Of a stretch of 64,000 bases of DNA, positions 1 to 64,000 are shown piece by piece. The stretch is from Aphanocapsa sp. GSE-SYN-MK-11-07L (GTDB lineage Bacteria; Cyanobacteriota; Cyanobacteriia; Thermosynechococcales; Thermosynechococcaceae), in NCBI GenBank assembly GCA_019359715.1, contig JAHHGS010000022.1, forward strand, positions 1-64,000, given 5' to 3'. A program made the translations under genes and the position numbers. How positions within the stretch are numbered: the first letter of the stretch is position 1; each line of letters begins with the position of its first letter. Below the pieces are notes generated by a model that had not been told where the DNA came from, searched no databases, and saw only the letters and a list, made by a program, of their open reading frames with translations.

Positions 1-60
1 ATCCATCTCGATCGCTTGGATGACTTTTTGTCGAAAGTCATTGCTGTAGGGTTTCGCCAT
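1..60 (-). mobile_element. IS630-family transposase, N-terminal end only (cut by window edge)
   Basis: The minus-strand ATG at 60 opens a frame running off the left edge. Its 20 visible codons read MAKPYSNDFRQKVIQAIEMD, the typical start of IS630-type transposases of cyanobacteria (a helix-turn-helix begins here). The DDE catalytic domain lies outside the window, so completeness cannot be judged. The DNA just upstream, roughly 61-123, probably contains the element's end; a TA dinucleotide at about 122-123 would fit IS630 target preference, but the other end is not visible. Confidence 0.75.
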
Positions 61-343
61 AGAGAGGGGAAAGATTAGAGGAATCCTTCTAGTCTACGTC
101 CTAACTTTGGCGAATGCAGCTATAATAGCAGGGCTTTCAGCCTCTAAAACCCTGTCTGAAATTGCAAGAAAATGCTCAACCTCTTGCAAAACCTGGTGAC
201 ACTGATGCCCCTTGGAGAGCCTCAAACACCGATTCAGGCGTAGCAGGCAAACTTCAGTTGATGAGACTTGACCGGTAAAGCCGTTATTTGGTGCTGCTTG
301 ATGAATAGGAACCCAAAAAAACGAGCAAGTTTTTCAGGAACGA

Positions 344-1042
344 CTATCCCAAGCAAAACATTTGGACAGCATACTCTCTGCCGTCGGCTCCAATCACAAT
401 GCCAAAGCCAAAGCTGACAATTTCAGCATTCAGGATGTTGATGCGGTGCTGCGGACTGTCCATCCAACTGGCTTGAAACATCTGAAGGGTTTCCCCAGCA
501 ATGCCAGAGGTGCGGGGGTTGTGGTAGAACATCAGGTTTTCCCCAACCCCAGTCTTGGGGTTTCCTCCCGCTTTGATGTAGCGCTTAACGGCATTTTCCC
601 CTTCCGGTGAATGATGATCAAAGTAGTTGCGTCGCAGCATGTCTTCGGCATGAGCCTGAGCCACTTGATCCAGAAAAGGATTGGGAACCAGGGGTTTCAA
701 TCCATTTGCTACCCGATCGCGGTTGACCAACTCTAAGGCATAAGCTCTCGCATCTACCAGCGACTTGATGTTGTAGGAGCTAGCAAAGCTGATGATTTGC
801 GATTGCTGCCCCTGTGAATTTGACTGGCGCTCAATCGTTGTCATATTGACGATTGCTGCCAGTTCAGGATCAGGATTAATCTTAATTTTTGGCTCAGCCC
901 GAACGGCTGGAGCAAAGATGGTTGCCAGAGCAGTCAAACTCAGCAGGGTCAGACTCAATGGCAAGTGCGATCGCAGTTGACTTACCTCGCCTTGCCCAAA
1001 TAAAACCTTAACAGTTGCCTGTAAAGCAAATACATTAATCAT
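344..1042 (-). CDS. CAP-domain (SCP/PR1-like) secreted protein
   Basis: About 232 residues. A hydrophobic stretch ending in an Ala-x-Ala-like site at about residue 50 looks like a signal peptide with an unusually long n-region. The rest is a CAP domain of the YkwD type: a HAEDML...FDHHSPEG block, a GENLM motif and a W...PQHR.NIL motif, which together carry the conserved His/Glu residues of the family. Many bacterial CAP proteins are exported; the biochemical role is usually unknown. The ATG at 1042 is preferred over the adjacent GTG at 1045. No operon partner is evident. Confidence 0.85.
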   Translation of the reverse strand: MINVFALQATVKVLFGQGEVSQLRSHLPLSLTLLSLTALATIFAPAVRAEPKIKINPDPELAAIVNMTTIERQSNSQGQQSQIISFASSYNIKSLVDARAYALELVNRDRVANGLKPLVPNPFLDQVAQAHAEDMLRRNYFDHHSPEGENAVKRYIKAGGNPKTGVGENLMFYHNPRTSGIAGETLQMFQASWMDSPQHRINILNAEIVSFGFGIVIGADGREYAVQMFCLG

Positions 1043-1295
1043 CACTGTAAAACAGACCCTGAACCGAGACAGTTGTCTGCCTATGGCTCAGAAGCCAGCC
1101 CCCCTAATATTTCTTCTTAACCTCAACAGTTCATCGCCGATGAACTCAAACCTGACAGCAGCTTAGCTAAAAATCCAGGCAACTTTGGCTGGAACAGCTA
1201 GCAACTCTACCGTCACTCTCGATCACTGGGCTTACTATACCCACGTTTGAAAAGTAACATAACATTGCAGAGCGACTATTTTTGTCTCAATTGTT

Positions 1296-1973
1296 TCAAA
1301 TCTTAAAAAAGTATTTTACTTTTTCAAAGTTGTTTTTCCGGTATAGCCGAGGGGAATTATTTGCAATAGTTCTGATAAGAGCGCATGTAGTCCAAAATAA
1401 TTCGTTTTGCTCTGGGGGGCGCATATCTTGTTTGAGCGATCGGGCTTGAGTTACGGCATCAGTCGTTTGCCAAACCTGGCACCAATCGCGAGTGGCTTGA
1501 GCTTGGGCCAGAGCAGTCACGATCACAACGGTAAAGCTATCTTGATTTCGGGCTTTAGCACTCAGCAGGAGGGCGATCGCCGGTTCAGGATTAAAGTAAT
1601 CGTCCATCACCGTCAAGTATCCCAGAGCAAACACTTCATCGGCGGTTAGGGCCTGCAAGTCTAGCTGATCGGCTTTCTGACCGTAGGTTAAGCTCAAAAA
1701 GTATCGATAGAGGGTGGCATTGGACTTGCCCTCATACTTCCAGGATAATGCGTTGATTAAAGCCGCTTTCTGGTCAATTGGATTCGTAGGTGAAGACAGA
1801 TATTCCGCCATTTTTAAGTCCAAAATGCCGCTTTTTCTGGCAGCCTGAATCAGGGCATCATCCTGGTAGGCATCGGCAAAGCGGGTTGAGGTAATCGGGG
1901 AATCGGCTCGAACAGGTTCGATCAGTAAACTGAGCAGAGCGATCGCAAGCGAAACAATCAGACGTACTTTCAT
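1296..1973 (-). CDS. Hypothetical secreted protein
   Basis: 225 residues with a clear N-terminal signal peptide (about 23 residues, hydrophobic core then a VRA site). I do not recognise a domain. The mature part is helix-rich with several Ala/Leu repeats and a C-terminal basic tail. A single pair of cysteines at about residues 167 and 194 could form a disulfide outside the cytoplasm. It is transcribed in the same direction as the CAP gene downstream and the protease upstream, with gaps large enough that an operon is uncertain. Confidence 0.6.
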   Translation of the reverse strand: MKVRLIVSLAIALLSLLIEPVRADSPITSTRFADAYQDDALIQAARKSGILDLKMAEYLSSPTNPIDQKAALINALSWKYEGKSNATLYRYFLSLTYGQKADQLDLQALTADEVFALGYLTVMDDYFNPEPAIALLLSAKARNQDSFTVVIVTALAQAQATRDWCQVWQTTDAVTQARSLKQDMRPPEQNELFWTTCALIRTIANNSPRLYRKNNFEKVKYFFKI

Positions 1974-2059
1974 CCAGGGGCTACTCGTCAGAATTTCAGC
2001 GCTGCCAGTTTAACCTTTAGCCGTGGTTGTGGATTGACGATCACCTGATTTTTCCTCAA

Positions 2060-3340
2060 CTAGGGAGACGCTTGGGCTGACTTTTGGGCCGCGGCAATTT
2101 TTTGATCCAAAATCGATAATGCTTTGGTGAACTGGAGGTCTGCCTCGCTGCCAATTTGCTCACGGGTGAGGCTCTTTAGTTGCTCTTCAGTCAGTTTGAC
2201 TTCAACATTCGGCTCAATCCCTTTTTTGTTGATGTCTCGACCGCTGGGAGTAAAGTATTTGGCGATCGTCACTGCCATACCGGAGCCGTCGCCCAACCGC
2301 TGAACTGACTGCACCAGACCTTTACCAAAGGTTTTAGTCCCGACCAACTCGGCTCGGTTATTGTCTTGCAGCGCCCCGGCTAGAATTTCACTAGCACTGG
2401 CAGAGCCACCGTCAATCAGCACCACTAGGGGCTTATTGGTCAGACTATTACCTTTTGCTTTCATTTGATCAGACACGCCCTGGCGATCGACAGTCGAGAC
2501 AATTGTGCCTTGATCTAAAAACATGCGGGCAATTTCGGCACTGGCAAACAGCAGCCCACCCGGATTTGAGCGCAAGTCAAGAATGTAGCCCGCCACATTC
2601 TGTTTGTCCAAAGCCTTGATTGCCGCCTCCATTTCTGGGGCTGCATTAGCGCTGAATTGCACCAAACGAATGTAGCCAACTGGCCCGGCTGGCGAAGGCT
2701 TGACGCTAAATCGCACCGGATGAATTTCAATTTTGGTGCGAGTCAGGTTAAAGGGCAGCTCTTGGTCACCCCGCTTGACGGTAATCGTCACCTGGGAATT
2801 CTCCGGGCCGCGAATCAAGCTGACTGCCTGATTCACATCCATTCCCTTCGTGCTTTTATCATCAATTTTGATGATCACATCCTTGGAGCGAATCCCAGCT
2901 TCAGATGCCGGGCTACCTTCGATCGGCGAAATAACGGTAATTTGCTTGGTTTTTTCATCTTCCGCAATTTGAATCCCTACCCCGGTTAATTCCCCAGAGG
3001 TATCAATTTGCATCGTTTTAAACTGCTCTGGATCCATAAACCGGGTGTAGGGGTCATCCAGTTTTTTGAGCATTTCCCGCGCCGCTTCGTAAGCCGCTTC
3101 TTGAGAAGCGTAGTTCTTGCCCAGGTACTCCCGCCGAACCGCCCGCCAATCAACCCCGTTGAAGGTGCCATCCACGTATTCGTAATCAACAACTTGCCAG
3201 ACTTCATCAACCAGTTCTTTGGGGCTTTCTCGCAGTCCTGCCCAGCTTTTAGAAAGGTGTAGCCCTGCTCCGGTCGTGGCCACTGCTGCCGACAGCAGCA
3301 CAGTTGAACCCACAATCATCCCACGCTTAGACCATGCCAT
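2060..3340 (-). CDS. Carboxyl-terminal processing protease, S41 family
   Basis: 426 residues, normal length for cyanobacterial Ctp proteases. Order: an N-terminal hydrophobic anchor or signal (residues about 8-30), the conserved Ctp N-terminal helical region, a PDZ domain (about residues 115-195, with the GVGIQI entry and the GSPASEAGI motif), and the S41 protease core. The catalytic serine lies in GSASASEI and the lysine in GTKTFGKGLVQ. Family members act in the lumen or periplasm and trim C-termini; the D1 protein of photosystem II is the best known substrate. Cyanobacteria carry three paralogues (CtpA, B, C), and I cannot say from this sequence which one this is. Confidence 0.9.
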   Translation of the reverse strand: MAWSKRGMIVGSTVLLSAAVATTGAGLHLSKSWAGLRESPKELVDEVWQVVDYEYVDGTFNGVDWRAVRREYLGKNYASQEAAYEAAREMLKKLDDPYTRFMDPEQFKTMQIDTSGELTGVGIQIAEDEKTKQITVISPIEGSPASEAGIRSKDVIIKIDDKSTKGMDVNQAVSLIRGPENSQVTITVKRGDQELPFNLTRTKIEIHPVRFSVKPSPAGPVGYIRLVQFSANAAPEMEAAIKALDKQNVAGYILDLRSNPGGLLFASAEIARMFLDQGTIVSTVDRQGVSDQMKAKGNSLTNKPLVVLIDGGSASASEILAGALQDNNRAELVGTKTFGKGLVQSVQRLGDGSGMAVTIAKYFTPSGRDINKKGIEPNVEVKLTEEQLKSLTREQIGSEADLQFTKALSILDQKIAAAQKSAQASP

Positions 3341-3450
3341 AGGCTTTAACTTCGCCTTCTCAAGACCATGGCCAATTTAGCATAGGGCCAGATTCACGAC
3401 CAGTTTGGTCACTTGCAACTCGAAAGTTTGACCGATCCAAACTGACTTAT

Positions 3451-4668
3451 TTACTCTGGATCAAGCCAGCGATCGTCGGCTTTAATCAGGTTAATCAACT
3501 CTTCTACACCCTGGGTTTCCGGTACTTTTTTAACTTCTTCTTTACCTCGGTAAAGCGAGATCCAGCCGGCCTGTTTGCCGACATAGCCGTAGTCGGCATC
3601 GGCCATTTCGCCGGGGCCGTTGACAATGCAGCCCATGACGGCAATATCTAAGCCAGTCAGGTGTTTAGTTGCCTCCCGAACCTGGTGTAAAACTTCTTCC
3701 AAATTGAACAGGGTGCGTCCACAAGAAGGGCAGGCGACATATTCCACCATGGTTTTGCGTAAGCCGAGCGCTTGCAAAATGCTGTAGCAGACTGGAATTT
3801 CTTTCTCCGGCGCTTCGGTTAGCGAGACGCGAATGGTATCGCCGATTCCTTCCGCCAGCAGTGTGCCAATCCCAGCCGTAGATTTGATTCGGCCGTACTC
3901 GCCATCTCCGGCTTCAGTCACGCCCAAATGCAGGGGGTAATCCATGCCCAAGGCATCCATCCGCTGCACCATCAGGCGATTAGCGGCCAGCATCACCGGC
4001 ACCCGCGACGCCTTGAGGGAAATTTCGAGGTGGTAAAAATTCATTGACTCGCAGAGCCGAATAAACTCCAGCGCCGACTCGACCATGCCTTCGGGCGTGT
4101 CACCGTAGGTAAATAACATGCGCTCAGCCAAAGAGCCATGATTGACGCCAATCCGCATTGACTTGTTTTGATCGCGGAGCGAAATGACCAATGGTTCTAA
4201 AGTTTCGCGGATTTTGTCGCCGATTTCAGCAAATTCGGTCGGGGTGTATTCAGTGCGATCGCTTTTCGGCTTCTCAAACACATACAAACCGGGGTTAATC
4301 CGCACATTGTCAACGTGCTTGGCCACTTCCAGGGCAATTTTCATTCCGTTATGGTGCACATCGGCCACCAGGGGCACGGGCTGATAGGAAGCGTATAGTT
4401 TTCGGCGAATTTCTTCCATTGCCTTGGCGTGGGCCATGCTGGGCACGGTAACCCGGACAATTTCACAGCCAATTTCGTGCAGGCGGCGGATGCCAGCCAC
4501 AGAACCATCAATATCTAAGGTGTCTTCGTTGATCATCGACTGGACGACGACGGGGTGATGACCGCCAATCGTAATGCTGCCCACGGGTACAGGGCGAGTT
4601 TTGCGCCGAATAATGCCTGTTTCAACGTTGGTTTGGCCGGTGCTGACGGGATTAGGCAAGGTCTGCAT
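3451..4668 (-). CDS. ispG: 4-hydroxy-3-methylbut-2-enyl diphosphate synthase
   Basis: 405 residues, full length. IspG (GcpE) makes HMBPP from MEcPP in the non-mevalonate isoprenoid pathway, which feeds carotenoid, phytol and quinone synthesis. The TIM-barrel N-terminal half contains [11 protein letters not shown] and RVTVPS. The C-terminal half has the 4Fe-4S cysteines in ACPSCGRT and in [10 protein letters not shown], plus the conserved glutamate of the last motif. Cyanobacterial IspG normally takes electrons from ferredoxin. The gene stands alone, divergent from dps. Confidence 0.97.
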
Positions 4669-4764
4669 AGTTGATGGGTTGGACTAGGGGATGAGTATAA
4701 TACCGTCCGTCTCCTAGAGTGCCATAGACCTAGTCGTTTTGAATAATTTAGCTCAAGCCGCTAG

Positions 4765-4793
4765 TTGCAAGTCATAGTCATAACGAGTATGAT
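4765..4793 (+). promoter_or_regulatory. Sigma-70-type promoter of the dps gene
   Basis: TTGCAA at 4765-4770 and TATGAT at 4788-4793 are separated by exactly 17 bases, close to the bacterial consensus. They lie about 50 bases upstream of the Dps start in the intergenic region shared with ispG. The spacer holds a short repeat-like tract, GTCATAGTCATA, which could be a regulator site, but I cannot assign one. Confidence 0.5.
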
Positions 4794-4844
4794 TTAGTAA
4801 GCAAACAAAAGTTGATGACGCTTTACCCCGTTTGGGAGGACACC

Positions 4845-5324
4845 ATGACAACTCTAGTCACTACTCAGGTCGCTGAAATAGTCGCAACCTTGAATCGGCA
4901 ACAGGCGAATACCCTTGTTGCTTACCTGAATTACAAAAAATATCACTGGTTGACTTTTGGCCCTTTGTTTCGAGATGTGCATCTGCTGTTTGACGAGCAG
5001 GGCGCTGAGGTGTTTGCGATGCTGGATGAGCTAGCCGAGCGCAGTTTAATGCTAGATGGCAGCCCCGTCGCTGACCCAACCGATTATCTCGTCAAGGCAA
5101 CCGTTCAGCCTTCTGCCGGGCAACTTTCGGTGCGAGAAATGATGGCGGAGGCGATCGCCAGCCATGAGCTAATCATCAAAGAAATGCATCAAGATGCCGA
5201 CTTGGCGACCAATGCTGGCGATATTGGCACAGCAGACCTCTACACGCGGCTTGTCCAGGTGCACCAGAAACACCGCTGGTTCCTGAAAGAATTTCTCAGA
5301 CCTGGAGACGGCTTGGTCAGCTAG
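4845..5324 (+). CDS. dps: Dps-family ferritin-like protein (starvation/iron storage)
   Basis: 159 residues from the ATG at 4845, which has GGGAGG at 4834-4839 just upstream; an upstream TTG start in the same frame lacks such a site. A single four-helix ferritin-like domain is visible. The KYHW...F...HLLFDEQ...F.MLDE.AER block carries the His, Asp and Glu ligands used at the Dps inter-subunit ferroxidase centre. Dps proteins form 12-mers that oxidise and store iron, usually with hydrogen peroxide, and protect DNA. Cyanobacteria often hold several Dps paralogues; this one lacks an obvious DNA-binding basic tail. Confidence 0.9.
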   Translation: MTTLVTTQVAEIVATLNRQQANTLVAYLNYKKYHWLTFGPLFRDVHLLFDEQGAEVFAMLDELAERSLMLDGSPVADPTDYLVKATVQPSAGQLSVREMMAEAIASHELIIKEMHQDADLATNAGDIGTADLYTRLVQVHQKHRWFLKEFLRPGDGLVS

Positions 5325-5333
5325 CGCTCATTA

Positions 5334-5365
5334 ATGAGTTGTGAGTGATGCAGCTCACAACTCAT
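5334..5365. terminator. Hairpin between convergent dps and wecB
   Basis: A perfect 12-bp inverted repeat (ATGAGTTGTGAG / CTCACAACTCAT) with an 8-base loop sits between the two convergent genes. There is no long T-run, so it may be a weak bidirectional terminator. Confidence 0.5.
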
Positions 5366-5384
5366 GACGACTGATTTGAGACTG

Positions 5385-6494
5385 CTATAGATAATCGCCA
5401 ACAATCTTGACAATCCGCTGGGATGACTGACCATCGCCAAAGGGGTTAATCGCATTCGCCATTGCTCCATAGGCCGTTGGATCACTCAATAAAAGCGCCG
5501 CCGCTGCAATCACTCGCTCAGGATCAGTCCCGACCAGCTTGGCCGTACCAGCCGTGACAGCTTCTGGGCGCTCGGTGGTTTCTCGCAGCACCAGCACGGG
5601 TTTGCCTAAGCTGGGGGCTTCTTCTTGGAGTCCGCCCGAATCGGTCAGCACCAAATAGCAGCGCTGAATGGCCCCGACCAGCTCGGCATAGTCCAACGGC
5701 TCTGATAAAAAGACGCGTGGATGTTGACCCAAAGCAGCTTGCAGCGGCTCTCGTACGAGAGGATTACGGTGCAGCGGCAACAAGAGGGCCGTATCAGGAA
5801 ATTTCTCTAGAATCGTCAAAAAGCTGTGGGCAATATCTTGGAGCGGTTGCCCCCAATTTTCGCGTCGGTGGACTGTGGCTAAAATTGTTCGGTATTTCTG
5901 CCAATCTAAGCCTGGCACCTGGCAGTCGGGCTGCTTGGCGGCCACCTTGAGCAGGGCATCAATCACGGTATTGCCGGTTTGGTGAATATTCCCCGTCACA
6001 CCAGAGCGGTGAAGATTATCTACTGCTAGGTCGGTTGGGGCAAAGTGGAGTTGAGCCACCTGAGAAATTAACCGTCGATTCGCTTCTTCTGGGTAAGGAT
6101 TAAACAGGTCATCGGTTCGCAAACCTGCTTCTACGTGCCCTACCGGAATTTTCTGATAGAAAGCAGCCAGGGCAGCCGCGAAGGCTGTGGTTGTATCCCC
6201 CTGCACCAAAACAAGCTGAGGCTGCAATTGCTGATAGAGGGTTTCTAGACCTTGCAGGCTGCGGCAGGTAATTTCAGTCAGGGTTTGCTGGCGCTGCATG
6301 ATCTCTAAGTCATAATCAGCCGTCAGGCTGAACAACTGCATCACCTGCTCAACCATTTCTCGATGTTGACCCGTCAGCACAACCTGAGTTTGATAGGCAG
6401 GATGCTGCTGAAAGGCTTGAATGACAGGCGCTAATTTAATTGCTTCTGGGCGTGTGCCAAGGGTAATGCAAATTGGGCGGGGTGAGCTAGACAT
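5385..6494 (-). CDS. wecB: UDP-N-acetylglucosamine 2-epimerase (non-hydrolysing)
   Basis: 369 residues from the ATG at 6494; a TTG three codons earlier is the only upstream alternative. The enzyme interconverts UDP-GlcNAc and UDP-ManNAc for surface polysaccharide synthesis. The GT-B fold is shown by GTRPEAIKLAPVI at the N-terminus, GQHREM, the VQGDTTTAFA and VGHVEAGLRT motifs, and the C-terminal DSGGLQEEAPSLGKPVLVLRETTERPE region that binds the nucleotide. It stands alone here, without neighbouring glycosyltransferases. Confidence 0.95.
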   Translation of the reverse strand: MSSSPRPICITLGTRPEAIKLAPVIQAFQQHPAYQTQVVLTGQHREMVEQVMQLFSLTADYDLEIMQRQQTLTEITCRSLQGLETLYQQLQPQLVLVQGDTTTAFAAALAAFYQKIPVGHVEAGLRTDDLFNPYPEEANRRLISQVAQLHFAPTDLAVDNLHRSGVTGNIHQTGNTVIDALLKVAAKQPDCQVPGLDWQKYRTILATVHRRENWGQPLQDIAHSFLTILEKFPDTALLLPLHRNPLVREPLQAALGQHPRVFLSEPLDYAELVGAIQRCYLVLTDSGGLQEEAPSLGKPVLVLRETTERPEAVTAGTAKLVGTDPERVIAAAALLLSDPTAYGAMANAINPFGDGQSSQRIVKIVGDYL

Positions 6495-6815
6495 GGGTGG
6501 CAAGGGAATGGGTCTGAGTGCAGATTTGTGAGCTAAATCATGATTGGAATTTAAGTTTGGCTCACTAAAAAAAGATCAGAAAGTTAATTTACTGGTTTAA
6601 AGTGTCAATACTCTACAATAGCGCTCGGCTAAACGCTCAACGCTGAATTAAAGTAAAGGCGCGATCGCAGTTTTGACGGTTCAGCTTCCCTGATAAAGAT
6701 TTTTTGATCACTGCTTAAGGAGTATCCGTTACCAAGCTTCTGTACTTATTACACATCTTGACGCTGATCTCAGTCCAACGTTCTTAAAAAACCATTACCA
6801 GAAGGCAATCCTACT
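6495..6815. other. Intergenic region upstream of wecB and pilT
   Basis: About 320 bases between two divergent genes. It is AT-rich near 6540-6620 and should hold promoters for both. TACAAT at about 6613-6618 could be a -10 box, but no convincing -35 lies 17 bases away. No ORF or RNA gene is recognised. Confidence 0.4.
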
Positions 6816-8081
6816 ATGCCAGATCCCCAACCGTCTCCTCTCTCTCCTGCCTCAATTCCAGCTCCACCCCCGCCGCCTGGGCCAGGTGGCATCCCAAGAG
6901 CAGCCAATCCAGCCATGTCGCAAACTTTGCCGATGTCCTCGGCGGCAACCGCGACGGCGCCTCGTCCGCAGGGAGCAATGCCTCCCCCCGCTGCGCCGGC
7001 TGCCCGCCGCTCTCCAACTGGGCTAACAATGGAGCAGTTGGTGCGAGAAGCCTATGAAAAAAACTTTTCAGATATTCACTTAGGGGTTGGTGAAGTGCCT
7101 CGCTTCCGCGATCGCGGTCGGTTAGAACCGTCTGGACATCCGATCACCGATCAGGCGACGTTTGATGCTTGGCTAGAAGAAATTCTAGAGCCAGACCAGA
7201 TCGAAGGCTTCCACAAAACCCTAGAATTTGACGGTGCCAAGCAGTATGAGGGCATGGCGAGAGTGCGGATTAATATTTTTGACAGCCTGCGCGGGCCGGG
7301 CATGGTGCTGCGGCTGATTCCGCTCAAAATTTTGACGCTAGAGCAACTGGGTCTACCGCCGGTATTTCAGGATCTTTGTCACTACCACAAAGGGCTAATT
7401 TTAGTTACCGGCCCGACGGGTTCAGGCAAATCGACCACGATGGCCGCCATGGTTGACTACATCAACTCTGAGATGCCGAAGCACATTGTTTCGATCGAAG
7501 ACCCAATTGAATTTGTTCATCAAAGCCGCAAGGCAATGATCCGGCAGCGGGAAGTCGGCATTCACACCCATAAGTTTGACAATGCTCTGAAAGCCTCTCT
7601 GCGGGAAGATCCAGATATTATTTTGATTGGGGAAATGCGCGATCGCGAGACGGTCAACACGGCTCTAAAAGCGGCCCAAACCGGGCACTTGGTGTTTGGC
7701 ACCCTGCACACTAACAGCGCCGTTAAAACGATCGAGCGGATTCTCAACCTTTACAACCCCGATGAGCAAGGCCCAATGCGGATGCAGGTCGCAGAATCCC
7801 TAGTGGCTGTGATCGCTCAGTCATTGGTGCGAACCACTGACGGCAAGCGGGCGGCCATTCATGAAATCATGATCAACACCGATGCGATCAAAGATTTCAT
7901 TCTGCGGGGAGAAGTGGAAGAAATCGAAGCGATTATTCCGCAATGTACCTACGACGGGATGTGTACGATGAATCAGTGCCTGTACGAACTCTACGAAACC
8001 GGCCGGATTGACGAAGAAACCGCCCTCGAACACTCTCCCAAACCCAACGAAATGGCCCAAATTCTGCGCGGTCGAGTATAA
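6816..8081 (+). CDS. pilT: Type IV pilus retraction ATPase PilT
   Basis: 421 residues. PilT is a hexameric ATPase that drives pilus retraction, twitching and phototactic motility, and DNA uptake. A proline/alanine-rich N-terminal extension of about 65 residues precedes the core, as in cyanobacterial PilT1. The core shows Walker A GPTGSGKST (about residue 201), the Asp box VSIEDPIEFVH, Walker B DPDIILIGEMRD and the His box TGHLVFGTLHTNSA. The PilT-type AIRxxx region near the C-terminus reads AAIHEIMINTDAIKDFILRGE. The start is the ATG at 6816 with AGAAGG upstream. It is followed at once by a strong terminator, so no co-transcribed pilB or pilC is here. Confidence 0.95.
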   Translation: MPDPQPSPLSPASIPAPPPPPGPGGIPRAANPAMSQTLPMSSAATATAPRPQGAMPPPAAPAARRSPTGLTMEQLVREAYEKNFSDIHLGVGEVPRFRDRGRLEPSGHPITDQATFDAWLEEILEPDQIEGFHKTLEFDGAKQYEGMARVRINIFDSLRGPGMVLRLIPLKILTLEQLGLPPVFQDLCHYHKGLILVTGPTGSGKSTTMAAMVDYINSEMPKHIVSIEDPIEFVHQSRKAMIRQREVGIHTHKFDNALKASLREDPDIILIGEMRDRETVNTALKAAQTGHLVFGTLHTNSAVKTIERILNLYNPDEQGPMRMQVAESLVAVIAQSLVRTTDGKRAAIHEIMINTDAIKDFILRGEVEEIEAIIPQCTYDGMCTMNQCLYELYETGRIDEETALEHSPKPNEMAQILRGRV

Positions 8082-8124
8082 AAGTGATCAAAAGGGTTCC
8101 GTCGGAACCCTTTTGATCACTTTT
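8080..8124 (+). terminator. Strong terminator after pilT
   Basis: A perfect 21-bp inverted repeat with a three-base loop begins inside the pilT stop codon and ends in TTTT. The stem core is AAAGGGTTCC / GGAACCCTTT. The symmetric A/T flanks could make it work on both strands. Confidence 0.85.
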
Positions 8125-8244
8125 CTGGTTTTCACAAATCGCTTAGGATTGCTATAACGCCCACCCCTCAAATTAACTGATTTTTTTAACAGCCTTGCTC
8201 GACGAGGATTTTAAAAACGCTTAATCTCGAATTACGTTCAATGG

Positions 8245-9045
8245 GTGCAATTAAAAGGTGTAGACCAATTAATGCAGGAAACTCAGCCTCAACCCGTTGC
8301 TCTCCCCACCCTTTACAAAGGATTGGCCCTGTTCACGCCAGGGGGAGACTTGGTCTACTGCATTGATCCAAGCAAGCAGGGACGCTGGCATCATCACCTC
8401 TGTTCCGTTTTGCAGGAGTGGTTAGACCTGCCAGAGCCGCCTTTATTTTTAACGCCTTGCTATACCGCCACCCTAGATTATTGGTTTGATCCCCAAACTC
8501 GACAACTGCGGGTAGCAGCAGAAGCTTATCCACTTGTACTGCGCCATCAAGCAATTTTAAACACCATTTTTGCCACAGATTTGGCTTGGCAGCCGGTACC
8601 CTGTCCGGCTGGTTTGTGCGACCCCTTAGTGTTGAAGAGCTATCAGCAACAATTTCCGCAACTTTGGCAACACCATAATTTAGTGATTCGCTCAGACGCA
8701 CTGGCCAGAAAAACCCTTGTGGACAAGCCGCTAGCGGCTGCTCCCCCACAACCGCCAGGCTATGTTTTTCACTTGTTTGTGGCTGGCAGCAGCCTTGTCA
8801 CAGAGCAAGTGCTCAAAAGTTTACACACGCTGCTCGGTCAGTCACTTCAACAGCCTTACACTTTAAAAGTAATTGATGTTGTCAAGCAGCCAGAGCAGGC
8901 AGAGGCAGACCATGTTACAGCTACTCCCACCTTGGTCAGAGTTTGGCCGAAGCCTGTTCGCCGCTTAGTCGGTGGCTTAGAGAACCCCGATCGCCTGCTC
9001 TACGTTTTAGGAACCAGGGAGTTGGAGACGAAAGGCAATCATTAG
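8245..9045 (+). CDS. Protein with C-terminal KaiB-like domain
   Basis: Up to 266 residues. The GTG at 8245 and the ATG at 8272 are both possible starts; the ATG would give 257 residues. Residues about 170-258 match the KaiB/SasA thioredoxin-like fold: YVFHLFVAG, a helix ending TL, LKVIDVVKQPEQAE, then TATPTL and PVRRLVGGL. KaiB and the SasA sensor domain bind KaiC in the circadian clock. The first ~165 residues are unknown to me and carry three cysteines (SVLQ...; TPCY; VPCPAGLC). There is no histidine kinase domain, so this is not SasA, and it is too long for KaiB itself. A clock link is inference from the fold only. Confidence 0.75.
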   Translation: MQLKGVDQLMQETQPQPVALPTLYKGLALFTPGGDLVYCIDPSKQGRWHHHLCSVLQEWLDLPEPPLFLTPCYTATLDYWFDPQTRQLRVAAEAYPLVLRHQAILNTIFATDLAWQPVPCPAGLCDPLVLKSYQQQFPQLWQHHNLVIRSDALARKTLVDKPLAAAPPQPPGYVFHLFVAGSSLVTEQVLKSLHTLLGQSLQQPYTLKVIDVVKQPEQAEADHVTATPTLVRVWPKPVRRLVGGLENPDRLLYVLGTRELETKGNH

Positions 9046-9090
9046 TCGACGATCAACTATCGCTAGATCGCGGTTGGGTAGTTTACTGGT

Positions 9091-9219
9091 ACTGCCATTA
9101 GGCAGTTTGCTACGCAAATTGGGATTGCACCGGGAATTGTTGTTGGTCGCTTACAGCATGATGGTCTTTTGCTGCATAGTCACTGTAATGACTTGAAGCT
9201 ACGATTGGAGTGGACTTGA
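9091..9219 (+). pseudogene. HigA/ImmA-type antitoxin remnant (C-terminal end)
   Basis: A short plus-strand frame ends at TGA 9217-9219 and reads ...IRQFATQIGIAPGIVVGRL, then LQHDGLL and a terminal LRLEWT. This is the typical C-terminal tail of XRE/ImmA-IrrE-type proteins found as HigA-like antitoxins or their fusion partners. No start codon, helix-turn-helix region or toxin is visible upstream: 9046-9090 shows no matching frame. It is best read as a degraded addiction-module gene at the border of the accessory island. Confidence 0.6.
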
Positions 9220-9286
9220 ACAAAGATCCCGTACGGGGGACAAGATCTTTTAGTGGGCTGACCTCTGGGTCGAGTGGATAGCGTTT

Positions 9287-11275
9287 ATGTCTTTTACCGC
9301 AGAGCAGCTTCAGTCAGTTATGGGGGGGAGCCAGGAGAACCGGATTGAGGGGCTTCGGCAGTTGTTGGCTTATCCCTTGAAGCAGCGCGACCCGGAGGGT
9401 TCGCGGTTTTGGTATTTGCGACCAGGGGCAGATGAAGGTGAGGCGCAGGATACCTGCCCGATCGCTGTTGGGTTTTACTCGGAATTGAATCAATCCACAG
9501 ATGGAGAGGTCAAACAATTTTTGACGGCTGACGATCAGCAGAACGAAATTTATGGACATTACACCCAGCGGATTGGATCGAATCAACCTGTGATGTATCT
9601 GCTCCTTCCAGATGTTGAAGGTTTGGGTCGGGTGGCGATGGTTCTTCCGTCTGAGGGAAAGCTACGGCAGCGTCAGATTCAATCTTTTGCTTGGACGGAT
9701 CGAGATCTACAGGCACGGCTCAATCGATTGAGTCAAGGTGAACTGGCTCGAACTAACCGGATTCAGGAAAAGGCGTTGTCGGTTATCCCTCTGGTGGAGT
9801 GGGCGTTTTATAAGCCGATCGCAACCGCGAAGGAATTGGCGACAAAACTAGCGGAGGTGTCTCGCAAAATTGAGCAAGCGATTCCGACTGTCTATGACGC
9901 AGAGCGATCGGACGGATATCTCCATACCTTGCTGACTAGCTTTAAGCGAGAACTGCTACCGACGCTGAAGCTAAAGCCAGACAACGATAAGGACTACAGC
10001 TTTTCTGACATCTATGCTCAAACTATTGCCTATGGGTTGTTCACTGCCAGGGTTTTTAGCTACACCGTTGATGAACGCAAGCGTCAAGAAGATCAAGACC
10101 CGGAACGCAAGGAGACAGACTTCAACCGTCAAAATGCCTGGGAACGATTACCTGAAACCAATCCTTTTTTAAGGCGGCTATTCCGAGATGTGTCTCAGCA
10201 GCCGATCGCGGAGTTAGGCGAAGACTTGGCAGACGCGATCGCCGAAGTCTTCAGTATTCTTAGGGCTGCCAAGATGGATGCAATTTTGGCAGATTTTCGC
10301 GCCAAGATGAACCGCGAAGACATCGTAATTCGGTTCTATGAGGACTTTTTAGCCGCCTACAAGCCCAAAATGCGAGAGCGGCGCGGGGTTTACTATACGC
10401 CAGAGCCAGTGGTTTCTTACATGGTTCGGTCTGTTGATATTTTGCTGAGGTCGAAGTTTGATAAGCCGTTGGGGTTGGCTGACCCAGAGGTGATGATTCT
10501 TGACCCTGCCTGTGGAACGGGAACGTTTTTGCTGTGGATTTTTCAAGAGATTCATCGCAAGTTTCAGGAGAACCCAGACCTGCTGACGGTTGGCTTAGAG
10601 GATCAATCGTGGTCGGGGTATGTGAAAGAGCGGTTGTTGCCTCGCATTTTTGGGTTTGAGTTGCTGATGGCTCCCTATGCGATCGCCCATCTAAAACTAG
10701 GCTTATTTTTAGAAGAAACTGGCTACGAATTCAATAGCGGCAAACGGCTGGGAGTTTACCTGACGAATACGTTGGATGAAGCCTTCCAAAAGTCAGAATC
10801 CCTATTTGAAGAATTTATTGCCGAAGAATCAGATCAGGCGGCAGAAATCAAGCGATACAAACCTATCATGGTGGTGGTGGGCAATCCGCCCTATTCTGGT
10901 CATTCAGCAAATAAAAACCCTTGGATTGAAGGTTTAGTGAAAGACTATTATCAAGTTGATGGTCAACCTTTAGGAGAGAAGAATCCCAAATGGTTGCAGG
11001 ATGATTATGTTAAATTTCTGCGTTTTGGGCAGTGGCGCATCGATCAAACCCATCAGGGTATCTTGGCGTTTATCACGAATCATGGCTATCTGGATAATCC
11101 GACTTTTCGGGGAATGCGTCAGAGTTTGGAAAAATCTTTTGATCAAATCTACGTCATGGATTTGCACGGTAATACCAAGAAAAAAGAGATATCACCAGAT
11201 GGTTCTAAGGATGAAAATGTGTTTGATATTCAGCAAGGTGTATCGATCAGTTTAATGCTCAAAAAAGGAGTTTAA
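9287..11275 (+). CDS. Type ISP-like adenine DNA methyltransferase, N-terminal piece (split gene)
   Basis: 662 residues. An N-terminal helical region of unknown role (about 1-330) precedes an N6-adenine methyltransferase core. MRERRGVYYTPEPVVSYMVR opens it, motif I is DPACGTGTF (about residue 405) and motif IV is NPPY (about 533). The protein ends after VSISLMLKKGV, in the middle of the usual type ISP fold, where intact homologues continue into IYHA-like residues. That continuation is the 411-residue protein at 12115. Unlike classical type ISP enzymes there is no Mrr nuclease or helicase in the chain; the helicase may be supplied by the SNF2 protein at 15342. Whether the two halves assemble is unknown. 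Confidence 0.85.
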   Translation: MSFTAEQLQSVMGGSQENRIEGLRQLLAYPLKQRDPEGSRFWYLRPGADEGEAQDTCPIAVGFYSELNQSTDGEVKQFLTADDQQNEIYGHYTQRIGSNQPVMYLLLPDVEGLGRVAMVLPSEGKLRQRQIQSFAWTDRDLQARLNRLSQGELARTNRIQEKALSVIPLVEWAFYKPIATAKELATKLAEVSRKIEQAIPTVYDAERSDGYLHTLLTSFKRELLPTLKLKPDNDKDYSFSDIYAQTIAYGLFTARVFSYTVDERKRQEDQDPERKETDFNRQNAWERLPETNPFLRRLFRDVSQQPIAELGEDLADAIAEVFSILRAAKMDAILADFRAKMNREDIVIRFYEDFLAAYKPKMRERRGVYYTPEPVVSYMVRSVDILLRSKFDKPLGLADPEVMILDPACGTGTFLLWIFQEIHRKFQENPDLLTVGLEDQSWSGYVKERLLPRIFGFELLMAPYAIAHLKLGLFLEETGYEFNSGKRLGVYLTNTLDEAFQKSESLFEEFIAEESDQAAEIKRYKPIMVVVGNPPYSGHSANKNPWIEGLVKDYYQVDGQPLGEKNPKWLQDDYVKFLRFGQWRIDQTHQGILAFITNHGYLDNPTFRGMRQSLEKSFDQIYVMDLHGNTKKKEISPDGSKDENVFDIQQGVSISLMLKKGV

Positions 11276-11279
11276 TAGT

Positions 11280-11525
11280 ATGGCCTCACAGCAAGTGGTT
11301 CAGCCATCAAGCAAGGTTAAAGAGATTATTTTTTTAGTTGAAGAAGATGTTGAAGGTGGTTATTTTGCTCAGGCTTTAGGGGAATCGATCTTCACCCAGG
11401 CTGATGATCTTGAAGCTCTGCGATTGATGGTAAAAGATGCTGTGGAGTGTCATTTTCTGGCAGAAAGCGATCGCCCGCAGCTCATTCGGCTACATATTGT
11501 GCGGGATGAGATGTTTGCTTTATGA
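11280..11525 (+). CDS. hicB: HicB-like antitoxin
   Basis: 81 residues in the HicB/DUF1902 partial-RNase-H fold: IIFLVEEDVEGGYFAQALGESIFTQADDLEAL followed by a helix and an RLHIVRDEM strand. HicB proteins neutralise the HicA mRNA interferase. AAGGAG at 11265-11270, inside the end of the methyltransferase gene, serves as its ribosome site. Its TGA stop overlaps the ATG of a truncated hicA (ATGA). Because HicA is cut short, this looks like an orphaned antitoxin. The other common product name for such proteins is DUF1902 domain protein. Confidence 0.75.
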   Translation: MASQQVVQPSSKVKEIIFLVEEDVEGGYFAQALGESIFTQADDLEALRLMVKDAVECHFLAESDRPQLIRLHIVRDEMFAL

Positions 11526-11575
11526 AGCTGCCTCGCGATATAACGGGCGAAGCGCTGGCAAGTGCTCTCAAATAA
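11522..11575 (+). pseudogene. Truncated hicA toxin (first 17 codons)
   Basis: The ATG at 11522 overlaps the hicB stop. The frame reads MKLPRDITGEALASALK then TAA, which is the standard start of HicA (MKLPRD..GEAL..AL). Intact HicA continues for about 55-60 more residues including the catalytic His in a GSH motif, which is absent here and is not found downstream. The sequence after the break leads into the DUF2281-MazF cassette. Confidence 0.7.
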
Positions 11576-11599
11576 TTAAAATAACAAGGAGATTTAGCC

Positions 11600-11794
11600 A
11601 TGACATCAAAAGAATTAGTTATTCAAGAATTAGAAAAAATCCCTGAAAATTTGCTCACCGAAGTCTTAGATTTCATCCAATTTCTAACCCAAAAATACTT
11701 GAAGGAAAAATTAGAAACCCATCTATTAAGTGAATCTGCACTAGGGAAAGACTGGCTCACTGCTGAGGAAGATCAAGCATGGCAAGATTTGTAA
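11600..11794 (+). CDS. DUF2281-type antitoxin
   Basis: 64 residues with AAGGAG 10 bases upstream. The sequence TSKELVIQELEKIPENLLTEVLDFIQFLTQKY is the typical helical core of DUF2281-type small proteins, which commonly sit just before PIN or MazF/PemK toxins. It ends in an acidic, Trp-containing tail likely to contact the toxin. Its last 16 bases overlap the start of the MazF-like gene, implying translational coupling. Confidence 0.75.
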   Translation: MTSKELVIQELEKIPENLLTEVLDFIQFLTQKYLKEKLETHLLSESALGKDWLTAEEDQAWQDL

Positions 11795-12111
11795 AAGGTG
11801 ATGTGGTAGTGGTTCCCTTTCCCTTCTCTGATTTAACTCAGACTAAACGCCGCCCAGCGCTTGTGGTTGCACCCTTGACCGGAAGTGATATGATTTTATG
11901 TCAGATTACTAGTCAGACTGTTCGTGATGACTATACACTCACAATTACAGAAAATGATTTTGCTTCTGGACGCTTAAATCAAGTCAGTAATATTCGTCCT
12001 AATCGTATTTTCACCGCTGATCAGGGCATTATTCTCTATTCAGTTGGGCAACTCAAGCCTGAAGTCTTAGAGCAGGTCATCACTAAAATTATTGACATTT
12101 TGAGAGGGTAG
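11779..12111 (+). CDS. MazF/PemK-type endoribonuclease toxin
   Basis: 110 residues, the usual size. The N-terminus KGDVVVVPFPFSDLTQTKRRPALVVA is the PemK/MazF signature. It includes the loop and the Arg-Pro-Ala-Leu segment, followed by the SQTVRDDYTLTITENDF strand region and NIRPNRIFTAD. MazF enzymes cleave single-stranded RNA at short motifs. It is coupled to the DUF2281 gene by overlap. Its stop codon (12109-12111) is 3 bases from the GTG of the second methyltransferase piece, so the toxin and the methyltransferase half probably share a transcript. Confidence 0.85.
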   Translation: MARFVKGDVVVVPFPFSDLTQTKRRPALVVAPLTGSDMILCQITSQTVRDDYTLTITENDFASGRLNQVSNIRPNRIFTADQGIILYSVGQLKPEVLEQVITKIIDILRG

Positions 12112-12114
12112 GCA

Positions 12115-13350
12115 GTGGTGACCAATATCTACCATGCCCATCTCTACGGAACCCGCAACAGTAAGTATGACTGGCTGCTAGGTCATGATGTGTTGTCCAC
12201 GGACTGGCAAGAAATTAAACCCCAAACCCCCTTTTATTTACTAATTCCCCAGAATACAGATTTGCTGAACGAGTATCAGCAGAGCTGGAAAATCACAGAG
12301 GTGATGCCTGTGAATGTTTTGGGTTTCCAAACTCACAGAGATCATTTTGCGATCGACTTTGACAAAGAGAAGCTTAAGCAAAGAATCTCTGAAATGAGAG
12401 ACGACAGTATTTCAGACATTGAATATGCAAAAAAATATGATGTCAAAGATAATCGTGACTGGAAAATAAGAGAAGTACGGCAGAAGATTCACAATAATTC
12501 TGACTGGGAAAACGATTTAATTCAATGTTCTTATCGACCCTTTGACAATCGTCCTTCTTATTTCAGCTATGTAGCGATGGACTGCCCCAGACGTGAGTTA
12601 CTCGATCACGTTGCAAGAAGAGATAATCTTTGTCTTAATACACTTCGCCAAACTAAAGCAGAGACTTGGAAACATACGATTGTTTCTGGGTTCCCCTCTC
12701 CAGCAGTTTATGTAGAAATTAAAGATGGTTCTAATGTCTTTCCTCTTTACCTTTACCCCGATCTCAACGAGATAACCCAAGAACGTCGCCCTAACTTCTC
12801 GTCTGAATTCCTCAAAGACCTCACCACCAAACTCGGCTGCACTCCTACCCCTGAAGCCATTTTCTATTACATTTACGCTGTTTTTCACTCCCCCACTTAC
12901 CGCGATCGCTACACTGAATTTCTCAAAATCGACTTTCCCCGTGTCCCCCTCACCAGCAATGATGAGCTTTTTCGTCAGCTTGCAACCTATGGAGAGGAAC
13001 TGGTTGCCCTGCATTTGATGAAATCTCCCAGACTCGATACGCTTGTTACTCAGTTTGTAGACGCGGGGGGCGATCGCACGGTTGACCCGGGACATCCGAA
13101 ATATGACGAGCATTCCAACAGCGTTCTGATTAACAAGAAGGGAGACAAATTTACCGGAGTCCCCAAAGCGGTTTGGGAGTTTTACATTGGCGGCTATCAA
13201 GTCTGTCAGAAATGGCTGAAAGACCGCAAAGGACGAACCCTCACCCCAGAAGACATTACCCACTATCAACGCATCGTGGTCGCCCTTCAGGAAACCATCC
13301 GCCTGATGCAGCAGATTGATGCAGCCATTCCAGGCTGGCCCATTGAGTAG
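12115..13350 (+). CDS. Type ISP-like methyltransferase, C-terminal specificity piece (split gene)
   Basis: 411 residues from a GTG with GAGAGGGTAGG just upstream. It begins IYHAHLYGTRNSKYDWLLGHDV, which is where type ISP C-terminal specificity regions follow the catalytic core. The segment YRPFDNRPSYFSYVAMDCPRREL is the typical border to the target-recognition region, and SGFPSPAVYVEIKDGS and the final PKAVWEFYIGGYQVCQKWLKDRKGR are family hallmarks. It is the missing C-terminal half of the protein at 9287. The two halves lie in different frames and are separated by 839 bases of TA genes, so a single frameshift cannot restore one chain. Confidence 0.85.
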   Translation: MVTNIYHAHLYGTRNSKYDWLLGHDVLSTDWQEIKPQTPFYLLIPQNTDLLNEYQQSWKITEVMPVNVLGFQTHRDHFAIDFDKEKLKQRISEMRDDSISDIEYAKKYDVKDNRDWKIREVRQKIHNNSDWENDLIQCSYRPFDNRPSYFSYVAMDCPRRELLDHVARRDNLCLNTLRQTKAETWKHTIVSGFPSPAVYVEIKDGSNVFPLYLYPDLNEITQERRPNFSSEFLKDLTTKLGCTPTPEAIFYYIYAVFHSPTYRDRYTEFLKIDFPRVPLTSNDELFRQLATYGEELVALHLMKSPRLDTLVTQFVDAGGDRTVDPGHPKYDEHSNSVLINKKGDKFTGVPKAVWEFYIGGYQVCQKWLKDRKGRTLTPEDITHYQRIVVALQETIRLMQQIDAAIPGWPIE

Positions 13351-13360
13351 CGAGGATTTT

Positions 13361-13699
13361 ATGATGAAGTTACCCAAGGGCGATCAGGCTCAACTCGGCG
13401 ATAAACTTGAACGCTACGTTCTCAACCCGCAGCATCCTAAAGGAAAAGATAAAGCAACATTGTTCAAAAATCGATTAGGAATCACATTAGAAAACAAGGA
13501 AATTCTAGAAAATATACTTTTGGACGTTGCGATCAATCAGGAGGCAATTATTTACAAACAAGATAGATATGGAATTCAGTACGATATTAAGTTTTCGATG
13601 ACAACTGAAGTTGGAAAATCATGGGTTGTATCGTGCTGGATTATTCGCGCTGGCGAAGACTTTCCTAGATTAACAAATACCTATCCTATCAATAAATAA
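13361..13699 (+). CDS. DUF6883-like small protein, copy 1
   Basis: 112 residues from the ATG at 13361 (GCGAGG upstream), starting 11 bases after the methyltransferase piece. The sequence KLERYVLNPQHPKGKDKATLFKNRLG and the final SCWIIRAGEDFPRLTNTYPI match what I know as DUF6883, a small domain often seen next to DUF4926 proteins. Function is unknown. The same domain recurs at 14995. The immediate downstream gene is a DUF4926 protein, so the pair is likely a two-gene unit. Confidence 0.65.
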   Translation: MMKLPKGDQAQLGDKLERYVLNPQHPKGKDKATLFKNRLGITLENKEILENILLDVAINQEAIIYKQDRYGIQYDIKFSMTTEVGKSWVVSCWIIRAGEDFPRLTNTYPINK

Positions 13700-13710
13700 G
13701 GAGTTCAAAG

Positions 13711-13950
13711 ATGACATTCAAAGAATATGACATTGTTGCCCTAAAATCTGGCATCCAAGCTGTTCATAAAGAGAATCAGCAACCTATTGTTCTCCAACCT
13801 GGACAAGTTGGAACAGTAGTCATGAATTTCAATGATGAAGCTTACCTCATTGACTTTTCCGATGCCCAAGGCATCACCTATGTCATGGAAACTATTCCTG
13901 GTAATCAGCTTATGTTACTTCACTATGAACCCACATCGGTTGCCGCTTAA
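13711..13950 (+). CDS. DUF4926-like small protein
   Basis: 79 residues, 11 bases after the DUF6883 gene, with a ribosome site AAGGAG at about 13699-13704. The fold is an SH3-like small beta barrel by sequence pattern: YDIVALKSGI, then QPGQVGTVVMNFNDEAYLIDFSD and a final TIPGNQLMLL. The same domain opens the 1516-residue helicase at 15342. Function is unknown; the repeated pairing with DUF6883 suggests that the two interact. Confidence 0.65.
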   Translation: MTFKEYDIVALKSGIQAVHKENQQPIVLQPGQVGTVVMNFNDEAYLIDFSDAQGITYVMETIPGNQLMLLHYEPTSVAA

Positions 13951-14033
13951 CTTCAAGATTAGCTGTAGTGACGGTGAATAGATAACCGTTCCTTGACTCA
14001 TGGATATTTTATTAACTGAAGGAGATCAAAACC

Positions 14034-14282
14034 ATGACACCAATTGAACTCAGACAAAGAGGCTATCAGGCGTTAGTTGATTCTTTGGGAGCGATCGATG
14101 CCATCTTGTTTCTACAGCAAGCAGGTTGGGGTGTTGGTAACTACACCGCAGAGCGGCATCAATGGCTTTCCCCAGTTACACGCGATGAATTTTGGCAAGA
14201 TATTCAGCGAATTCGTGCCAGAAAAGCTAACTTGCCAGTGCAAGCGACCCAGCAGGAAACAAGCGATGAAAACGCAAAATGA
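14034..14282 (+). CDS. Unknown small protein, tandem family copy A
   Basis: 82 residues with AAGGAG upstream. I do not recognise a named domain. The family pattern, shared by four neighbours, is G..ALVD.LG..DAI.F.QQ....G.G.YT.ERHQWL followed by an acidic/Trp helix (FWQDI). Similar small proteins occur in cyanobacteria. Its first 98 bases differ from copy D (14762) at only one position, so these two copies are a recent duplicate or have been converted. Its end overlaps the start of copy B by 17 bases. Confidence 0.7.
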   Translation: MTPIELRQRGYQALVDSLGAIDAILFLQQAGWGVGNYTAERHQWLSPVTRDEFWQDIQRIRARKANLPVQATQQETSDENAK

Positions 14283-14493
14283 AGTTCTAGATAGCGGATA
14301 TAAAGCTTTGGTTAATGCCTTAGGAGTAGTCGATGCGATTCGATTTATTCAGCACTTCAGCCCTGGTTATGGAGACTACACCAAAGAACGCCATCAATGG
14401 TTAGATAAGCTGTCGATGAATGATTTTTTGGCTGAAATGCGGAAACATAAAACAAATGACGATGCAGATAATTTTGAAGAAATTATTGAATAG
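14266..14493 (+). CDS. Unknown small protein, tandem family copy B
   Basis: 75 residues from the ATG at 14266, inside the end of copy A. It shares the pattern GYKALVNALGVVDAIRFIQ and GDYTKERHQWLDKLS with its neighbours but has a more acidic C-terminus. The overlap with copy A suggests translational coupling. A longer open frame beginning at 14077 is an out-of-frame extension through copy A and is not the real start. Confidence 0.65.
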   Translation: MKTQNEVLDSGYKALVNALGVVDAIRFIQHFSPGYGDYTKERHQWLDKLSMNDFLAEMRKHKTNDDADNFEEIIE

Positions 14494-14529
14494 AGCGATA
14501 AGAATTTAAAGCAGACCAACCACAACCTA

Positions 14530-14775
14530 ATGAAGAAAATTATGATGACCCCAGTTGAATTAAACCGCCAAGGATTAAGGGCACTCGTTGATGCGCTTGG
14601 TTATGCTGATGCAATCCGGTACATCCGACAGTTTGACAATGGCAGTGGCGACTATACCAAAGAACGCCATCAATGGCTCGATGAGCTGACCCTCGAAGAT
14701 ATTTGGGCAGACATTCAGAAACGGAAAAGCCAAGCGGATACCAATGAAGGAGGTGAAAATCATGACACCGATTGA
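14530..14775 (+). CDS. Unknown small protein, tandem family copy C
   Basis: 81 residues, or 77 from the internal ATG at 14542. Same family: GLRALVDALGYADAIRYIRQF, GDYTKERHQWLDELTLEDIWADI. It has the clearest consensus of the four. The C-terminal codons overlap the start of copy D by 14 bases, and the GGAGGTG ribosome site for copy D lies inside this gene. Confidence 0.65.
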   Translation: MKKIMMTPVELNRQGLRALVDALGYADAIRYIRQFDNGSGDYTKERHQWLDELTLEDIWADIQKRKSQADTNEGGENHDTD

Positions 14776-14995
14776 ACTCAGACAAAGAGGCTATCAGGCG
14801 TTAGTTGATTCTTTGGGAGCGATCGATGCCATCTTGTTTCTACAGCAAGCAGGTTGGGGCGTTGGGAATTACACTACCGAGCGATATCAGCGGCTCTTTC
14901 CGCTCACGCGAACCAAGTTCTGGCAAAATATTCAGTGCATTCGTGCTAGAAAAGCAAATATTGATGTAGTCGCAGTGAGCCAGCAGCCAATCTAG
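14762..14995 (+). CDS. Unknown small protein, tandem family copy D
   Basis: 77 residues from the ATG at 14762, preceded by GGAGGTG at 14749-14755. The first 98 bases are nearly identical to copy A; after that the two diverge, and in D the conserved ERHQWL has become ERYQRL, suggesting relaxed selection on this copy. Its last base overlaps the GTG start of the second DUF6883 gene. Confidence 0.65.
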   Translation: MTPIELRQRGYQALVDSLGAIDAILFLQQAGWGVGNYTTERYQRLFPLTRTKFWQNIQCIRARKANIDVVAVSQQPI

Positions 14996-15333
14996 TGAAT
15001 CAATTACCCAATTGTAAAAAATCCCTGGTTGAAGAGCAGAAGATCAGACAGTATCTTCTGGATCTCAGCCATGAGGATGGAAAAAGCAAAGCCAAGTTTT
15101 TCTTGGCGCGGGGATTTACCGTGGAACACTGGCAAGCACTCGCTCAAGCCTTGTGTCAACATGGAATTGAGAATCAAATTGCAAAGACCTTAAAAACTCC
15201 TTTTGGTCAGAAATTTATTATTGAGTGCCATCTTGCAACTCCAGATCGGCAAAACCCCTGTATCCGCACTGTTTGGATTATTGAAGACGGCAACACAATA
15301 CCTCGACTTTCAACCGCTTACCCCCATCTCTAA
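14995..15333 (+). CDS. DUF6883-like small protein, copy 2
   Basis: 112 residues starting at GTG 14995, the last base of copy D's stop codon. It shows the same plan as the protein at 13361: an IRQYLLDLSHEDGKSKAKFFLARGF opening and an RTVWIIEDGNTIPRLSTAYP ending. It lies 8 bases before the helicase gene whose first domain is DUF4926, so the DUF6883-DUF4926 pairing is repeated here with the second partner fused to a large enzyme. Confidence 0.65.
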   Translation: MNQLPNCKKSLVEEQKIRQYLLDLSHEDGKSKAKFFLARGFTVEHWQALAQALCQHGIENQIAKTLKTPFGQKFIIECHLATPDRQNPCIRTVWIIEDGNTIPRLSTAYPHL

Positions 15334-15341
15334 AGCCAGCC

Positions 15342-18300
15342 ATGATTAGAGAACACGATCGCGTTACCTTAACAGTCGATGTTCCAGAGTATGGACTCAA
15401 ACGGAACGACCAAGGCACAGTTGTGTTTGTTTATCAGCGGGGGCAGGGGTACGAGGTTGAGTTTTTTGCACCCGATGGTCGCACAAAATCAGTCGCAACC
15501 CTCTTAGCCTCTCAAGTTGGCCCGATTTTGACGAGCGATCGCCTATCTTCAGTTGGTTTGTCCTCTACGCCAAAAGCAAGTTATACCGCAGCGTCTAACA
15601 CCTTACCCTCGCTCATCCACTCCACTATTCAAGAGTTAAGCCGTCAACAGCGCCCCTATTACTTCCTCCAGAGCCACCCAGTAAAAGGAGTAGGTGGGCA
15701 ATACTGGCTGATTTTTCAGCATCGAGACGCTGACAAGGGTGGAAATTTCCTGAAAAACATCGTCTCTCTACTGGGGTTCAAAGACAAAGCTGCTCCCCAG
15801 AAGGTAATTCGGATTGATCCCAACACTGCCAAGATCTACACCTACAGTTCCCTCAAACCTGGCGATCTTCCCTCCCCCGCGCTACTCCGTACAGGCAGTC
15901 TCAAAGTCATTGAAAAATTTCTCGCCCTAGAACGTACCACTAAAGAACCAGCCCTACTCAGCGGCAGCTTCCGAGAAATTAAAGGGATCAAACGACGTTA
16001 TAACCTACCCGCACAGCTAGAGCCATACAACAAAGTAACAGCTCAGATGCTGGAACGCAGCAGCATTTACCGCCGTTCCACCGCTTACTTTGATAGTGGC
16101 GTTCTCAAACTCTATGAAGAACCCTTACAAACGATCATCAAAACCGAAGGGCAAATTCGGCTGCTGATGGACTGGCAAGGATTTACCAAACGCGCTGATG
16201 TGGCAGAACTCGAAAAACTCCACAATCCTGACTACCGTGCCCAATTCATTCAACGTACCCTACAAGAATTTCTCCAAGGGCTTGAAGAGAATGCCTTTAA
16301 TGGAACTCAAATCTTGGCTGAATTAGTGCGGTTGGGATTTCTAGACATAAAGCTGATTAAGATGAGTCAGCAAAATTCGCTTTACCACAAAAAAACAGGG
16401 ATTTTCAGCGATCGCCTCGACAATCATATTCTGCACGAAGGCTCAGATAACTTTACCCGTGCCGCGCACTCTCGTAACGCGGAAAGCGTCACCTTCCTTT
16501 ACTCTTGGGAGCAGCTTGACCAGGAAACCATTGAGCAAAGCATCCAGGAATTTGATAGGGAGTGGCAGCGTCAAGACCTTGCCTATGACTTAAATCAAGA
16601 ATTCCTCCAGCAAATTCTGCAAGAGTACGATCGCCGTGTACAGCAACGTCAGCCCAAAATTGACACTATTACGCCGCCAGAGCTACCCCCAGGTGAGATA
16701 ACCGAAGTCACCATCACCGGAGAAAACCTGGATCAGGTTGCTGGAATCACCGTCCCAGACAATGAACTTATCAACATCGCCATTACGAACCAAACCCCAG
16801 GCGAAATGATTGCTCAGGTTGAGGTAGCAGCAGAGCATCCCCCTCAACCCATCACCGAGCTGCGAGTCAAAGAAAAATCAGGCGGCGAATACGATACTTC
16901 TCTCAATCAGCCGCCCCAAGTCAGCCAGACCCTGGAGATTCCAGATTTTCCAGAAATTGAAGGCTTCAAACAGGCCGTTGAGATTATTTTGGCAGCTCAG
17001 CATGGCAAGCCAGAAGATTTTCTCTACTGGATGGCAAAGCAGCGCCCCCGTCAGTTCCAGGTAGAGCGCAGCGACCTTCTAGATCAGCTAGTCAATCAGG
17101 AAATTCTGTTTGAACATCAGAAATCAGGCGCACAGCATTGTCTACGCGTCATGCAAGACTTTGGCGTAGCCGTCTGTGCCGATGCAGTGGGGTTAGGCAA
17201 AACTCGATTGGCGGCAGCCGTCGCCCGACTCCATCGCCAGCAGTTTGAAACCGACCACGGGAGTCAGACCAAAATCGCCATCATCGCCGCCAAAAAACTT
17301 TTCCTCAACTGGGAGCGGGAAATGGCTGAGCTAGGCTTCCGTGTTAGTGAATATGAACTTTACAATAAAAACTTGATGAGTCGCAAAGGAAACGGTTTTC
17401 TAGAAGACTTTAACCGCTACGGTGGCCCTGACTTGGTGATTATTGATGAAGCCCATGAAGGGATTCGCAACTACAGAAACCTTATCCACAAGCTTTGTCT
17501 GCAAATGCAAGAACGCGATCAGCAGACGGGTAAGCAACGAAATTTCTTACTGTTAACAGCAACGCCCTGGAACAACCGTAGAGAAGACATCTACAACATT
17601 CTTCAACCCTTTCTGACGCGTCCTGAAGGTTTTGCTGACCTGGGGTTTCCGCCAGAACTAGCGCTGTGGTTTCAGAACCGCGAGACTGGGGTAGAGCAAT
17701 TTACAGATGATTCAAAACTCTTTCGTCAGACCTATCGGGAACTCTTTCTTCAGCGCACCCGCCAAATGCTCCGAGAGGCTATGCCCGACCTTAACATCTA
17801 CGCCAAGCGTCGAGCAGAGTGGCTACCTGTCCAGTTTGAGGACGCTACCGAACAGGCCCTAGAGCAAATCTTCACCCACTTTGAAACCAATCTGTATATT
17901 CCCTTTGCAGACCCGATTCGCTATCTCAAAGGTAATGCCGAGCAGAGATCGCTCCTGCAAAATCAGCGACGATTTTTTCTACAACGAGCGGAGTCGAGTA
18001 TGTATGCTCTCCGCCGCACCATCGTCAACTTCAGAAATCGGATTGTGCAGATGCAGGAGCGGCTTAGTGCTGTAGAACCCACGGCTGACGGCCTAAAAGC
18101 ATTCCTGTATCTGCACTATGGTTTTGCCTCTAAGCAAAATGAACCGATTAGCCTCATTGATTTAGACGAGAAAGAGGCTTGGGACGAAGACTACGAAGCA
18201 GAGGATGACGATGATGAGGAAAGCACTGAAACTCAAGAAATCAAACGGCAGCAGCTCCATCGCTCGATTGAGCTTGCCATTGAGGAATTACAGAAAAATC

Positions 18301-19892
18301 CAGCAGAAGCCCAGCGAATTCATCATCTGATGGAGGCTGCTTGCGAAAGCGACCTGACCCAACTCCAAGAGATTCAAGACCTCTTAGCAGACGAGTTTGT
18401 CAAAGACCATAAGCGAGAACAAGTCACCCAAAAGGTACGGGAACTCTTGAGTCAGGGTCAGAAAGTGTTGCTGATCTCTACCTTTTCAGATACGGTTCTT
18501 GACTACTACCGCTATATGACCCAAGATGCGGCGATTGCGTCTCAGGGCATTGGTATGGCGATCGGCTCAACCAAACGGTACTATCCCGATAGCTTGGATT
18601 CCAGTCACTTGAACCGAGTTGTGCAATTCTCCCCCCACACCATCTTGAAAGGCCAAAAGCAGCGTACAGGTATCAAGCGTCAGGAATTGTTTCGTCTCTT
18701 TGCCCCTGCTGCTACCTGTAAAACGAGCGCTGAGCAACCCAGTCCCACAGAAGAGCTAATGGTTTTAATTGGGTCTGAAACCTTGTCGGTGGGTCAAAAC
18801 CTCCAGGATGCCGACTACCTAATTAATATCGATCTGCCCTGGAATCCGATGACGCTAGAACAGCGCATTGGTCGGATTGACCGTCCCAAAAAGCACCATC
18901 CAGAAAATATTCATATCTACTACGCCAATAGCGAGAGCCAGCTCTTACGCCAAGCTAGCCGACTTTCTAACCTCAACAAGAAGCTGGTGGGCGAAGACTT
19001 CACCAATCCAGAGGGAGACATCAAAAACGTCACCGATGCCGATGCTTTAGGCGCTTCCATCTACGGCGATACTCTGTTTGATGATGCTATTTTGCCAGGA
19101 TACGTTGAGTTTCTACAAAGTTTAGTCAAAGCCCGACAAATAGAACAAGGGAGCCTTCAGGAAGCAGTTTACCTTGCCCAGGAAACGACCCGCGACCTCT
19201 ATACGCAGCAAGAGATTCTGCATAGCGAAGACCTCAGCCGATTACTGGAGCGCTTGGGCGAAGATTATCGAGCAAACCCGATTACCCTAGGTCGTAAAAT
19301 TGGAGAGCAAGATGAACCCACAGGACTACTGGCTTTAACGGCTCAATACTTTGGGCCAAATGGCGAAGATATCCTAGACCAGCAGCACCTGCTTTTTTGG
19401 AATGACCAAACCGGAGAACGCGATGGCTATGGCGTGGCGATCGCCACTGCCTTTAAGACTCCAGAAGCCGGAGATGTTTTCTCCGCCAAGTATCTGCTTT
19501 CCTGTGCTCAAATTCTTTATCATCAACTTGTCGCCCTCAAGCAGCAGCGAGTCGCAGAATTGACCCAGCCTGAAACTTTAGAGAACATCAATATCACCTC
19601 CGAACGCCTTAACAAAATCCAGCAGCGCATTAGCGCTTTGGATCGTTTTCCAACCGGACTAGACCGCAAGATAGTCAAAGACACCCTCAAAAAGCTAAAC
19701 CTTTGGAAAGGAATTAAGTCTGTCCAGAAATTACTGCGAGACTACACAGATGGGACAAAAGCTCAACTTGATAGTTCTGTTTTTGTGACAGAGCTAGTTA
19801 GCGACACAGACGCTCTTAATCTGATTGCCTCTGAAGGAATTAAACCCACCACCTTAAAATTTTCTCTAGCGGCTTTGTTACTTAGAGCTTGA
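15342..19892 (+). CDS. DUF4926-PLD nuclease-IPT/TIG-SNF2 helicase fusion
   Basis: 1516 residues. Domains in order: DUF4926 (about 1-63); an unknown linker; a PLD-type phosphodiesterase domain (about 215-400) with YHKK (about 347-350) and EGSDNF (about 366-371); a segment of about residues 438-525 that reads like an Ig-like IPT/TIG repeat (PPGEITEVTITGENLDQVAGI...); then a SNF2-type helicase. The helicase has Walker A DAVGLGKT (about 614-621), DEAH (about 702-705), LLTATPWNN, and the motif V/VI region SVGQNLQDADYLINIDLPWNPMTLEQRIGRIDRP. PLD plus SNF2 next to an adenine methyltransferase recalls DISARM-like and other restriction systems. No drmA or drmB homologue is present, so it is not classical DISARM. 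Role in DNA defence is inferred. Confidence 0.9.
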   Translation: MIREHDRVTLTVDVPEYGLKRNDQGTVVFVYQRGQGYEVEFFAPDGRTKSVATLLASQVGPILTSDRLSSVGLSSTPKASYTAASNTLPSLIHSTIQELSRQQRPYYFLQSHPVKGVGGQYWLIFQHRDADKGGNFLKNIVSLLGFKDKAAPQKVIRIDPNTAKIYTYSSLKPGDLPSPALLRTGSLKVIEKFLALERTTKEPALLSGSFREIKGIKRRYNLPAQLEPYNKVTAQMLERSSIYRRSTAYFDSGVLKLYEEPLQTIIKTEGQIRLLMDWQGFTKRADVAELEKLHNPDYRAQFIQRTLQEFLQGLEENAFNGTQILAELVRLGFLDIKLIKMSQQNSLYHKKTGIFSDRLDNHILHEGSDNFTRAAHSRNAESVTFLYSWEQLDQETIEQSIQEFDREWQRQDLAYDLNQEFLQQILQEYDRRVQQRQPKIDTITPPELPPGEITEVTITGENLDQVAGITVPDNELINIAITNQTPGEMIAQVEVAAEHPPQPITELRVKEKSGGEYDTSLNQPPQVSQTLEIPDFPEIEGFKQAVEIILAAQHGKPEDFLYWMAKQRPRQFQVERSDLLDQLVNQEILFEHQKSGAQHCLRVMQDFGVAVCADAVGLGKTRLAAAVARLHRQQFETDHGSQTKIAIIAAKKLFLNWEREMAELGFRVSEYELYNKNLMSRKGNGFLEDFNRYGGPDLVIIDEAHEGIRNYRNLIHKLCLQMQERDQQTGKQRNFLLLTATPWNNRREDIYNILQPFLTRPEGFADLGFPPELALWFQNRETGVEQFTDDSKLFRQTYRELFLQRTRQMLREAMPDLNIYAKRRAEWLPVQFEDATEQALEQIFTHFETNLYIPFADPIRYLKGNAEQRSLLQNQRRFFLQRAESSMYALRRTIVNFRNRIVQMQERLSAVEPTADGLKAFLYLHYGFASKQNEPISLIDLDEKEAWDEDYEAEDDDDEESTETQEIKRQQLHRSIELAIEELQKNPAEAQRIHHLMEAACESDLTQLQEIQDLLADEFVKDHKREQVTQKVRELLSQGQKVLLISTFSDTVLDYYRYMTQDAAIASQGIGMAIGSTKRYYPDSLDSSHLNRVVQFSPHTILKGQKQRTGIKRQELFRLFAPAATCKTSAEQPSPTEELMVLIGSETLSVGQNLQDADYLINIDLPWNPMTLEQRIGRIDRPKKHHPENIHIYYANSESQLLRQASRLSNLNKKLVGEDFTNPEGDIKNVTDADALGASIYGDTLFDDAILPGYVEFLQSLVKARQIEQGSLQEAVYLAQETTRDLYTQQEILHSEDLSRLLERLGEDYRANPITLGRKIGEQDEPTGLLALTAQYFGPNGEDILDQQHLLFWNDQTGERDGYGVAIATAFKTPEAGDVFSAKYLLSCAQILYHQLVALKQQRVAELTQPETLENINITSERLNKIQQRISALDRFPTGLDRKIVKDTLKKLNLWKGIKSVQKLLRDYTDGTKAQLDSSVFVTELVSDTDALNLIASEGIKPTTLKFSLAALLLRA

Positions 19893-20075
19893 GACATTCC
19901 CTGCTGCTCAAGTTTACAGGTGTAGGGCTGTGTTTTCATCTTGTCTTACACTGGTTCTAGAAGCATGAAATCCCACTCAATCGATGCTCCCATCCCTCCC
20001 CAGCGTCTAGACGCCCAGGGTTTCTCAGAAAATTTCTGATCAAGCCGGAGTTGAAATCAATGGGCGATTTCCAGA

Positions 20076-20426
20076 CTAGTCAAGACTTTCCAGGCTCAGG
20101 GGCACAAAGTTACCCGTTGTTGTCCAGCCCATCAGCATTGGCTGTTGGGCTGCAATAATTTTGCCAGTCAGGGCACATTGTTCATCTTGTTGGGCTGTGG
20201 CGGGAATCGTCGCCTGAATGGAAGAGCGATCGAACTCAGCTTGGGGACTCGCCGATCGCTGGTTGACATAATCCCAGAGAATTTCCCGAATCAGGGTCTG
20301 ATACCCCAAGTTACCAGATAGATTGCGGAGTCGTTCCTTTAGCTCTGGCTCTAGCCGAATGCTCGTGACCTGCATATCGGCGGTCGAGGGTCGCTTCGTG
20401 GAGGGGATCGCGATCGCAGTCGTCAT
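20076..20426 (-). CDS. Ribbon-helix-helix DNA-binding regulator
   Basis: 116 residues. The segment MQVTSIRLEPELKERLRNLSGNLGYQTLIREILWDYV (about 18-54) is a ribbon-helix-helix fold: a beta strand with TSIRL and two helices with a conserved Gly turn. The C-terminal half is unknown. Such proteins bind DNA as dimers on repeated half-sites and often control their own promoter. A motif GTAGTATGTT lies about 42 bases upstream of its start and recurs at the tRNA-array promoter (22208-22240), so it may control both. Confidence 0.7.
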   Translation of the reverse strand: MTTAIAIPSTKRPSTADMQVTSIRLEPELKERLRNLSGNLGYQTLIREILWDYVNQRSASPQAEFDRSSIQATIPATAQQDEQCALTGKIIAAQQPMLMGWTTTGNFVPLSLESLD

Positions 20427-20458
20427 AAGATTTCCTGTTTGGTATAGACAATCTTATG

Positions 20459-20477
20459 CTACACCCTGTAGTATGTT
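20459..20477. promoter_or_regulatory. Possible operator of the RHH regulator
   Basis: CTACA-CCC-TGTAG is a perfect short palindrome (20459-20471), and it runs into GTAGTATGTT (20468-20477). The latter matches the repeated motif at the tRNA-array promoter. It lies upstream of the minus-strand regulator gene, as expected for autoregulation. Confidence 0.35.
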
Positions 20478-20595
20478 GATGATAATAGCAATCAATTTGA
20501 AATGATTTCCATATCTTCCCGCCACCTATATCGCACTACCCAGTGCCAACTCAGCAGTTGCTGGCTGACCGTGATGTCTGTTTTGGCGGGACTCT

Positions 20596-20763
20596 ATGCT
20601 GTCGTCGTCGGTAAAAGCTCAGAACAAACAGCCATTGGACGGAGATTTAATCCGGATCGAACCATATTTAGCGGGAGGTGTAGGCCAAGCCTATCACCGA
20701 TATAAGATCGAGAGTAACCCAACTTTCTTCACCCCCGCTCCTGAATGCCAGCAGCGGGGGTAA
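20596..20763 (+). CDS. Possible 55-residue ORF upstream of HNH gene
   Basis: ATG at 20596, TAA at 20761-20763. The encoded peptide contains PLDGDLIRIEPYLAGGVGQ and AYHRYKIES, a composition more protein-like than the overlapping frame. GGCGGGA lies just upstream of the ATG as a weak ribosome site. The stop codon sits in the hairpin that follows. I do not recognise a family, and it could also be a fragment of a longer lost gene. Confidence 0.35.
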   Translation: MLSSSVKAQNKQPLDGDLIRIEPYLAGGVGQAYHRYKIESNPTFFTPAPECQQRG

Positions 20764-20770
20764 TTTTTTT
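20732..20770 (+). terminator. GC-rich hairpin plus T-run before the HNH gene
   Basis: CCCCCGCT (20732-20739) pairs with AGCGGGGG (20753-20760), followed by TAATTTTTTT. It has the form of an intrinsic terminator but lies only about 12 bases before the HNH start, so it may be an attenuator or end an upstream transcript. Confidence 0.55.
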
Positions 20771-20782
20771 GAGGAGAAGACC

Positions 20783-21361
20783 ATGCAACCCCACCAGCAA
20801 AGACCACGATCGGTATTACACAACTTAGTCGTGGTGTTCTCGAAGAACTACTTGCCGATTAGTCGGATTAATGTCAAGCGCGCCGTCACGCTGCTGGTGG
20901 CGGGTCAGGCAGAGCCACTTGGCTTCAGTGACAGGGGCTGGCAGGTGCGATCGCCCAGCCTTGTGGTTGAGGTGCCGGAGCACATCCGGCTGACGATCGC
21001 CAATCCTGAGCGGCACTGGAAGCTGCCTCCGGTCGGCAGACGGGAGGTGTTAGGGCGAGATGGCCACAGATGCCAATACTGCGGCAGCAGCAAGCGACTG
21101 ACCTTGGATCACGTGATTCCCAAGTCAAAGGGTGGCCCCCACACCTGGGATAACGTCGTCACCGCTTGTGAGCCTTGCAACTTGAAAAAGGGCAACCGGA
21201 CACTGCAAGAAACCGGCATGGTGCTGACCACAAAACCCAAGCCGCCGATTCACCCAGCCGTTGCCTTTGCCGAGCAGTTCTGGCGGACTGACCCTCAGTC
21301 CTGGCTCTATCACAGTCGGAAACCGAGTAAAGAGTCTGGTTGTTTCGACCGGACGGCATAA
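20783..21361 (+). CDS. HNH endonuclease
   Basis: 192 residues. GAGGAGA at about 20771-20777 is the ribosome site. Residues about 97-145 form an HNH domain: CQYCG (zinc Cys 97 and 100), LTLDHVIPKSKGG (catalytic His 110), HTWDNVVTACEPCN (Cys 128 and 131) and KGNRT. The N-terminal ~85 residues are typical of a common stand-alone bacterial HNH family that follows a VFSKNYLPIS opening. Function is uncertain: such proteins occur near mobile elements and defence loci. It lies between the RHH regulator and the tRNA array. Confidence 0.85.
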   Translation: MQPHQQRPRSVLHNLVVVFSKNYLPISRINVKRAVTLLVAGQAEPLGFSDRGWQVRSPSLVVEVPEHIRLTIANPERHWKLPPVGRREVLGRDGHRCQYCGSSKRLTLDHVIPKSKGGPHTWDNVVTACEPCNLKKGNRTLQETGMVLTTKPKPPIHPAVAFAEQFWRTDPQSWLYHSRKPSKESGCFDRTA

Positions 21362-21368
21362 ACCCCAT

Positions 21369-21545
21369 TAGGAGTTACGCAGTTGCCCTCTAAATCCCCC
21401 AATTCTGGGGGACTTCAGAAGTTGCTCCCCGTTCGGCTGAGCGCCCTTCGGCTTGAGCTCAGGTCGAAAGCTCACGTCGAAGCCCAAATTTGGGGGGCTG
21501 GGGGGGCGAAAAAGTTTAGCAATTCACTCAACTGCGTAACTCCTA
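21369..21545. mobile_element. MITE with 17-bp terminal inverted repeats
   Basis: TAGGAGTTACGCAGTTG (21369-21385) and its exact reverse complement CAACTGCGTAACTCCTA (21529-21545) bound a 177-bp element with no transposase gene. The TA ends would fit an IS630-type target. Inside are the CTAAATCCCCC / GGGGGACTTCAGAAG arms common in cyanobacterial repeats, and a nested TTCGG-rich segment at about 21430-21480. A related shorter copy sits at 43769-43887. Confidence 0.8.
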
Positions 21546-21603
21546 CCCATAAACCTCTGGTGGTATTTCACACCAGAGAAGAAGTAGAAGGAGGCAAGAA
21601 CGG

Positions 21604-21990
21604 ATGTTAAAGCTGCATTACACCGAAAACGGGCTGTTCATTGAACAGGTCAGCGGTCGCCTAGAAGCTTTCATCAGTCAGCGAGTTATCTTGGCAATCC
21701 GGGCAGGGCAAGAGCTGCATGTCCAACCGGGTCAAGCTGCCTTCTTGCTCGCCAACCAGGTTTCAACCCTGGCAGAATTGGCGGTTTTGATGTGGACAGA
21801 GCAAAATCCGGCGATCGCCATCAGTGTGGTTGACCTAGAGCTGATCGAAGTCTGTATTGATGGCACCTGGATCACAGAGCAAGTAGATGCTGAAGAAGGC
21901 ACCTTCCTGATTACTGCCCCTGAGCAGACTGAAGCATTACTGTTTCGACTCTGGCAAGAAAGCCAAGCCTCGATTTCTTCCTTAGCCTAA
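21604..21990 (+). CDS. alr0857-family-like protein of unknown function
   Basis: 128 residues from the ATG at 21604, with AGGAGGC about 12 bases upstream. It begins MLKLHYTENGLFIEQVSGRLEAFISQRVILAIRAG, which I associate with the cyanobacterial alr0857 family (from memory, not checked). It has the pattern RVILAIR.GQ.L.V.PG.A.FLLA. No catalytic motif is evident. It is found here just upstream of the tRNA array, and the MITE separates it from the HNH gene. Confidence 0.6.
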   Translation: MLKLHYTENGLFIEQVSGRLEAFISQRVILAIRAGQELHVQPGQAAFLLANQVSTLAELAVLMWTEQNPAIAISVVDLELIEVCIDGTWITEQVDAEEGTFLITAPEQTEALLFRLWQESQASISSLA

Positions 21991-22003
21991 ACGTCCGGCA
22001 GAA

Positions 22004-22046
22004 GATCCCCCAACTCCCTTAAAAAAGGGGGATTTAGGGGGATTAA
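22004..22046. repeat. Palindromic CCCCCTTAAAAAAGGGGG-type repeat
   Basis: Short interspersed repeat built from ATCCCCCAACTCCCTT and AAGGGGGATTTAGGGGGATT. Copies of this type also occur at 50524-50596 and, modified, within the MITEs. It starts 14 bases after the preceding gene and could also serve as a terminator. Confidence 0.65.
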
Positions 22047-22196
22047 GATTTCAGGACTCAAGCGTTTGAGTCTTGAAACAAAACGAGCAATTCTTCCTGG
22101 CCAGGAATCTAGATTTCCTAAAAGCCATGTTCTGAAAGGTTCTTAGGAAACAGATACTGAATTGAACAAGTCTCCCAAAAAAGTTTGTTATCCCCC

Positions 22197-22229
22197 TTGA
22201 CATTTTTGTAGTACGTTATGTAGTATAAA
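22197..22229 (+). promoter_or_regulatory. Promoter of the tRNA array
   Basis: TTGACA at 22197-22202 is a perfect -35. TAGTAT at 22221-22226 (18-base spacer) or the overlapping TATAAA (22224-22229) is the -10. The first tRNA starts about 80 bases downstream. Between the preceding repeat (ends 22046) and this promoter, about 150 bases show no gene. Confidence 0.6.
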
Positions 22230-22240
22230 TGTAGCACGTT
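22208..22240. promoter_or_regulatory. Three direct repeats of GTAGYAYGTT over the array promoter
   Basis: GTAGTACGTT (22208-22217), GTAGTATAAA (22220-22229) and GTAGCACGTT (22231-22240) stand 12 and 11 bases apart, about one helical turn. They overlap the -10 region. The same word, GTAGTATGTT, lies at the RHH regulator's own promoter. Tandem direct repeats are typical RHH operators; repression of the array is inference. Confidence 0.4.
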
Positions 22241-22306
22241 AATCGGACGACTTACCCGCAAGCGAATCTACTTGAACCTTGAAAACTGAATAAGTGCCAC
22301 AAACGC

Positions 22307-22381
22307 GGGGGTGTAGCTCAGTTGGTCTAGAGCGCCTGTTTGTCGAACAGGAAGTCGTGGGTTCAAATCCCATCACTCTCG
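22307..22381 (+). tRNA. tRNA-Asp(GTC)
   Basis: A 7-bp acceptor (GGGGGTG/CACTCTC, two G-T pairs), D-stem GCTC/GAGC, anticodon stem CCTGT/ACAGG with loop TTGTCGA, T-arm GTGGG-TTCAAAT-CCCAT and discriminator G. Anticodon at 22342-22344. First gene of the array. Confidence 0.9.
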
Positions 22382-22387
22382 CCTTAA

Positions 22388-22461
22388 AGTCTCGTGGACG
22401 AGTAGATAAGTCGCTCTGATTCTCAGTCAGAGAGCAGCGGGTGCAGCTCCCGTCGAGACTC
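22388..22461 (+). tRNA. tRNA-Glu(CTC), atypical
   Basis: The acceptor AGTCTCG/CGAGACT is perfect. The anticodon loop TTCTCAG carries CTC (22422-22424) on a TCTGA/TCAGA stem. The D-stem is only 3 bp and the T-loop reads TGCAGCT instead of TTCRANY, so it may fold or be modified abnormally. Confidence 0.7.
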
Positions 22462-22470
22462 CCAATTCTG

Positions 22471-22542
22471 CTCCAGGTGGCCGAGTGAGAAGGCGTTGGT
22501 CTGCAAAACCGATCTGCGTGGGTTTGATTCCCGCCCTGGAGT
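22471..22542 (+). tRNA. tRNA-Cys(GCA)
   Basis: Acceptor CTCCAGG/CCTGGAG, anticodon loop CTGCAAA (GCA at 22503-22505) on TTGGT/ACCGA, T-arm GTGGG-TTTGATT-CCCGC. The discriminator is U, as expected for tRNA-Cys, and CCA is encoded at 22543-22545. Confidence 0.9.
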
Positions 22543-22551
22543 CCAAGGCAT

Positions 22552-22622
22552 TGCAGTGTAGCTTAAGGCAAAGCCCCAAGTTCATATCTTGGTTGATGTG
22601 AGTTCAAGTCTCATCACTGCCA
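22552..22622 (+). tRNA. tRNA with CAT anticodon (Met or lysidine-Ile)
   Basis: The acceptor pairs over 6 bp (GCAGTG/CACTGC) with a T-C mismatch at the first position. Anticodon stem CCAAG/CTTGG with loop TTCATAT (CAT at 22583-22585), T-arm GTGAG-TTCAAGT-CTCAT. The amino acid cannot be decided by eye. Confidence 0.7.
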
Positions 22623-22626
22623 CTAT

Positions 22627-22697
22627 GCAGAGATAGTGTAATGGCAGCACAAGGGTCTCCAAAGCCTTTGGTCTGGGTTCAAGTCCTTGTCTCTGTG
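22627..22697 (+). tRNA. tRNA-Trp(CCA)
   Basis: Acceptor GCAGAGA/TCTCTGT, anticodon stem AGGGT/GCCTT (two wobbles) with loop CTCCAAA (CCA at 22659-22661), T-loop TTCAAGT and discriminator G, which is usual for bacterial tRNA-Trp. Confidence 0.8.
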
Positions 22698-22703
22698 TTA
22701 CGT

Positions 22704-22776
22704 GGCCCTATCGTCTAGCGGCCAAGGACATCCGACTTTCCATCGGAAGACACGGGTTCGAATCCCGTTAGGGCTA
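22704..22776 (+). tRNA. tRNA-Glu(TTC)
   Basis: Acceptor GGCCCTA/TAGGGCT, anticodon stem TCCGA/TCGGA with loop CTTTCCA (TTC at 22738-22740), T-arm ACGGG-TTCGAAT-CCCGT, discriminator A. It is a second Glu tRNA beside the CTC one at 22388. Confidence 0.9.
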
Positions 22777-22888
22777 CTGGTTGTAGCAGCGTATGCAAAG
22801 TAGTCGATTGACTTTCAAGTTGATGCTTGCAGGTATCTCCTTTCAAGATGCCAAAGCAAAAACTCCAAATTCTTTGTGAGCAAATCAT
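22777..22888 (+). other. tRNA-array spacer with two hairpins, possibly a decayed tRNA
   Basis: ATTGAC-TTTCAA-GTTGAT and GGTATCT-CCTTTCA-AGATGCC both form stem-loops. The word AGGTATCTCCT is shared with the disrupted tRNA at 23544. No acceptor stem can be drawn, so I do not call a tRNA. Confidence 0.4.
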
Positions 22889-22970
22889 AGGTCGGCCCGC
22901 CTACCAGCGTGGGCAACTGTCTGTAAAACAGCCGCTTCTTGCGTTGCAGGTGCAAGTCCTGCCCGACCTA
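22889..22970 (+). tRNA. tRNA-Tyr(GTA)
   Basis: Class II. Acceptor AGGTCGG/CCGACCT, anticodon loop CTGTAAA (GTA at 22923-22925), long variable arm CGC-TTCTT-GCG, T-arm GCAGG-TGCAAGT-CCTGC. CCA is encoded at 22971-22973. Confidence 0.88.
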
Positions 22971-22978
22971 CCACCGTT

Positions 22979-23061
22979 GGAGAGTAATCCGATCGGGCGA
23001 TCGGCGCTGTTTGCTAAACAGATGGAGTTTAACGCTTGTGGTTCAATTCCACTGCTCTCCG
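22979..23061 (+). tRNA. tRNA-Ser(GCT)
   Basis: Class II. Acceptor GGAGAGT/GCTCTCC, anticodon stem CTGT/ACAG with loop TTGCTAA (GCT at 23013-23015), long variable arm, T-loop TTCAATT and discriminator G. Confidence 0.85.
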
Positions 23062-23067
23062 CCTTTT

Positions 23068-23140
23068 GAGAACGTGGTGTAACGGCAAACATCTTGGTCT
23101 ACGAAACCAAAGAGTGAAGGTTCAACTCCTTCCGTTCTCG
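23068..23140 (+). tRNA. tRNA-Arg(ACG)
   Basis: Acceptor GAGAACG/CGTTCTC is perfect. Anticodon stem TTGGT/ACCAA with loop CTACGAA (ACG at 23101-23103), T-arm GAAGG-TTCAACT-CCTTC. The ACG anticodon needs TadA editing to inosine. Confidence 0.9.
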
Positions 23141-23148
23141 CTACTCGT

Positions 23149-23231
23149 GGAGGATACCGCTGAATGGTCGGCAACTGGTCTTGAAAACCAGGGTAGCTCT
23201 TGGGCTAGGGGTTCGATTCCTCTATCCTCCG
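23149..23231 (+). tRNA. tRNA-Ser(TGA)
   Basis: Class II. Acceptor GGAGGAT/ATCCTCC, anticodon stem CTGGT/ACCAG with loop CTTGAAA (TGA at 23182-23184), variable arm about 16 bases, T-loop TTCGATT, discriminator G. Confidence 0.9.
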
Positions 23232-23238
23232 CTTGAAG

Positions 23239-23336
23239 GGGAAGTTGGTGAAGCTGGTGCTCACGTGCCGCTGAAGACGGCGAGATGGCGGTTCGTTCGC
23301 GTCAGCGTCTCAGAAGGAGAATCCCGTTACTTCCCA
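23239..23336 (+). tRNA. tRNA-Phe(GAA) interrupted in the T-loop
   Basis: Acceptor GGGAAGT/ACTTCCC, D-stem GTGA/TCAC and anticodon stem TGCCG/CGGCG with loop CTGAAGA (GAA at 23273-23275) are all intact. The T-loop reads TTCG, then about 25 extra bases (23296-23320) matching a short cyanobacterial repeat (GCGTCAGCGTCTC...), then ATC. Without the insert the gene is a normal tRNA-Phe. Confidence 0.7.
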
Positions 23337-23342
23337 CTCATT

Positions 23343-23456
23343 GCCCTATAGCTCAATGGCGGAGCGAGCCTCTTTCAGAGGAGCTACGCTAACGCCTGTT
23401 AAGCGAGAGGTTGTAGGTACCGCTTCGCGGAAGCAAGCTACGAGTCCTACCATTCC
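23343..23456 (+). pseudogene. tRNA-Asn(GTT)-like gene with two insertions
   Basis: D-stem GCTC/GAGC is present. The anticodon stem CTC+GC / GCGAG with loop CTGTTAA (GTT at 23398-23400) is split by 21 bases (23373-23393). The T-loop between GTAGG and CCTAC is split by about 22 bases (23419-23440) that contain an internal hairpin. No acceptor pairing is visible, so it is probably dead, unless the inserts are removed and the ends are rearranged. Confidence 0.55.
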
Positions 23457-23461
23457 GATTT

Positions 23462-23536
23462 ACACCGGAGGCGAAAGCGGTGGACGCGCACGCCCGATAA
23501 GCGTGTTTTTAGCAGGTTCGACTCCTGCCCGGTGTA
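23462..23536 (+). tRNA. tRNA-Ile(GAT)
   Basis: Acceptor ACACCGG/CCGGTGT is perfect. Anticodon stem CACGC/GCGTG with loop CCGATAA (GAT at 23496-23498), T-arm GCAGG-TTCGACT-CCTGC. Discriminator A and encoded CCA at 23537-23539. Position 33 is C rather than U. Confidence 0.8.
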
Positions 23537-23543
23537 CCAAAAT

Positions 23544-23640
23544 GGGTCGTTGGCAGAGCGGTTATGCAGCCGCCTTTCAAGCGGAAAAATCTAGGTATCT
23601 CCTACGGAGACGCTGCGCGAACAACTCCTGTCACCAGCTT
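23544..23640 (+). pseudogene. Disrupted tRNA-like gene (anticodon TTC)
   Basis: A D-arm-like stretch and a clear CCGC-CTTTCAA-GCGG anticodon arm (TTC at 23576-23578) are followed by an insert of about 26 bases (23597-23622) that carries the palindrome TCTCC-TAC-GGAGA. The T-arm and the acceptor cannot be closed. It ends the array, 60 bases before rtcB. Confidence 0.5.
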
Positions 23641-23699
23641 TGGGAAATTCCTAAATTTTCCAAATTTGTAAACCATAATTCTAATAAGGACACGAAACT

Positions 23700-24881
23700 A
23701 TGCCTTACGAATCTCTAAATTTATCCACTCGCGCTCCTGTTCTCTCTTGGGCAGGGCATGAGTTAGGACATGATGAAGCCCGGATGGCGCGGAATGTGGC
23801 CTCACTGCCGTTTGTGTTTAAGCACGTTTCGCTGATGCCAGATGTGCATTTGGGCAAGGGCGCATTGGTCGGTTCTGTCATCGCAACCGAGGATGCGATT
23901 ATTCCAGCCGCGATCGGGGTAGACATTGGCTGCGGCATGGCTGCGATCAAAACTCCCTATGGAGCATCCCAGCTAGACGGCAAGCTGAAGCAAATCCGGT
24001 TAGAAATTGAAGCCGTGATTCCGACTGGCTTTAACGACAACAAAGCGATCGCAAAGACCGTGACCAACTGGCAGGGCTGGCAGCAGTTCAAAGATTTGCA
24101 CTCCGGCGTCAAAGATCTAGAAGGCAAGGCAGCCAAGCAGATGGGTTCGCTCGGTGGCGGTAACCACTTTATTGAGGTTTGCCTAGACGCTGAAGATCAG
24201 GTGTGGCTGATGCTGCACTCTGGTTCTCGCCATATTGGCAACGCTCTGGCCCAACGGCACATTGAGACGGCTAAGGGGTTAGCCAAACTGGCAGCGGAAA
24301 AACTGCCCGACCCTGACTTAGCTTACTTTGTCCAGGGAACCGCCGAGTTTGATGCCTACTGGCGTGACCTGCAATGGGCCCAAGGCTACGCCCTCTACAA
24401 CCGAGTCGTGATGATGACTCGACTCCAGCGGATCATTGAGCGCCACTTGGCCGGAGGCAAGCCGATGAAGCCGTTGCTGGAGGTGAACTGCCACCACAAC
24501 TACGCCGAGCGCGAAGTTCATTTTGGCGAAGAAGTTTACGTCACCCGCAAGGGGGCGGTACGGGCCCGCGAAACGGACTATGGCATTATTCCCGGCAGCA
24601 TGGGTGCAAAGTCATTCATTGTGAAAGGAAAGGGCAATGCTGACAGCTATTGTTCTTGCTCTCATGGAGCTGGACGGCTGATGTCTCGCAACAAGGCGAA
24701 GCTCAGCTTCAGCTTGGATGACTTGATTCAGCAAACTGCCGGAGTAGAATGCCGCAAAGATGCTGGAGTAATCGATGAGATCCCTGGTGCCTACAAGCCG
24801 ATCGCCCAAGTCATGGCCAACCAAGCTGATTTGGTTGAAGTGGTTGCCACTCTAAAGCAAGTGATTTGCGTCAAAGGCTAA
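23700..24881 (+). CDS. rtcB: RNA-splicing/repair ligase RtcB
   Basis: 393 residues, the shorter RtcB class. RtcB joins 2',3'-cyclic phosphate and 5'-OH RNA ends, using GTP and Mn2+, and is the tRNA-splicing ligase of archaea and animals. Visible motifs: LMPDVHLGKGALVGSVI, the metal Cys in DIGCGM (about 75-80), GSLGGGNHFIEVC, LHSGSRHIG, EVNCHHNYAERE, GIIPGSMG and the GTP-linked His in CSHGAGR. It lies directly after the tRNA array with AAGGA upstream, probably on the same transcript, which suggests that it repairs tRNAs from the array. Confidence 0.95.
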   Translation: MPYESLNLSTRAPVLSWAGHELGHDEARMARNVASLPFVFKHVSLMPDVHLGKGALVGSVIATEDAIIPAAIGVDIGCGMAAIKTPYGASQLDGKLKQIRLEIEAVIPTGFNDNKAIAKTVTNWQGWQQFKDLHSGVKDLEGKAAKQMGSLGGGNHFIEVCLDAEDQVWLMLHSGSRHIGNALAQRHIETAKGLAKLAAEKLPDPDLAYFVQGTAEFDAYWRDLQWAQGYALYNRVVMMTRLQRIIERHLAGGKPMKPLLEVNCHHNYAEREVHFGEEVYVTRKGAVRARETDYGIIPGSMGAKSFIVKGKGNADSYCSCSHGAGRLMSRNKAKLSFSLDDLIQQTAGVECRKDAGVIDEIPGAYKPIAQVMANQADLVEVVATLKQVICVKG

Positions 24882-24887
24882 GTGATC

Positions 24888-24911
24888 GGAAGGAGGGCTG
24901 ACTCTCCTTCC
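24888..24911 (+). terminator. Hairpin after rtcB
   Basis: GGAAGGAG (24888-24895) pairs with CTCCTTCC (24904-24911). There is no T-run, so this is at best a weak terminator. Confidence 0.4.
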
Positions 24912-25242
24912 TGCTAGCTCTAGGCGTTGTCTTCCAAACTCGCGGTGCTCAAGTCTCGTTGATCGCGAGTTGATTAAAATGTTTGTCTTTTGCATTTCCT
25001 ATCCGCCGCACTGTTCACCAGCAAGCTGTACGTTTGTGTCGGGACAGAAAGTTGCCACTAGTCTTGTTCAAAATGTAAGTCAATGATATCGAAGATTGTT
25101 TGTCTCGGCGGTGATGGTCTTCGGCTCGACTGAGCGCTCGCCGAACGTCCTGTCCCCTTCGGCCCAGCTCAGGGGCCATTTGGAATCTGGCCCCTGAGCC
25201 GGGCCGAAGGGGTCAACCATCCCACCTCAACAAACCTGGCTT
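24912..25242. other. Gene-free region with a long palindrome
   Basis: About 330 bases without a convincing ORF. The main content is the 25-bp inverted repeat at 25154-25212, preceded by a TTCGGCTCGACTGAGCG-type stretch related to the insert in the MITE at 21369. It marks the right border of the tRNA-RtcB module. Confidence 0.5.
25154..25212. repeat. 25-bp inverted repeat, GC-rich
   Basis: The left arm CCCCTTCGGCCCAGCTCAGG(GGCCA) and the right arm (TGGCC)CCTGAGCCGGGCCGAAGGGG pair over 25 positions with a single mismatch and a 9-base loop. It would form a very stable cruciform or RNA hairpin. It resembles short palindromic repeats common in cyanobacteria. Confidence 0.75.
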
Positions 25243-25443
25243 TCATCCCACACCAATCTGCAAATGATATGGTGTGGGGATTCCCGCCGAACTAGCTAAT
25301 TTTGCCTGAATCTGGGGCGATAGAGATCGCCCTGGGTGAAGCTTTTGAAACCCTCCACAAAGCCAAAGGAGGGGGAGTAGTGTGAGGAGCATTAGCACTG
25401 CATGGCCTGCGGCGCTGACTGTCGATTGCATTAGTTTTTCCAT
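25243..25443 (-). CDS. Small hypothetical membrane protein
   Basis: 66 residues from the ATG at 25443, chosen because AGGAAGG lies 7 bases upstream; an earlier in-frame ATG would give 95. One hydrophobic helix (HAVLMLLTLLPLLWLCGGF, about 16-34) suggests a single membrane span. No family is recognised, so it could be spurious. Confidence 0.4.
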   Translation of the reverse strand: MEKLMQSTVSAAGHAVLMLLTLLPLLWLCGGFQKLHPGRSLSPQIQAKLASSAGIPTPYHLQIGVG

Positions 25444-25532
25444 TGCTTTACCTTCCTGCTCAAGACAACGACCTTTGATCCTGCTGACTTGATTCTCGGT
25501 TAATCGGCAATCGCGCTCAGTGCTGGGCATCC

Positions 25533-25570
25533 GCCGATTGGGTGATCTTTATTACCAGATCACAATCGGC
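25533..25570 (-). terminator. Hairpin after the zinc-ribbon gene
   Basis: GCCGATT(GG)GTGATCT pairs with AGATCACAATCGGC, 14 bp with a two-base bulge. It lies downstream of the minus-strand gene ending at 25643. Confidence 0.5.
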
Positions 25571-25642
25571 AGGATAAATCTTGCTGCTTTAGCTGATCGT
25601 TTTGGAAGATCGATGATCAGTGCCGCCCACAAAAAAGCTGAC

Positions 25643-26209
25643 TTAGTTAGGCGATCGCCAGCGCAAACAGGGCTTATTGGCATCGCGACGCTCTTGACTG
25701 TACTCTAAGCCAAAGTCAAGAAAATCATCGGCAGACGCTAGAGATTTAAAGTTGTTAAATTTAATTGTCCGGTTGCCTTTTCTGTTGCTAATTTCTGACC
25801 TCAGATTGGTTGGATCGCCGCCCAAAAACTTAAAGGCAGCCTCTGGTGTCATCCATCTTGGCGCATCTGGATTGGTTGGAATCGCCTCTTCTAGATTGGC
25901 CAACCGCTGGTTAAGCGACTGCATAAACTTGCCGGGCTGCGATCGCCGCTGTTTGCCAGATTCAATCAACTGCGAGAACCATCTTTGCGCAGAAGTAAAG
26001 CCGTAGCTAATCGTCCGCCCAACAATCCGCAGCAGCTTTTGGATCAAACCACCCAACCCTGCTTGAGGGGGAGCAGCAGATCTGGCATCGACATTAGCAG
26101 AAACTTTGGCCGGGCCAGAAGACCAACCACATTTGGCGCAAACTTGCCGTCCAGACTTGAGGGGCGCTCCCATCTTACTGGAGCACTGCGGACAGGTATC
26201 AACCAACAT
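25643..26209 (-). CDS. Hypothetical protein with N-terminal zinc ribbon
   Basis: 188 residues. CPQCSSKMG...CAKCG (Cys 6, 9, 24 and 27) is a four-cysteine zinc ribbon. It is followed by a low-complexity linker, a helical middle, and a C-terminal MTPEAAFKFLGGDPTNLRSEISNRKGNRTIKFNNFKSL block that resembles a winged-helix or excisionase-like DNA-binding surface, though I cannot name it. It is divergent from glyK, 90 bases away. Confidence 0.6.
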   Translation of the reverse strand: MLVDTCPQCSSKMGAPLKSGRQVCAKCGWSSGPAKVSANVDARSAAPPQAGLGGLIQKLLRIVGRTISYGFTSAQRWFSQLIESGKQRRSQPGKFMQSLNQRLANLEEAIPTNPDAPRWMTPEAAFKFLGGDPTNLRSEISNRKGNRTIKFNNFKSLASADDFLDFGLEYSQERRDANKPCLRWRSPN

Positions 26210-26299
26210 GGCAAGACATCCAGAACAAAAGTTGACGTAATTTTAATATAAGCGTTACCTAACGGGTCGCCGACAAATGCTGCAATAAAATTAATCGTT

Positions 26300-27346
26300 A
26301 TGGGTAAAGCAGTCATCAGCATCTTGCAGGGTTTAGCGCAGGGACAGGCGTTAAGTGTAGTTGCACAGATCTATCTTGAGACAGAGATGTTGGCGGATGC
26401 TGAGCGGGCGATCGCCTTTAATCTCAGGCCAGATAATGCTGCCGCAGTTGTAGAACGGCGAGCACAAACCTTGCCCCTAATCTATCTCTCGGTGCAAGAA
26501 TTTTGGCTTTCTGAGCAACCGGAAGCGGTGCTTGACCTGCTGTGGCATGTCTGGCTTCCGTTGGCACTAGCGCTGATTGATAAGCGGCAGGCACAAACCC
26601 GACCGCTGATTCAGGGAATGGTTGGCAGTCAGGGTGCGGGCAAAACTACCCTCACTCGACTGCTCCGCATGATGCTGTCGCAGTTGGGCTATCCAGCGAT
26701 TAACCTTTCTTTGGACGATTTTTACAAAACTTACGCCGAGCGGCAAGAGCTTCAACAAGCCGATCCGCGCTTGGTTTGGCGCGGGCCACCCGGCACCCAC
26801 GATTTAGATTTAGCAATTAGCGTTTTGGAGCAATTGCGGCAGTCCAATTCAATCAGCGTCAGTCTTCCCCGCTTTGATAAGAGTGCCTATGGGGGAGTAG
26901 GCGATCGCCGCCCTGACTCAGAGCAGGTAAGCGGGATTGAAATTGTGTTGTTTGAAGGCTGGTTTGTCGGGGCGCGCCCGATTGATCCAGAGCAATTTGC
27001 AACGGCTCCGCCGCCGATCAACTCTGAGCAAGATCGCAACTTTGCCAGCGACATAAATACTCGCCTAAAGGATTATTTGCCGCTTTGGCAGCAGCTAGAC
27101 GGACTAATTGTGCTTGATTTGGTAGACTATCGGCTCAGTCAAGCTTGGCGACAGCAGGCAGAACACGCGGCGATCGCCGCTGGACAAGCAGGCATGAGCG
27201 ATCAGGCGATCCGTCAGTTTGTCGAGTATTTTTGGCGATCGTTGCACCCGCAGTTGTTTATCAAACCCCTAACTCAAGACCCAACCGTTGATTTGGTGAT
27301 TGAGATTCAGCCCAATCATCAGCCCGGCAGAGTTTATCGCAGTTAA
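26300..27346 (+). CDS. glyK: D-glycerate 3-kinase
   Basis: 348 residues. The plant/cyanobacterial type (GLYK) makes 3-phosphoglycerate and closes the photorespiratory C2 cycle. The P-loop GSQGAGKTTLT lies at about residue 110, followed by LSLDDFYKTYAERQEL, the RGPPGTHD motif and LPRFDKSAYGGVGDR. VLFEGWFVGAR and a C-terminal Arg-rich helix pair complete the kinase fold. Its last 4 bases overlap the end of the convergent PP2C gene. Confidence 0.93.
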   Translation: MGKAVISILQGLAQGQALSVVAQIYLETEMLADAERAIAFNLRPDNAAAVVERRAQTLPLIYLSVQEFWLSEQPEAVLDLLWHVWLPLALALIDKRQAQTRPLIQGMVGSQGAGKTTLTRLLRMMLSQLGYPAINLSLDDFYKTYAERQELQQADPRLVWRGPPGTHDLDLAISVLEQLRQSNSISVSLPRFDKSAYGGVGDRRPDSEQVSGIEIVLFEGWFVGARPIDPEQFATAPPPINSEQDRNFASDINTRLKDYLPLWQQLDGLIVLDLVDYRLSQAWRQQAEHAAIAAGQAGMSDQAIRQFVEYFWRSLHPQLFIKPLTQDPTVDLVIEIQPNHQPGRVYRS

Positions 27347-29691
27347 GGATCGGCACAAGCTCCCCGCTGCTGTGGATTCAAATTTTTGATCGGTACGGCA
27401 AACGTGCTGACCTGCTTGGCGTTTGCCCAACCACTTTGACCCGATGCCAAGGCAAGCGACTTGTTCAGCGGGGGCTGGAGGGTAATCGCATCGCTGTTAC
27501 TGGCAGTGGAGCAAACTTGAAACTGCACCCACGTTTGGGCGGGAGAGGCTGAGGTTTGGACAGTTTGCACCTGCAGAATTCCCCCACTCACAATCACTTG
27601 ATTAGAAGTGGCATTCAGACTGGGGCGATCGCTCAATTGACCGATCTGTTCGGCTTTGATTTGGAAAAAGTTTCCGATTTCTAGATTTTCTGGAGGTGTA
27701 GAAACGGCGAGGGAAGGGCTAACTTCCAGCGCTGGCATCGGTGAGGTAATCGGTTCTGGAGCAATCTCAAGCGGAGGCTTAGGTGAAAGCAGCAGGTAGA
27801 GTGCAGTCCCTAACAATCCTAATAAGACAAGTAAGAAAAAAGGGCGGCTGACGGTGGGCGATCGCTTCACAGTCATTTCCTTCACCGTCATTTCACTGAT
27901 TGGATCACGAACTGGATCAGTGATTGGATCAGTCACAACCTTGAGAGTTGGACTTTGAATCGCTGCTGGCGCTTCTGGTTCAGCCAGGGGATGAAATTCT
28001 GGCTGCGGCTGGGTAAGTGGGATATCTGAGGAAGCAACGACAGCTCCTTCCGGTTCTCCGACTAAACGACAGTGCACCAGACCAATCGTGACATTGTCAT
28101 GACCATTTTTGAGATTCGCCAGTTCGATCAGGCGTCGACCTGCGGCTGACAGCGCAACAGTCCCCTCCAGCACCGGCAGCAGTTCAGCCTGCCAAAGCTC
28201 TTCAACCCGATCGTAGTCGCTGAGTCCATCTGAACAGAGCAGAAACAGGCAATCCTGGTCTAAAATCAACCGCTGAATATTCGGATACAAGCCACCAGAA
28301 TCAACCATTCCTAAGGCCTGAATCAGCGAACCGGCGATCGGATGTTCAGCCACGTCTCGATAAAGGGCATAGCCTAGACGCACTTCTCTGGACGCAACAT
28401 CGTCATCCAGGGTGACTTGATAGCAACCGTAGCGAGTAACTAAGTAAGCACGGCTATCCCCAACGTGGGCCAGATACATTTGGTGATTGTTGGTGAGTCC
28501 TGTCACCAGCGTTGTGCCCATCCGCTGGCGCTCTTGGCGATGTTCGTTCTCGTTGCGCTGAAAAATCAGCGAATTGGCAGTCAGGATGGCAGTTTCTAGG
28601 GTTGAAATAATTTGATTATGAGTCAAGTTTTTCGGCAGCGGCGCTAAATAAGACTCTAAAGTTGCAATTGCCAGTCCAGACGCAACGTCTCCGCCATCAT
28701 GCCCCCCGACGCCATCACAAATAATCGTAATGCTCTGAGCCGCATTGGTCATGTGAGTACCACTAGACGGAAAACAGGCATCTTCATTCCGTTTGCGGTT
28801 GGGCCCCTGATCGGTATAGGTAACGCTACTAAAACGGTAGCTAAGGGGAGCAGTCAGGGCAAGCTTACCCGCCGCTAGCAAGTTGAGCCATTGGTCTAAT
28901 TGCTGAATCACAGCTTCCGATGACTGGATGGTGCCAGAAATCATCCGCTGACAAAGTTCTTCTAGGGGTGAGGCCAAGGCTGGTTCAACCTCTGGCACCC
29001 ACTGCAACCACAGTTGACCTAAACTGGCTAGGCTGGGTTCTGCCAGCCCGATTTGATCTGCACTTTCATCCAGAGTGACTTCTAGCAAACGCAAGATTGG
29101 CCCTTCTACCCTGAGCAGATGAGGTTGAAGTAAGCTGGTGGCGACTCTTTCCAGACTGAAGGGCTGCCAAAGGTTGGCCATTTGCCACAGCCAGTTAATT
29201 TGGCGCAGTGGATTGGCTTTTCCCCAGACTTGCAGGAGGGGAACAGCAGTGCCAACCCTGCCAGAGGCGGCAGTAATTTGCGGGTCAAAATACTGACCCT
29301 TCAGATCACCGGAGCCTAAAGGAGCCTGCTCTAGCAGCAAAAAGGGTTCGGCCTGCTCTGATAGGTTAGCCGTAATTTCTGATGAGACGATCGCAAACAG
29401 TTGCGGCAGATGAAGGCGGTAGGCAAACAAACGCAGGTAAGGCAGCGCAGCGTCGGGTAAGCTGGTTGGACTCCGCAGCAGTAAGCCGGGTTGCGTATCG
29501 AGTACAACTTTACTGCCTCGCACCAAAAAGCGATCGCCGAGAATTAATTGCAGATCATCGGCTCTAAACTCACCCACCACCCACAGATACCGCTTGGCTA
29601 GCCAAGTATTGCACTGTAGACAAACCGCCTCTGTCTCCAAATTAGGAGCAAAGCAGTTGGGGCAGTAAAGTGTTGCCGGAGAAGAGTCCAT
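27343..29691 (-). CDS. PP2C-type Ser/Thr phosphatase with zinc-ribbon N-terminus
   Basis: 782 residues from the ATG at 29691. Order: a four-Cys ribbon (CPNC...CLQC), a large unknown region that resembles a degenerate kinase-like/FHA-less regulatory part, a PP2C domain (about 285-530) with GPNRKRNEDA, CDGVGGHDGGDVAS, LAHVGDSRAYL, CSDGLSD and GHDNVTIGLV, a Pro-rich linker, one membrane helix (about 620-645, FFLLVLLGLLGTALYLLLS), and a C-terminal exported part. Metal ligands of PP2C are present. Such proteins counteract Ser/Thr kinases like those at 33837 and 62097; specific partners are unknown. Confidence 0.9.
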   Translation of the reverse strand: MDSSPATLYCPNCFAPNLETEAVCLQCNTWLAKRYLWVVGEFRADDLQLILGDRFLVRGSKVVLDTQPGLLLRSPTSLPDAALPYLRLFAYRLHLPQLFAIVSSEITANLSEQAEPFLLLEQAPLGSGDLKGQYFDPQITAASGRVGTAVPLLQVWGKANPLRQINWLWQMANLWQPFSLERVATSLLQPHLLRVEGPILRLLEVTLDESADQIGLAEPSLASLGQLWLQWVPEVEPALASPLEELCQRMISGTIQSSEAVIQQLDQWLNLLAAGKLALTAPLSYRFSSVTYTDQGPNRKRNEDACFPSSGTHMTNAAQSITIICDGVGGHDGGDVASGLAIATLESYLAPLPKNLTHNQIISTLETAILTANSLIFQRNENEHRQERQRMGTTLVTGLTNNHQMYLAHVGDSRAYLVTRYGCYQVTLDDDVASREVRLGYALYRDVAEHPIAGSLIQALGMVDSGGLYPNIQRLILDQDCLFLLCSDGLSDYDRVEELWQAELLPVLEGTVALSAAGRRLIELANLKNGHDNVTIGLVHCRLVGEPEGAVVASSDIPLTQPQPEFHPLAEPEAPAAIQSPTLKVVTDPITDPVRDPISEMTVKEMTVKRSPTVSRPFFLLVLLGLLGTALYLLLSPKPPLEIAPEPITSPMPALEVSPSLAVSTPPENLEIGNFFQIKAEQIGQLSDRPSLNATSNQVIVSGGILQVQTVQTSASPAQTWVQFQVCSTASNSDAITLQPPLNKSLALASGQSGWANAKQVSTFAVPIKNLNPQQRGACADP

Positions 29692-29869
29692 GAAGCTTGC
29701 TAAGGGCAATTGGAAACCATCAACACGCCTCCCAACAGCAATTGAACCGTTGGGATTCCTATAGTGTCACACAATACCAGAGTCAGATTGTAATTGCCTG
29801 ATCAGTTGCTCTACCGCGATCGCTCGAATCATTTAGAGTGAAAAGGAACTATCAATTTTTAGACCCAGT

Positions 29870-31483
29870 GTGACTGTTGACGTTTTCTCGGCTGAACGGT
29901 GCCTATTTAAGCCAGCTCAGGTCGCTGCAGACCCAATCCCAACCATTTTTGCCTTTCCGAATGATTACAGCGTCGGCATTACCAGTTTAGGCTATCAGGT
30001 CGTTTGGGCTTTGTTGGCCCGTCACCCGGATTTGCAGGTCAGCCGGCTGTTTACAAATCTGCAAGAACCTTTACCGCGATCGCCAGAGCTACTCGGGTTT
30101 TCTTTGTCTTGGGAACTGGACTACGCCAATATTTTGGATTTGTTAGAGTCTCTGGGCATTCCGCTTTGGGCCAGCGATCGCCACTCTGGTGCCTACCCAC
30201 TTGTGTTTGGCGGCGGGCCAGTGCTAACGGCGAATCCAGAGCCTTTAGCTGAGTTTTTTGACGTGATTTTACTGGGGGATGGCGAAACCCTCCTGACTGA
30301 TTTTATTGCCGCCTATCAAACGGCTCGTCATGCCGATCGGGAAGCCCAACTGTTGGCCCTTTCGCAAGTCCCCGGTCTATACGTCCCTAGTCTGTACCAG
30401 GTCAGTTACACTAGCCCAGCGGGAGCGATCGCTGCGATTACTCCAACTCGCCCAGATGTGCCTGCCACCGTTAACAAACAAACCTACCGAGGCAATACGC
30501 TCGCTGCCTCAACTGTGGTGACAGAACACGCGGCTTGGCCAAATATCTACATGGTCGAAGTGGTTCGGAGTTGCCCAGAGATGTGTCGGTTTTGCCTGGC
30601 CAGCTATCTGACGCTCCCTTTCCGTACCCCTAGCCTGACTGAAACGCTGATTCCCGCGATCGAGCGGGGATTAGCCGTTACCGATCGAATCGGGCTGCTG
30701 GGAGCCTCTGTCACGCAGCATCCAGAGTTTGAGCAGTTGCTAGATTATTTCAGTCAGCCGCAGTTAGAGCAGGTGCGGCTCAGCATTGCTTCAGTGCGAA
30801 CCAGCACGGTCACGGTCAAACTAGCTCAAATCCTCTCTCAGCGGGGAACTCAATCGCTGACGATCGCGATCGAAAGCGGCTCTGAACACCTGCGGCAAAT
30901 TGTCAACAAAAAGCTAGATCAGGATCAAATTTTGGCGGCAGCCATCAATGCCAAAGCGGGCGGACTAAAAGGGATCAAGTTTTACGGCATGGCCGGCATT
31001 CCTGGCGAAACCGAAGCTGACTTGCAGGCGACGGTTGACCTAATGCGAGAGCTAAAGCGGCAAGTGCCAGGGCTAAAGCTGAGTCTGGGCTGTAGTACTT
31101 TTGTCCCGAAAGCGCACACGCCATTTCAGTGGTTTGGCGTTAACCCTCAGGCAGAGAAACGGCTGCAATTTCTGCAAAAGCACCTCCGCCCCCAAGGAAT
31201 TGATTTCCGCCCGGAAAGCTACAACTGGTCGGTGATTCAAGCCCTGATGGCCAGGGGCGATCGCCGCTTGAGCAGACTGTTAGAGCTAGCTCGCCACTAC
31301 GGCGATTCCTTGGGGAGCTATCGGCGGGCATTTAAGCAACTCAAAGGGCAACTGCCCAGCCTAGAATTCTACGTGCATGACGACTGGGATCAACAGCAAA
31401 TCCTGCCCTGGAGCCATCTCCAAGGCCCACTGCCACAGGAAACCCTGCAAAAGCATTTCCAATCGGCAACGGCGCTGTTCTAA
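29870..31483 (+). CDS. Radical SAM protein with B12-binding-like N-terminus
   Basis: 537 residues from a GTG. The N-terminal part (FPNDYSVGITSLGYQVVWALL; FGGGPVLTANPEPLAEFFDVILLGDGE) has the pattern seen in B12-binding radical SAM proteins. The 4Fe-4S cluster motif CPEMCRFC is at about residue 235, and LTIAIESGSEHLRQIVNKKL, GLKGIKFYGMAGIPGETEADL and LGCSTFVPKAHTPFQW complete the radical SAM barrel (TIGR03960-like group, from memory). The substrate is unknown. Upstream AAAAGGA is a plausible ribosome site. Confidence 0.88.
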   Translation: MTVDVFSAERCLFKPAQVAADPIPTIFAFPNDYSVGITSLGYQVVWALLARHPDLQVSRLFTNLQEPLPRSPELLGFSLSWELDYANILDLLESLGIPLWASDRHSGAYPLVFGGGPVLTANPEPLAEFFDVILLGDGETLLTDFIAAYQTARHADREAQLLALSQVPGLYVPSLYQVSYTSPAGAIAAITPTRPDVPATVNKQTYRGNTLAASTVVTEHAAWPNIYMVEVVRSCPEMCRFCLASYLTLPFRTPSLTETLIPAIERGLAVTDRIGLLGASVTQHPEFEQLLDYFSQPQLEQVRLSIASVRTSTVTVKLAQILSQRGTQSLTIAIESGSEHLRQIVNKKLDQDQILAAAINAKAGGLKGIKFYGMAGIPGETEADLQATVDLMRELKRQVPGLKLSLGCSTFVPKAHTPFQWFGVNPQAEKRLQFLQKHLRPQGIDFRPESYNWSVIQALMARGDRRLSRLLELARHYGDSLGSYRRAFKQLKGQLPSLEFYVHDDWDQQQILPWSHLQGPLPQETLQKHFQSATALF

Positions 31484-31621
31484 AGCCACCCCATTCTTAC
31501 CTGAATGCAAAGACCTGTCTAGCAAGTTCCTAAGGTTGGGAGAAAAGCTGCGATATTTGTGGCGAGTTAAAAACTTGATGCGGAGCGAACTGAAGAATCA
31601 AAATTCTGTTTAAAAGTCAGA

Positions 31622-31662
31622 AAGGGCATCGACGACTGGCCGTGTTTCGTCTCGACGCCCTT
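31622..31662. terminator. Imperfect hairpin between convergent genes
   Basis: AAGGGC and GCCCTT with partly paired interior (TCGACGA / TCGTCTCGA) form a hairpin in the 288-base gap between the convergent radical-SAM and DALR genes. There are no other features in that gap. Confidence 0.35.
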
Positions 31663-31771
31663 ACTGGTTCGCTCCTCACATAAATCAAGGATAACAAAGG
31701 ACTCGAAATATGTCACTCCTGCCGCCCAAACTTTACAAAAGTTGCATAAGCTCCCCCAGTTGGCGGTTCCG

Positions 31772-32677
31772 TCATAGCTCTAGGGGAAAATCCAGTCCCA
31801 GTAAGTCTCGCAGCCAAAACTGGATCACGGCATGGGTAGCCGCAACTAACCCTAGCCGAGCGATCGCCAATTCACTATTTTCTTTCACCTCTCCCCAAAT
31901 CCGGCAGTGACGATAAAAGCCCTCAAACCGATCGCACAAAAGCTGGATTTGGCGCTCGACAGCTTTAGGTGCAGGTGGCCAAGGTATTAAAATCACCGTC
32001 TGGTTATAGCTCGCCGCAATAGAGCTGTAGCGAACAGAGCCAGCCAGCCAGCCTGGAAACTCTAGAAGCTGCTGGAGCAGTAATTTCTCCTGAGGATGAA
32101 CAAGCCGCAGGTGCCCAGATGAGGTAAGCCAGGGCATGGCAGCAGGGGCGACAATTTGCCACAGCCGGGGGCTGTTGAGCGGATTCGGTTCGCTTAACTG
32201 CAACAGCTGATCGCGATCAGCCAAGCGCAACAGCGAACAGCAGCGAGCGTGGGCATATTGAAGCTTAAAAATCAGTTCCGGGCTAAGGGCGTTGGATAAT
32301 CCTGGATTCTCGTTTGCCACTAAAGGCTGAGATGTCAGCAGTTGGGGCGGCCTCTGGCTGACTTTTTGCAGCCAGTCCGCGATCGCTGCTTCAGTCAAGC
32401 GACAATCAATCCAGCCAGAGGCTTGAACACCATAGTCTGCGCTGCCAATGATCTGCTGGGCCAACTCAACGGCTGAATAGTCAGATTGGCTAGCCAGTTG
32501 GAGCGCTACCGCAGAGGCATAGCCCCAACCTGTACTCAACGGCATCGGCTGGATGGGAACTGCGATCGGTGGCTGAGCCGATAAGCCTAAATTTGCGATC
32601 CCAGCCGCTAGGCGATCGGCAAACTCTTGCAGCAGCGAAGCAGATTGAATCAGAACATATCTGGCTAAATCGGTCAC
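31772..32677 (-). CDS. DALR anticodon-binding-domain protein (ArgRS-tail-like)
   Basis: 301 residues. The C-terminal half matches the DALR anticodon-binding fold of arginyl-tRNA synthetase: FKLQYAHARCCSLLRLA (about residue 137) and LLLQQLLEFPGWLAGSVRYSSIAASYNQTV. The N-terminal half lacks any HIGH or KMSKS signature and so has no synthetase active site; the N-terminal PLSTGWGYASAVALQLA block resembles the ArgRS N-terminal Add1 region. Stand-alone copies are known in cyanobacteria, and their role is unknown. The start at 32677 is taken at ATG. Confidence 0.8.
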   Translation of the reverse strand: MTDLARYVLIQSASLLQEFADRLAAGIANLGLSAQPPIAVPIQPMPLSTGWGYASAVALQLASQSDYSAVELAQQIIGSADYGVQASGWIDCRLTEAAIADWLQKVSQRPPQLLTSQPLVANENPGLSNALSPELIFKLQYAHARCCSLLRLADRDQLLQLSEPNPLNSPRLWQIVAPAAMPWLTSSGHLRLVHPQEKLLLQQLLEFPGWLAGSVRYSSIAASYNQTVILIPWPPAPKAVERQIQLLCDRFEGFYRHCRIWGEVKENSELAIARLGLVAATHAVIQFWLRDLLGLDFPLEL

Positions 32678-32759
32678 AATTGAACTTGGATGATGCCAAT
32701 TTCGGCGATCGCTGACCTTCAGCCGATTGTGGTGTCGGCTACTCTGGCTGCTCCAAACT

Positions 32760-33827
32760 TCAGCGAATCCTCACGTAGCCAGCTTTCGCAATTAAATCTT
32801 GCCCTTGGTCTGTCAGCATGAGGGCAGCATACGCCCGCCCTGCCTGCTCATCCGGTTGCCCATTTTGCTTGACAATCACAAATAGTCGCCGGGTCAGGGG
32901 GTAGTTGCCGGTTTGAAAGCCCTCTCGGTTAAGCTGATCGCGCTGCCCAGGACAAGCCGATAGCGGCACCATCGGCAGTTGATAGGGCGTTACCCATTCG
33001 CCCGCCTTGCGTCCCAGTGGCAAAGACTTGACCGTACATTGACCGACGACTTCGGGGGCTGAGGCAAAGTAGATACCGCCCGGATCGGTCGAAACTTTGC
33101 GGAGGGCTTGGGTTGTAGTGGCAATAAATTGCACCGTTGAGGCAAGGGGCTGTTTATTCAGCACATCTTGAATGAAAAACTCGACGGTACCACTGTCGGC
33201 CGGGCGGCGAGAGTAGAGGGTAATCGGCTGATTTGACCCGCCGACCTGACTCCAGTTAGTAATTTTCCCGGTGTAAATTTGTTGGAGTTGACTGACGGTT
33301 AATCCTGGTAGGTTGAGATTTGGGTTGACAGCGATCGCAATTCCATCTATGGCAATCGGAATCGCCAACAGCGGATAGCCGCGGCTGGCAGCCTGTTGGA
33401 TTTCTTTGTCTTCGAGGGGGCGAGACGATTGAGCAAAGGAAATTTGGTCAGCCAACAGCATCCGAATCCCAGCACTCGATCCAGGTGACTCATTCGTGGG
33501 GTCAGTGTAGCGGAGCTTAAATTCTGGCCAGACCACGGGCAAAATCGGCTCAGTTTCGCGTCGGATTGGAGCCCAAGTCGTGCTGCCGCCAAAACTAAAC
33601 AGTCCAGAGGGCACATCGGCAACTGTGGCAAAGGTTTGAGCCGTCGGCGAATCGGGATCAGGCGAACCCCCTGGGGCGGTTGGGCTAGGCGGAGACTGGT
33701 TGGGCTGGAGGATTTGCCCCAGATCGACTCCGGCTGAGCGGGTGAACCACCAGCCGCCAGCCGCCACTAGTCCGATCGTGACTGCCAACGAAACCAATAA
33801 AGCAGGCGTATTATTTTTTTGCGTCAT
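32760..33827 (-). CDS. PstS-like phosphate-binding periplasmic protein
   Basis: 355 residues. A signal/anchor helix (about 10-28) precedes a Pro/Ser-rich linker and a PBP-like domain: FSFGGSTTWAPI, PGSSAGIRMLLADQISFAQSSRP, LPGLTVSQLQQIYTGKITNWSQVGG, RRPADSGTVEFF. These match the SBP family that binds phosphate. It starts 9 bases after the kinase gene, so the two are almost certainly one operon. No pstC, pstA or pstB is nearby; it may sense rather than import. Confidence 0.85.
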   Translation of the reverse strand: MTQKNNTPALLVSLAVTIGLVAAGGWWFTRSAGVDLGQILQPNQSPPSPTAPGGSPDPDSPTAQTFATVADVPSGLFSFGGSTTWAPIRRETEPILPVVWPEFKLRYTDPTNESPGSSAGIRMLLADQISFAQSSRPLEDKEIQQAASRGYPLLAIPIAIDGIAIAVNPNLNLPGLTVSQLQQIYTGKITNWSQVGGSNQPITLYSRRPADSGTVEFFIQDVLNKQPLASTVQFIATTTQALRKVSTDPGGIYFASAPEVVGQCTVKSLPLGRKAGEWVTPYQLPMVPLSACPGQRDQLNREGFQTGNYPLTRRLFVIVKQNGQPDEQAGRAYAALMLTDQGQDLIAKAGYVRIR

Positions 33828-33836
33828 GGCTCAACG

Positions 33837-35276
33837 TTACAACCAACGAGACAGCGTACCGTACACCAACTGAAAGATAATTCCCAAGCCAACGGCGGCC
33901 AGACCGATCAAGACCGCCAGTAGCAAAACATTAAGCGGTGCTTGCCCGCCCCGTAAGATCGGAAATAGGAACACCAGCAGGGCTGTCACGACTGAAATCA
34001 CCAGCAGTTGCGGGCGTTTCAACACATGCTGCACTTGGACAAAAATTAGCCCTGCCAGCAAGAATAGCCAGACGCCTGCCCCGATATAGACAGTGCCCAA
34101 AAAGCTCGAAAGGCTCAACAGCGCGATCGCTAATAAGCCGCCCTCAAACCCAGTCAGCGCCGAGCTGGTTATAAACGGCAAAATCGAACTTTGGGCCTGA
34201 GCCGGGGGCGGCAGGGGAGGAGTCGCAACCACCGCTTGGGGTGAAGAGACTGGAGGTGGGGTTGAACGAGGAGGCAGAGGAGGCGGTTTGGTTGGAGTCA
34301 CAGGCTGAGGGGTGAGAGCGCTCAACGCCTCGTCAGCCGATTGAAACCGCTGATTGGGAGCGGGCAGCAACATCCGGTCTAAAACTTGAGCCAAGGAATC
34401 AGGCACGGGGTTAGCACCGAGGTGCGATCGCCATTGCCAGTGATTACTATAGGGATCGTAAAGATCAGCCGGGCCTTTGCCAGTCAACAGGGCAATACAG
34501 GTGACAGCCAACGAATAGAGGTCAGTGGAAGGAAACACCTGTTCGCCATGCACTTGTTCAGGTGGAGCAAAAAACGGCGTGTAAATGCCGGTGGCTTTGG
34601 CGGCAGTGGCAGCAGCGACATTGGCGACCTGTTTAACCGCACCAAAGTCGAGCAAAAACAGCTTCCCTTTGCCGCCAGGGTTTTTGGGCTTTTGGCGCAT
34701 GATGTTCGAGAGTTTGATGTCTCGATGCACCGAACCGTTTTCATGCACAAACTTCAAAATCGGTAGAATTTCCTGCAAGACTTCCAGCACATCGGCGGCT
34801 GAAAAGGCGCCTTTTTCCAGCAGTTCTTCCTCTAAAGTTTGCCCATCAATAAATTCTTGAGCCAAATAGAAAAAATTATCCTGCTCCCCCGGCTGCTTGC
34901 CGGCCACGGGCAGCTCAAAAAAAGCCAGCAAATCCGGAATTAAGGGATGGGAACCCAGTTCTTCTAAAACTTCTCCCTCCCGGTAGAACAGGTTCTTGGC
35001 CACCTCTAGCTGTTGGGGATTGGTGGTTGTGGGCTGGAGCTGTTTGACTACGCACTTTCGCATCCCCGGCGTGTAGCGATCGCGGGCCAAAAAAGCCGCC
35101 CCAAACCCACCCCGCGCCAGTAGCTTTAGGGGCAGGTAGCGACCGAGCAGCAGCAAGGGCATCCCACAGGTGACGCAAAATTTTTGCTGCACGGTCTTTA
35201 AATTGGTTTCATCGTCCAGGTCAGCAAAAAAATTCTGAGGACGCTTACAACCCGGTCGGGTGCAGAAAATTTCCAT
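33837..35276 (-). CDS. Ser/Thr protein kinase, 4-Cys type with membrane tail
   Basis: 479 residues. An N-terminal four-cysteine motif (CTRPGC...CVTCG) precedes the kinase domain (about 50-315): LLARGGFGAAFLARD, the Lys in VVKQL, HRDIKLSNIM, LLDFGAV and the APPEQVHG activation segment. A Pro-rich linker is followed by three or four hydrophobic helices. Similar to cyanobacterial SpkB-like kinases with N-terminal cysteines. It starts 7 bases after the rbcR stop, so rbcR-kinase-PstS-like may form one transcript. Confidence 0.9.
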   Translation of the reverse strand: MEIFCTRPGCKRPQNFFADLDDETNLKTVQQKFCVTCGMPLLLLGRYLPLKLLARGGFGAAFLARDRYTPGMRKCVVKQLQPTTTNPQQLEVAKNLFYREGEVLEELGSHPLIPDLLAFFELPVAGKQPGEQDNFFYLAQEFIDGQTLEEELLEKGAFSAADVLEVLQEILPILKFVHENGSVHRDIKLSNIMRQKPKNPGGKGKLFLLDFGAVKQVANVAAATAAKATGIYTPFFAPPEQVHGEQVFPSTDLYSLAVTCIALLTGKGPADLYDPYSNHWQWRSHLGANPVPDSLAQVLDRMLLPAPNQRFQSADEALSALTPQPVTPTKPPPLPPRSTPPPVSSPQAVVATPPLPPPAQAQSSILPFITSSALTGFEGGLLAIALLSLSSFLGTVYIGAGVWLFLLAGLIFVQVQHVLKRPQLLVISVVTALLVFLFPILRGGQAPLNVLLLAVLIGLAAVGLGIIFQLVYGTLSRWL

Positions 35277-35283
35277 GGATGAC

Positions 35284-36252
35284 TCAGACTGGCTCAGCCG
35301 TTGTAACCGGCATTAATTCTCTGGTTGGTTTTAGGGTAGCAAATTGGGGCAAAATCTCTCGGCTAAATATTTCTGCCGCCCGCGATCGGTAGCGATTTGG
35401 GTTGGTGATCAAATAGAGCGTTCGCTTAATCACCACGCTTTCAATCTCAACTCGCCGCAGGGCCCCCAACTGGAGTTCTTTTTCGATCGCTGAAACTGAG
35501 ACAAACGAAGCTCCTAGCCCAGACTGAACCGCATTTTTGATCGCTTCAATTGTGTTGAGTTCCATCTCTAACTTCAGCCGTCGGGGGTCAATTCCACTCC
35601 GCATCAAAATTTGATCAATTACCTTCCGAATCGTTGACTGAGCATCTAAAGCAATAAATCCTAGCTTATACAGGTCTTCTTTCTGGATCACATCTGCTTG
35701 AGCTAGGGGATGAATCACAGGCAAAATTAAGACTAATTCATCTTCGGCGTAGGGAACCACGTCGAGGGATTCAACCAGTTCTGGCGGTACTTCGCCACCG
35801 ATGATTGCGAGGTCAATTTGCCCATTCACCACGCTCCAGCAGGTGCGACGCGTGGAATGCACATGCAATTGCACCGCCACGTCGGGGTATTTTTGCCGGA
35901 ACAGCCCAATCAGCTTTGGCATCAGGTAGGTGCCCGTGGTTTGGCTGGCACCGATAATTAGCGTGCCGCCTTGCAGGTTTTGCAGATCATCGATCGCCCG
36001 ACAGGTTTCTTGGCACAGCGACAGAATCCGATCGCCGTAGGTCAGGAGCAAATGCCCGGCTTCGGTCAGTTGGGCCCGCCGTCCCCCCCGGTCAAACAGC
36101 GGCACGTCGAGCTGGCGTTCTAGATTTTGGACTTGCAGGCTGACCGCTGGTTGCGAGACGTACAGGCTATCGGCTGCCCGCTTAAAGCTCCCTTCAGCTG
36201 CGATCGCCTTCAGAATCCGCAACTGGTCAAGGGTAAAAGGAAGGTCAGACAT
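35284..36252 (-). CDS. rbcR: LysR-type regulator RbcR (Ycf30)
   Basis: 322 residues. N-terminal winged helix: [40 protein letters not shown]. The C-terminal effector domain includes [19 protein letters not shown] and [15 protein letters not shown]. The sequence is very typical of cyanobacterial/plastid RbcR, which activates RuBisCO and other carbon-fixation genes in response to metabolites. Its upstream region holds a palindrome (36382-36397). The gene is followed closely by a Ser/Thr kinase. Confidence 0.93.
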
Positions 36253-36381
36253 ACAGGCAACCTAAAGTAACGATAACGACCTAGAGCCAACCTGGACATG
36301 GTGGTAGGGCCAAATTTGTCGCAGCTTTGAGCGGGATGTGCCTTGCTGCCTCGATTCAGAGATCAGGGCGACCACTACTCA

Positions 36382-36397
36382 CAACTTATATAAGTTG
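36382..36397. promoter_or_regulatory. Palindrome upstream of rbcR
   Basis: CAACTTATATAAGTTG is a perfect 16-bp palindrome located 130 bases upstream of the rbcR start. It has LysR-operator-like symmetry but does not match the ATTA-N7-TAAT type consensus that I recall for RbcR, so the assignment is tentative. Confidence 0.3.
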
Positions 36398-36580
36398 ATC
36401 TATGCTTCAGATTGAAACTTCAGGATGAATTTCATATCTAAGCTTTATTGAAAGTTTAGCCTTTGATGCCACCATCCATTCACAGATGAACTAAATTGAA
36501 ACGCTTTGGCGATCGCAAAGCTTTACCAACTAAACCTAAACCGGAATCTGTCTGGCTGGCTTAGATTTATGCACAGCCGC

Positions 36581-36627
36581 AAAAAACAGCTTGGAAGTTA
36601 CTTAATCTAAAAGTAACTTCCAAGCTG
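36581..36627 (-). terminator. Intrinsic terminator of ilvC
   Basis: CAGCTTGGAAGTTACTT (36587-36603) and AAGTAACTTCCAAGCTG (36611-36627) form a perfect 17-bp stem with a 7-base loop. On the minus strand it is followed by TTTTTT. Confidence 0.9.
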
Positions 36628-36652
36628 CAATCTCATTCAGCAATCCAGTTGG

Positions 36653-37663
<1,011 letters not shown>

Positions 37664-37843
37664 CTACTGAAACCGTCTTTTACGGCGGGCAGCAATTCCT
37701 TTGCGTTTTTTCTTTTCTAGCGGTGTTTCAAAGTGACGATAACGCTTAACATCCGCTAAAATTCCAGCCTTCGATACCTGCCGCTTAAAGCGACGGAGGG
37801 CTGATTCAATTCCCTCGTTTTGACCGAGAACCACTTGGGTCAT
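37664..37843 (-). CDS. rpsU: 30S ribosomal protein S21
   Basis: 59 residues from the ATG at 37843; an ATG nine bases earlier (37852) is less likely because AGGAG would be only 2 bases from it but is about 10 bases from 37843. The sequence [27 protein letters not shown] followed by a Lys/Arg-rich tail is typical S21. It lies downstream of an RRM gene, matching the rbp-rpsU arrangement known in Anabaena. ilvC begins 15 bases later. Confidence 0.93.
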
Positions 37844-38003
37844 ATGTGACATTCTCCTGAGGATTTACCCTGTAAACTTCAACTTTGCGACCTGAACCTG
37901 AACCTAAAATATTTTGTGGCTGCCTAAGGCAGTGTTCTAGCGGCGATAGCCCTGTAGAGGTTTTGCAATCCAAAACCCCTCCAAAGCTTTCAAATTAATC
38001 TAC

Positions 38004-38309
38004 TTAGTAGCGACGCGAGAAGCTATCGTTTCCCTTCCAATCGCCACCGCTGCGAGCACCACCTTCCGTACGCGGACGAGCCTTGTTAACTCGCAATTGG
38101 CGTCCCATCCATTCAGCTCCGTCTAGCTCGGTAATTGCAGCATCTTCTTCCGCATCAGTTGACATTTCTACAAACCCAAAGCCTCGCTTCTTACCGGTTT
38201 CTCGATCAATGGGCAAATGGACTTGCTTGACGGTGCCATATTCGGCAAATACGGCGCTAATATCTTCCTGAGAAGCATCGTAGGATAGGTTGCCGATGTA
38301 AATTGACAT
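38004..38309 (-). CDS. RRM-type RNA-binding protein (Rbp)
   Basis: 101 residues: one RNA recognition motif with RNP2 IYIGNLSY at the start and RNP1 KRGFGFVEM at about residue 41, followed by a short Gly/Arg-rich tail. These cyanobacterial Rbp proteins are typically induced by cold and bind mRNA. The 5' region is long, and rpsU follows 160 bases downstream in the same direction, consistent with a cold-regulated rbp-rpsU unit. Confidence 0.93.
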   Translation of the reverse strand: MSIYIGNLSYDASQEDISAVFAEYGTVKQVHLPIDRETGKKRGFGFVEMSTDAEEDAAITELDGAEWMGRQLRVNKARPRTEGGARSGGDWKGNDSFSRRY

Positions 38310-38756
38310 TCAATGTATCTCCAAAAATGAAAAGCGACCTTGCTGAGACTTCGGAGAGATGACTGTCAAGAGAACAAACCAATCCTACAACCGAACTCAA
38401 ATTTTGCTTATCCCCCTAGCATAGCTCTAGTTTAAGCCGTCTGGAAGTACGCGCTCCCCGTTTGGAGGCGCTTTGCAATTGCTGGTAGCCACCAAAATTA
38501 TAATGGAGTCAGCGGGTCTAAGGCTGGCATGGCTACAAAATGTGATTGTGTTAGTAAAACAGTCAAGATTCTATCTGCCTGCAACTGTCTCAGATCATCT
38601 GCGAAAGCGGAAAGACTTAGGAAAAAGATCTCCTGCGACGGATTTTTGGGCAATTTGAGGCTGTTGGGAGAGTGCAGCTTCAGAATCAGAGGGTTGCAAA
38701 TGTTAGCTTAGATTTAAAGCTTTTGAGACAGCACAAGTCAATTTAGGTTGAGTGTA
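38310..38756. other. Long 5' region between rbp and mnmA
   Basis: About 447 bases between divergent genes. Part is the likely long leader of rbp, as known for cold-regulated homologues. TATAAT at about 38499-38504 is a consensus -10 but its best upstream TTGCAA is about 20 bases away. Short open frames at 38473-38711 lack ribosome sites and look like chance. No RNA gene is recognised. Confidence 0.4.
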
Positions 38757-39818
38757 ATGAAGAAGGTTGTCGTCGGTCTTTCCGGCGGAGTCGATAGTTC
38801 CGTCGCTGCGGCCAGTTTGCACCATCAGGGCTACCAGGTGGTAGGGCTGACCCTATGGCTGATGAAAGGTAAAGGCCAGTGCTGCTCTGAGGGCATGGTG
38901 GATGCTGCCAAGCTCTGTGAAGACTTAGGCGTTCCTCACCATGTTGTGGATACGCGTGAATTATTTCAGACCCAAATTGTCGATTATCTGGTGGCTGGCT
39001 ATCAGGCAGGGGTGACGCCGTTGCCTTGTTCTCAGTGCAATCGCACGGTTAAGTTTGGCCCGATGCTTAGCTATGCCCAGGCAGAGCTGGGAATTGAGGC
39101 GATCGCGACGGGGCACTATGCTCGGATCACCTATGACCCTGATTCGGAGCGATATCAGCTCCGGCGGGCGATTGACCGTCACAAAGATCAGTCCTACTTT
39201 CTCTACGATTTAACCCAAAATCACTTGGCGCACACCCTATTTCCTTTAGGTGAGCAAACCAAAGCTGAAACGCGTCAAATTGCGGCGGCTTTTAATTTAC
39301 ACACTGCTGACAAGCCGGAGAGCCAAGATTTATGCTTGGTCGAGCGCCACGGTTCAATGCAGACTTTTTTGGATCAATATATACGCCCCCAAGCGGGAGA
39401 AATTGTGAATCAGGCTGGGCAGGTGCTTGGACATCACCAAGGCGTTCACCACTACACGATTGGCCAGCGCAAGGGGCTGGGAGTAGCGGCTGCTCAGCCG
39501 CTGTACGTGATTGGCCTAGATCCGGTCATGAACCGGGTGATTGTTGGCGATCGCGACACGGCTCAACAGCCAGAATGCACGCTGCAACGGGTGAATTGGT
39601 CATCCCTGGCTGCGCCTAGCGCTCCATTGCGAGCGGAAGTGCAAATTCGCTATCGTTCGGCGGCAGTGCCTGTGACGGTGGTGCCCCTAGCTGAACCTGA
39701 TCGGGTGAAGCTAATTTTTGATCAGCCGCAGTTTGGGATTACGCCTGGGCAGGCAGCCGTCTGGTACCAAGACGACCTGCTGATTGGGGGTGGCATTATT
39801 GAGAGGTTTACCGCTTAG
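38757..39818 (+). CDS. mnmA: tRNA-uridine 2-sulfurtransferase MnmA
   Basis: 353 residues from the ATG at 38757; a TTG three codons earlier is the alternative. It makes the 2-thio group of wobble uridine in Lys, Glu and Gln tRNAs. The PP-loop is [12 protein letters not shown]. The catalytic cysteines lie in [12 protein letters not shown] and in [15 protein letters not shown] and [10 protein letters not shown] are conserved. The C-terminal domain binds the tRNA. Probably mono-cistronic. Confidence 0.96.
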
Positions 39819-39971
39819 TGCCAAAAACTTAGATTGATTTGATTGACTCGTGCCCCAACAAAACGACTTGACCAAAAGCGACGACGATAAATTAGCCGAT
39901 CGCTAGCAGATCGAGTTAAATTGGCAAGGTAGGCGATCGCCATTTACTCTGTAACCCAGGATTTTGAATTT

Positions 39972-40205
39972 ATGCACAAGCGTCATCCTCTCAACACAGC
40001 CCAAATTATGCGGCGGGCGGAAGAGTTGATTGAAGCATCTTCTAATCGCTACCGGATTACGGTTCAAGTGGCGAACCGAGCCAAGCAGCGTCGCTACAAC
40101 GAAGAAGACTACGACGATTCTGGAATCAAGTCGGTTTTGCAGGCAATCGTTGAAATGTCTGATGAATTGCTCCAGCCAGAAATTATTGATGATTCTTCGC
40201 TCTAA
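39972..40205 (+). CDS. rpoZ: RNA polymerase omega subunit
   Basis: 77 residues. It has the cyanobacterial omega pattern: [37 protein letters not shown], then an acidic tail. Omega helps fold beta-prime. 24 bases separate it from the secreted protein gene that follows, so they may be co-transcribed. Confidence 0.93.
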
Positions 40206-40229
40206 CCAGTTGACAGGGAGTGAGCGGAG

Positions 40230-40883
40230 ATGTTGAGGTTAGCTGGTTTACTTTGTCTTGGTACTGTAGTGTTTGCCGCGTCTGTAGCACTCAGCAGCGT
40301 TTCGGCACTGCCTCCGGCTGCGATCGCTCAAACTGGCGTTAGCCCTCGCAAAGTAGCTGACCAAGTTTATCAGCGCTTGCCGGAGTTCCCACTCGAAAAT
40401 CAATACCTCCGCAAAGATAATAATCAGCAAGCAACGGACAGTACGCTGGTTGAGCGCTTTATCCAGTATCACACCACCGTCAAAGGGCGGACACCGCAAT
40501 TTCGGCTCGATTGGAAAGTTACCTTCGCAGATTACCTCGGCACAAATGATTTTCTGGAGCCAGGAGCTTATCCAGGCAAAGCTTTTCTAAAAACTAATCC
40601 ACTTGATGGCGATCGGGCAATTATTCGCAAGCTTAACCGTCAACAGCGAGATAGTCTGCTGCAAGCTCTGGTCGATATTTATGCAGGTGGGGCCTCGCAG
40701 GTGACAACAACTCCACTGCCGCCTGCTGTCAGCCCCAGCCCGCCGCCGGCGCCTGCACCCGTCGCCAAGCCAACGTTACAACCCTTACCCCGCAGCGGTG
40801 ATGCTCAACTGCTATCCCCTCCGTCTGTTTTAACGCCAGCGCAGCCTCGCCCAACCGGAGGCGCTCAGTTGCTGATGCCTTGA
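40230..40883 (+). CDS. Hypothetical secreted protein
   Basis: 217 residues with a signal peptide (AIAQ cleavage site around residue 34). The middle part (YQRLPEFPLENQYLRKDNNQ, FRLDWKVTFADYLGTNDFL) occurs in conserved cyanobacterial proteins of unknown role. The C-terminal ~60 residues are Pro/Ala-rich and contain two near-repeats ending in LLSP and LLMP. Its stop overlaps the start of the DUF1818 gene. Confidence 0.7.
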   Translation: MLRLAGLLCLGTVVFAASVALSSVSALPPAAIAQTGVSPRKVADQVYQRLPEFPLENQYLRKDNNQQATDSTLVERFIQYHTTVKGRTPQFRLDWKVTFADYLGTNDFLEPGAYPGKAFLKTNPLDGDRAIIRKLNRQQRDSLLQALVDIYAGGASQVTTTPLPPAVSPSPPPAPAPVAKPTLQPLPRSGDAQLLSPPSVLTPAQPRPTGGAQLLMP

Positions 40884-41284
40884 TGATGGGCAAACTACTA
40901 AAGCAGGGAGTTGGCTGGCGCTTGGGTTGGGACTCAGAGGCGGCTGATTTTAAGGGGTTGGCTGGCACAGAGGACTGGGCTGTAGAGCTAACTGAGGAAG
41001 AATTTGCCGATTTTTGCCGTTTGCTTGCTCAATTGGTGGCAACGGTCGAGCAGATGGCTGAAGCGTTGATGGCTGAAGAGGCGATCGCCTGTGAAACCAG
41101 CACCGATTTGCTGTGGATGCAGGTAAGTGGCTACCCTCAAAACTATGACTTATACCTGATTGTGCTCACCGGTCGGCAAGTAGAAGCGCGCTGGCCGGCC
41201 CATGTCTTACCTGGCTTGATTGAAGCTGCCCAAGTTTTGCAGACTTCTTTGGATAGTCCTGCCTCACTCATGCATGTATGGTAA
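40883..41284 (+). CDS. DUF1818 family protein
   Basis: 133 residues. The ATG at 40883 shares its first base with the last base of the preceding stop codon (TGATG). It matches the cyanobacterial DUF1818 family: LKQGVGWRLGWDSEA...GLAGTEDWAVELTEEEFADF and WMQVSGYPQNYDLYLIV. Function is unknown. It is followed 15 bases later by tRNA-Pro. Confidence 0.8.
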   Translation: MMGKLLKQGVGWRLGWDSEAADFKGLAGTEDWAVELTEEEFADFCRLLAQLVATVEQMAEALMAEEAIACETSTDLLWMQVSGYPQNYDLYLIVLTGRQVEARWPAHVLPGLIEAAQVLQTSLDSPASLMHVW

Positions 41285-41299
41285 GATGTAAGACCGTTC

Positions 41300-41373
41300 C
41301 GGGGCGTAGCGCAGCTTGGTAGCGCACCACTTTGGGGTAGTGGGGGTCGCACGTTCAAATCGTGTCGCTCCGA
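41300..41373 (+). tRNA. tRNA-Pro(GGG)
   Basis: Acceptor CGGGGCG/CGCTCCG, D-stem GCGC/GCGC, anticodon stem CCACT/AGTGG with loop TTGGGGT (GGG at 41334-41336), T-arm GCACG-TTCAAAT-CGTGT and discriminator A. No insertions. It is separate from the large array. Confidence 0.92.
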
Positions 41374-41726
41374 TTAGTTGGGGAACTAATAATTTGTAAG
41401 GCTTTTGGGAGTTTGATAGAGGACTCCTGAAGGTGTTATTGGTTGTCAGTAAGCCAATGAAGATAGGTCGTTAGGGCTGTCTGGGGTTGTAAACTTACCC
41501 CGGAATTTACCCCGATGAAAACGCTGACAAACAAACGAATCGCGCCTTAGCTCAACAGCGGGTGAAAGTTGAGCATGGGATTCGACGGCTCAAGCGCTTT
41601 CGGATTCTCTTTGAGCGCTATTAGAATCGCAGGAAGCGGATTGGCTGAGAGTCCATCTGATCGGCAGGCATTATCTTGGTTGAGTGGATGCGAGCATACT
41701 GCTTTGCTTAACCGGAATTTTACAAA
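41374..41726. other. Gene-free region with transposase remnant
   Basis: 353 bases downstream of tRNA-Pro. It contains a short IS5-type transposase remnant (41494-41655); nothing else is recognised. Confidence 0.5.
41494..41655 (+). pseudogene. IS5-type transposase remnant (C-terminal end)
   Basis: Reading from about 41494, the frame gives TYPGIYPDENADKQTNRAL, then AQQRVKVEHGIRRLKRFRIL, FERY and a TAG, followed in the same frame by NRRKRIG and TGA. This is the conserved QR..VEH.I.RLKRFRIL.ERYR.RRKR end of IS5-group DDE transposases with one codon turned into a stop. The start and the catalytic Asp residues are missing. It lies next to a tRNA gene, a common integration target. Confidence 0.7.
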
Positions 41727-42092
41727 TTAGAGCGGGTGGGTTAAGGCATGAGCTTTTAGATCATCCAGAGCAATAATGCTGAGAGCGGACTCGTGGGTGG
41801 CAGACAGCAGAACGGGCGGGGCCGCACCAGCAGCTAAGGCTTCTTGCCAGCGAGCAGCGCACAAGCACCAGCGATCGCCCGGTTTTAGCCCCGGAAAGCT
41901 AAAGGACGCAGTGCTGAGGTCATTGCCGCGCGATCGAGTAAAGGCGAGAAATTCAGCCGTAACTTGAGCGCAGACAACATGCACACCCGTATCTTGTGGG
42001 CCGGTTTCACATCGCCCATTCCGGAAAAAGCCAGTCATCGGGGCGGTGCAGCAGGTTTCTAAGCTGTCTCCCAGAACGTTTTTTGCTGTCAT
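41727..42092 (-). CDS. DUF2237 family protein
   Basis: 121 residues from the ATG at 42092, with GAGGG about 10 bases upstream. The sequence NVLGDSLETCCTAPMTGFFRNGRCETGPQDTGVHVVCAQVTAEFLAF... is the DUF2237 family, with CDRWCLCAARW-like GDRWCLCAARW. The conserved cysteines suggest metal or redox chemistry. Function is unknown. It lies between the IS remnant and glmU. Confidence 0.87.
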   Translation of the reverse strand: MTAKNVLGDSLETCCTAPMTGFFRNGRCETGPQDTGVHVVCAQVTAEFLAFTRSRGNDLSTASFSFPGLKPGDRWCLCAARWQEALAAGAAPPVLLSATHESALSIIALDDLKAHALTHPL

Positions 42093-42164
42093 CTTGTAGC
42101 TACCCTCATTGCGACCTGTGAGCCTTAAGGAAGCCCACTCCAATCATGATGACTCAAATCAGGT

Positions 42165-43532
42165 TCAGTCAGGGGTTGGGGTAGAGGCGCGCAGTCGCCA
42201 GCCGGGTTTGATCACTTGACGGGCGCGGGCGATCGCCAAACTATCGGCCGGCACATCTTCGTTGATCGTCGAACCCGCCGCGATCGTCACATCTTCGGCA
42301 ATCGTTAAGGGGGCAACTAGGGCATTATTGACGCCAGTTTTGCTGCGATCGCCAATGTGGGTGCGGTGCTTTTTCACCCCATCGTAGTTGGCGGTAATTG
42401 TGCCGCCGCCGATATTCACCTGCGTTCCGGCGGTAGTATCGCCCAAGTACGAGAGGTGAGCAACATTCGTGCGATCGCCGAGACTGGTATTTTTTAGCTC
42501 AACAAAATTACCAATTCGGCAGTTGGAGCCAACTTCGGCATGACCCCGTAAGTGGGCATAGGGGCCAACCGTTGAGCCTGCCAGGATCCGACTGTCTCTG
42601 ATCACGGAGTAAAGTACCGTTGCTTCGGGGCCAACTTGGCTGTTTTCGATCAGGCTGCCAGGGCCAATTCGGCTGCCTGACTCAATCACAGTTTGGCCGC
42701 GCAGATGGGTTTGCGGTTCAATCACCACATCTGGTTGAATTTGCACCGTATGGTCAATCGTCGTACTCTCTGGATCAACCAGGGTAACGCCCGCCGCCAT
42801 CCAGTGGTCTTTGATCCGACCTTGCAAAATCGCGTAGGCCGTTGCCAATTGTTTGCGATCGTTGATGCCCAAGATTTCTTCGTAGTCGTCTACATCAACC
42901 GCCATTACGGGGGATAGAAAATTGACGGCATCGGTGAGGTAGTATTCCTGCTGGTCGTTGTTGGTTTGCAGTTGCGGCAGCACCCTGGCCAAGTCTGGAT
43001 AGCGAAAGCAGTAAACTCCGGCATTAATCCGCCGATTTTGCTTTTGAGCTGGGGTGCAGTCGCGGTCTTCAATAATTTGCTTGAGGATATTGTTGCCATC
43101 GCAAATCACTCGCCCATAGCCCTTCGGGTCAGGCAGTTGAGCCGTCAAAATTGTCGCTGCATTGCCATTCTGGCGGTGAGTCTCTAGCAGCAGTTTGAGG
43201 GTTTGCGGACGCAGAAGGGGAACATCGCCATTTAGCACCAGTAAATTGTCTTCAAATCCGGCTAGCAGGGGCATCACTTGCTGGACGGCGTGACCAGTGC
43301 CAAGCTGCTGGGTTTGTTCAACAAACTCGACCCCAGCCAGGTGTCCTAGAGCTTGGCGCACCAGCTCACTGCCATAGCCAACAATCACAATTTGTCGCGA
43401 GGGGGCAATTTCAGCCGTGCTGTCGATCGCCCACTCCACCAGCGATCGCCCACCCAAAGCATGTAAAACCTTGGGCAAGCTCGACTTCATGCGCGTTCCC
43501 CGCCCTGCCGCCAAAACCGCTACTGCTACCAT
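42165..43532 (-). CDS. glmU: Bifunctional N-acetylglucosamine-1-phosphate uridyltransferase/acetyltransferase
   Basis: 455 residues from the ATG at 43532 (AAGGAA upstream); a longer frame to 43562 has no ribosome site. GlmU makes UDP-GlcNAc for cell wall and lipopolysaccharide. The N-terminal pyrophosphorylase has [18 protein letters not shown], and the C-terminal left-handed beta-helix has hexapeptide repeats and the active-site His region of [17 protein letters not shown]. Full length. Confidence 0.96.
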
Positions 43533-43734
43533 GCTAAGTTCCTTGCAAAACCAACCGCCCAAGGCAGTATAGCCTGGTTCTGGTGCTTGCCTCTACCTGT
43601 GAATGGATTGTCAAATCCAAAACTTACTGTTGGCAATAGCTCTATTTCTCAACCGCAATTGGGTAAATACTAATCTGCATTTTTAATCCGCTCCTCAGTA
43701 AATCAGTAGGATTAGTCCTAGAAGTTTTGCTGAC

Positions 43735-45858
43735 GTGCAAGGTACAACTATGCGCTTCCCTTTGCTCGAGGAGTTAAGCAGTCGCCCCCTAAATCCCCCA
43801 AATTTGGGGGACTTCAGAAGTCACTCCCCCAAATTTGGGGGCTGGGGGGCGAAAAAGGTCATAAATTCAATCAACTGTGTTGTTCCTGGTCTTTCTATTC
43901 TGATTAGCTGTGGTCTTATCACCGTTGGCTCAAGCGGGCTAGCTGCCCCGCGCCCGATCGATCAGGAAGCCACCTGCGATGTGTTGGTGGTTGGCGGTGG
44001 GCTGGCTGGGGTGGCAGCAGCTTACGAAGCCTTAAAGGCGGGACGGAATGTTTGCCTGACGGAAATTACCGATTGGCTAGGCGGACAAGTTTCTGCTCAA
44101 GGCACATCCGCCTTGGATGAGCGCCCGACTCAGCGATCGCGGCTTTACTTTCCGAAAGGCTACTTGGAAATGCGCCAGCGATTGATTGCTCTGTCCGACA
44201 ATCCCCAACCAGGAGATTGTTGGGTCAGTCTGGTTTGCTTTCTGCCCGCACAAGGGCATCAAGTTTTAACGGAGATGCTGGCTGAAGCGGCCAAACACGG
44301 AAAAGGCAAGTTACAGTTCTTTCCCAACACCGTGGTCAAAGATTTACAAATTCAGCCCGTTGGTCAAGGGCAGCAAATTCAATCGGTACGAGCGATTCAG
44401 CATCGTCCTGCCCCTAGTGCGCCGCCCCTGAACACCTATCCGCTCTCCCAGACGTTGGCCGATAGCTACAGTGAGCAAGACTCAAAGCTGTTCCAGAAAA
44501 CAATGATTCAGTTGCGTCCGCCCGCAACGGGGCAATGGATCGTGGTGGAAGCGACCGAAACTGGCGAACTGTTGGGGCTGGCCAACTTGCCCCACCGGCT
44601 GGGAATTGATCCCCTCACCTACAGCGATCCTTCTGCTTCTAGCGCGACGGCCTATGCTTACTGTCCGCAAGCCTTTACCTACACCTTTGCGATTGAAGCG
44701 ACTGCCCAACCGCAAACTGCGCTGATGCCAAGTTTTTATCCTCAATACCAAGCCTTTTATAGCTACGATGCCCCCCGCTACGCCCAAACGCCAGCCCTTG
44801 TGTTTAGCTATCGGCGCATTTTTAGCGCCAAGCTCGGTCAAGCCTCTGAAAGTGTAACGCCGGGGGATATTTCGATGCAAAACTGGGGCGGCGGCAACGA
44901 CTATGGGCCAGGCACGGCGATCGACAATTTTGTTTACACCCAAGACCAGTTGTCGTCCCAAGGCCAATTAGCACCGGGGGGTTGGCAGGGGGGGCTGCGG
45001 GTCGAGAGTTTGCGCGGAGCAGAAGAACTAGCCCAGGGCTATTACTATTGGCTGCTGGCAGGCACGACCGATTCTAAATTGGGCCCGGACAGCAAGCGCC
45101 CCTGGCCGAATCTGCGCTACTTGCAGGGGCTGGCTTCGCCAATGGGCACCGCGCACGGCTTATCAAAGTACCCCTACATTCGAGAAGGACGGCGGCTGAT
45201 TGGGCGGGCAGACTTTGCCTACAACCAAGGATTTGAGATTAATGAAACTGATGTTTCGCGCAAAAACTACCAAGACCCCTTTTACGCTGGCACGCTGAAG
45301 CCGGAAACCTACTACAACCTAGCCGTAGCCATGGCCGGACTGAAGACAATTGATCTGATTCTTGGCAAATTGACCCCAGAAACCCTCGATTGGCGATCGC
45401 GGGCCCGAATCTATCCTGACAGCGTGGGGATTGGCAACTACAACATCGACTTCCATCCCTGTATGCTCTATTCTCCGCCAGAAAAGCCCGGCAACATCGA
45501 GCGCCCCGGCGAGCGACAAGGAGCTGATGAAACTTACCCCTTTCAGATTCCGCTGCGGGCAATGATTCCGCCCCGGATTGATAATTTGCTAGTCACTGGC
45601 AAAAACATTGCGATTAGCCACATTGCAGCCGCTGCCTATCGCGTCCATTCGATTGAATGGTCGGCTGGGGCTGCGGCTGGCACCACGGCCGCCTTCGTGC
45701 TTGAAGCCGGGATCTTGCCTTATCAACTGGTTGAGAATATTCCGCGCCCGAATCAGCAGCCCTTGGCAGCTTTACAGCGTCGCTTGGTGGACAATGGCAA
45801 CCCGATCGCTTTTCCTGACATGTCAATCTTTAACAACAATTGGCAAGATTGGCGTTAG
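43735..45858 (+). CDS. FAD-dependent oxidoreductase, signal region interrupted by MITE
   Basis: 707 residues as an open frame. The FAD domain starts at about residue 82: CDVLVVGGGLAGVAAAYEALKAGRNVCLTE. The C-terminal part (NLLVTGKNIAISHIAAAAYRVHSIEW) is typical of the FAD-dependent oxidoreductase/pfam12831 group. Substrate is unknown. The N-terminal ~75 residues consist of MQGTTMRFPLL, a ~40-residue stretch encoded by a MITE (43769-43887) and a hydrophobic signal core ending SSGLAA. Removing the MITE would give a normal short signal peptide beginning MRFPLL. The frame stays open through the MITE. Confidence 0.85.
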   Translation: MQGTTMRFPLLEELSSRPLNPPNLGDFRSHSPKFGGWGAKKVINSINCVVPGLSILISCGLITVGSSGLAAPRPIDQEATCDVLVVGGGLAGVAAAYEALKAGRNVCLTEITDWLGGQVSAQGTSALDERPTQRSRLYFPKGYLEMRQRLIALSDNPQPGDCWVSLVCFLPAQGHQVLTEMLAEAAKHGKGKLQFFPNTVVKDLQIQPVGQGQQIQSVRAIQHRPAPSAPPLNTYPLSQTLADSYSEQDSKLFQKTMIQLRPPATGQWIVVEATETGELLGLANLPHRLGIDPLTYSDPSASSATAYAYCPQAFTYTFAIEATAQPQTALMPSFYPQYQAFYSYDAPRYAQTPALVFSYRRIFSAKLGQASESVTPGDISMQNWGGGNDYGPGTAIDNFVYTQDQLSSQGQLAPGGWQGGLRVESLRGAEELAQGYYYWLLAGTTDSKLGPDSKRPWPNLRYLQGLASPMGTAHGLSKYPYIREGRRLIGRADFAYNQGFEINETDVSRKNYQDPFYAGTLKPETYYNLAVAMAGLKTIDLILGKLTPETLDWRSRARIYPDSVGIGNYNIDFHPCMLYSPPEKPGNIERPGERQGADETYPFQIPLRAMIPPRIDNLLVTGKNIAISHIAAAAYRVHSIEWSAGAAAGTTAAFVLEAGILPYQLVENIPRPNQQPLAALQRRLVDNGNPIAFPDMSIFNNNWQDWR
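43769..43887. mobile_element. MITE inserted in the FAD-oxidoreductase signal region
   Basis: The ends AGGAGTTAAGCAGTCG and CAACTGTGTTGTTCCT are degenerate versions of the terminal repeats of the element at 21369-21545. Inside are two copies of CCCCCAAATTTGGGGG separated by ACTTCAGAAGTCACT. About 119 bp. Confidence 0.7.
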
Positions 45859-45904
45859 CGGCTTACGCTGACCCTGAGCCAGTTTGTTGTTTGAAACCCC
45901 CGCA

Positions 45905-45952
45905 TGATGATTAAAGCCCTCCTTGGATTGCCAAGGAGGGCTTTAATCATCA
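45905..45952. terminator. Bidirectional terminator between the FAD gene and dnaK
   Basis: A 22-bp perfect inverted repeat with a 4-base loop, core AAAGCCCTCCTTGG / CCAAGGAGGGCTTT, lies between convergent genes. Flanking A/T tracts allow use in both directions. Confidence 0.88.
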
Positions 45953-45971
45953 ATCTAGATCAAGTCATTAA

Positions 45972-47879
45972 CTACTTCGTTTCAGAGAACTCAGCATCAA
46001 TCACATCGTCACCTGAGCCGCCGCCATCGCTGGGGCCAGCACCCCCATCACCGGGAGGGGGAGGAGCATCACCGCCACCGCTTTGCTGGTAGAGGTTAGT
46101 GCTGAGGGTATAAAGCGCTTGCTGGAGGTCAGTTGTCAAAGTTTTGATCCGACTGTAGTTCTCCTGGGAAATCGCTTCTCGCAATTCAGAGATCATGCTC
46201 TGGATCTTGTCTTTTTCAGCAGCAGGAACCTTATCGCCCAGTTCAGCCAGTTGTTTCTCAGCCTGATAGGCCAAAGAATCAGCTTGGTTTTTGGTTTCGA
46301 TGTTTTCGCGCCGTTCTTTATCTGCCGAAGCATTTTGTTCGGCTTCGCGCACCATCCGGTCAACCTCATCCGAGGGGAGGGTCGAAGCGCCCGTAATGCT
46401 GATCGACTGTTCCTTGCCTGTGCCTTTGTCTCTGGCTTTGACATTGAGAATCCCGTTGGCATCAATGTCAAAGGTGACTTCAATTTGAGGCACGCCACGA
46501 GGAGCAGGCGGAATTCCATCTAACCGAAACACGCCCAAGTCTTTGTTGTCGTTGGCCATTTCCCGCTCACCTTGCAGGACATGGATTTCGACGTTGGCTT
46601 GCCCATCAACTGCCGTCGAGAACACCTCCGATTTTTTGGTCGGGATGGTCGTGTTGCGGGGAATGATTTTGGTCATCACACCGCCCAAGGTTTCAACCCC
46701 CAGAGACAGCGGGGTGACATCGAGCAGCAGAATGTCTTTGACTTCACCCGCCAGCACACCGGCTTGAATCGCAGCCCCAACGGCTACCACTTCATCTGGG
46801 TTGACAGTTTGGTTAGGATCTTTGCCCAAGACTCGCTTGACCAGTTCTTGGATGGCGGGAATCCGGGTTGAACCACCGACTAGCACCACTTCATCAAGGC
46901 TGGATTTGTCAATTTTGGCATCGCGAACAGCGTTCTCAACTGGGATTCGGCAACGATCAATCAAATCAGAACAGAGTTCTTCAAACTTCGCCCGCGACAG
47001 CGTCGTGTCGAGGTGCTTCGGCCCGTCTTGAGTCGCTGTAATAAAGGGCAGGTTGATTTCTGCTTGGGTGACGCTCGAAAGCTCAATCTTGGCTTTTTCA
47101 GCCGCTTCGGTTAGCCGCTGGAGGGCTTGCTTGTCTTTGCGCAGGTCAATGCCTTCCGCTTTCCTAAACTCTTCAGCTAGGTAGTCAACGATTTTCTTGT
47201 CGAAGTCATCGCCCCCCAAGTGAGTATCACCAGAGGTTGAGAGAACTTCAAATACACCGTCGCCAACTTCCAGAATCGAAACGTCAAACGTCCCACCACC
47301 CAAGTCAAAGACCAAGATGGTTTCATTACTCTTCTTGTCTAAGCCGTAAGCCAAGGAAGCCGCCGTCGGTTCGTTGATAATCCGCAGCACCTCAACCCCA
47401 GCAATTTTGCCAGCATCTTTGGTGGCTTGGCGCTGGGAGTCATTGAAGTAGGCTGGCACGGTAATGACTGCTTGGGTAACAGTTTCGCCTAGATACTTAC
47501 TGGCATCTTCGACCAGCTTCCGCAAGACCTGAGCCGAAATTTCTTCCGGCGCAAATTGCTTGCCAACCGCAGAACAGTCAATTTTGACGTTGCCGTTGAC
47601 GTTTAAGATTTTGTAGGAAACTTCAGTTGCTTCATGGGTTACTTCATCAAAGCGGCGACCGATGAAGCGCTTCACAGAATAAAAAGTGTTCTCTGGATTC
47701 ATCACCGACTGGCGTTTGGCAATTTGCCCGACCAAGCGATCGCCATTTTTGGCAAAGGCAACCACTGAGGGAGTCGTCCGAAACCCTTCAGCGTTGGCAA
47801 TCACAGTTGGCTTGCCCCCTTCCATCACTGCCACGCACGAATTAGTAGTACCCAGGTCAATTCCAACAACTTTTGCCAT
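45972..47879 (-). CDS. dnaK: Hsp70 chaperone DnaK
   Basis: 635 residues. The ATPase domain ([19 protein letters not shown]..., [29 protein letters not shown]) is followed by the substrate-binding domain and a Gly/Pro/Asp-rich tail ending [11 protein letters not shown]. The length and N-terminus fit the essential cyanobacterial DnaK2 rather than DnaK1 or DnaK3, though this is from memory. It lies 243 bases from hspA, also on the minus strand. No CIRCE element is visible upstream. Confidence 0.97.
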
Positions 47880-48069
47880 ACGATTCTTTGGCTCCTTTTA
47901 AAAATGCCGATGTCTCTAGGACGAATTGCTAGCCAGTACAACTAGCGGTCTGCTATCTGTTTACGCTCCTCTCTATACTGCGATCGCAGTCCCCTTCTGA
48001 TGAAGGGGTATTTACCGAACCTGAACCGCCCTCATTCAGGCTTGGGTCAATCTTAGAGAGGAATGTATC

Positions 48070-48110
48070 GGGTTGATTTTTCATCGGTCTTATCAATGAA
48101 AAATCAACCC
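48070..48110 (-). terminator. Hairpin after hspA
   Basis: GGGTTGATTTTTCAT (48070-48084) pairs with ATGAAAAATCAACCC (48096-48110) with an 11-base loop, 15 bp, just downstream of the minus-strand hspA stop. The A/T-rich stem may serve as terminator. The rest of 47880-48069 holds the dnaK leader. Confidence 0.6.
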
Positions 48111-48122
48111 TGGAGACGGAAC

Positions 48123-48602
48123 CTAACCCTGTCCGTTCTCTAGCTGCTTCGGTTGATTCAGGTCAACCCGAAACACTTTCCGGCGCTCATCCGCTGCTTT
48201 GGGCAACGTCAGAGTTAGAATGCCGTCTTTGAACTCAGCTTGCACTTGCTCGTTTTCCACCTTGCTGGGCAATGGCACAATCCGCTGGAATTTGCCATAG
48301 CGGAACTCCGAGTGAAAGTAGCCTTTGTCCTCTGTTTTTTTCTCGTAGCGGTGTTCGCCAGAGATAGCGACAGCATTACGAGTCACTTGCACATCCAAGT
48401 CTTCAGCCCTCAAACCAGGCACTTCAGCCCGTAAGATAATCTCAGCATCGCTTTCCTTGACCTCGATCGCAGGTACCCAGCCATTGCCTTGATTCAGCAG
48501 GTCTGGAGTGTCCATCAGTTGAGGCAGTTGCTCAAACAAGCGATTCATTTCTCGACTGAGCGTATTCAGTTCATACAACGGCTGCCAACGCACAATAGCC
48601 AT
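48123..48602 (-). CDS. hspA: Hsp20 small heat-shock protein
   Basis: 159 residues from the ATG at 48602, preceded by AAAGGTGG; a frame extended to 48653 lacks a ribosome site. The alpha-crystallin domain is clear: WVPAIEVKESDAEIILRAEVPGL, ISGEHRYEKK..., and the EFKDGILTLTLPK strand with the final IxI-like R.V.RVDL. HspA proteins hold unfolded proteins for DnaK/ClpB and associate with thylakoids. It sits next to dnaK. Confidence 0.93.
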   Translation of the reverse strand: MAIVRWQPLYELNTLSREMNRLFEQLPQLMDTPDLLNQGNGWVPAIEVKESDAEIILRAEVPGLRAEDLDVQVTRNAVAISGEHRYEKKTEDKGYFHSEFRYGKFQRIVPLPSKVENEQVQAEFKDGILTLTLPKAADERRKVFRVDLNQPKQLENGQG

Positions 48603-48980
48603 AGAATTAACCACCTTTGTTGTTTCAGAAAAATGGAGTTGGTCAAAGCGCAAATCAGAGCCGGCAAAAGTCTAGAATCACCCTGCGTTCAGAAGCTAGA
48701 ACCTTTGCGGAATCTCGTTTGCCTTCGACACTTACTACTTTAGACTGCTGCTGCTGAACCAGACATGGGGTGAACCGTAAACCTCAGGGGGTGTTTACCG
48801 GATGCCTAAATATTGGTTCCGAAATATTGCTGAGGACGATTTTGGCGGGCACTTCATGTCTAGTAAAATCGTCTAGCCTCTCATCTGTGTTCTGACAATT
48901 CAGTCGCTCCCTATCGAAAGAGGACGACCGGGCTGTGAGTGTGTACAGTAGTGATGTAACTTTTTCTGTGAGGTTAGTGC
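48603..48980. other. Intergenic region upstream of hspA
   Basis: 378 bases between divergent genes. No CIRCE (TTAGCACTC-N9-GAGTGCTAA) was seen on either strand. No ORF, tRNA or repeat is recognised. Confidence 0.4.
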
Positions 48981-49337
48981 ATGAAGTTTTTGTCGATGAT
49001 GCCTCTAGTCGCGATGTCTTTGGTGTTGGGAAACACAGCGATCGCTCAAGCCGAAACCTATCCCCCCAAAGTTGTCTCTGATTTTAAGGACGCCTGCGCT
49101 GCCAGCGCCAAACAGTCAGCCCCTAGCCTTTCGGCCACGGTTGTGGATAGCTACTGCCAATGCGCGATCGATCAAATTCAAACTCGGCTGACTTTAGATG
49201 ACTTTGTCGGACTTGATAAGTCGCTGTCGGCAGGTGAGAAGTTGACAGACGCCCAAGCCGTCAACGTCAAGGCACTGAATGACAGCGTTGAGTTCTGCGC
49301 TAAGCAACAAGCTCCGGCCAAAACAACTACTCCCTAA
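48981..49337 (+). CDS. Hypothetical small secreted protein
   Basis: 118 residues. A signal peptide ends at about AIAQA (residue 24). The mature part has three to four cysteines ([20 protein letters not shown]), a spacing that could form two disulfides, and a helical pattern. It starts 27 bases before rlmN, which may be co-transcribed. No family recognised. Confidence 0.65.
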
Positions 49338-49366
49338 TTGTTACTATCATCACTCCTTGTATCCCT

Positions 49367-50428
49367 ATGGCACTGCTGCCGATCGCTGAATCTGCTGAAC
49401 CTCTATCCGCCAGCTTGCCCCCTCTGTTGGGCGCTTCTAAGACTGAGTTGACCGCTTGGATAGCCAGTCAGCAGCAACCAACCTACCGGGGGCAGCAGTT
49501 ACACCAGTGGATTTATCAAAAAGGGGCGCGCTCACTGCAAGAAATTACGGTGTTTCCGCAGGCTTGGCGCACCCAGGTGGCAGCAGTAGAAATTGGGCGC
49601 TCCACCGTGGATCTAAGATCGCCAGCCCACGATGGCACGGTCAAATATCTACTCCGGTTGAGCGATGGGCAAATTGTGGAAGCGGTTGGCATTCCAACGG
49701 CTAAGCGCTTGACGGTCTGCGTTTCATCCCAAGTGGGTTGCCCGATGGGCTGCGATTTTTGTGCGACCGGCAAAGGTGGATTTACCCGTAACCTGGCCCG
49801 CCATGAGATTGTCGATCAGGTGCTGACGGTGCAGGAAGACTTTCAGCAGCGGGTGAGTAATGTCGTGTTCATGGGGATGGGCGAACCGCTGTTGAACCTA
49901 GAGGCGGTTCTAGGGGCGGTTCAATCAATCAATCAAGATATTGGAATTGGTCAGCGATCGCTGACAATTTCTACTGTCGGCATCCCTGGCAAAATTCGCC
50001 GCTTGGCAGACTACCATCTCCAAGCGACTTTGGCTGTCAGCTTACACGCCTCGAATCAGAAGCTCCGCAACCAACTGATTCCCAGCGCCAAAGCCTACCC
50101 GCTGGCAGAACTGCTGCAAGAATGTCGAGACTATGTCAGCCTAACCGGACGGCGAGTGACGTTTGAATACATTTTGCTGGCGGGGGTGAATGACCTGCCT
50201 CAGCACGCCCAAGAGCTAGCCCAGCATTTGAAGGGATGGCAAAGTCACATTAATTTAATTCCCTACAATCCGATTAGCGAAGTTGATTATCAGCGCCCGG
50301 ATGGGCGACGGATGCAGGCTTTTCTAGAAATTCTCCAAGATAAAAATATTGCTGCTAGCATTCGCCGATCGCGCGGCTTAGATCAAAATGCTGCCTGCGG
50401 ACAATTACGAGCCGCTCAAATGATTTAG
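49367..50428 (+). CDS. rlmN: Dual-specificity RNA methyltransferase RlmN
   Basis: 353 residues. Radical SAM enzyme that methylates A2503 of 23S rRNA and A37 of certain tRNAs. The cluster motif is [15 protein letters not shown] (about residue 125), with [13 protein letters not shown], and the catalytic Cys in [11 protein letters not shown]. The GGGCRK-like RQIVEA region is present. Full length, start at the ATG 49367. Confidence 0.96.
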
Positions 50429-50523
50429 ATCACAGCACAAAAATTAAAATTTTTATGCTCTATTCCTTTTGGCGGTTCGCGGGTGAAGCCTGAAACCTTG
50501 TTCGCGCAGCGTGTGCTTTGCAC

Positions 50524-50596
50524 AATCCCCCAACCCCCTTAAAAAGGGGGCTTCAGACTTCAAAGTCCCCCTTTTTAAGGGGGATTTAGGGGAATC
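50524..50596. repeat. Palindromic CCCCCTTAAAAAGGGGG repeat, double copy
   Basis: Two facing copies of the AACCCCCTTAAAAAGGGGG / CCCCCTTTTTAAGGGGGATT unit are separated by CTTCAGACTTCAAAGT. It belongs to the family of interspersed repeats also at 22004 and within the MITEs. Confidence 0.7.
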
Positions 50597-50673
50597 TGAA
50601 AACAGCAACGTAGCCCAAGAGACTGTTACTCAGCAGCGGGTGTTCTAAGCAAAGTTTTCGCGATCGCCCTTGC

Positions 50674-51969
50674 CTACAACGAAAAGAAGCGGCTCAGCCA
50701 CTGCTGCCAGCGGCGGATCTGCTCAATCGTGGATAGCTTTTGCCAGAGCACAGCAACGATCGCTTCCAACCCAACCATCAGCCGATCTAAGCCTTCTAAA
50801 ATTCTCTCTAGGAAATGCTTTTCATAGCCAATTACAAAGGCTTCGGCTTCAATTTCGATGCCGGCCGCACCAGCGACAGCAAAGCTGTGACGGGGGGTTA
50901 GCTCAGATTTAGCTGCTGCTGTGGGGTGAATTGGCGGCTTTGCTTCTTTAATCTGAATGGCTCCGGCTGGGGTGACGGGCGGGAAGAGAGACGCAAGTCC
51001 AGGCAGACTGACTACAGGCAGTTGAGGTTGCGGCAGATTTGGTGATTTGAGCGCAGGCGGCAAAGCAGTTAGGGCCAATCGATCGTCCAGTTGACTCACG
51101 CCTGCTTTTACCTTCTGCCAGAGGGCATTCCAAACGGGTAGGGCTGGCAGGGCCGGGCGCAATTGACGGACTTTTTGGGCTGGCAGTGCGGGTTTGGGGG
51201 CTGAAGCGGATAAGGCAGGCGATCGCCCTGGCAAGGCATTGGCAGTGCCCCACTGCGGTAATGAGATAGTTTGTCCAGCTAGACGATAGGCTCTCCGGAG
51301 TTGACGGCAATACTCAGCGAACTCCCAGATCAACCATTGCTGGAGCTGGTGCTGCTGCTGGGGGGTCAAAATATCTAAAACTTGATTTTGGGTTGTCACC
51401 AGCACCAGATGCCGATTGGGCAAATGGGTAGCAATGCCTTGAATCTGGGTAGGCGCAGATAGCTGACTGCCCTCTGCCACTGCCAAACTAAGATTAGATC
51501 CCAAATCAGATCTCAGGTGGTGGCTAACCTGCTGCCAAAGCCGACTCAAATTTTGGCGAGCTTTGGCCAACAGCGATAAGCGGCGCAGGGGTTGAATTTC
51601 GACGGTGGCGATCGCTGGGTTAGTGACTGACTCAATCGCTAGGGCTGAACTAGCAGCAGGCGCTAACCAGTGGCATTGAATCGCTGCTAACACTCGCTGA
51701 ATCGGCGTATCTGCGGGCGGCTGATCAACGGTATCTGGAGTGCCTTTGAGCCGCTGAAGCTGACTCCAGCCATTTGCTACTGCTTGTCTGAAGGGTTGGC
51801 TGCGGGTGGTTTGCAGCAGGCGATAGAACGGATACAGCAGCACCTGTAGCCCCCAGACTGTTGCCACCTTAGTCTGTCGGGCTTGCTGTTGCAGGCGATC
51901 GCTCAATTGGCGCGACTGCTGCACCACAAACTTGAGCACCTTGCTTTGATAGCCACCAGAGAATGACAT
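50674..51969 (-). CDS. Hypothetical protein
   Basis: 431 residues from the ATG at 51969 with AGGA 8 bases upstream; the frame extends to 51987. Unrecognised. It is very rich in Gln, Leu, Ala and Pro, with no signal peptide. The middle part (VLVTTQNQVLDILTPQQQHQLQQWLIWEFAEYCRQL) forms a short predicted alpha/beta unit, and the C-terminal 50 residues are amphipathic helices. The Gln-rich helical plan could mean a scaffold or coiled-coil. Transcribed away from the DUF3153 gene. Confidence 0.6.
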   Translation of the reverse strand: MSFSGGYQSKVLKFVVQQSRQLSDRLQQQARQTKVATVWGLQVLLYPFYRLLQTTRSQPFRQAVANGWSQLQRLKGTPDTVDQPPADTPIQRVLAAIQCHWLAPAASSALAIESVTNPAIATVEIQPLRRLSLLAKARQNLSRLWQQVSHHLRSDLGSNLSLAVAEGSQLSAPTQIQGIATHLPNRHLVLVTTQNQVLDILTPQQQHQLQQWLIWEFAEYCRQLRRAYRLAGQTISLPQWGTANALPGRSPALSASAPKPALPAQKVRQLRPALPALPVWNALWQKVKAGVSQLDDRLALTALPPALKSPNLPQPQLPVVSLPGLASLFPPVTPAGAIQIKEAKPPIHPTAAAKSELTPRHSFAVAGAAGIEIEAEAFVIGYEKHFLERILEGLDRLMVGLEAIVAVLWQKLSTIEQIRRWQQWLSRFFSL

Positions 51970-52148
51970 AAGCTGCATCCTAAGCACGTTCGCTATACCT
52001 ACTCATCGTAAACGGCGATCGCCCCTAAACTTATGCGATTGAAAATTATCTATCCGCTTTGGCTGGAAGCCGCAAAAATCACGGCATAATCTAAATCAGA
52101 ATCCAAATCAGATCACGACACTCACGCTGGTGAGGTTACGGCGGCGGT

Positions 52149-52982
52149 ATGCTGGGAACAATGCTCACCGTTACCAGATTCATGATGCTGAGTAAGTCCG
52201 TCGATCGCAAGCAACTAGGGCAAACCTTTGCCAGCCGCCAACTGTTAGTCCCACCGCTCAGACGTTGGTTTGTGCTGGGTCTACTCGCAATATCACTGCT
52301 GATTTCTGGCTGCGTTCGCTCTGACCTCGAAATTAATTTTGCCGGTCAGGGCGGTGGAGAAGTGAGGCAACACCTGCAATTAGCTGGATCGCTGGCTGCT
52401 AGCCAAAAATCTCAGGGCTGGCTAGAGCAAATTCAGCGCCAAGTCAAGCAAGTGGGAGGACGGACTCAGAAAATTAATCCCCAAGAATTAGAAGTGATTT
52501 TGCCGTTTGCGAACGGTATGGATTTGGCAACAAAGTTAAATCGCTTTTTTCAGCCTTTAGCCGAGGGTGCTAATCAAGCTCAATCCTTACCTTTGCCGGC
52601 GATCGCCTCCCATTTAGAAGTAGCTGAGCAAAATTTCTTGCTGCTGTTTCGCGATCGGCTCAGCTATGACCTCGACTTGCGATCGCTGGGGGTGCACTCG
52701 GCAACGGGGGATGTTTTGCTCAGCCCCAGCTCATTGTTAGAGATGAGCTTTAACCTCAAAACGCCTTGGGGAGCGCGCAGCCTCTCTATCCCAGACGCAC
52801 CCACTACTTTGATTAATCCAGGCGTCCAGCGGCAGGGGCGGACGCTGACTTGGCAACTCCAACCCGGCTACATTAATCATTTAGAAGCTGCATTTTGGTA
52901 TCCTAGCCCGCTTGGCTTCGGGGCGATCGCGATTATCCTATTGGTGGGAGTTGGCTGGTACTTCAAGTACGGGCAGGCATAA
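52149..52982 (+). CDS. DUF3153 family lipoprotein
   Basis: 277 residues, or less if a later ATG is used. A lipobox LLISGC sits about residue 56, followed by VRSDLEINFAGQGGGEVRQHLQLAGS, the DUF3153 pattern. A hydrophobic helix (PLGFGAIAIILLVGVGWYFKYG) ends the chain, so the protein is anchored at both ends. The long N-terminal leader before the lipobox makes the start at 52149 uncertain. Function is unknown. The AI-2E-type permease gene follows 35 bases later. Confidence 0.8.
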   Translation: MLGTMLTVTRFMMLSKSVDRKQLGQTFASRQLLVPPLRRWFVLGLLAISLLISGCVRSDLEINFAGQGGGEVRQHLQLAGSLAASQKSQGWLEQIQRQVKQVGGRTQKINPQELEVILPFANGMDLATKLNRFFQPLAEGANQAQSLPLPAIASHLEVAEQNFLLLFRDRLSYDLDLRSLGVHSATGDVLLSPSSLLEMSFNLKTPWGARSLSIPDAPTTLINPGVQRQGRTLTWQLQPGYINHLEAAFWYPSPLGFGAIAIILLVGVGWYFKYGQA

Positions 52983-53017
52983 TTTTCGGCTGAATTATCT
53001 TTTGGCAGGCAACACCT

Positions 53018-54085
53018 GTGCGCTCCTCTGACTCCTTTCGCCGCTACTTGATTCTGGGGCTTAGCGTTCCGCTGGTTGCTCTCAATGTTTGGATTCTTGC
53101 CCAGATTTTTAGCTATTTCGAGTATGTGCTGACCGTGATTACGGTGGCGGCAATTCTGGCTTTTCTACTCAACAACATTGTCGAAGGATTACAGCGGCTA
53201 AGTCTGAGACGCGATCAGGCAATTTTGCTAGTGCTGTTGATTACGCTGGCTGCCTTGGGAATTGCTGGCTTTGTGCTAATACCCTTGACGATTCAACAGG
53301 CAACTCAACTTTTGCAAGGACTGCCAGGCTGGCTCGAAAATGGCGATCGCAATTTGGCTGGCTTAAGCCGATTTGCCAATAGCCATAGCCTGTATTTCAA
53401 TCTGGAGGAAATTAGAACCCAACTCACAGTCAGAGCCCAAGCCCTGCTGGAGCTACTGCCGGGGTTTGCGATCGGAACCTTAGGGCGGCTGCTAGATATG
53501 GTCTTAATTTTGGTGCTGGCTTTCTACATGCTGTTTTATGGCGGACGGCTGTGGCAAGGGCTAATCAACCTGCTGCCTGCGCCATTTGGTGCCGTGATTG
53601 GGCGATCGCTACGGTTTAACTTTCAGCGCTTTTTTATTGTGCAGTTGCTGCTCGCGCTGTTTATGTTCCTGGCCATGCTGCCAGTGATGATGTTTTTTCG
53701 GGTAAACTTTGGCTTTCTATTTGCCCTCCTAATTGCAGCCTCTCAACTGATTCCAGTCGTTGGGGCAACCCTAGGGATCGGCATTGTTGTCCTGTTGGTG
53801 ATCTTGCAGAGCCTCCGGCTAGCAATCTTAGTTGGCATCGCTGCGATCGTCCTGCAACAGGTCAAAGACAACCTGCTAGCCCCAAAATTGTTGGGCAACA
53901 TGATTGGGCTGAACCCACTCTGGCAGTTTATCGCCTTATTGATTGGAGCGCGGATGGCTGGCTTACTGGGCGTGGTTTTATCCATTCCGATCGCCGGGGC
54001 AATTAAGAGTAGCTTTGAAGAATTAAAACCGATCCGACAGCCTCCAGTTCAAGCCAGCAAACGCCTGCCGCCCCGCCAGTCTTGA
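53018..54085 (+). CDS. AI-2E-type (PerM) family transporter
   Basis: 355 residues from a GTG. About eight hydrophobic segments are visible. The conserved C-terminal block FALLIAASQLIPVVGATLGIGIVVLL and KDNLLAPKLLGNMIGLNPLWQFIALLIGARMAGLLGVVLSIPIAGA is diagnostic. The AI-2 exporter name is historical; transported substrate here is unknown. Confidence 0.9.
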   Translation: MRSSDSFRRYLILGLSVPLVALNVWILAQIFSYFEYVLTVITVAAILAFLLNNIVEGLQRLSLRRDQAILLVLLITLAALGIAGFVLIPLTIQQATQLLQGLPGWLENGDRNLAGLSRFANSHSLYFNLEEIRTQLTVRAQALLELLPGFAIGTLGRLLDMVLILVLAFYMLFYGGRLWQGLINLLPAPFGAVIGRSLRFNFQRFFIVQLLLALFMFLAMLPVMMFFRVNFGFLFALLIAASQLIPVVGATLGIGIVVLLVILQSLRLAILVGIAAIVLQQVKDNLLAPKLLGNMIGLNPLWQFIALLIGARMAGLLGVVLSIPIAGAIKSSFEELKPIRQPPVQASKRLPPRQS

Positions 54086-54146
54086 ATCCAGCCTCTTATG
54101 CTTGAGCTGCGGTTATTGTCTGCAAATCTGATCTAATCAGCGCCTT

Positions 54147-54896
54147 TTATACAAGCCCAAACCGCCGGTGGCGCTGCTGATAGTCAGACAGCGCTCGATG
54201 AAACTCTTGGCGATCGAAATTTGGCCACAGCGTTTCAGTCACGTAGATTTCAGAATAGGCAACTTGCCACAGCAAAAAATTACTGACCCGCATTTCTCCG
54301 CTTGTCCGAATCAACAGGTCAGGATCGCAGGTGCCAGCAGTGTAGAGATGCCTCTCAAACAGGGCCTCATCAATATCAACCACCTGGAGTTGGCCTTTTT
54401 CGACCTGTTCTGCGATCGCCCGACAGGCTTGCAGAATTTCTCTTCTGCCGCCGTAGTTTGTTGCCACCGTAAACCGAATCGTTTGGTTATGGCGAGTAGC
54501 CGACATCGCCCGCTCAATCTCCTCTTGCAGTGACTCTGGCAGCGACCCCAAGTCGCCGACAAAGTGAATTTGGACTCCTTCGCTGATCAGTTCTTTCAGT
54601 TCTCGCCGCAGCACTCGCTCAAATAGCGTCATCAAAAACTCAACTTCCGCCAGCGGTCGTCCCCAATTCTCAGTCGAAAAGGCGTAGGCGGTCAGCGCTT
54701 CAATTCCCCAATCTTTGCAGCAGCGCAGCAGTTCTTTTAGCGTGTCCACGCCGTGACGATGCCCCATAATCCGCGGCAAGCCCTGCTGCTTAGCCCAGCG
54801 GCCATTGCCATCCATAATCACCGCCACATGTCTGGGTAGGCGTTTCACATCCAGATCAGCCGGCAGGTCTCGCAGTAAGGTCGGTTTAGCAGTCAT
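54147..54896 (-). CDS. uppS: Isoprenyl transferase (undecaprenyl diphosphate synthase type)
   Basis: 249 residues. Cis-prenyltransferase that builds the carrier lipid for peptidoglycan and glycans. Motifs: [29 protein letters not shown] (catalytic Asp), [26 protein letters not shown] and the C-terminal [35 protein letters not shown]. Its start overlaps the end of cdaA by four bases. Confidence 0.96.
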
Positions 54897-55873
54897 GTTT
54901 TTTTGCGAAAGGCAGGGAAGCGAAGTAAACGACGAAAGCCAGGGGTAAAAATTTTAGCTTGAACTTTCCGCCATAGACCTCGCAAACCGGTTGTCTCAGT
55001 CTCACTTTCTACCGAGTCAAGTAGGCGAGTCTCTAGTAGCTCTTTCAGCTTACTGCTGGTTAGGGGTCGGTTCAGTACCCCCTTCTCTGCTAGTGAAATC
55101 GAACCCGTTTCTTCAGATACAACTATACAGGCACAGGTTTCTACTCGCTCTGTAATTCCCATTGCCGCTCGGTGTCGTGTTCCTAATTGCCGAGAGGCCG
55201 TTCGTTCTGAAAGGGGCAGAATCACGCTAGCCGCGACAATTCGGGAGCCGCGAATTAAGAGCGCCCCGTCGTGCAACAGCGTCGAGGTCTGAAAAATAGT
55301 TTGAATTAGCTCTTTCGAGACATCCGCATTCAACTTTACCCCCGGCACAGAAAAATCTCGTTCATCCATCGGTAGACTGCTGGTTTCTAAGATCAGCAGT
55401 GCACCGGTTCGATTTTGAGAGAGTTCCTTGACTGCTTCAACAATTTCATCCACTACATTATCGGTTTTGAGGGTCAATCGTTGACTCGGTCTGAGCAGCA
55501 CAAGAATTTGACCACGCCCTAATTGCTCCAAAAACCAGCGGATTTCTGACTGCAAAATTACCGACAGCGCCACAGCCGAACCAATCACCAAGTTAGTTAA
55601 CACAAAGGTGAGCAAATTCAGCCGCAGGATTTGACTGCCCACCGTGGCCAGCATCAAAAAAATGAATCCTCTGATCATCCATAGGGTGCGCCGCTCGGCA
55701 ATCACCAGCAGCACCATATAGGTGAGGCCCAACACCAAGGTGAGATCTAGCAATCCCAGTAAAAACGGCCCCAGCAGCGGTCGGATCAGCAGGGCTAAAT
55801 GACTAGGCTCGATCGCGCTTAACCAGCCCTGAGTCCCGTTCTGGTATATCAGCCCTTGCTGTAAGCCTGCCAT
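54893..55873 (-). CDS. cdaA: Diadenylate cyclase CdaA
   Basis: 326 residues. Three N-terminal membrane helices precede a DAC domain which makes c-di-AMP. The motifs DGALLI (about residue 200) and [12 protein letters not shown] (about 235) are intact, as needed for activity. c-di-AMP controls osmolyte and potassium uptake and cell wall balance. The ATGA overlap with uppS and the nearby lysA give a lysA-cdaA-uppS operon that couples the messenger to cell wall precursors. Confidence 0.95.
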
Positions 55874-55963
55874 TGCGCCTTGGGAAAATGTTGAGCCTTA
55901 CGGAAATTTGATCAAACAAGCCAGATTAATATCAACAATCAAACATTGCAGGCAATGCAGGTT

Positions 55964-57355
55964 TTAAACTAGTCGCTCTGGCAGCAAATCATTTTTAACC
56001 AAATCTTGATAGGTCTCCCGCTTCAAGATCAGGTTGGCTTCGCCTGAGTGCACCAGCACCGCCGCTGGTCGAGTCAAACGGTTATAGTTGGAAGCCATGC
56101 TGTAATTGTAGGCTCCAGTTGTCATCACGACGAGAATATCGCCAGGTTCAGTCACCGGAAGTTGGGCATCTTTGAGCAGAATATCTCCAGATTCACAGTG
56201 CTTCCCCGCCACGGTAACAGTCTGGCTGACCGGAGCAGCCATCCGATTGCCAACAACAGCTCGGTAAGCTGACTGATAGGTAATCGGTCGCGGGTTATCT
56301 GACATGCCGCCATCAACCGCCACATAGGTACGGATGCCGGGCACCTCTTTATGTCCGCCAATCGTATAGGCAGTCACACAAGCCGGGCCAATTAAAGACC
56401 GACCTGGCTCACAAATTAGTTTGGGCAGCGGTAGACCCCGGTCTTGGCAAGCAGCCGCAATGCTTTCAGCCACGACTTTCACCCAGTCTGTAATACTGGG
56501 CGGTTGATCTGACTCAACGTAGCGAATCCCTAAGCCGCCCCCAACATTTAGCTCGTTCATGGGTAGCCCAGCCGCGATCGCCGCCGCCAGCCAGTCCGCC
56601 AACACGCCTGCCAAATCTTGGTGCGGCTGCAACTCAAAAATTTGAGAGCCAATGTGGGCATGAAAACCGACCCAGTTGACCTGGGAATGCTGAACGGCAA
56701 AGTCTAACAGCGCCGAGATTTGATTCGGATCAAAGCCAAATTTGCTGTCGAGGTGCCCTGTCCGAATGTACTCGTGGGTATGGCACTCAATTCCAGGCGT
56801 AATCCGCAGCATCACTCTGGGCGAATTGCCGCTGGCTGGGGCTAATTCCGCTAGCCGCTCTAGCTCCAGCCAGTTGTCTGCCACCACTGTACAGCCGGCC
56901 GCGATCGCAAACTCTAGTTCTGGCAGCGACTTATTATTGCCGTGGAAGTAAATTTTCTCACCGCTGACGCCAGCTTGCAGGGCGGTGTAAAGTTCGCCGC
57001 CAGAGGCAACGTCAATCCCGAAGCCTTCGCTAGTTACAATCGCGCAGGTTGCCAGGCAATTCCAGGCCTTCGAGGCATAAATAACCTGAGCAGAACCGGG
57101 ATAGTAGCGCTGCATTGCCTGCTGATATTGCTGGGCACCAACTCGCAGCGTCTGCTCATCCAAAATGTAGAGCGGGGAGCCAAACTGAGCGACTAGATCC
57201 ACCACATCACAACCGCCAATTTCCAAGTGATCGCGATCGTTAAGGCAGGCAGTCAGCGGCAGTAGCTGCTGATTGGGGGAGCGGCTGTCTAGGTCAACCG
57301 GGGAAGTCAACAGAGAACTCAGAGCAGCCGTTTGGGGAGAGTCGAGCAACACCAT
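55964..57355 (-). CDS. lysA: Diaminopimelate decarboxylase
   Basis: 463 residues. PLP enzyme that makes lysine from meso-DAP. Motifs: VIYASKAWNCLATCAIV (Schiff-base Lys), GFHAHIGSQIFELQPHQ, NVGGGLGIRY, EPGRSLIGPACVT, and CESGDILLKD with the active-site Cys contributed across the dimer. It lies 90 bases upstream of cdaA on the same strand. Full length. Confidence 0.96.
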   Translation of the reverse strand: MVLLDSPQTAALSSLLTSPVDLDSRSPNQQLLPLTACLNDRDHLEIGGCDVVDLVAQFGSPLYILDEQTLRVGAQQYQQAMQRYYPGSAQVIYASKAWNCLATCAIVTSEGFGIDVASGGELYTALQAGVSGEKIYFHGNNKSLPELEFAIAAGCTVVADNWLELERLAELAPASGNSPRVMLRITPGIECHTHEYIRTGHLDSKFGFDPNQISALLDFAVQHSQVNWVGFHAHIGSQIFELQPHQDLAGVLADWLAAAIAAGLPMNELNVGGGLGIRYVESDQPPSITDWVKVVAESIAAACQDRGLPLPKLICEPGRSLIGPACVTAYTIGGHKEVPGIRTYVAVDGGMSDNPRPITYQSAYRAVVGNRMAAPVSQTVTVAGKHCESGDILLKDAQLPVTEPGDILVVMTTGAYNYSMASNYNRLTRPAAVLVHSGEANLILKRETYQDLVKNDLLPERLV

Positions 57356-57488
57356 AGGTTTTGAGGATTTCTGTCAAAGCATGACAGGTTTGGCAACAGT
57401 TAAAGATTTGTTTTTACCAGTGTACAATTTAGCGGCTGACCGGGCGATTCTGTTTGCAGAGGCACTTTAGTGAACGCTAAATTTTGTC

Positions 57489-58136
57489 ATGCCTGATTTA
57501 ACGCTTAAACCGATGTCTGAGGATCTGCTAGCGGCTGCCGTAGGCTTAGATCAAATTTGTTTGGGTGGCTTATGGAACTTGGCCGGCTACCAGCAAGAAT
57601 TTGAACGTGATATCAGCACCCTGCTGGCCTTAACTTGCTCGTTAGATTGCTCATCAGACCGACCGAATCTAGTTGATAGCCTTCAGATAAACAGCCCTGA
57701 GATTAATCAATCTGACCAACTGCTGATTGGCATGGGCTGTAGCTGGCGGATTCTGGAAGAAATGCATATTACCCTGATCGCGGTTCATCCCGGCTACCAG
57801 CGATCGGGACTGGGGCAAATTCTGCTGATTGGACTGCTTTGGTTGGGCTGTCAGCATCGGTCAGAACGAACAACCCTGGAGGTACGAGAATCTAATCGGG
57901 TGGCGCTTGCCCTCTACGAAAAGTTCGGATTCCAAGTTGCAGGACGGCGACGGCGATACTACCCTGATACGGGCGAAGATGGCTTGATTTTGTGGCGAGG
58001 TGAGCTGGAGAAACCAGAATTTGCGCAACTGCTCAGACAACAGCAGCAGCAGACGATGGCTAGCTTGGAGATCAAAGGTTGGCACTTGCAAATCGCCAGT
58101 GAATTGAATCCATGCCTGCAAGCAGGAGCGAACTAG
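57489..58136 (+). CDS. rimI: Ribosomal protein alanine acetyltransferase RimI
   Basis: 215 residues, longer than typical RimI because of an extra ~40-residue linker between the first strands (about 55-80) and a C-terminal tail. The GNAT core is shown by LIAVHPGYQRSGLGQILLIGLLWLG (acetyl-CoA loop Q/RxxGxG/A), TLEVRESNRVALALYEKFGFQVAGRRRRYYP and the final DGLILWRGE. The substrate could be ribosomal S18 or other N-terminal alanines. Confidence 0.85.
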   Translation: MPDLTLKPMSEDLLAAAVGLDQICLGGLWNLAGYQQEFERDISTLLALTCSLDCSSDRPNLVDSLQINSPEINQSDQLLIGMGCSWRILEEMHITLIAVHPGYQRSGLGQILLIGLLWLGCQHRSERTTLEVRESNRVALALYEKFGFQVAGRRRRYYPDTGEDGLILWRGELEKPEFAQLLRQQQQQTMASLEIKGWHLQIASELNPCLQAGAN

Positions 58137-58355
58137 CCCAAGTTAGCGCTTGATCCCAAGCTGAAAGACGATTAATGTTTGACAACAAAAAATATTTGAA
58201 TTTCTGTCGCTACAATGAAGAATAAGAAGTTCTCCTCCATGGCCTGAAACTATTGTAAATAGCGATGCTTTTGAGGTTTGCTCTTGACCAATTAGGACAA
58301 AGTTCCTGTGTTAAGATTGGTCTTACCTGCACGCAGCAACCATTGGGAATACGCC

Positions 58356-60830
58356 ATGTTTGAACGCTTTACAGAAAAGGCAATTAAGGTCATCATGCTC
58401 GCCCAAGAAGAAGCCCGCCGATTGGGGCACAATTTTGTGGGGACAGAGCAAATCCTTCTAGGGTTAATCGGGGAAGGAACTGGCGTTGCTGCCAAAGTCT
58501 TAAAATCGATGGGGGTCAACCTCAAAGATGCCCGGATTGAAGTCGAGAAAATTATTGGTCGGGGATCGGGCTTTGTCGCGGTTGAAATTCCCTTTACTCC
58601 CAGAGCAAAGCGAGTTTTAGAGCTGTCTTTGGAAGAAGCCCGTCAGTTAGGTCACAACTATATTGGGACTGAGCATCTGCTGCTGGGCTTGATCCGAGAA
58701 GGCGAGGGCGTTGCCGCCAGAGTTCTAGAAAACTTAGGCGTTGACCTGTCCAAAGTGCGCACCCAAGTGATTCGGATGCTGGGTGAAACGGCGGAAGTTT
58801 CTGCTGGCAGCAGTCAAGGGCGAACCAAGACCCCAACCTTGGATGAGTTTGGCTCTAACCTGACTCAGTTGGCCGCCGACGGCAAACTTGATCCGGTGGT
58901 TGGCCGCCAAAAAGAGATTGAGCGCGTGATTCAAATTCTTGGTCGCCGAACCAAAAATAATCCAGTCCTGATTGGTGAACCAGGCGTGGGCAAAACGGCG
59001 ATTGCCGAAGGATTAGCCCAGCGAATTGCCAACAGCGATATTCCAGATATTCTGCAAGACAAGCGGGTTGTTACCCTTGACATTGGCTTGCTGGTGGCCG
59101 GCACCAAGTACCGGGGCGAATTTGAAGAGCGGCTGAAAAAAATTATGGACGAGATCCGCCAGGCCGGTAACGTCGTCTTGGTGATTGATGAAGTCCACAC
59201 TCTAATTGGGGCCGGGGCTGCCGAAGGAGCGATCGACGCTGCCAACATTCTGAAGCCAGCCTTGGCGCGGGGTGAACTCCAGTGTATTGGCGCCACAACC
59301 CTGGATGAGTACCGCAAGCACATTGAGCGCGATGCGGCCCTAGAGCGCCGCTTCCAGCCGGTGACGGTCGGAGAACCCTCGGTCGATGAAACAATTGAGA
59401 TTCTCTACGGTCTGCGGGAGCGTTACGAGAAGCACCACAAGCTGAAAATCCTGGACGAAGCGCTGGAAGCTGCCGCCAAGCTCTCCGATCGCTATATTTC
59501 TGACCGCTTTCTGCCCGACAAGGCAATCGACTTAATCGACGAAGCCGGTTCACGGGTGCGCTTGATCAACTCGCAGTTGCCTCCAGCCGCCAAAGAACTC
59601 GATAAAGAACTGCGGCAAGTCCTGAAGGAAAAAGACGACGCGGTGCGCTCCCAAAACTTTGACAAAGCGGGCGAACTGCGCGATCGCGAAATGGAGTTAA
59701 AGGGCAAAATTCGCGACCTGTCGCAATCTAAGAAAGCCGAATCGACCAGCGAAGATCAATCTCCCGAGGTGAATGAGGAAGACATTGCCCACATTGTCGC
59801 CTCCTGGACAGGGGTGCCGGTTAGCAAGCTAACGGAATCTGAGTCTGAGAAACTGATGCACATGGAAGACACCCTGCATCAGCGCCTGATTGGTCAGGAT
59901 GAAGCCGTGCGGGCAATTTCCCGCGCCATTCGGCGGGCGAGAGTAGGGCTGAAAAATCCCAACCGCCCGATCGCTAGCTTTATCTTCTCCGGCCCAACCG
60001 GGGTTGGTAAAACTGAGCTGACCAAATCTCTAGCCGCTTACTTCTTTGGCTCTGAAGATGCGATGATCCGGCTAGATATGTCGGAGTACATGGAGCGGCA
60101 TACGGTTTCTAAGCTGATTGGTTCGCCCCCCGGCTACGTTGGCTACAACGAAGGTGGGCAACTGACTGAAGCCGTCCGTAGACGCCCCTATACCGTCGTT
60201 CTGTTTGATGAAATCGAAAAGGCTCACCCCGATGTCTTCAATTTGCTGCTGCAAATTCTGGAAGACGGTCGCTTGACTGATGCCAAGGGTCGGACTGTCG
60301 ACTTCAAGAACACCCTCTTGATCATGACCTCGAACATCGGTTCCAAAGTGATTGAAAAAGGTGGCGGTGGACTCGGCTTTGAGTTTGGCGGCAGCGGTAA
60401 TGAAGCCGATTCTCAGTACAACCGGATTAAATCCTTGGTGAACGAAGAGTTAAAGCAATACTTCCGCCCAGAATTCCTCAACCGTCTAGACGAAATCATT
60501 GTCTTCCGTCAGTTGACGAAGGACGAGGTGAAGCAGATTTCCGATATTCTGCTTAAGGAAGTCTTTGGGCGGCTGACGGAGCAGGGGATCACCTTAGAAG
60601 TGACAGAGCGATTCAAAGATCGCTTAGTCGAGGAAGGCTATAACCCTAGCTACGGTGCTCGACCGCTGCGGAGAGCGATTATGCGCTTGCTGGAAGATAG
60701 CTTGGCGGAAGAAATTCTGTCTGGGCGCGTCAAAGACGGCGACACTGCGATCGTAGATGTGGGTGATGATGGTCAAGTCAAGGTGATTCAAGGTGAACGC
60801 CGACAACTACTGCCCCAAGGCGCAGAGTAG
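58356..60830 (+). CDS. clpC: AAA+ unfoldase ClpC (Hsp100)
   Basis: 824 residues from the ATG at 58356 ([12 protein letters not shown]); the frame extends upstream to 58308 without conserved sequence. Two Clp-N repeats (about 5-145), AAA-1 with Walker A GEPGVGKT and Walker B VLVIDEVH, a UVR-type middle region ([17 protein letters not shown]) and AAA-2 with [12 protein letters not shown] and LFDEIEKAH. The FGF/LGF-like loop for ClpP docking (GLGFEFGG) is present. ClpC delivers substrates to ClpP/ClpR. Confidence 0.97.
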
Positions 60831-60870
60831 ACCGATCCCCATTGGTTAGATTGTCAAAGCATCTACCAGG

Positions 60871-60905
60871 AACGGCAGAAATTGGAAACTTTTCTGCCGT
60901 TTTTT
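60871..60905 (+). terminator. Intrinsic terminator of clpC
   Basis: AACGGCAGAAA pairs with TTTCTGCCGTT (11 bp, 9-base loop) and is followed by TTTT. Confidence 0.85.
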
Positions 60906-60939
60906 GCTGTTTGGTTGCCTTCACTAGGATGATGGGCTT

Positions 60940-61476
60940 ATGCAGATTAACGCTGAAATCTTGATCCCGTTCCCGCAATCGCTGGTGTTTGCCACCTATC
61001 GAGACCAGCTCTTGGATTTGATCCCCTACCTACCAAACGTGAAGGGGATTGAGCCTCAAGCTCGGACTGAAGCAGAGGGGCGGGTGCAATTGGTGAACGT
61101 GTGGCATGGCGGCGGCGAGATCCCGCCCCCGGCTCGCGCCTTGCTGAGTGAGTCAATGCTGTCCTGGACAGAACGAACTACCTGGAACCCGATCGACTTC
61201 ACCACCGACTGGCAAATTGAAACCCATGCCTTTACAGATGCTGTGAGCTGTATTGGCAAAAATTATTTTCTAGAGTCAAACGGTGGCACTAAACTCGTTA
61301 GCAAAGGCAAGCTAGCGATCGACCCTAGCAAAATTCATGGCGTCCCTCATTTTTTGGCTCAGATGATTGCCGGTGTCGTCGAGGAATTTCTGGGCGGCAA
61401 AATAGAGCCAAATCTGCTCCAACTTGCGGCAGGAGTGAGCGCTTACCTGGAGCAGACTTCTCACGCTCTGACTTGA
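60940..61476 (+). CDS. SRPBCC-family (START-like) protein
   Basis: 178 residues. The SRPBCC/polyketide-cyclase-like fold is suggested by the opening INAEILIPFPQSLVFATYRDQLLDLIPYLPNVKGIEPQ and the final long helix. These proteins bind hydrophobic ligands. No signal peptide. Specific ligand unknown. Preceded by the clpC terminator, so it is a separate transcript. Confidence 0.75.
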   Translation: MQINAEILIPFPQSLVFATYRDQLLDLIPYLPNVKGIEPQARTEAEGRVQLVNVWHGGGEIPPPARALLSESMLSWTERTTWNPIDFTTDWQIETHAFTDAVSCIGKNYFLESNGGTKLVSKGKLAIDPSKIHGVPHFLAQMIAGVVEEFLGGKIEPNLLQLAAGVSAYLEQTSHALT

Positions 61477-61492
61477 AACCCTCGCAAACCGA

Positions 61493-61523
61493 AAACCCAT
61501 CCGACTCTGAGTCGGATGGGTTT
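61493..61523. terminator. Hairpin between convergent genes
   Basis: AAACCCATCCGACTC pairs with GAGTCGGATGGGTTT over up to 15 bp between the SRPBCC and the zinc-ribbon membrane genes. It ends in TTT and may act in both directions. Confidence 0.75.
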
Positions 61524-61571
61524 GGGGTGAAAAGTTGATTTTACCGCAGTGCCAAGCCAATCTAGCTTTGT

Positions 61572-61991
61572 CTAGTCATCAACAACTTGGGCTGATACTT
61601 CTACAGCTTGGACATCAATCGTGCCAGGTGGGGTCAGGCGGTGAAAGTGGCGATCGCTAACTTGCAAATTTTCGCCACAGCTAGGACATTGCAGTTGTCG
61701 GTTATTTAACCCTACTAATTCAAAGCTACAGACTGGGCATTCTTCTTGCACCAAGCTCCGCTTTAGCCACCACTGCAACCCCAAAAACAGCGCTAGCGGG
61801 GTGATTAAAACTAGCCCTAGCAAAATCAAAGACAGTTTGACCAACCACCCTAAGCCAATCAGGCTAAACAGCCAGACAACGACTAAAAAGATCAGCCAGG
61901 ATTTAATAGCAGGATAGTTGCTCAGCAGTGCTCTAGGATTATTCAGATTCAAGGCTGTTCTCCAACTTAAGCTAAAGGAGATATTCTTCAT
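61572..61991 (-). CDS. Hypothetical membrane protein with C-terminal zinc ribbon
   Basis: 139 residues. Two hydrophobic helices (about 31-50 and 53-73) followed by a CPVC...CPSC ribbon (four Cys, about 85-105) and an acidic tail. No family recognised. The ribbon probably lies on the cytoplasmic side. Confidence 0.65.
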   Translation of the reverse strand: MKNISFSLSWRTALNLNNPRALLSNYPAIKSWLIFLVVVWLFSLIGLGWLVKLSLILLGLVLITPLALFLGLQWWLKRSLVQEECPVCSFELVGLNNRQLQCPSCGENLQVSDRHFHRLTPPGTIDVQAVEVSAQVVDD

Positions 61992-62096
61992 CTAAGCATA
62001 GTATTCAGTTGGGCGGAGGTAGGTTATCCCTACCTGGAACCGGATGGGTTGTAATCGCAGCCGAGGAATGAGGGCATACTGAGTCCTGTAATTCAA

Positions 62097-63521
62097 ATGA
62101 GCGAGATCATGACCCTCAAGACAGTTGGAGACGCACCGGGCGAACTGTTTGGCGATCGCTATCGAATTGAGCGGCTGTTAGGAAAGCGGTCGGGCCGCCG
62201 CACCTATCTAGCCAGAGATTTAAAAACCTACAAGCAAGTGGTAATCAAGCGCCTCATCTTTGGGGAGGATATTGAATGGGAGGACTTAAAGCTATTTGAA
62301 CGGGAAGCCGCCGTACTGCGATCGCTCTCTCACCCCGCCATTCCTCGTTATTTAGATTACTTTGATTTAGACTTACCCAGCGGCAAGGGGTTTGCCCTCG
62401 TCCAGGCCTACATTAGTGCTTCCTCATTAGAAGCTCATTTACAGACCCGCAGTTTCAATGAATCAGACCTGATCGCTCTCGCCAAATCAGTTCTAGAGAT
62501 CTTGATCTATCTGCATGATCATGATCCCCCCATCGTCCATCGAGACATCAAACCCAGCAACATTCTCTTGAGCGATCTACCCGTTGCCAGAATTGGCGAG
62601 GTCTACTTGGTCGATTTTGGCTCAGTTGCCTTACCAAAAGCCTCTCACACGATCACCGTTGTGGGAACCTATGGCTACATGCCGCCGGAGCAGTTTGGCG
62701 GACGCACCATGCCTGCTTCTGACTTGTATAGCTTGGGCGCAACGCTGATTTATTGGGTAACAGGGCAACACCCCGCCGATCTGACTCAGGTCGATCAGCA
62801 GCTTCAGTTTACGCCTTTGACTCCCCTCAGTCCAGGGCTGACTCGCTGGCTCCAGCGGATGGTGCAGCCGAGTTTAAGCCGCCGCTTCACCTCCGCCCGT
62901 GAAGCGTTAGCGGCACTTGATTTACCTGCGCTGTCAGCAGCGATTGTTCAACGCCCAGCCAACAGCAAAATTTTGCTCAAAAAAGCGGCCCAAACCCTAG
63001 AAATTCGGTTCCCGCCGGGACGGACTAACCCCTTAGCAGTGGCTGGATTAGCATTTATGGGGCTGTTTGCGATCGCTTGGAACTCTTTCATCATGCTGTG
63101 GACAGGCATGGCCCTGATGGCTCCGTTGCCGATTAATCTTGTGTTTGCCCTCTTCTCGCTGCCGTTTTGGGCGGTTGGGATCGGGATGGCAGGGACAGTC
63201 ATCTTTGGCTTATTTGGGAAGATGCGCTTGCACTTAACGGAGCAACAGATTTCTCAGCAGTACGAACTGTTTGGCTGCAAGCGCTATATTCCCCGCCCCA
63301 GTCCCCGCCAAGACATTACCCGGATCGAGCTGGTTGAGCGCCACTATAAAAAAGACAGTGATGGTGATCGAGTCGAAGTCCAACCGCAACTGATTATTTG
63401 GGCCGGGGGGCAGACCTACCGCTTCAGCCCCAAGGTTAATGCTTGGCTAAGCGAGGCTGAAATTGAGTGGTTAGCGACTGAACTCAGTGATTGGCTAGGA
63501 CTACCGATTGATCGAACGTAG
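62097..63521 (+). CDS. Ser/Thr protein kinase with membrane-anchored tail
   Basis: 474 residues. Kinase domain (about 20-285): LLGKRSGRRTYLARD (atypical glycine loop), VVIKRL, HRDIKPSNILL, LVDFGSV, GTYGYMPPEQFGGR. The first Gly-rich loop lacks a full GxGxxG. Two hydrophobic helices (about 315-375) and a C-terminal PH-like region follow. The downstream target is unknown. Confidence 0.9.
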   Translation: MSEIMTLKTVGDAPGELFGDRYRIERLLGKRSGRRTYLARDLKTYKQVVIKRLIFGEDIEWEDLKLFEREAAVLRSLSHPAIPRYLDYFDLDLPSGKGFALVQAYISASSLEAHLQTRSFNESDLIALAKSVLEILIYLHDHDPPIVHRDIKPSNILLSDLPVARIGEVYLVDFGSVALPKASHTITVVGTYGYMPPEQFGGRTMPASDLYSLGATLIYWVTGQHPADLTQVDQQLQFTPLTPLSPGLTRWLQRMVQPSLSRRFTSAREALAALDLPALSAAIVQRPANSKILLKKAAQTLEIRFPPGRTNPLAVAGLAFMGLFAIAWNSFIMLWTGMALMAPLPINLVFALFSLPFWAVGIGMAGTVIFGLFGKMRLHLTEQQISQQYELFGCKRYIPRPSPRQDITRIELVERHYKKDSDGDRVEVQPQLIIWAGGQTYRFSPKVNAWLSEAEIEWLATELSDWLGLPIDRT

Positions 63522-63600
63522 CAATTACTACTAAACCTTTGCTTCAAAACCATATAGTGATATGCTTTACCGCGACCAGTGACTATGAGTCTTCAAACAA

Positions 63601-64000
63601 ATGCCTTTACCAAAACGATTTTTAGCCGAGTTCATCGGCACTTTCTGGCTAGTCTTAGGCGGCTGCGGTAGCGCGGTCTTAGCGGCTGCTTTTCCCTATA
63701 CCGCCAAAGTCGGTGAATCCGCAAATTACTTTGGGATTGCTTTTGCTGGCGTTTCCCTAGCCTTTGGTTTGACCGTTCTAACCATGGCCTACGCGATCGG
63801 CCATATTTCTGGCTGTCACCTTAACCCTGCCGTTTCGTTTGGGTTGTGGGCTGGCAAGCGCTTTCCGAGTTCTGATTTACTACCCTACATCGTTGCCCAA
63901 GTTTTAGGCGCGATCGTTGCCGGTGGTCTAGTCTATCTGATTGCAACCGGCCGTGAAGGTGGTTTTGTCCTCTCTGGGCCAGGGGCGCTAGCCACAAACG
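63601..64000 (+). CDS. aqpZ: Aquaporin Z, N-terminal part (cut by window end)
   Basis: 133 visible codons from the ATG at 63601. MIP-family channel: [24 protein letters not shown], then [30 protein letters not shown] with the first NPA motif. The spacing fits the bacterial AqpZ water channel rather than glycerol facilitators. The remainder lies outside the window. The gap from the kinase is 79 bases. Confidence 0.93.

Follow-up and report, generated by a model that had tools for sequence, protein, structure and literature searches.

Architecture of the locus

The window, a 64,000-nucleotide stretch of the Aphanocapsa sp. GSE-SYN-MK-11-07L genome, contains four intact tandem + strand open reading frames of one small-protein family, here called copies A to D (Table 1). 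A single profile built from A–D and their relatives matches all four with E-values from 1e-24 to 3e-31, which bears out the family assignment made in the earlier note on this DNA. Pairwise identities are about 34–49%, rising to 78% for A and D, and 20 columns are invariant across the array. The motif G..ALV..LG..DAI and G.YT.ER.Q.L is among the features that A–D share without exception; the longer ERHQWL form previously ascribed to all copies does not extend to D, which reads ERYQRL, has lost the conserved H and W and has diverged in its 3′ part. Motif and reading frame are retained in three of the four copies (A, B and C). Neighboring frames overlap at A/B (17 nt), at C/D (14 nt) and between D and the DUF6883 gene that follows it (1 nt). 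Between B and C there is a gap of 36 or 51 nt, depending on the start of C, and so the overlapping starts and stops described earlier do not run through the whole array. No promoter or terminator matches were found on the forward strand between positions 13300 and 15400.

Table 1. Genes and tracts in and around the A–D array (positions within the window)
Feature	Position	Strand	Remarks
Methyltransferase N-terminal half, Type ISP/IIG-like	9287-11275	+	cut off from recognition half
HicB-like gene	11280-11525	+	without HicA; within methyltransferase split
DUF2281	11600-11794	+	within methyltransferase split
MazF/PemK toxin	11779-12111	+	within methyltransferase split
Methyltransferase C-terminal Type ISP specificity half	12115-13350	+	PF18135, E 2e-92
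DUF6883	13316-13699	+	with DUF4926, a recurrent two-gene module
DUF4926	13711-13950	+	with DUF6883, a recurrent two-gene module
Shared tract, first copy	14017-14131	+	ribosome-binding site and first 98 bases of A; conversion/recombination footprint
Copy A	14034-14282	+	82 aa; full family consensus, intact; overlaps B by 17 nt
Copy B	14266-14493	+	75 aa
Copy C	14545-14775 (alternative start 14530)	+	76 aa
Shared tract, second copy	14745-14859	+	start of D
Copy D	14762-14995	+	77 aa
Second DUF6883	14995-15333	+	overlaps D by 1 nt
PLD + SNF2 helicase	15342-19892	+	N-terminal DUF4926 fusion

The array occupies a slot between a methyltransferase and a PLD/SNF2 helicase. The methyltransferase, which also matches N6_Mtase and REase_MTase_IIG, is one frame of approximately 1050–1100 aa in most cyanobacteria; here it is split at the junction of its methyltransferase and specificity parts, and about 840 nt separate the two pieces. 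Three other genomes (G286, G022 and G289) have comparable splits containing HicB or HicBA. Homologues of the helicase are present in 12 of 386 cyanobacterial genomes sampled, and the fusion to DUF4926 was seen in no other helicase homologue that we found. Elsewhere, DUF6883 and DUF4926 form a two-gene module (20 best matches checked), and the fusion could link the helicase to a toxin-like partner; the open literature offered nothing useful on either domain. The helicase scored far under the NCBIfam cut-off as a DrmD-like protein of DISARM, and none of the scanned operon proteins matched another Drm protein, the DrmA, DrmB and DrmC core included.

Distribution and predicted fold of the family

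Family members are present in 58 of the 386 sampled genomes, are carried by seven plasmids, and also occur in Oscillospiraceae, Treponema, Methanoregula and others. Pfam and NCBIfam gave 0 matches, whether A–D were searched singly or a 38-member family set was used, PADLOC gave no significant match for A–D, and PDB sequences gave nothing above noise for the family. Curated antitoxin profiles (VapB-type and other named families) did not match family members either. A phage origin of A–D was rejected, as tblastn against phage records and viral contigs returned no match. An AlphaFold model of moderate confidence has four helices (pLDDT 76, pTM 0.38), and the proteins are probably all-helical. Searching with this model returned only noise: it matched no PDB entry and resembled no recognized antitoxin or DNA-binding fold.

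Linkage to a PIN-domain nuclease

We found that the constant companion of the family is a nuclease gene. Among 152 upstream neighbors of family members, 116 belong to one cluster of proteins of about 150–160 aa, identified as PIN-domain by Pfam matches and carrying invariant D and E columns that include D7, E53, D99 and D118. With a profile of this cluster, 123 of 170 family members have a PIN gene upstream, mostly in overlapping frames. After removal of duplicate loci, a PIN gene lies within 60 nt of the start of 107 of 164 members, compared to 1 of 1772 other genes at the same loci. Conversely, all 48 of the strongest PIN matches in the 386 cyanobacterial genomes have a family member directly downstream (coordinates matched by eye), a figure biased toward linkage because the profile derives from PIN genes already linked to the family. 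The linkage extends to Bacillota, Spirochaetota and archaea, while roughly one third of members have no PIN gene directly upstream.

The usual order is toxin gene first and partner second, with overlapping frames; together with the tight linkage, this matches the organization of a toxin-antitoxin module. The family is therefore a probable PIN-partner, and candidate antitoxin, family, new as far as the searched libraries and open papers go. The linkage of the genes suggests that the family protein would neutralize the PIN protein. Cassettes of this kind also enter other restriction operons: on a Planktothrix plasmid one lies between hsdS and hsdR of a Type I operon, and in G395 one is similarly placed in a Type I restriction operon (L102, L197).

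These data bear on the earlier proposal that A–D could act on the neighboring helicase-nuclease, as a set of inhibitors or specificity factors. The genes do share an operon, D overlaps by 1 nt the gene that precedes the helicase, and the family occurs in other restriction operons as well. However, most family members are distant from the helicase, most helicase homologues occur without the family, and two genomes have the helicase about 90 nt from the methyltransferase and no gene in the gap. The mutual absence of the two makes a helicase role unlikely, and with a PIN nuclease as the constant partner we regard the proposal as very improbable.

Orphan copies from three lineages

Pairing with a PIN toxin holds for the family, but not for the window copies themselves. 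The window's genome (estimated to be 99.5% complete) contains no PIN gene of the partner type at E-values up to 1, and consequently A–D are orphans. The end of A, DENAK, resembles that of some PIN proteins, and we considered it as leftover PIN coding sequence; it was not counted, because these residues follow from the way A overlaps the beginning of B.

A tree of 159 family members, built from few columns and with many weak forks, gives fairly clear key placements. The nearest neighbor of copy B is the first Petrachloros copy (L049; support 99/83), inside a 33-row clade (100/97); this relative is PIN-linked, and over the aligned core the two are 88% identical in amino acids. A and D group (100/96) with a copy from G394, which falls in the same taxonomic family as the window's genome, inside a 28-row clade (100/92). 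Copy C groups with other PIN-linked copies at weaker support, its nearest relatives being those of G394 (L196) and L044. Each of the three tree groups holding B, C and A/D is mostly PIN-linked. By placing B, C and A/D in three intermixed lineages, the tree rules out a simple four-fold tandem amplification.

DNA alignments point the same way. The window's C–D segment aligns over 321 nt, at 80%, with a PIN-C-D cassette of G394, and its B–C segment aligns over 464 nt, at 70%, with the Petrachloros PIN-B-C cassette; copy A occupies the position that PIN holds in PIN-B-C cassettes. Taken together, the lineages and the alignments indicate that the array combines, as a mosaic, segments that occur elsewhere with PIN. 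The earlier note had reasoned that the same four-copy order, unchanged at unrelated loci, would mean a merely conserved operon. We found that order nowhere else; only the sub-orders B–C and C–D recur.

A further question is whether the orphans still do anything. They may be no more than the decaying remains of PIN modules, now without function, in which case the intact frames of A–C would reflect a recent loss of the toxin. D lacks two conserved residues, and in a comparison of 3′ halves with the G394 relative it is further diverged than A (56% versus 69%). The A/D-type copy of G394 is frameshifted, the orthologous copy of G286 is a pseudogene, and antitoxin-like genes that lack a toxin are common in this operon (G051, G286, G289 and G235). 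Against decay, the consensus motif and the frame persist in three of four copies, and the overlaps are typical of a translated operon. The dN/dS ratios of B and C against relatives are 0.03–0.18, and A–C retain the family consensus; such low ratios are compatible with recent toxin loss or with continued use, and may mostly record the time before the loss. We consider decay a serious possibility, at somewhat less than even odds.

Alternatively, the retained proteins could serve as a bank of antidotes that neutralizes the PIN toxins of incoming plasmids and mobile modules, protecting the cell from addiction. PIN-family modules are present on cyanobacterial plasmids, and several lineages side by side would broaden the range of toxins covered, but no plasmid with such a PIN gene is known from this strain. 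This use of the array is conceivable, though we hold it to be rather doubtful.

A shared tract in copies A and D

Copies A and D differ at only one position, base 9, in their first 98 bases, as the earlier note had observed. The near-identity begins 17 nt upstream of each start codon, in the ribosome-binding site (14017 and 14745). Synonymous divergence is 0.05 over the first 32 codons and saturated in the remainder (pS 0.82), with 4 of 114 differing sites in the former and 29 of 99 in the latter (Fisher p = 1.8e-7). Coding constraint was ruled out as the source of this likeness, because synonymous sites are nearly identical in the 5′ tract alone; the same confinement indicates that the conversion or recombination tract is real.

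The recent duplication or gene conversion read from these bases earlier is thereby upheld, and a recent conversion or crossover between A and D is the well-supported interpretation of the sequences. The tract would record either a later homogenization of the two copies or an insertion that entered, through recombination, at their common 5′ end.

The cargo slot in related operons

In orthologous operons, the slot between methyltransferase and helicase holds very different contents. It is nearly empty in G233 and G042, where methyltransferase and helicase are about 90 nt apart or less. In G087 and G155 it holds UPF0175 and a PIN-like DUF3368 protein, in G051 a lone UPF0175-like gene (a weak match) and in G125 one uncharacterized gene. 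A DSR2-like SIR2 defense system split over two genes fills the slot of G145 (L217 1167-5227), and several toxin-antitoxin modules fill those of G131 and G235. The closest orthologous operon, that of G286, carries a broken A-type copy directly after DUF4926, at the place where A starts in the window. Counts of intact family copies run from 0 (plus the pseudogene) in G286 to 1 in G235, 2 in G131 and G394 and 4 in the window, and the variation in copy number between loci anticipated by the earlier note is therefore present.

Some slots contain repeats of the methyltransferase's own 3′ end. Five such copies, with stop codon and ribosome-binding site, lie between modules in G131 (L203 5112-7996), and four, one of them partial, lie between modules in G235 (L202 10545-13606). 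The same 3′ end, without the rest of the enzyme, also precedes one PIN-family cassette each in G005 and G394 (PIN-C-D in the latter).

Two of these genomes have further rearrangements. In G131, DUF6883-DUF4926 comes after an intact methyltransferase; next is a PIN-like module and, last, another specificity half that stands on its own (L203 13010-17589, L208 8206-9516), an arrangement that suggests exchangeable specificity. In G286 (L198 8210-9690), two copies of the HicB start flank a DUF433-like gene and a piece of the specificity half, which is another insertion footprint.

The recurrence of cargo raises the idea that the slot modules act as guards, making loss or inhibition of the operon harmful through toxins that respond to its damage; here the PIN guard would have been lost, leaving just its partners, and MazF and DUF6883 may still be active as guards. 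Toxin-antitoxin modules and a DSR2-like system are repeatedly embedded in the same operon, DarTG2 inside a Type I system offers a precedent (PMC12255303), and DUF4926 is fused to the helicase beside its usual partner DUF6883. Yet at least two orthologous operons have a near-empty slot, and we judge a guard function unlikely.

Proposed origin of the array

We propose that A–D are the surviving antitoxin-type mosaic of lost PIN modules, lying in a cargo slot that gains toxin-antitoxin modules, and we assign this reading a probability of roughly 0.74. In a normal module of two or three genes, the small protein would keep a PIN ribonuclease-like toxin in check. A defense operon of Type ISP-like methyltransferase and PLD/SNF2 helicase would gain such modules, sometimes leaving repeats of the methyltransferase 3′ end. 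The PIN gene would then have been lost from the window's genome while antitoxin-type genes of three lineages (B, C and A/D) remained; A would have moved into the PIN position before B, and A and D would have been homogenized by recombination. We infer that the retained copies are leftover antidotes rather than proteins with a new role, perhaps kept as antidotes. A more specific history, in which modules were added serially at copied gene ends, and toxins were later lost while the antitoxin lineages were kept as a set of antidotes to the PIN toxins of mobile elements, appears improbable in its full form.

Comparison with known systems

The closest parallel is with Type II toxin-antitoxin systems that use PIN (VapC-like) toxins. 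As in these systems, a small co-directional partner overlaps the PIN gene, the acidic residues of PIN are kept, and the modules occur on plasmids and in restriction operons. The differences are that the toxin gene comes first, that the partner matches no known antitoxin family, and that the toxin is absent from the window. PIN-associated antitoxins were surveyed in 2009 by Makarova et al., whose survey lists DUF433, COG2886, DUF104, COG1753 and MerR-like families and describes DUF433 and COG2886 PIN pairs as common in cyanobacteria (PMC2701414). These families are partners of PIN nucleases, like the A–D family, but the latter matches neither their Pfam models nor any others and has no recognized antitoxin fold.

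Toxin-antitoxin genes nested in a restriction operon are also known from DarTG2, which lies between hsdS and hsdR (PMC12255303). In contrast, the present operon holds several unrelated modules, including some inside the split methyltransferase, and in two genomes it has repeats of the methyltransferase 3′ end. Synechocystis pSYSG has an island that combines toxin-antitoxin modules and Type I genes (PMC4963859). The methyltransferase itself resembles Type ISP/IIG enzymes in joining an N6 methyltransferase core to a Type ISP C-terminal specificity domain, but its chain is split here and in a few other genomes, usually with toxin-antitoxin genes inside.

As far as the searched libraries and open papers reach, three elements are new: the partner family, the toxin-less mosaic and the methyltransferase-end repeats between modules. 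The first is a candidate PIN antitoxin family that spans cyanobacteria, Bacillota, spirochaetes and archaea. The second clearly illustrates the retention of antitoxin-type genes as orphans after the putative loss of a toxin, with empty and filled versions of the slot available for comparison. Finally, the repeated methyltransferase ends make the entry of toxin-antitoxin modules into defense operons directly testable.

Follow-up and report, generated by a model that had tools for sequence, protein, structure and literature searches.

Short palindromic inserts interrupt several tRNA genes of an array in Aphanocapsa sp. GSE-SYN-MK-11-07L, in the company of a gene for RtcB. Were these tRNA genes destroyed by repeats, or are the inserts excised and the halves sealed by RtcB, or simply tolerated in the tRNA product? 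The locus was analysed in a stretch of 64 kb (hereafter the window) and compared with related cyanobacterial arrays.

Inserts in a tRNA array of Aphanocapsa

The sequence of the 64-kb window holds a TrcR-type array (22307-23639) of about 15 tRNA genes with rtcB within it, and relics of tRNA genes lie both in the array and behind it (Table 1). As the tRNA-Gly(UCC) relic is located downstream of rtcB, rtcB is placed inside the array. In Anabaena PCC 7120, the TGTAGTAT motif marks the trn operon repressed by TrcR, and the TrcR regulon includes rtcB, an HNH gene and trcR itself (PMC10272220). The same octamer occurs in only two places in the 64 kb, the -10 box of the array and the region upstream of the trcR-like gene, and a motif scan of the 64 kb gave no TrcR motif belonging to rtcB itself. 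In most related arrays the motif lies 83-95 bp ahead of the first tRNA, and homologues of the HNH gene (60-73% identical) are found 5' of most of them. Based on the motif and the HNH neighbour, which recur in most related arrays, the window array is a member of the known TrcR-type system, combining a multi-tRNA array, TGTAGTAT over the -10 box and an upstream HNH gene as expected of a TrcR-controlled trn operon. By analogy with Anabaena we infer that TrcR controls it; as a stress-controlled cluster of spare tRNA genes it would be expected to bind TrcR and to be induced by translation inhibitors. The 116-aa product of the trcR-like gene had no match in Pfam and NCBIfam profile searches, and the gene is putatively named from its size, the look of its sequence, the motif and its neighbourhood. 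While the array resembles the trn operon and TrcR regulon of Anabaena PCC 7120 in gene content, in the TGTAGTAT/-10 promoter and in the HNH gene and rtcB of the regulon (PMC10272220), it differs in that rtcB and the trcR-like gene are physically beside or inside it, and in being shortened and insert-bearing. Two further observations concern the surroundings. For the unassigned positions 22777-22890, which separate Glu(TTC) from Tyr(GTA) and hold GGTATCTCCTTTCAAG, a Glu(TTC)-like relic is the best match. Farther 5' of the array (15342-19892), a protein of 1516 aa combines DUF4926 with PLD-like and SNF2/helicase domains and has the look of a helicase involved in defence.

Table 1 Positions of the array, its inserts and neighbouring features in the window
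Feature	Position	Strand	Description
trcR-like gene (putative ribbon-helix-helix-type regulator, 116 aa)	20076-20426	-	ORF; homologues adjoin other arrays
TGTAGTAT motif	20467-20474		Sequence scan; 41-48 bp upstream of trcR-like gene
HNH endonuclease gene	20783-21361	+	5' of array; Pfam PF01844, E 2.3e-16
Array promoter	22197-22226	+	From sequence; TTGACA ... TAGTAT (-10 box); -10 box overlaps TGTAGTAT at 22219-22226
Insert-free array part	22307-23232	+	Asp, Glu(CTC), Cys, Met, Trp, Glu(TTC), Glu(TTC)-like relic, Tyr, Ser(GCT), Arg(ACG), Ser(TGA)
tRNA-Phe(GAA)	23239-23337	+	Acceptor and anticodon stems intact, T-loop interrupted
SDR-type element, type A, 25 nt	23295-23319 (equally 23296-23320)	-	Phe T-loop; reverse orientation
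Hybrid tRNA gene (Asn-like)	23342-23458	+	tRNA-Asn(GUU) 5' body, T-loop element, non-Asn 3' half (Pro(UGG)-like)
Two-hairpin element, 25 nt	23368-23392	+	Asn anticodon stem; inserted in HIP1 octamer GCGATCGC
Element, type B, 22 nt	23419-23440	+	ACCGCTTCGCGGAAGCAAGCTA; between T54 and C56 of Asn-like gene
tRNA-Ile(GAT)-type gene	23462-23539	+	Without insert
Hybrid tRNA gene (Lys-like)	23544-23639	+	tRNA-Lys(UUU) 5' body, T-loop element, tRNA-Thr(UGU) 3' half
Element, type A, 25 nt	23597-23621	+	ATCTCCTACGGAGACGCTGCGCGAA; last gene, between T54 (23596) and C56 (23622)
rtcB (393 aa)	23700-24881	+	Pfam PF01139, E 3.7e-123
tRNA-Gly(UCC) relic	24929-24966	+	3' of rtcB; alignment score 43 vs shuffle maximum 29

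Four inserts of 22-25 nt are present in the window, one in tRNA-Phe, two in the Asn-like gene and one in the Lys-like gene, all close to where the original prediction had located them. Its limits for the T-loop insert of the Asn-like gene were exact, and those for tRNA-Phe (about 25 bases, 23296-23320) are an equally valid reading of a 25-nt element. The insert in the Asn anticodon stem, given as 21 nt, is slightly longer at 25 nt according to the empty site in locus L392: joining its flanks with one T restores GCGATCGC and yields a body matching the Asn gene there, which has no insert. The last insert, given as about 26 bases up to 23622, is 25 nt long and ends one position earlier, just before C56. 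The Asn-like gene and the last gene do contain inserts, as proposed, but both turned out to be hybrids that have taken their 3' half from a different tRNA gene; that of the Lys-like gene is identical to the Thr(UGU) gene of L090 at 19 of 19 positions. Around the T-loop inserts in forward orientation, the T-stem and the positions C56, R57 and A58 are preserved. The element in the Phe T-loop is common to the arrays of three other genomes (G034, G101 and G167). In shuffled sequence, 0 matches are expected for the two longer insert patterns, and a chance origin of the matches is excluded. None of the three carrier genes was detected by ARAGORN and Rfam in the window.

Identity, target and distribution of the elements

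Relatives of the window array were found by BLAST in many cyanobacterial genomes and plasmids, and interrupted genes were collected by scanning for T-arms that contain an insert and then running ARAGORN on the tRNA body with the insert removed. From this survey we obtained 108 distinct tRNA genes, all interrupted at one T-loop site; their anticodon labels number 34, and the genomes, all cyanobacterial, about 29 by our own count from the loci listing. The proposal to look for identical insert positions in related arrays was thus borne out by more than 100 genes. All but two are located in arrays, the exceptions (L115 and L261) being isolated copies, and no insert carrier was seen among housekeeping tRNA genes of the ordinary kind. 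Insertion into tRNA genes of rRNA operons was considered and rejected, the Ala case (L261) being a stray isolated copy and the Ile case (L115) degenerate. When array gaps were aligned without bias to tRNAs free of inserts, most inserts again fell in the T-loop, and the minority in D-loops and anticodon arms. Most inserts are 20-27 nt long, while compound inserts reach 49 nt. At the surveyed T-loop sites the junctions read TA..TAC in 71 cases, TA..AAC in 24 and TT..AAC in 9. The insert-bearing genes keep T54, C56, R57, A58 and the T-stem, which is present in the minimum-energy fold of 84 of the 108 isolated inserted T-arms.

The first hairpin is formed by 97 of 100 single inserts, and its stem occurs in compensated versions (CCC/GGG, CTC/GAG, CTGC/GCAG, TCTCC/GGAGA, TTGCC/GGCAA). 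A scan of species-representative genomes for B-type elements, in which no tRNA flanks were required, returned at least 78 distinct sites, all cyanobacterial among the matches listed. Among these matches 19 of 78 sites were T-loops and 59 of 78 were elsewhere, many of the latter in mini-transposon-like repeats (GTTGGGTTTCAC...CAACCCAACC) and heptad tandem repeats. For type A, 20 genomes were scanned; tRNA arrays account for roughly ten of the 17 exact sites, and type A-like copies are found in HIP1 sites elsewhere in the genome of the window, where the Asn anticodon-stem insert also sits in HIP1. Elements are additionally nested in each other (L096 Tyr, L121 Ala, L072 Glu), entering their own TTC triloop. 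With few exceptions across these contexts, T[A...A]C stands at the junction and TTC(A/G) at the corresponding empty site. Such a target fits the TTCRA of the T-loop and the TTC triloop, and equally the anticodon loops read in antisense, for example GGTTTTCAAG of Ser(UGA).

Judging from these features, the inserts appear to be elements of the cyanobacterial SDR type with one or two small hairpins, and the original prediction was right in holding them to be alike and akin to a common cyanobacterial repeat. Nostoc SDR4, SDR5 and SDR6, the small dispersed repeats of 21-27 nt described by Elhai et al. in 2008, reportedly share a hairpin with compensatory changes and are said to occur in mini-transposons, in heptad repeats, in HIP1 and nested in each other. 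We take the window inserts to match this description, the likeness extending to size, compensated hairpin, genomic settings and nesting. To our knowledge, neither SDR insertion into tRNA T-loops nor a hot spot in tRNA arrays has been described so far. Repeats confined to arrays, as hinted at first by B-type scans of five genomes, are ruled out by the wide scan and by the HIP1 copies in the genome of the window. A phage origin was likewise rejected, as viral contigs gave no match and phage matches span single tRNAs only.

One insert of this kind has been published under another name. Mohanta (2017, PMC5733544) reported 'group I introns' in cyanobacterial tRNA-Arg, tRNA-Gly and tRNA-Lys, among them one at nt 39-60 of tRNA-Arg(ACG) of Nostoc 7524. 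This gene, L096 4171-4267, contains an SDR-type insert of 21-22 nt that recurs in Kovacikia and Scytolyngbya. As 22 nt are far too short, the piece is not a group I intron but an insert of the array type, related to SDRs; the T-loop cases went unnoticed in that study (PMC5733544). More generally, inserts of 20-27 nt, or of at most 49 nt when compound, are too short for the catalytic core of such introns, which takes about 200 nt or more, and no group I intron family reached the Rfam threshold in the window.

Other insertions seen in the survey deserve mention. SDR-type elements that split the anticodon also exist. In tRNA-Phe of L070, L076 and L384, an insert common to several genera separates G34 from A35, in one case with a second element nested inside. 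On a plasmid of Nostoc sp. PCC 7524, 353 inserted nt bordered by long terminal inverted repeats (GTAGCGAAGCTGCTATCAGCC) split the anticodon loop of Ser(GCT), a gene that carries a T-loop element besides (L096:3706-4165). At L383:7715-7846 (G275:C132), a piece of rtcB that comprises only its last 44 codons (93% identical) is directly followed by a row of four tRNA genes (Gly, Val, Ala, His), each with a T-loop insert.

Elements are strongly concentrated in arrays. Across the array loci, 144 element cores were counted in 130 kb of array and 8 in 187 kb of flanking DNA, making arrays about 26 times denser, a count that some loci entered non-blindly, having been found via element patterns. In the plasmid loci picked solely by array homology (L088-L101), every core lies within the array. 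T-loop sense sites make up 58% of the TTCR motifs in array tRNA genes and roughly 80% of insertion events, which were counted partly by hand. Target choice explains most of the pattern within genes, but not the contrast between array and genome. Perhaps the hot spot reflects the biology of the arrays and not target choice, in that arrays moving on plasmids through SDR-active hosts gather insertions in those hosts and T-loops are hit commonly only as the main source of TTCR. The T-loop shares of motifs and of events and the frequent location of arrays on plasmids speak for this possibility, which we nevertheless regard as doubtful, as flanks on the same plasmids are nearly free of elements although TTCR is, by an estimate of motif density, about as common there.

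Splicing, tolerance or loss of function

The presence of rtcB in the array led to the proposal that the inserts are excised and the tRNA halves rejoined. T-loop inserts would then be bacterial tRNA micro-introns, cut out by an RNA endonuclease and sealed by the operon-encoded RtcB. Besides the location of rtcB and its membership in the TrcR regulon of Anabaena (PMC10272220), this is suggested by the single insertion site common to tens of otherwise intact tRNA bodies, by stem constraint that is near normal (see below), by an assembly without another intact tRNA-Phe, and by archaeal tRNAs, where EndA cleaves introns in D-loops and T-loops (PMC6379350). The likeness to such archaeal introns at non-canonical positions lies in the T-loop position and in RtcB, which would be the ligase, yet no EndA is known in these bacteria and excision of the array inserts does not restore U55. 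Most junctions run from T54-A to A-C56, and excision at the observed junctions leaves A55 or no nucleotide 55 in most genes; in the window, exact excision from the two hybrid carriers would not yield a canonical tRNA either. The elements also occur outside tRNA genes, in mini-transposons, tandem repeats, HIP1 and each other, there is no endonuclease candidate, and most of the T-loop-inserted arrays fetched have no adjoining rtcB. We know of no bacterial tRNA endonuclease. The co-regulation of RtcB is already accounted for by tRNA/rRNA repair, and RtcB is a known partner of the TrcR tRNA regulon without any splicing (PMC10272220). Splicing is not supported, and we consider it improbable.

Alternatively, the mature tRNA could retain the insert and tolerate it as an additional double hairpin at its elbow, so that the genes work, perhaps as stress-specific tRNAs. 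The conserved T54, C56, R57, A58 and T-stem, the T-arms that still fold and the near-normal stem constraint are all compatible with tolerance. On the other hand, the U55-G18 contact is lost, ordinary housekeeping tRNA genes include no carrier, and inserts of SDR-type elements that split the anticodon exist. An elbow extension of roughly 22 nt should moreover disturb contacts with RNase P, modification enzymes and the ribosome. Tolerance thus seems unlikely.

In the window, loss of function is indicated by the hybrids. The acceptor stems of the Asn-like and Lys-like genes cannot pair, for which reason these two carriers are dead, and since intact housekeeping genes for tRNA-Asn, tRNA-Lys, tRNA-Thr and tRNA-Pro are present elsewhere in the genome, the loss of the window copies would be harmless. 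The hybrids are most simply explained by a deletion that joined one T-loop element to another. Hybrid genes as a general pattern were discarded: other arrays contributed only one more case (L082 Gln/Thr) among 58 T-loop elements, with the same gene on both sides in 43 of 58 and an ambiguous outcome in 14 of 58.

Beyond the window the picture is less clear. Acceptor stems are perfect in 81 of 108 insert-bearing genes (75%) and in 647 of 752 insert-free genes (86%; P = 0.006). When differences were counted against the nearest insert-free homologue, 20% of changed non-T stem pairs were broken in insert-bearing array genes as compared to 17% in insert-free ones, while random change would break 79%. 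Pairs of genes sharing an insert were compared for signs of selection after insertion; the 14 usable pairs, with 7 changes broken and 12 kept or compensated, are too few for this and of unsure ancestry. Such near-normal stem constraint would fit recent insertion with early decay and retained function equally well. The claim that repeat insertions killed the genes is accordingly supported for the window, where a repeat family is involved and two of three carriers are hybrids with mismatched acceptors; for insert-bearing genes in general it is not proven, the carriers being less decayed than expected.

Taken together, the account that we consider probable is that mobile SDR-type palindromes enter TTC(A/G) targets of a dispensable, TrcR-controlled array, with window carriers inactivated and T-loop copies acting as deletion joints. 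Tiny palindromic elements of 20-27 nt would move into TTC(A/G) motifs of the array, where the T-loop (GG-TTCRANN-CC) is the commonest such target on offer, and replace or displace U55 to give T[A...A]C. In the window these insertions most likely inactivated their carriers, after which T-loop copies in neighbouring genes could have served as joints for deletion, which would have shortened the array and turned two of its tRNA genes into hybrids. Near-normal stem pairs, a richness of arrays in elements beyond target choice, and an assembly in which no intact housekeeping tRNA-Phe was found speak against this account.

The array tRNA-Phe and wider meaning

Among the expected tRNAs, just two had no housekeeping copy found in the genome of the window, Phe(GAA) and Leu(UAA); the latter gene contains an intron and is of a kind that the tools used would miss. 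Searching the 159-contig assembly with a full-length cyanobacterial tRNA-Phe, a query validated by end-to-end matches in most of 26 relatives, returned no intact tRNA-Phe besides the array copy. The query matched over its 3' half only (C139:13394-13438), with a degenerate 5' half alongside. In four family members tRNA-Phe adjoins holB, and the holB neighbourhood in the genome of the window contains no tRNA-Phe. With 159 contigs, an assembly gap is the plain explanation. If there is no such gap, the array tRNA-Phe with its T-loop insert would be the only one, and the cell may need it. At the half-gene site itself (L340:1381-1545; G000:C139:13274-13438), 15 nt of the Phe D/anticodon arm recur exactly, in inverted orientation, about 100 nt upstream, and an ATPase-like ORF that by eye is TniB/TnsC-like lies further upstream; the half-gene may be the att site of an island or a delocalised guide belonging to a Tn7-like CRISPR transposon.

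There is a small chance that the T-loop-inserted array tRNAs are functional, through removal of the element and sealing by RtcB or through tolerance, and that the array tRNA-Phe is the sole tRNA-Phe of this organism. These would then be the first bacterial tRNA micro-introns or elbow insertions.

While the elements themselves are ordinary in origin, the T-loop of arrayed tRNA genes is a new place for them, and on a new scale. A strong insertion hot spot can now be named for some of the smallest mobile elements known, and their exact target and junction constrain any insertion mechanism. More than 100 interrupted tRNA genes in cyanobacterial arrays have been overlooked by standard tRNA finders, and a published 'group I intron' is an insert of this array type. 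The arrays also offer a test bed for whether a bacterium with RtcB at hand can process or tolerate interrupted tRNAs.
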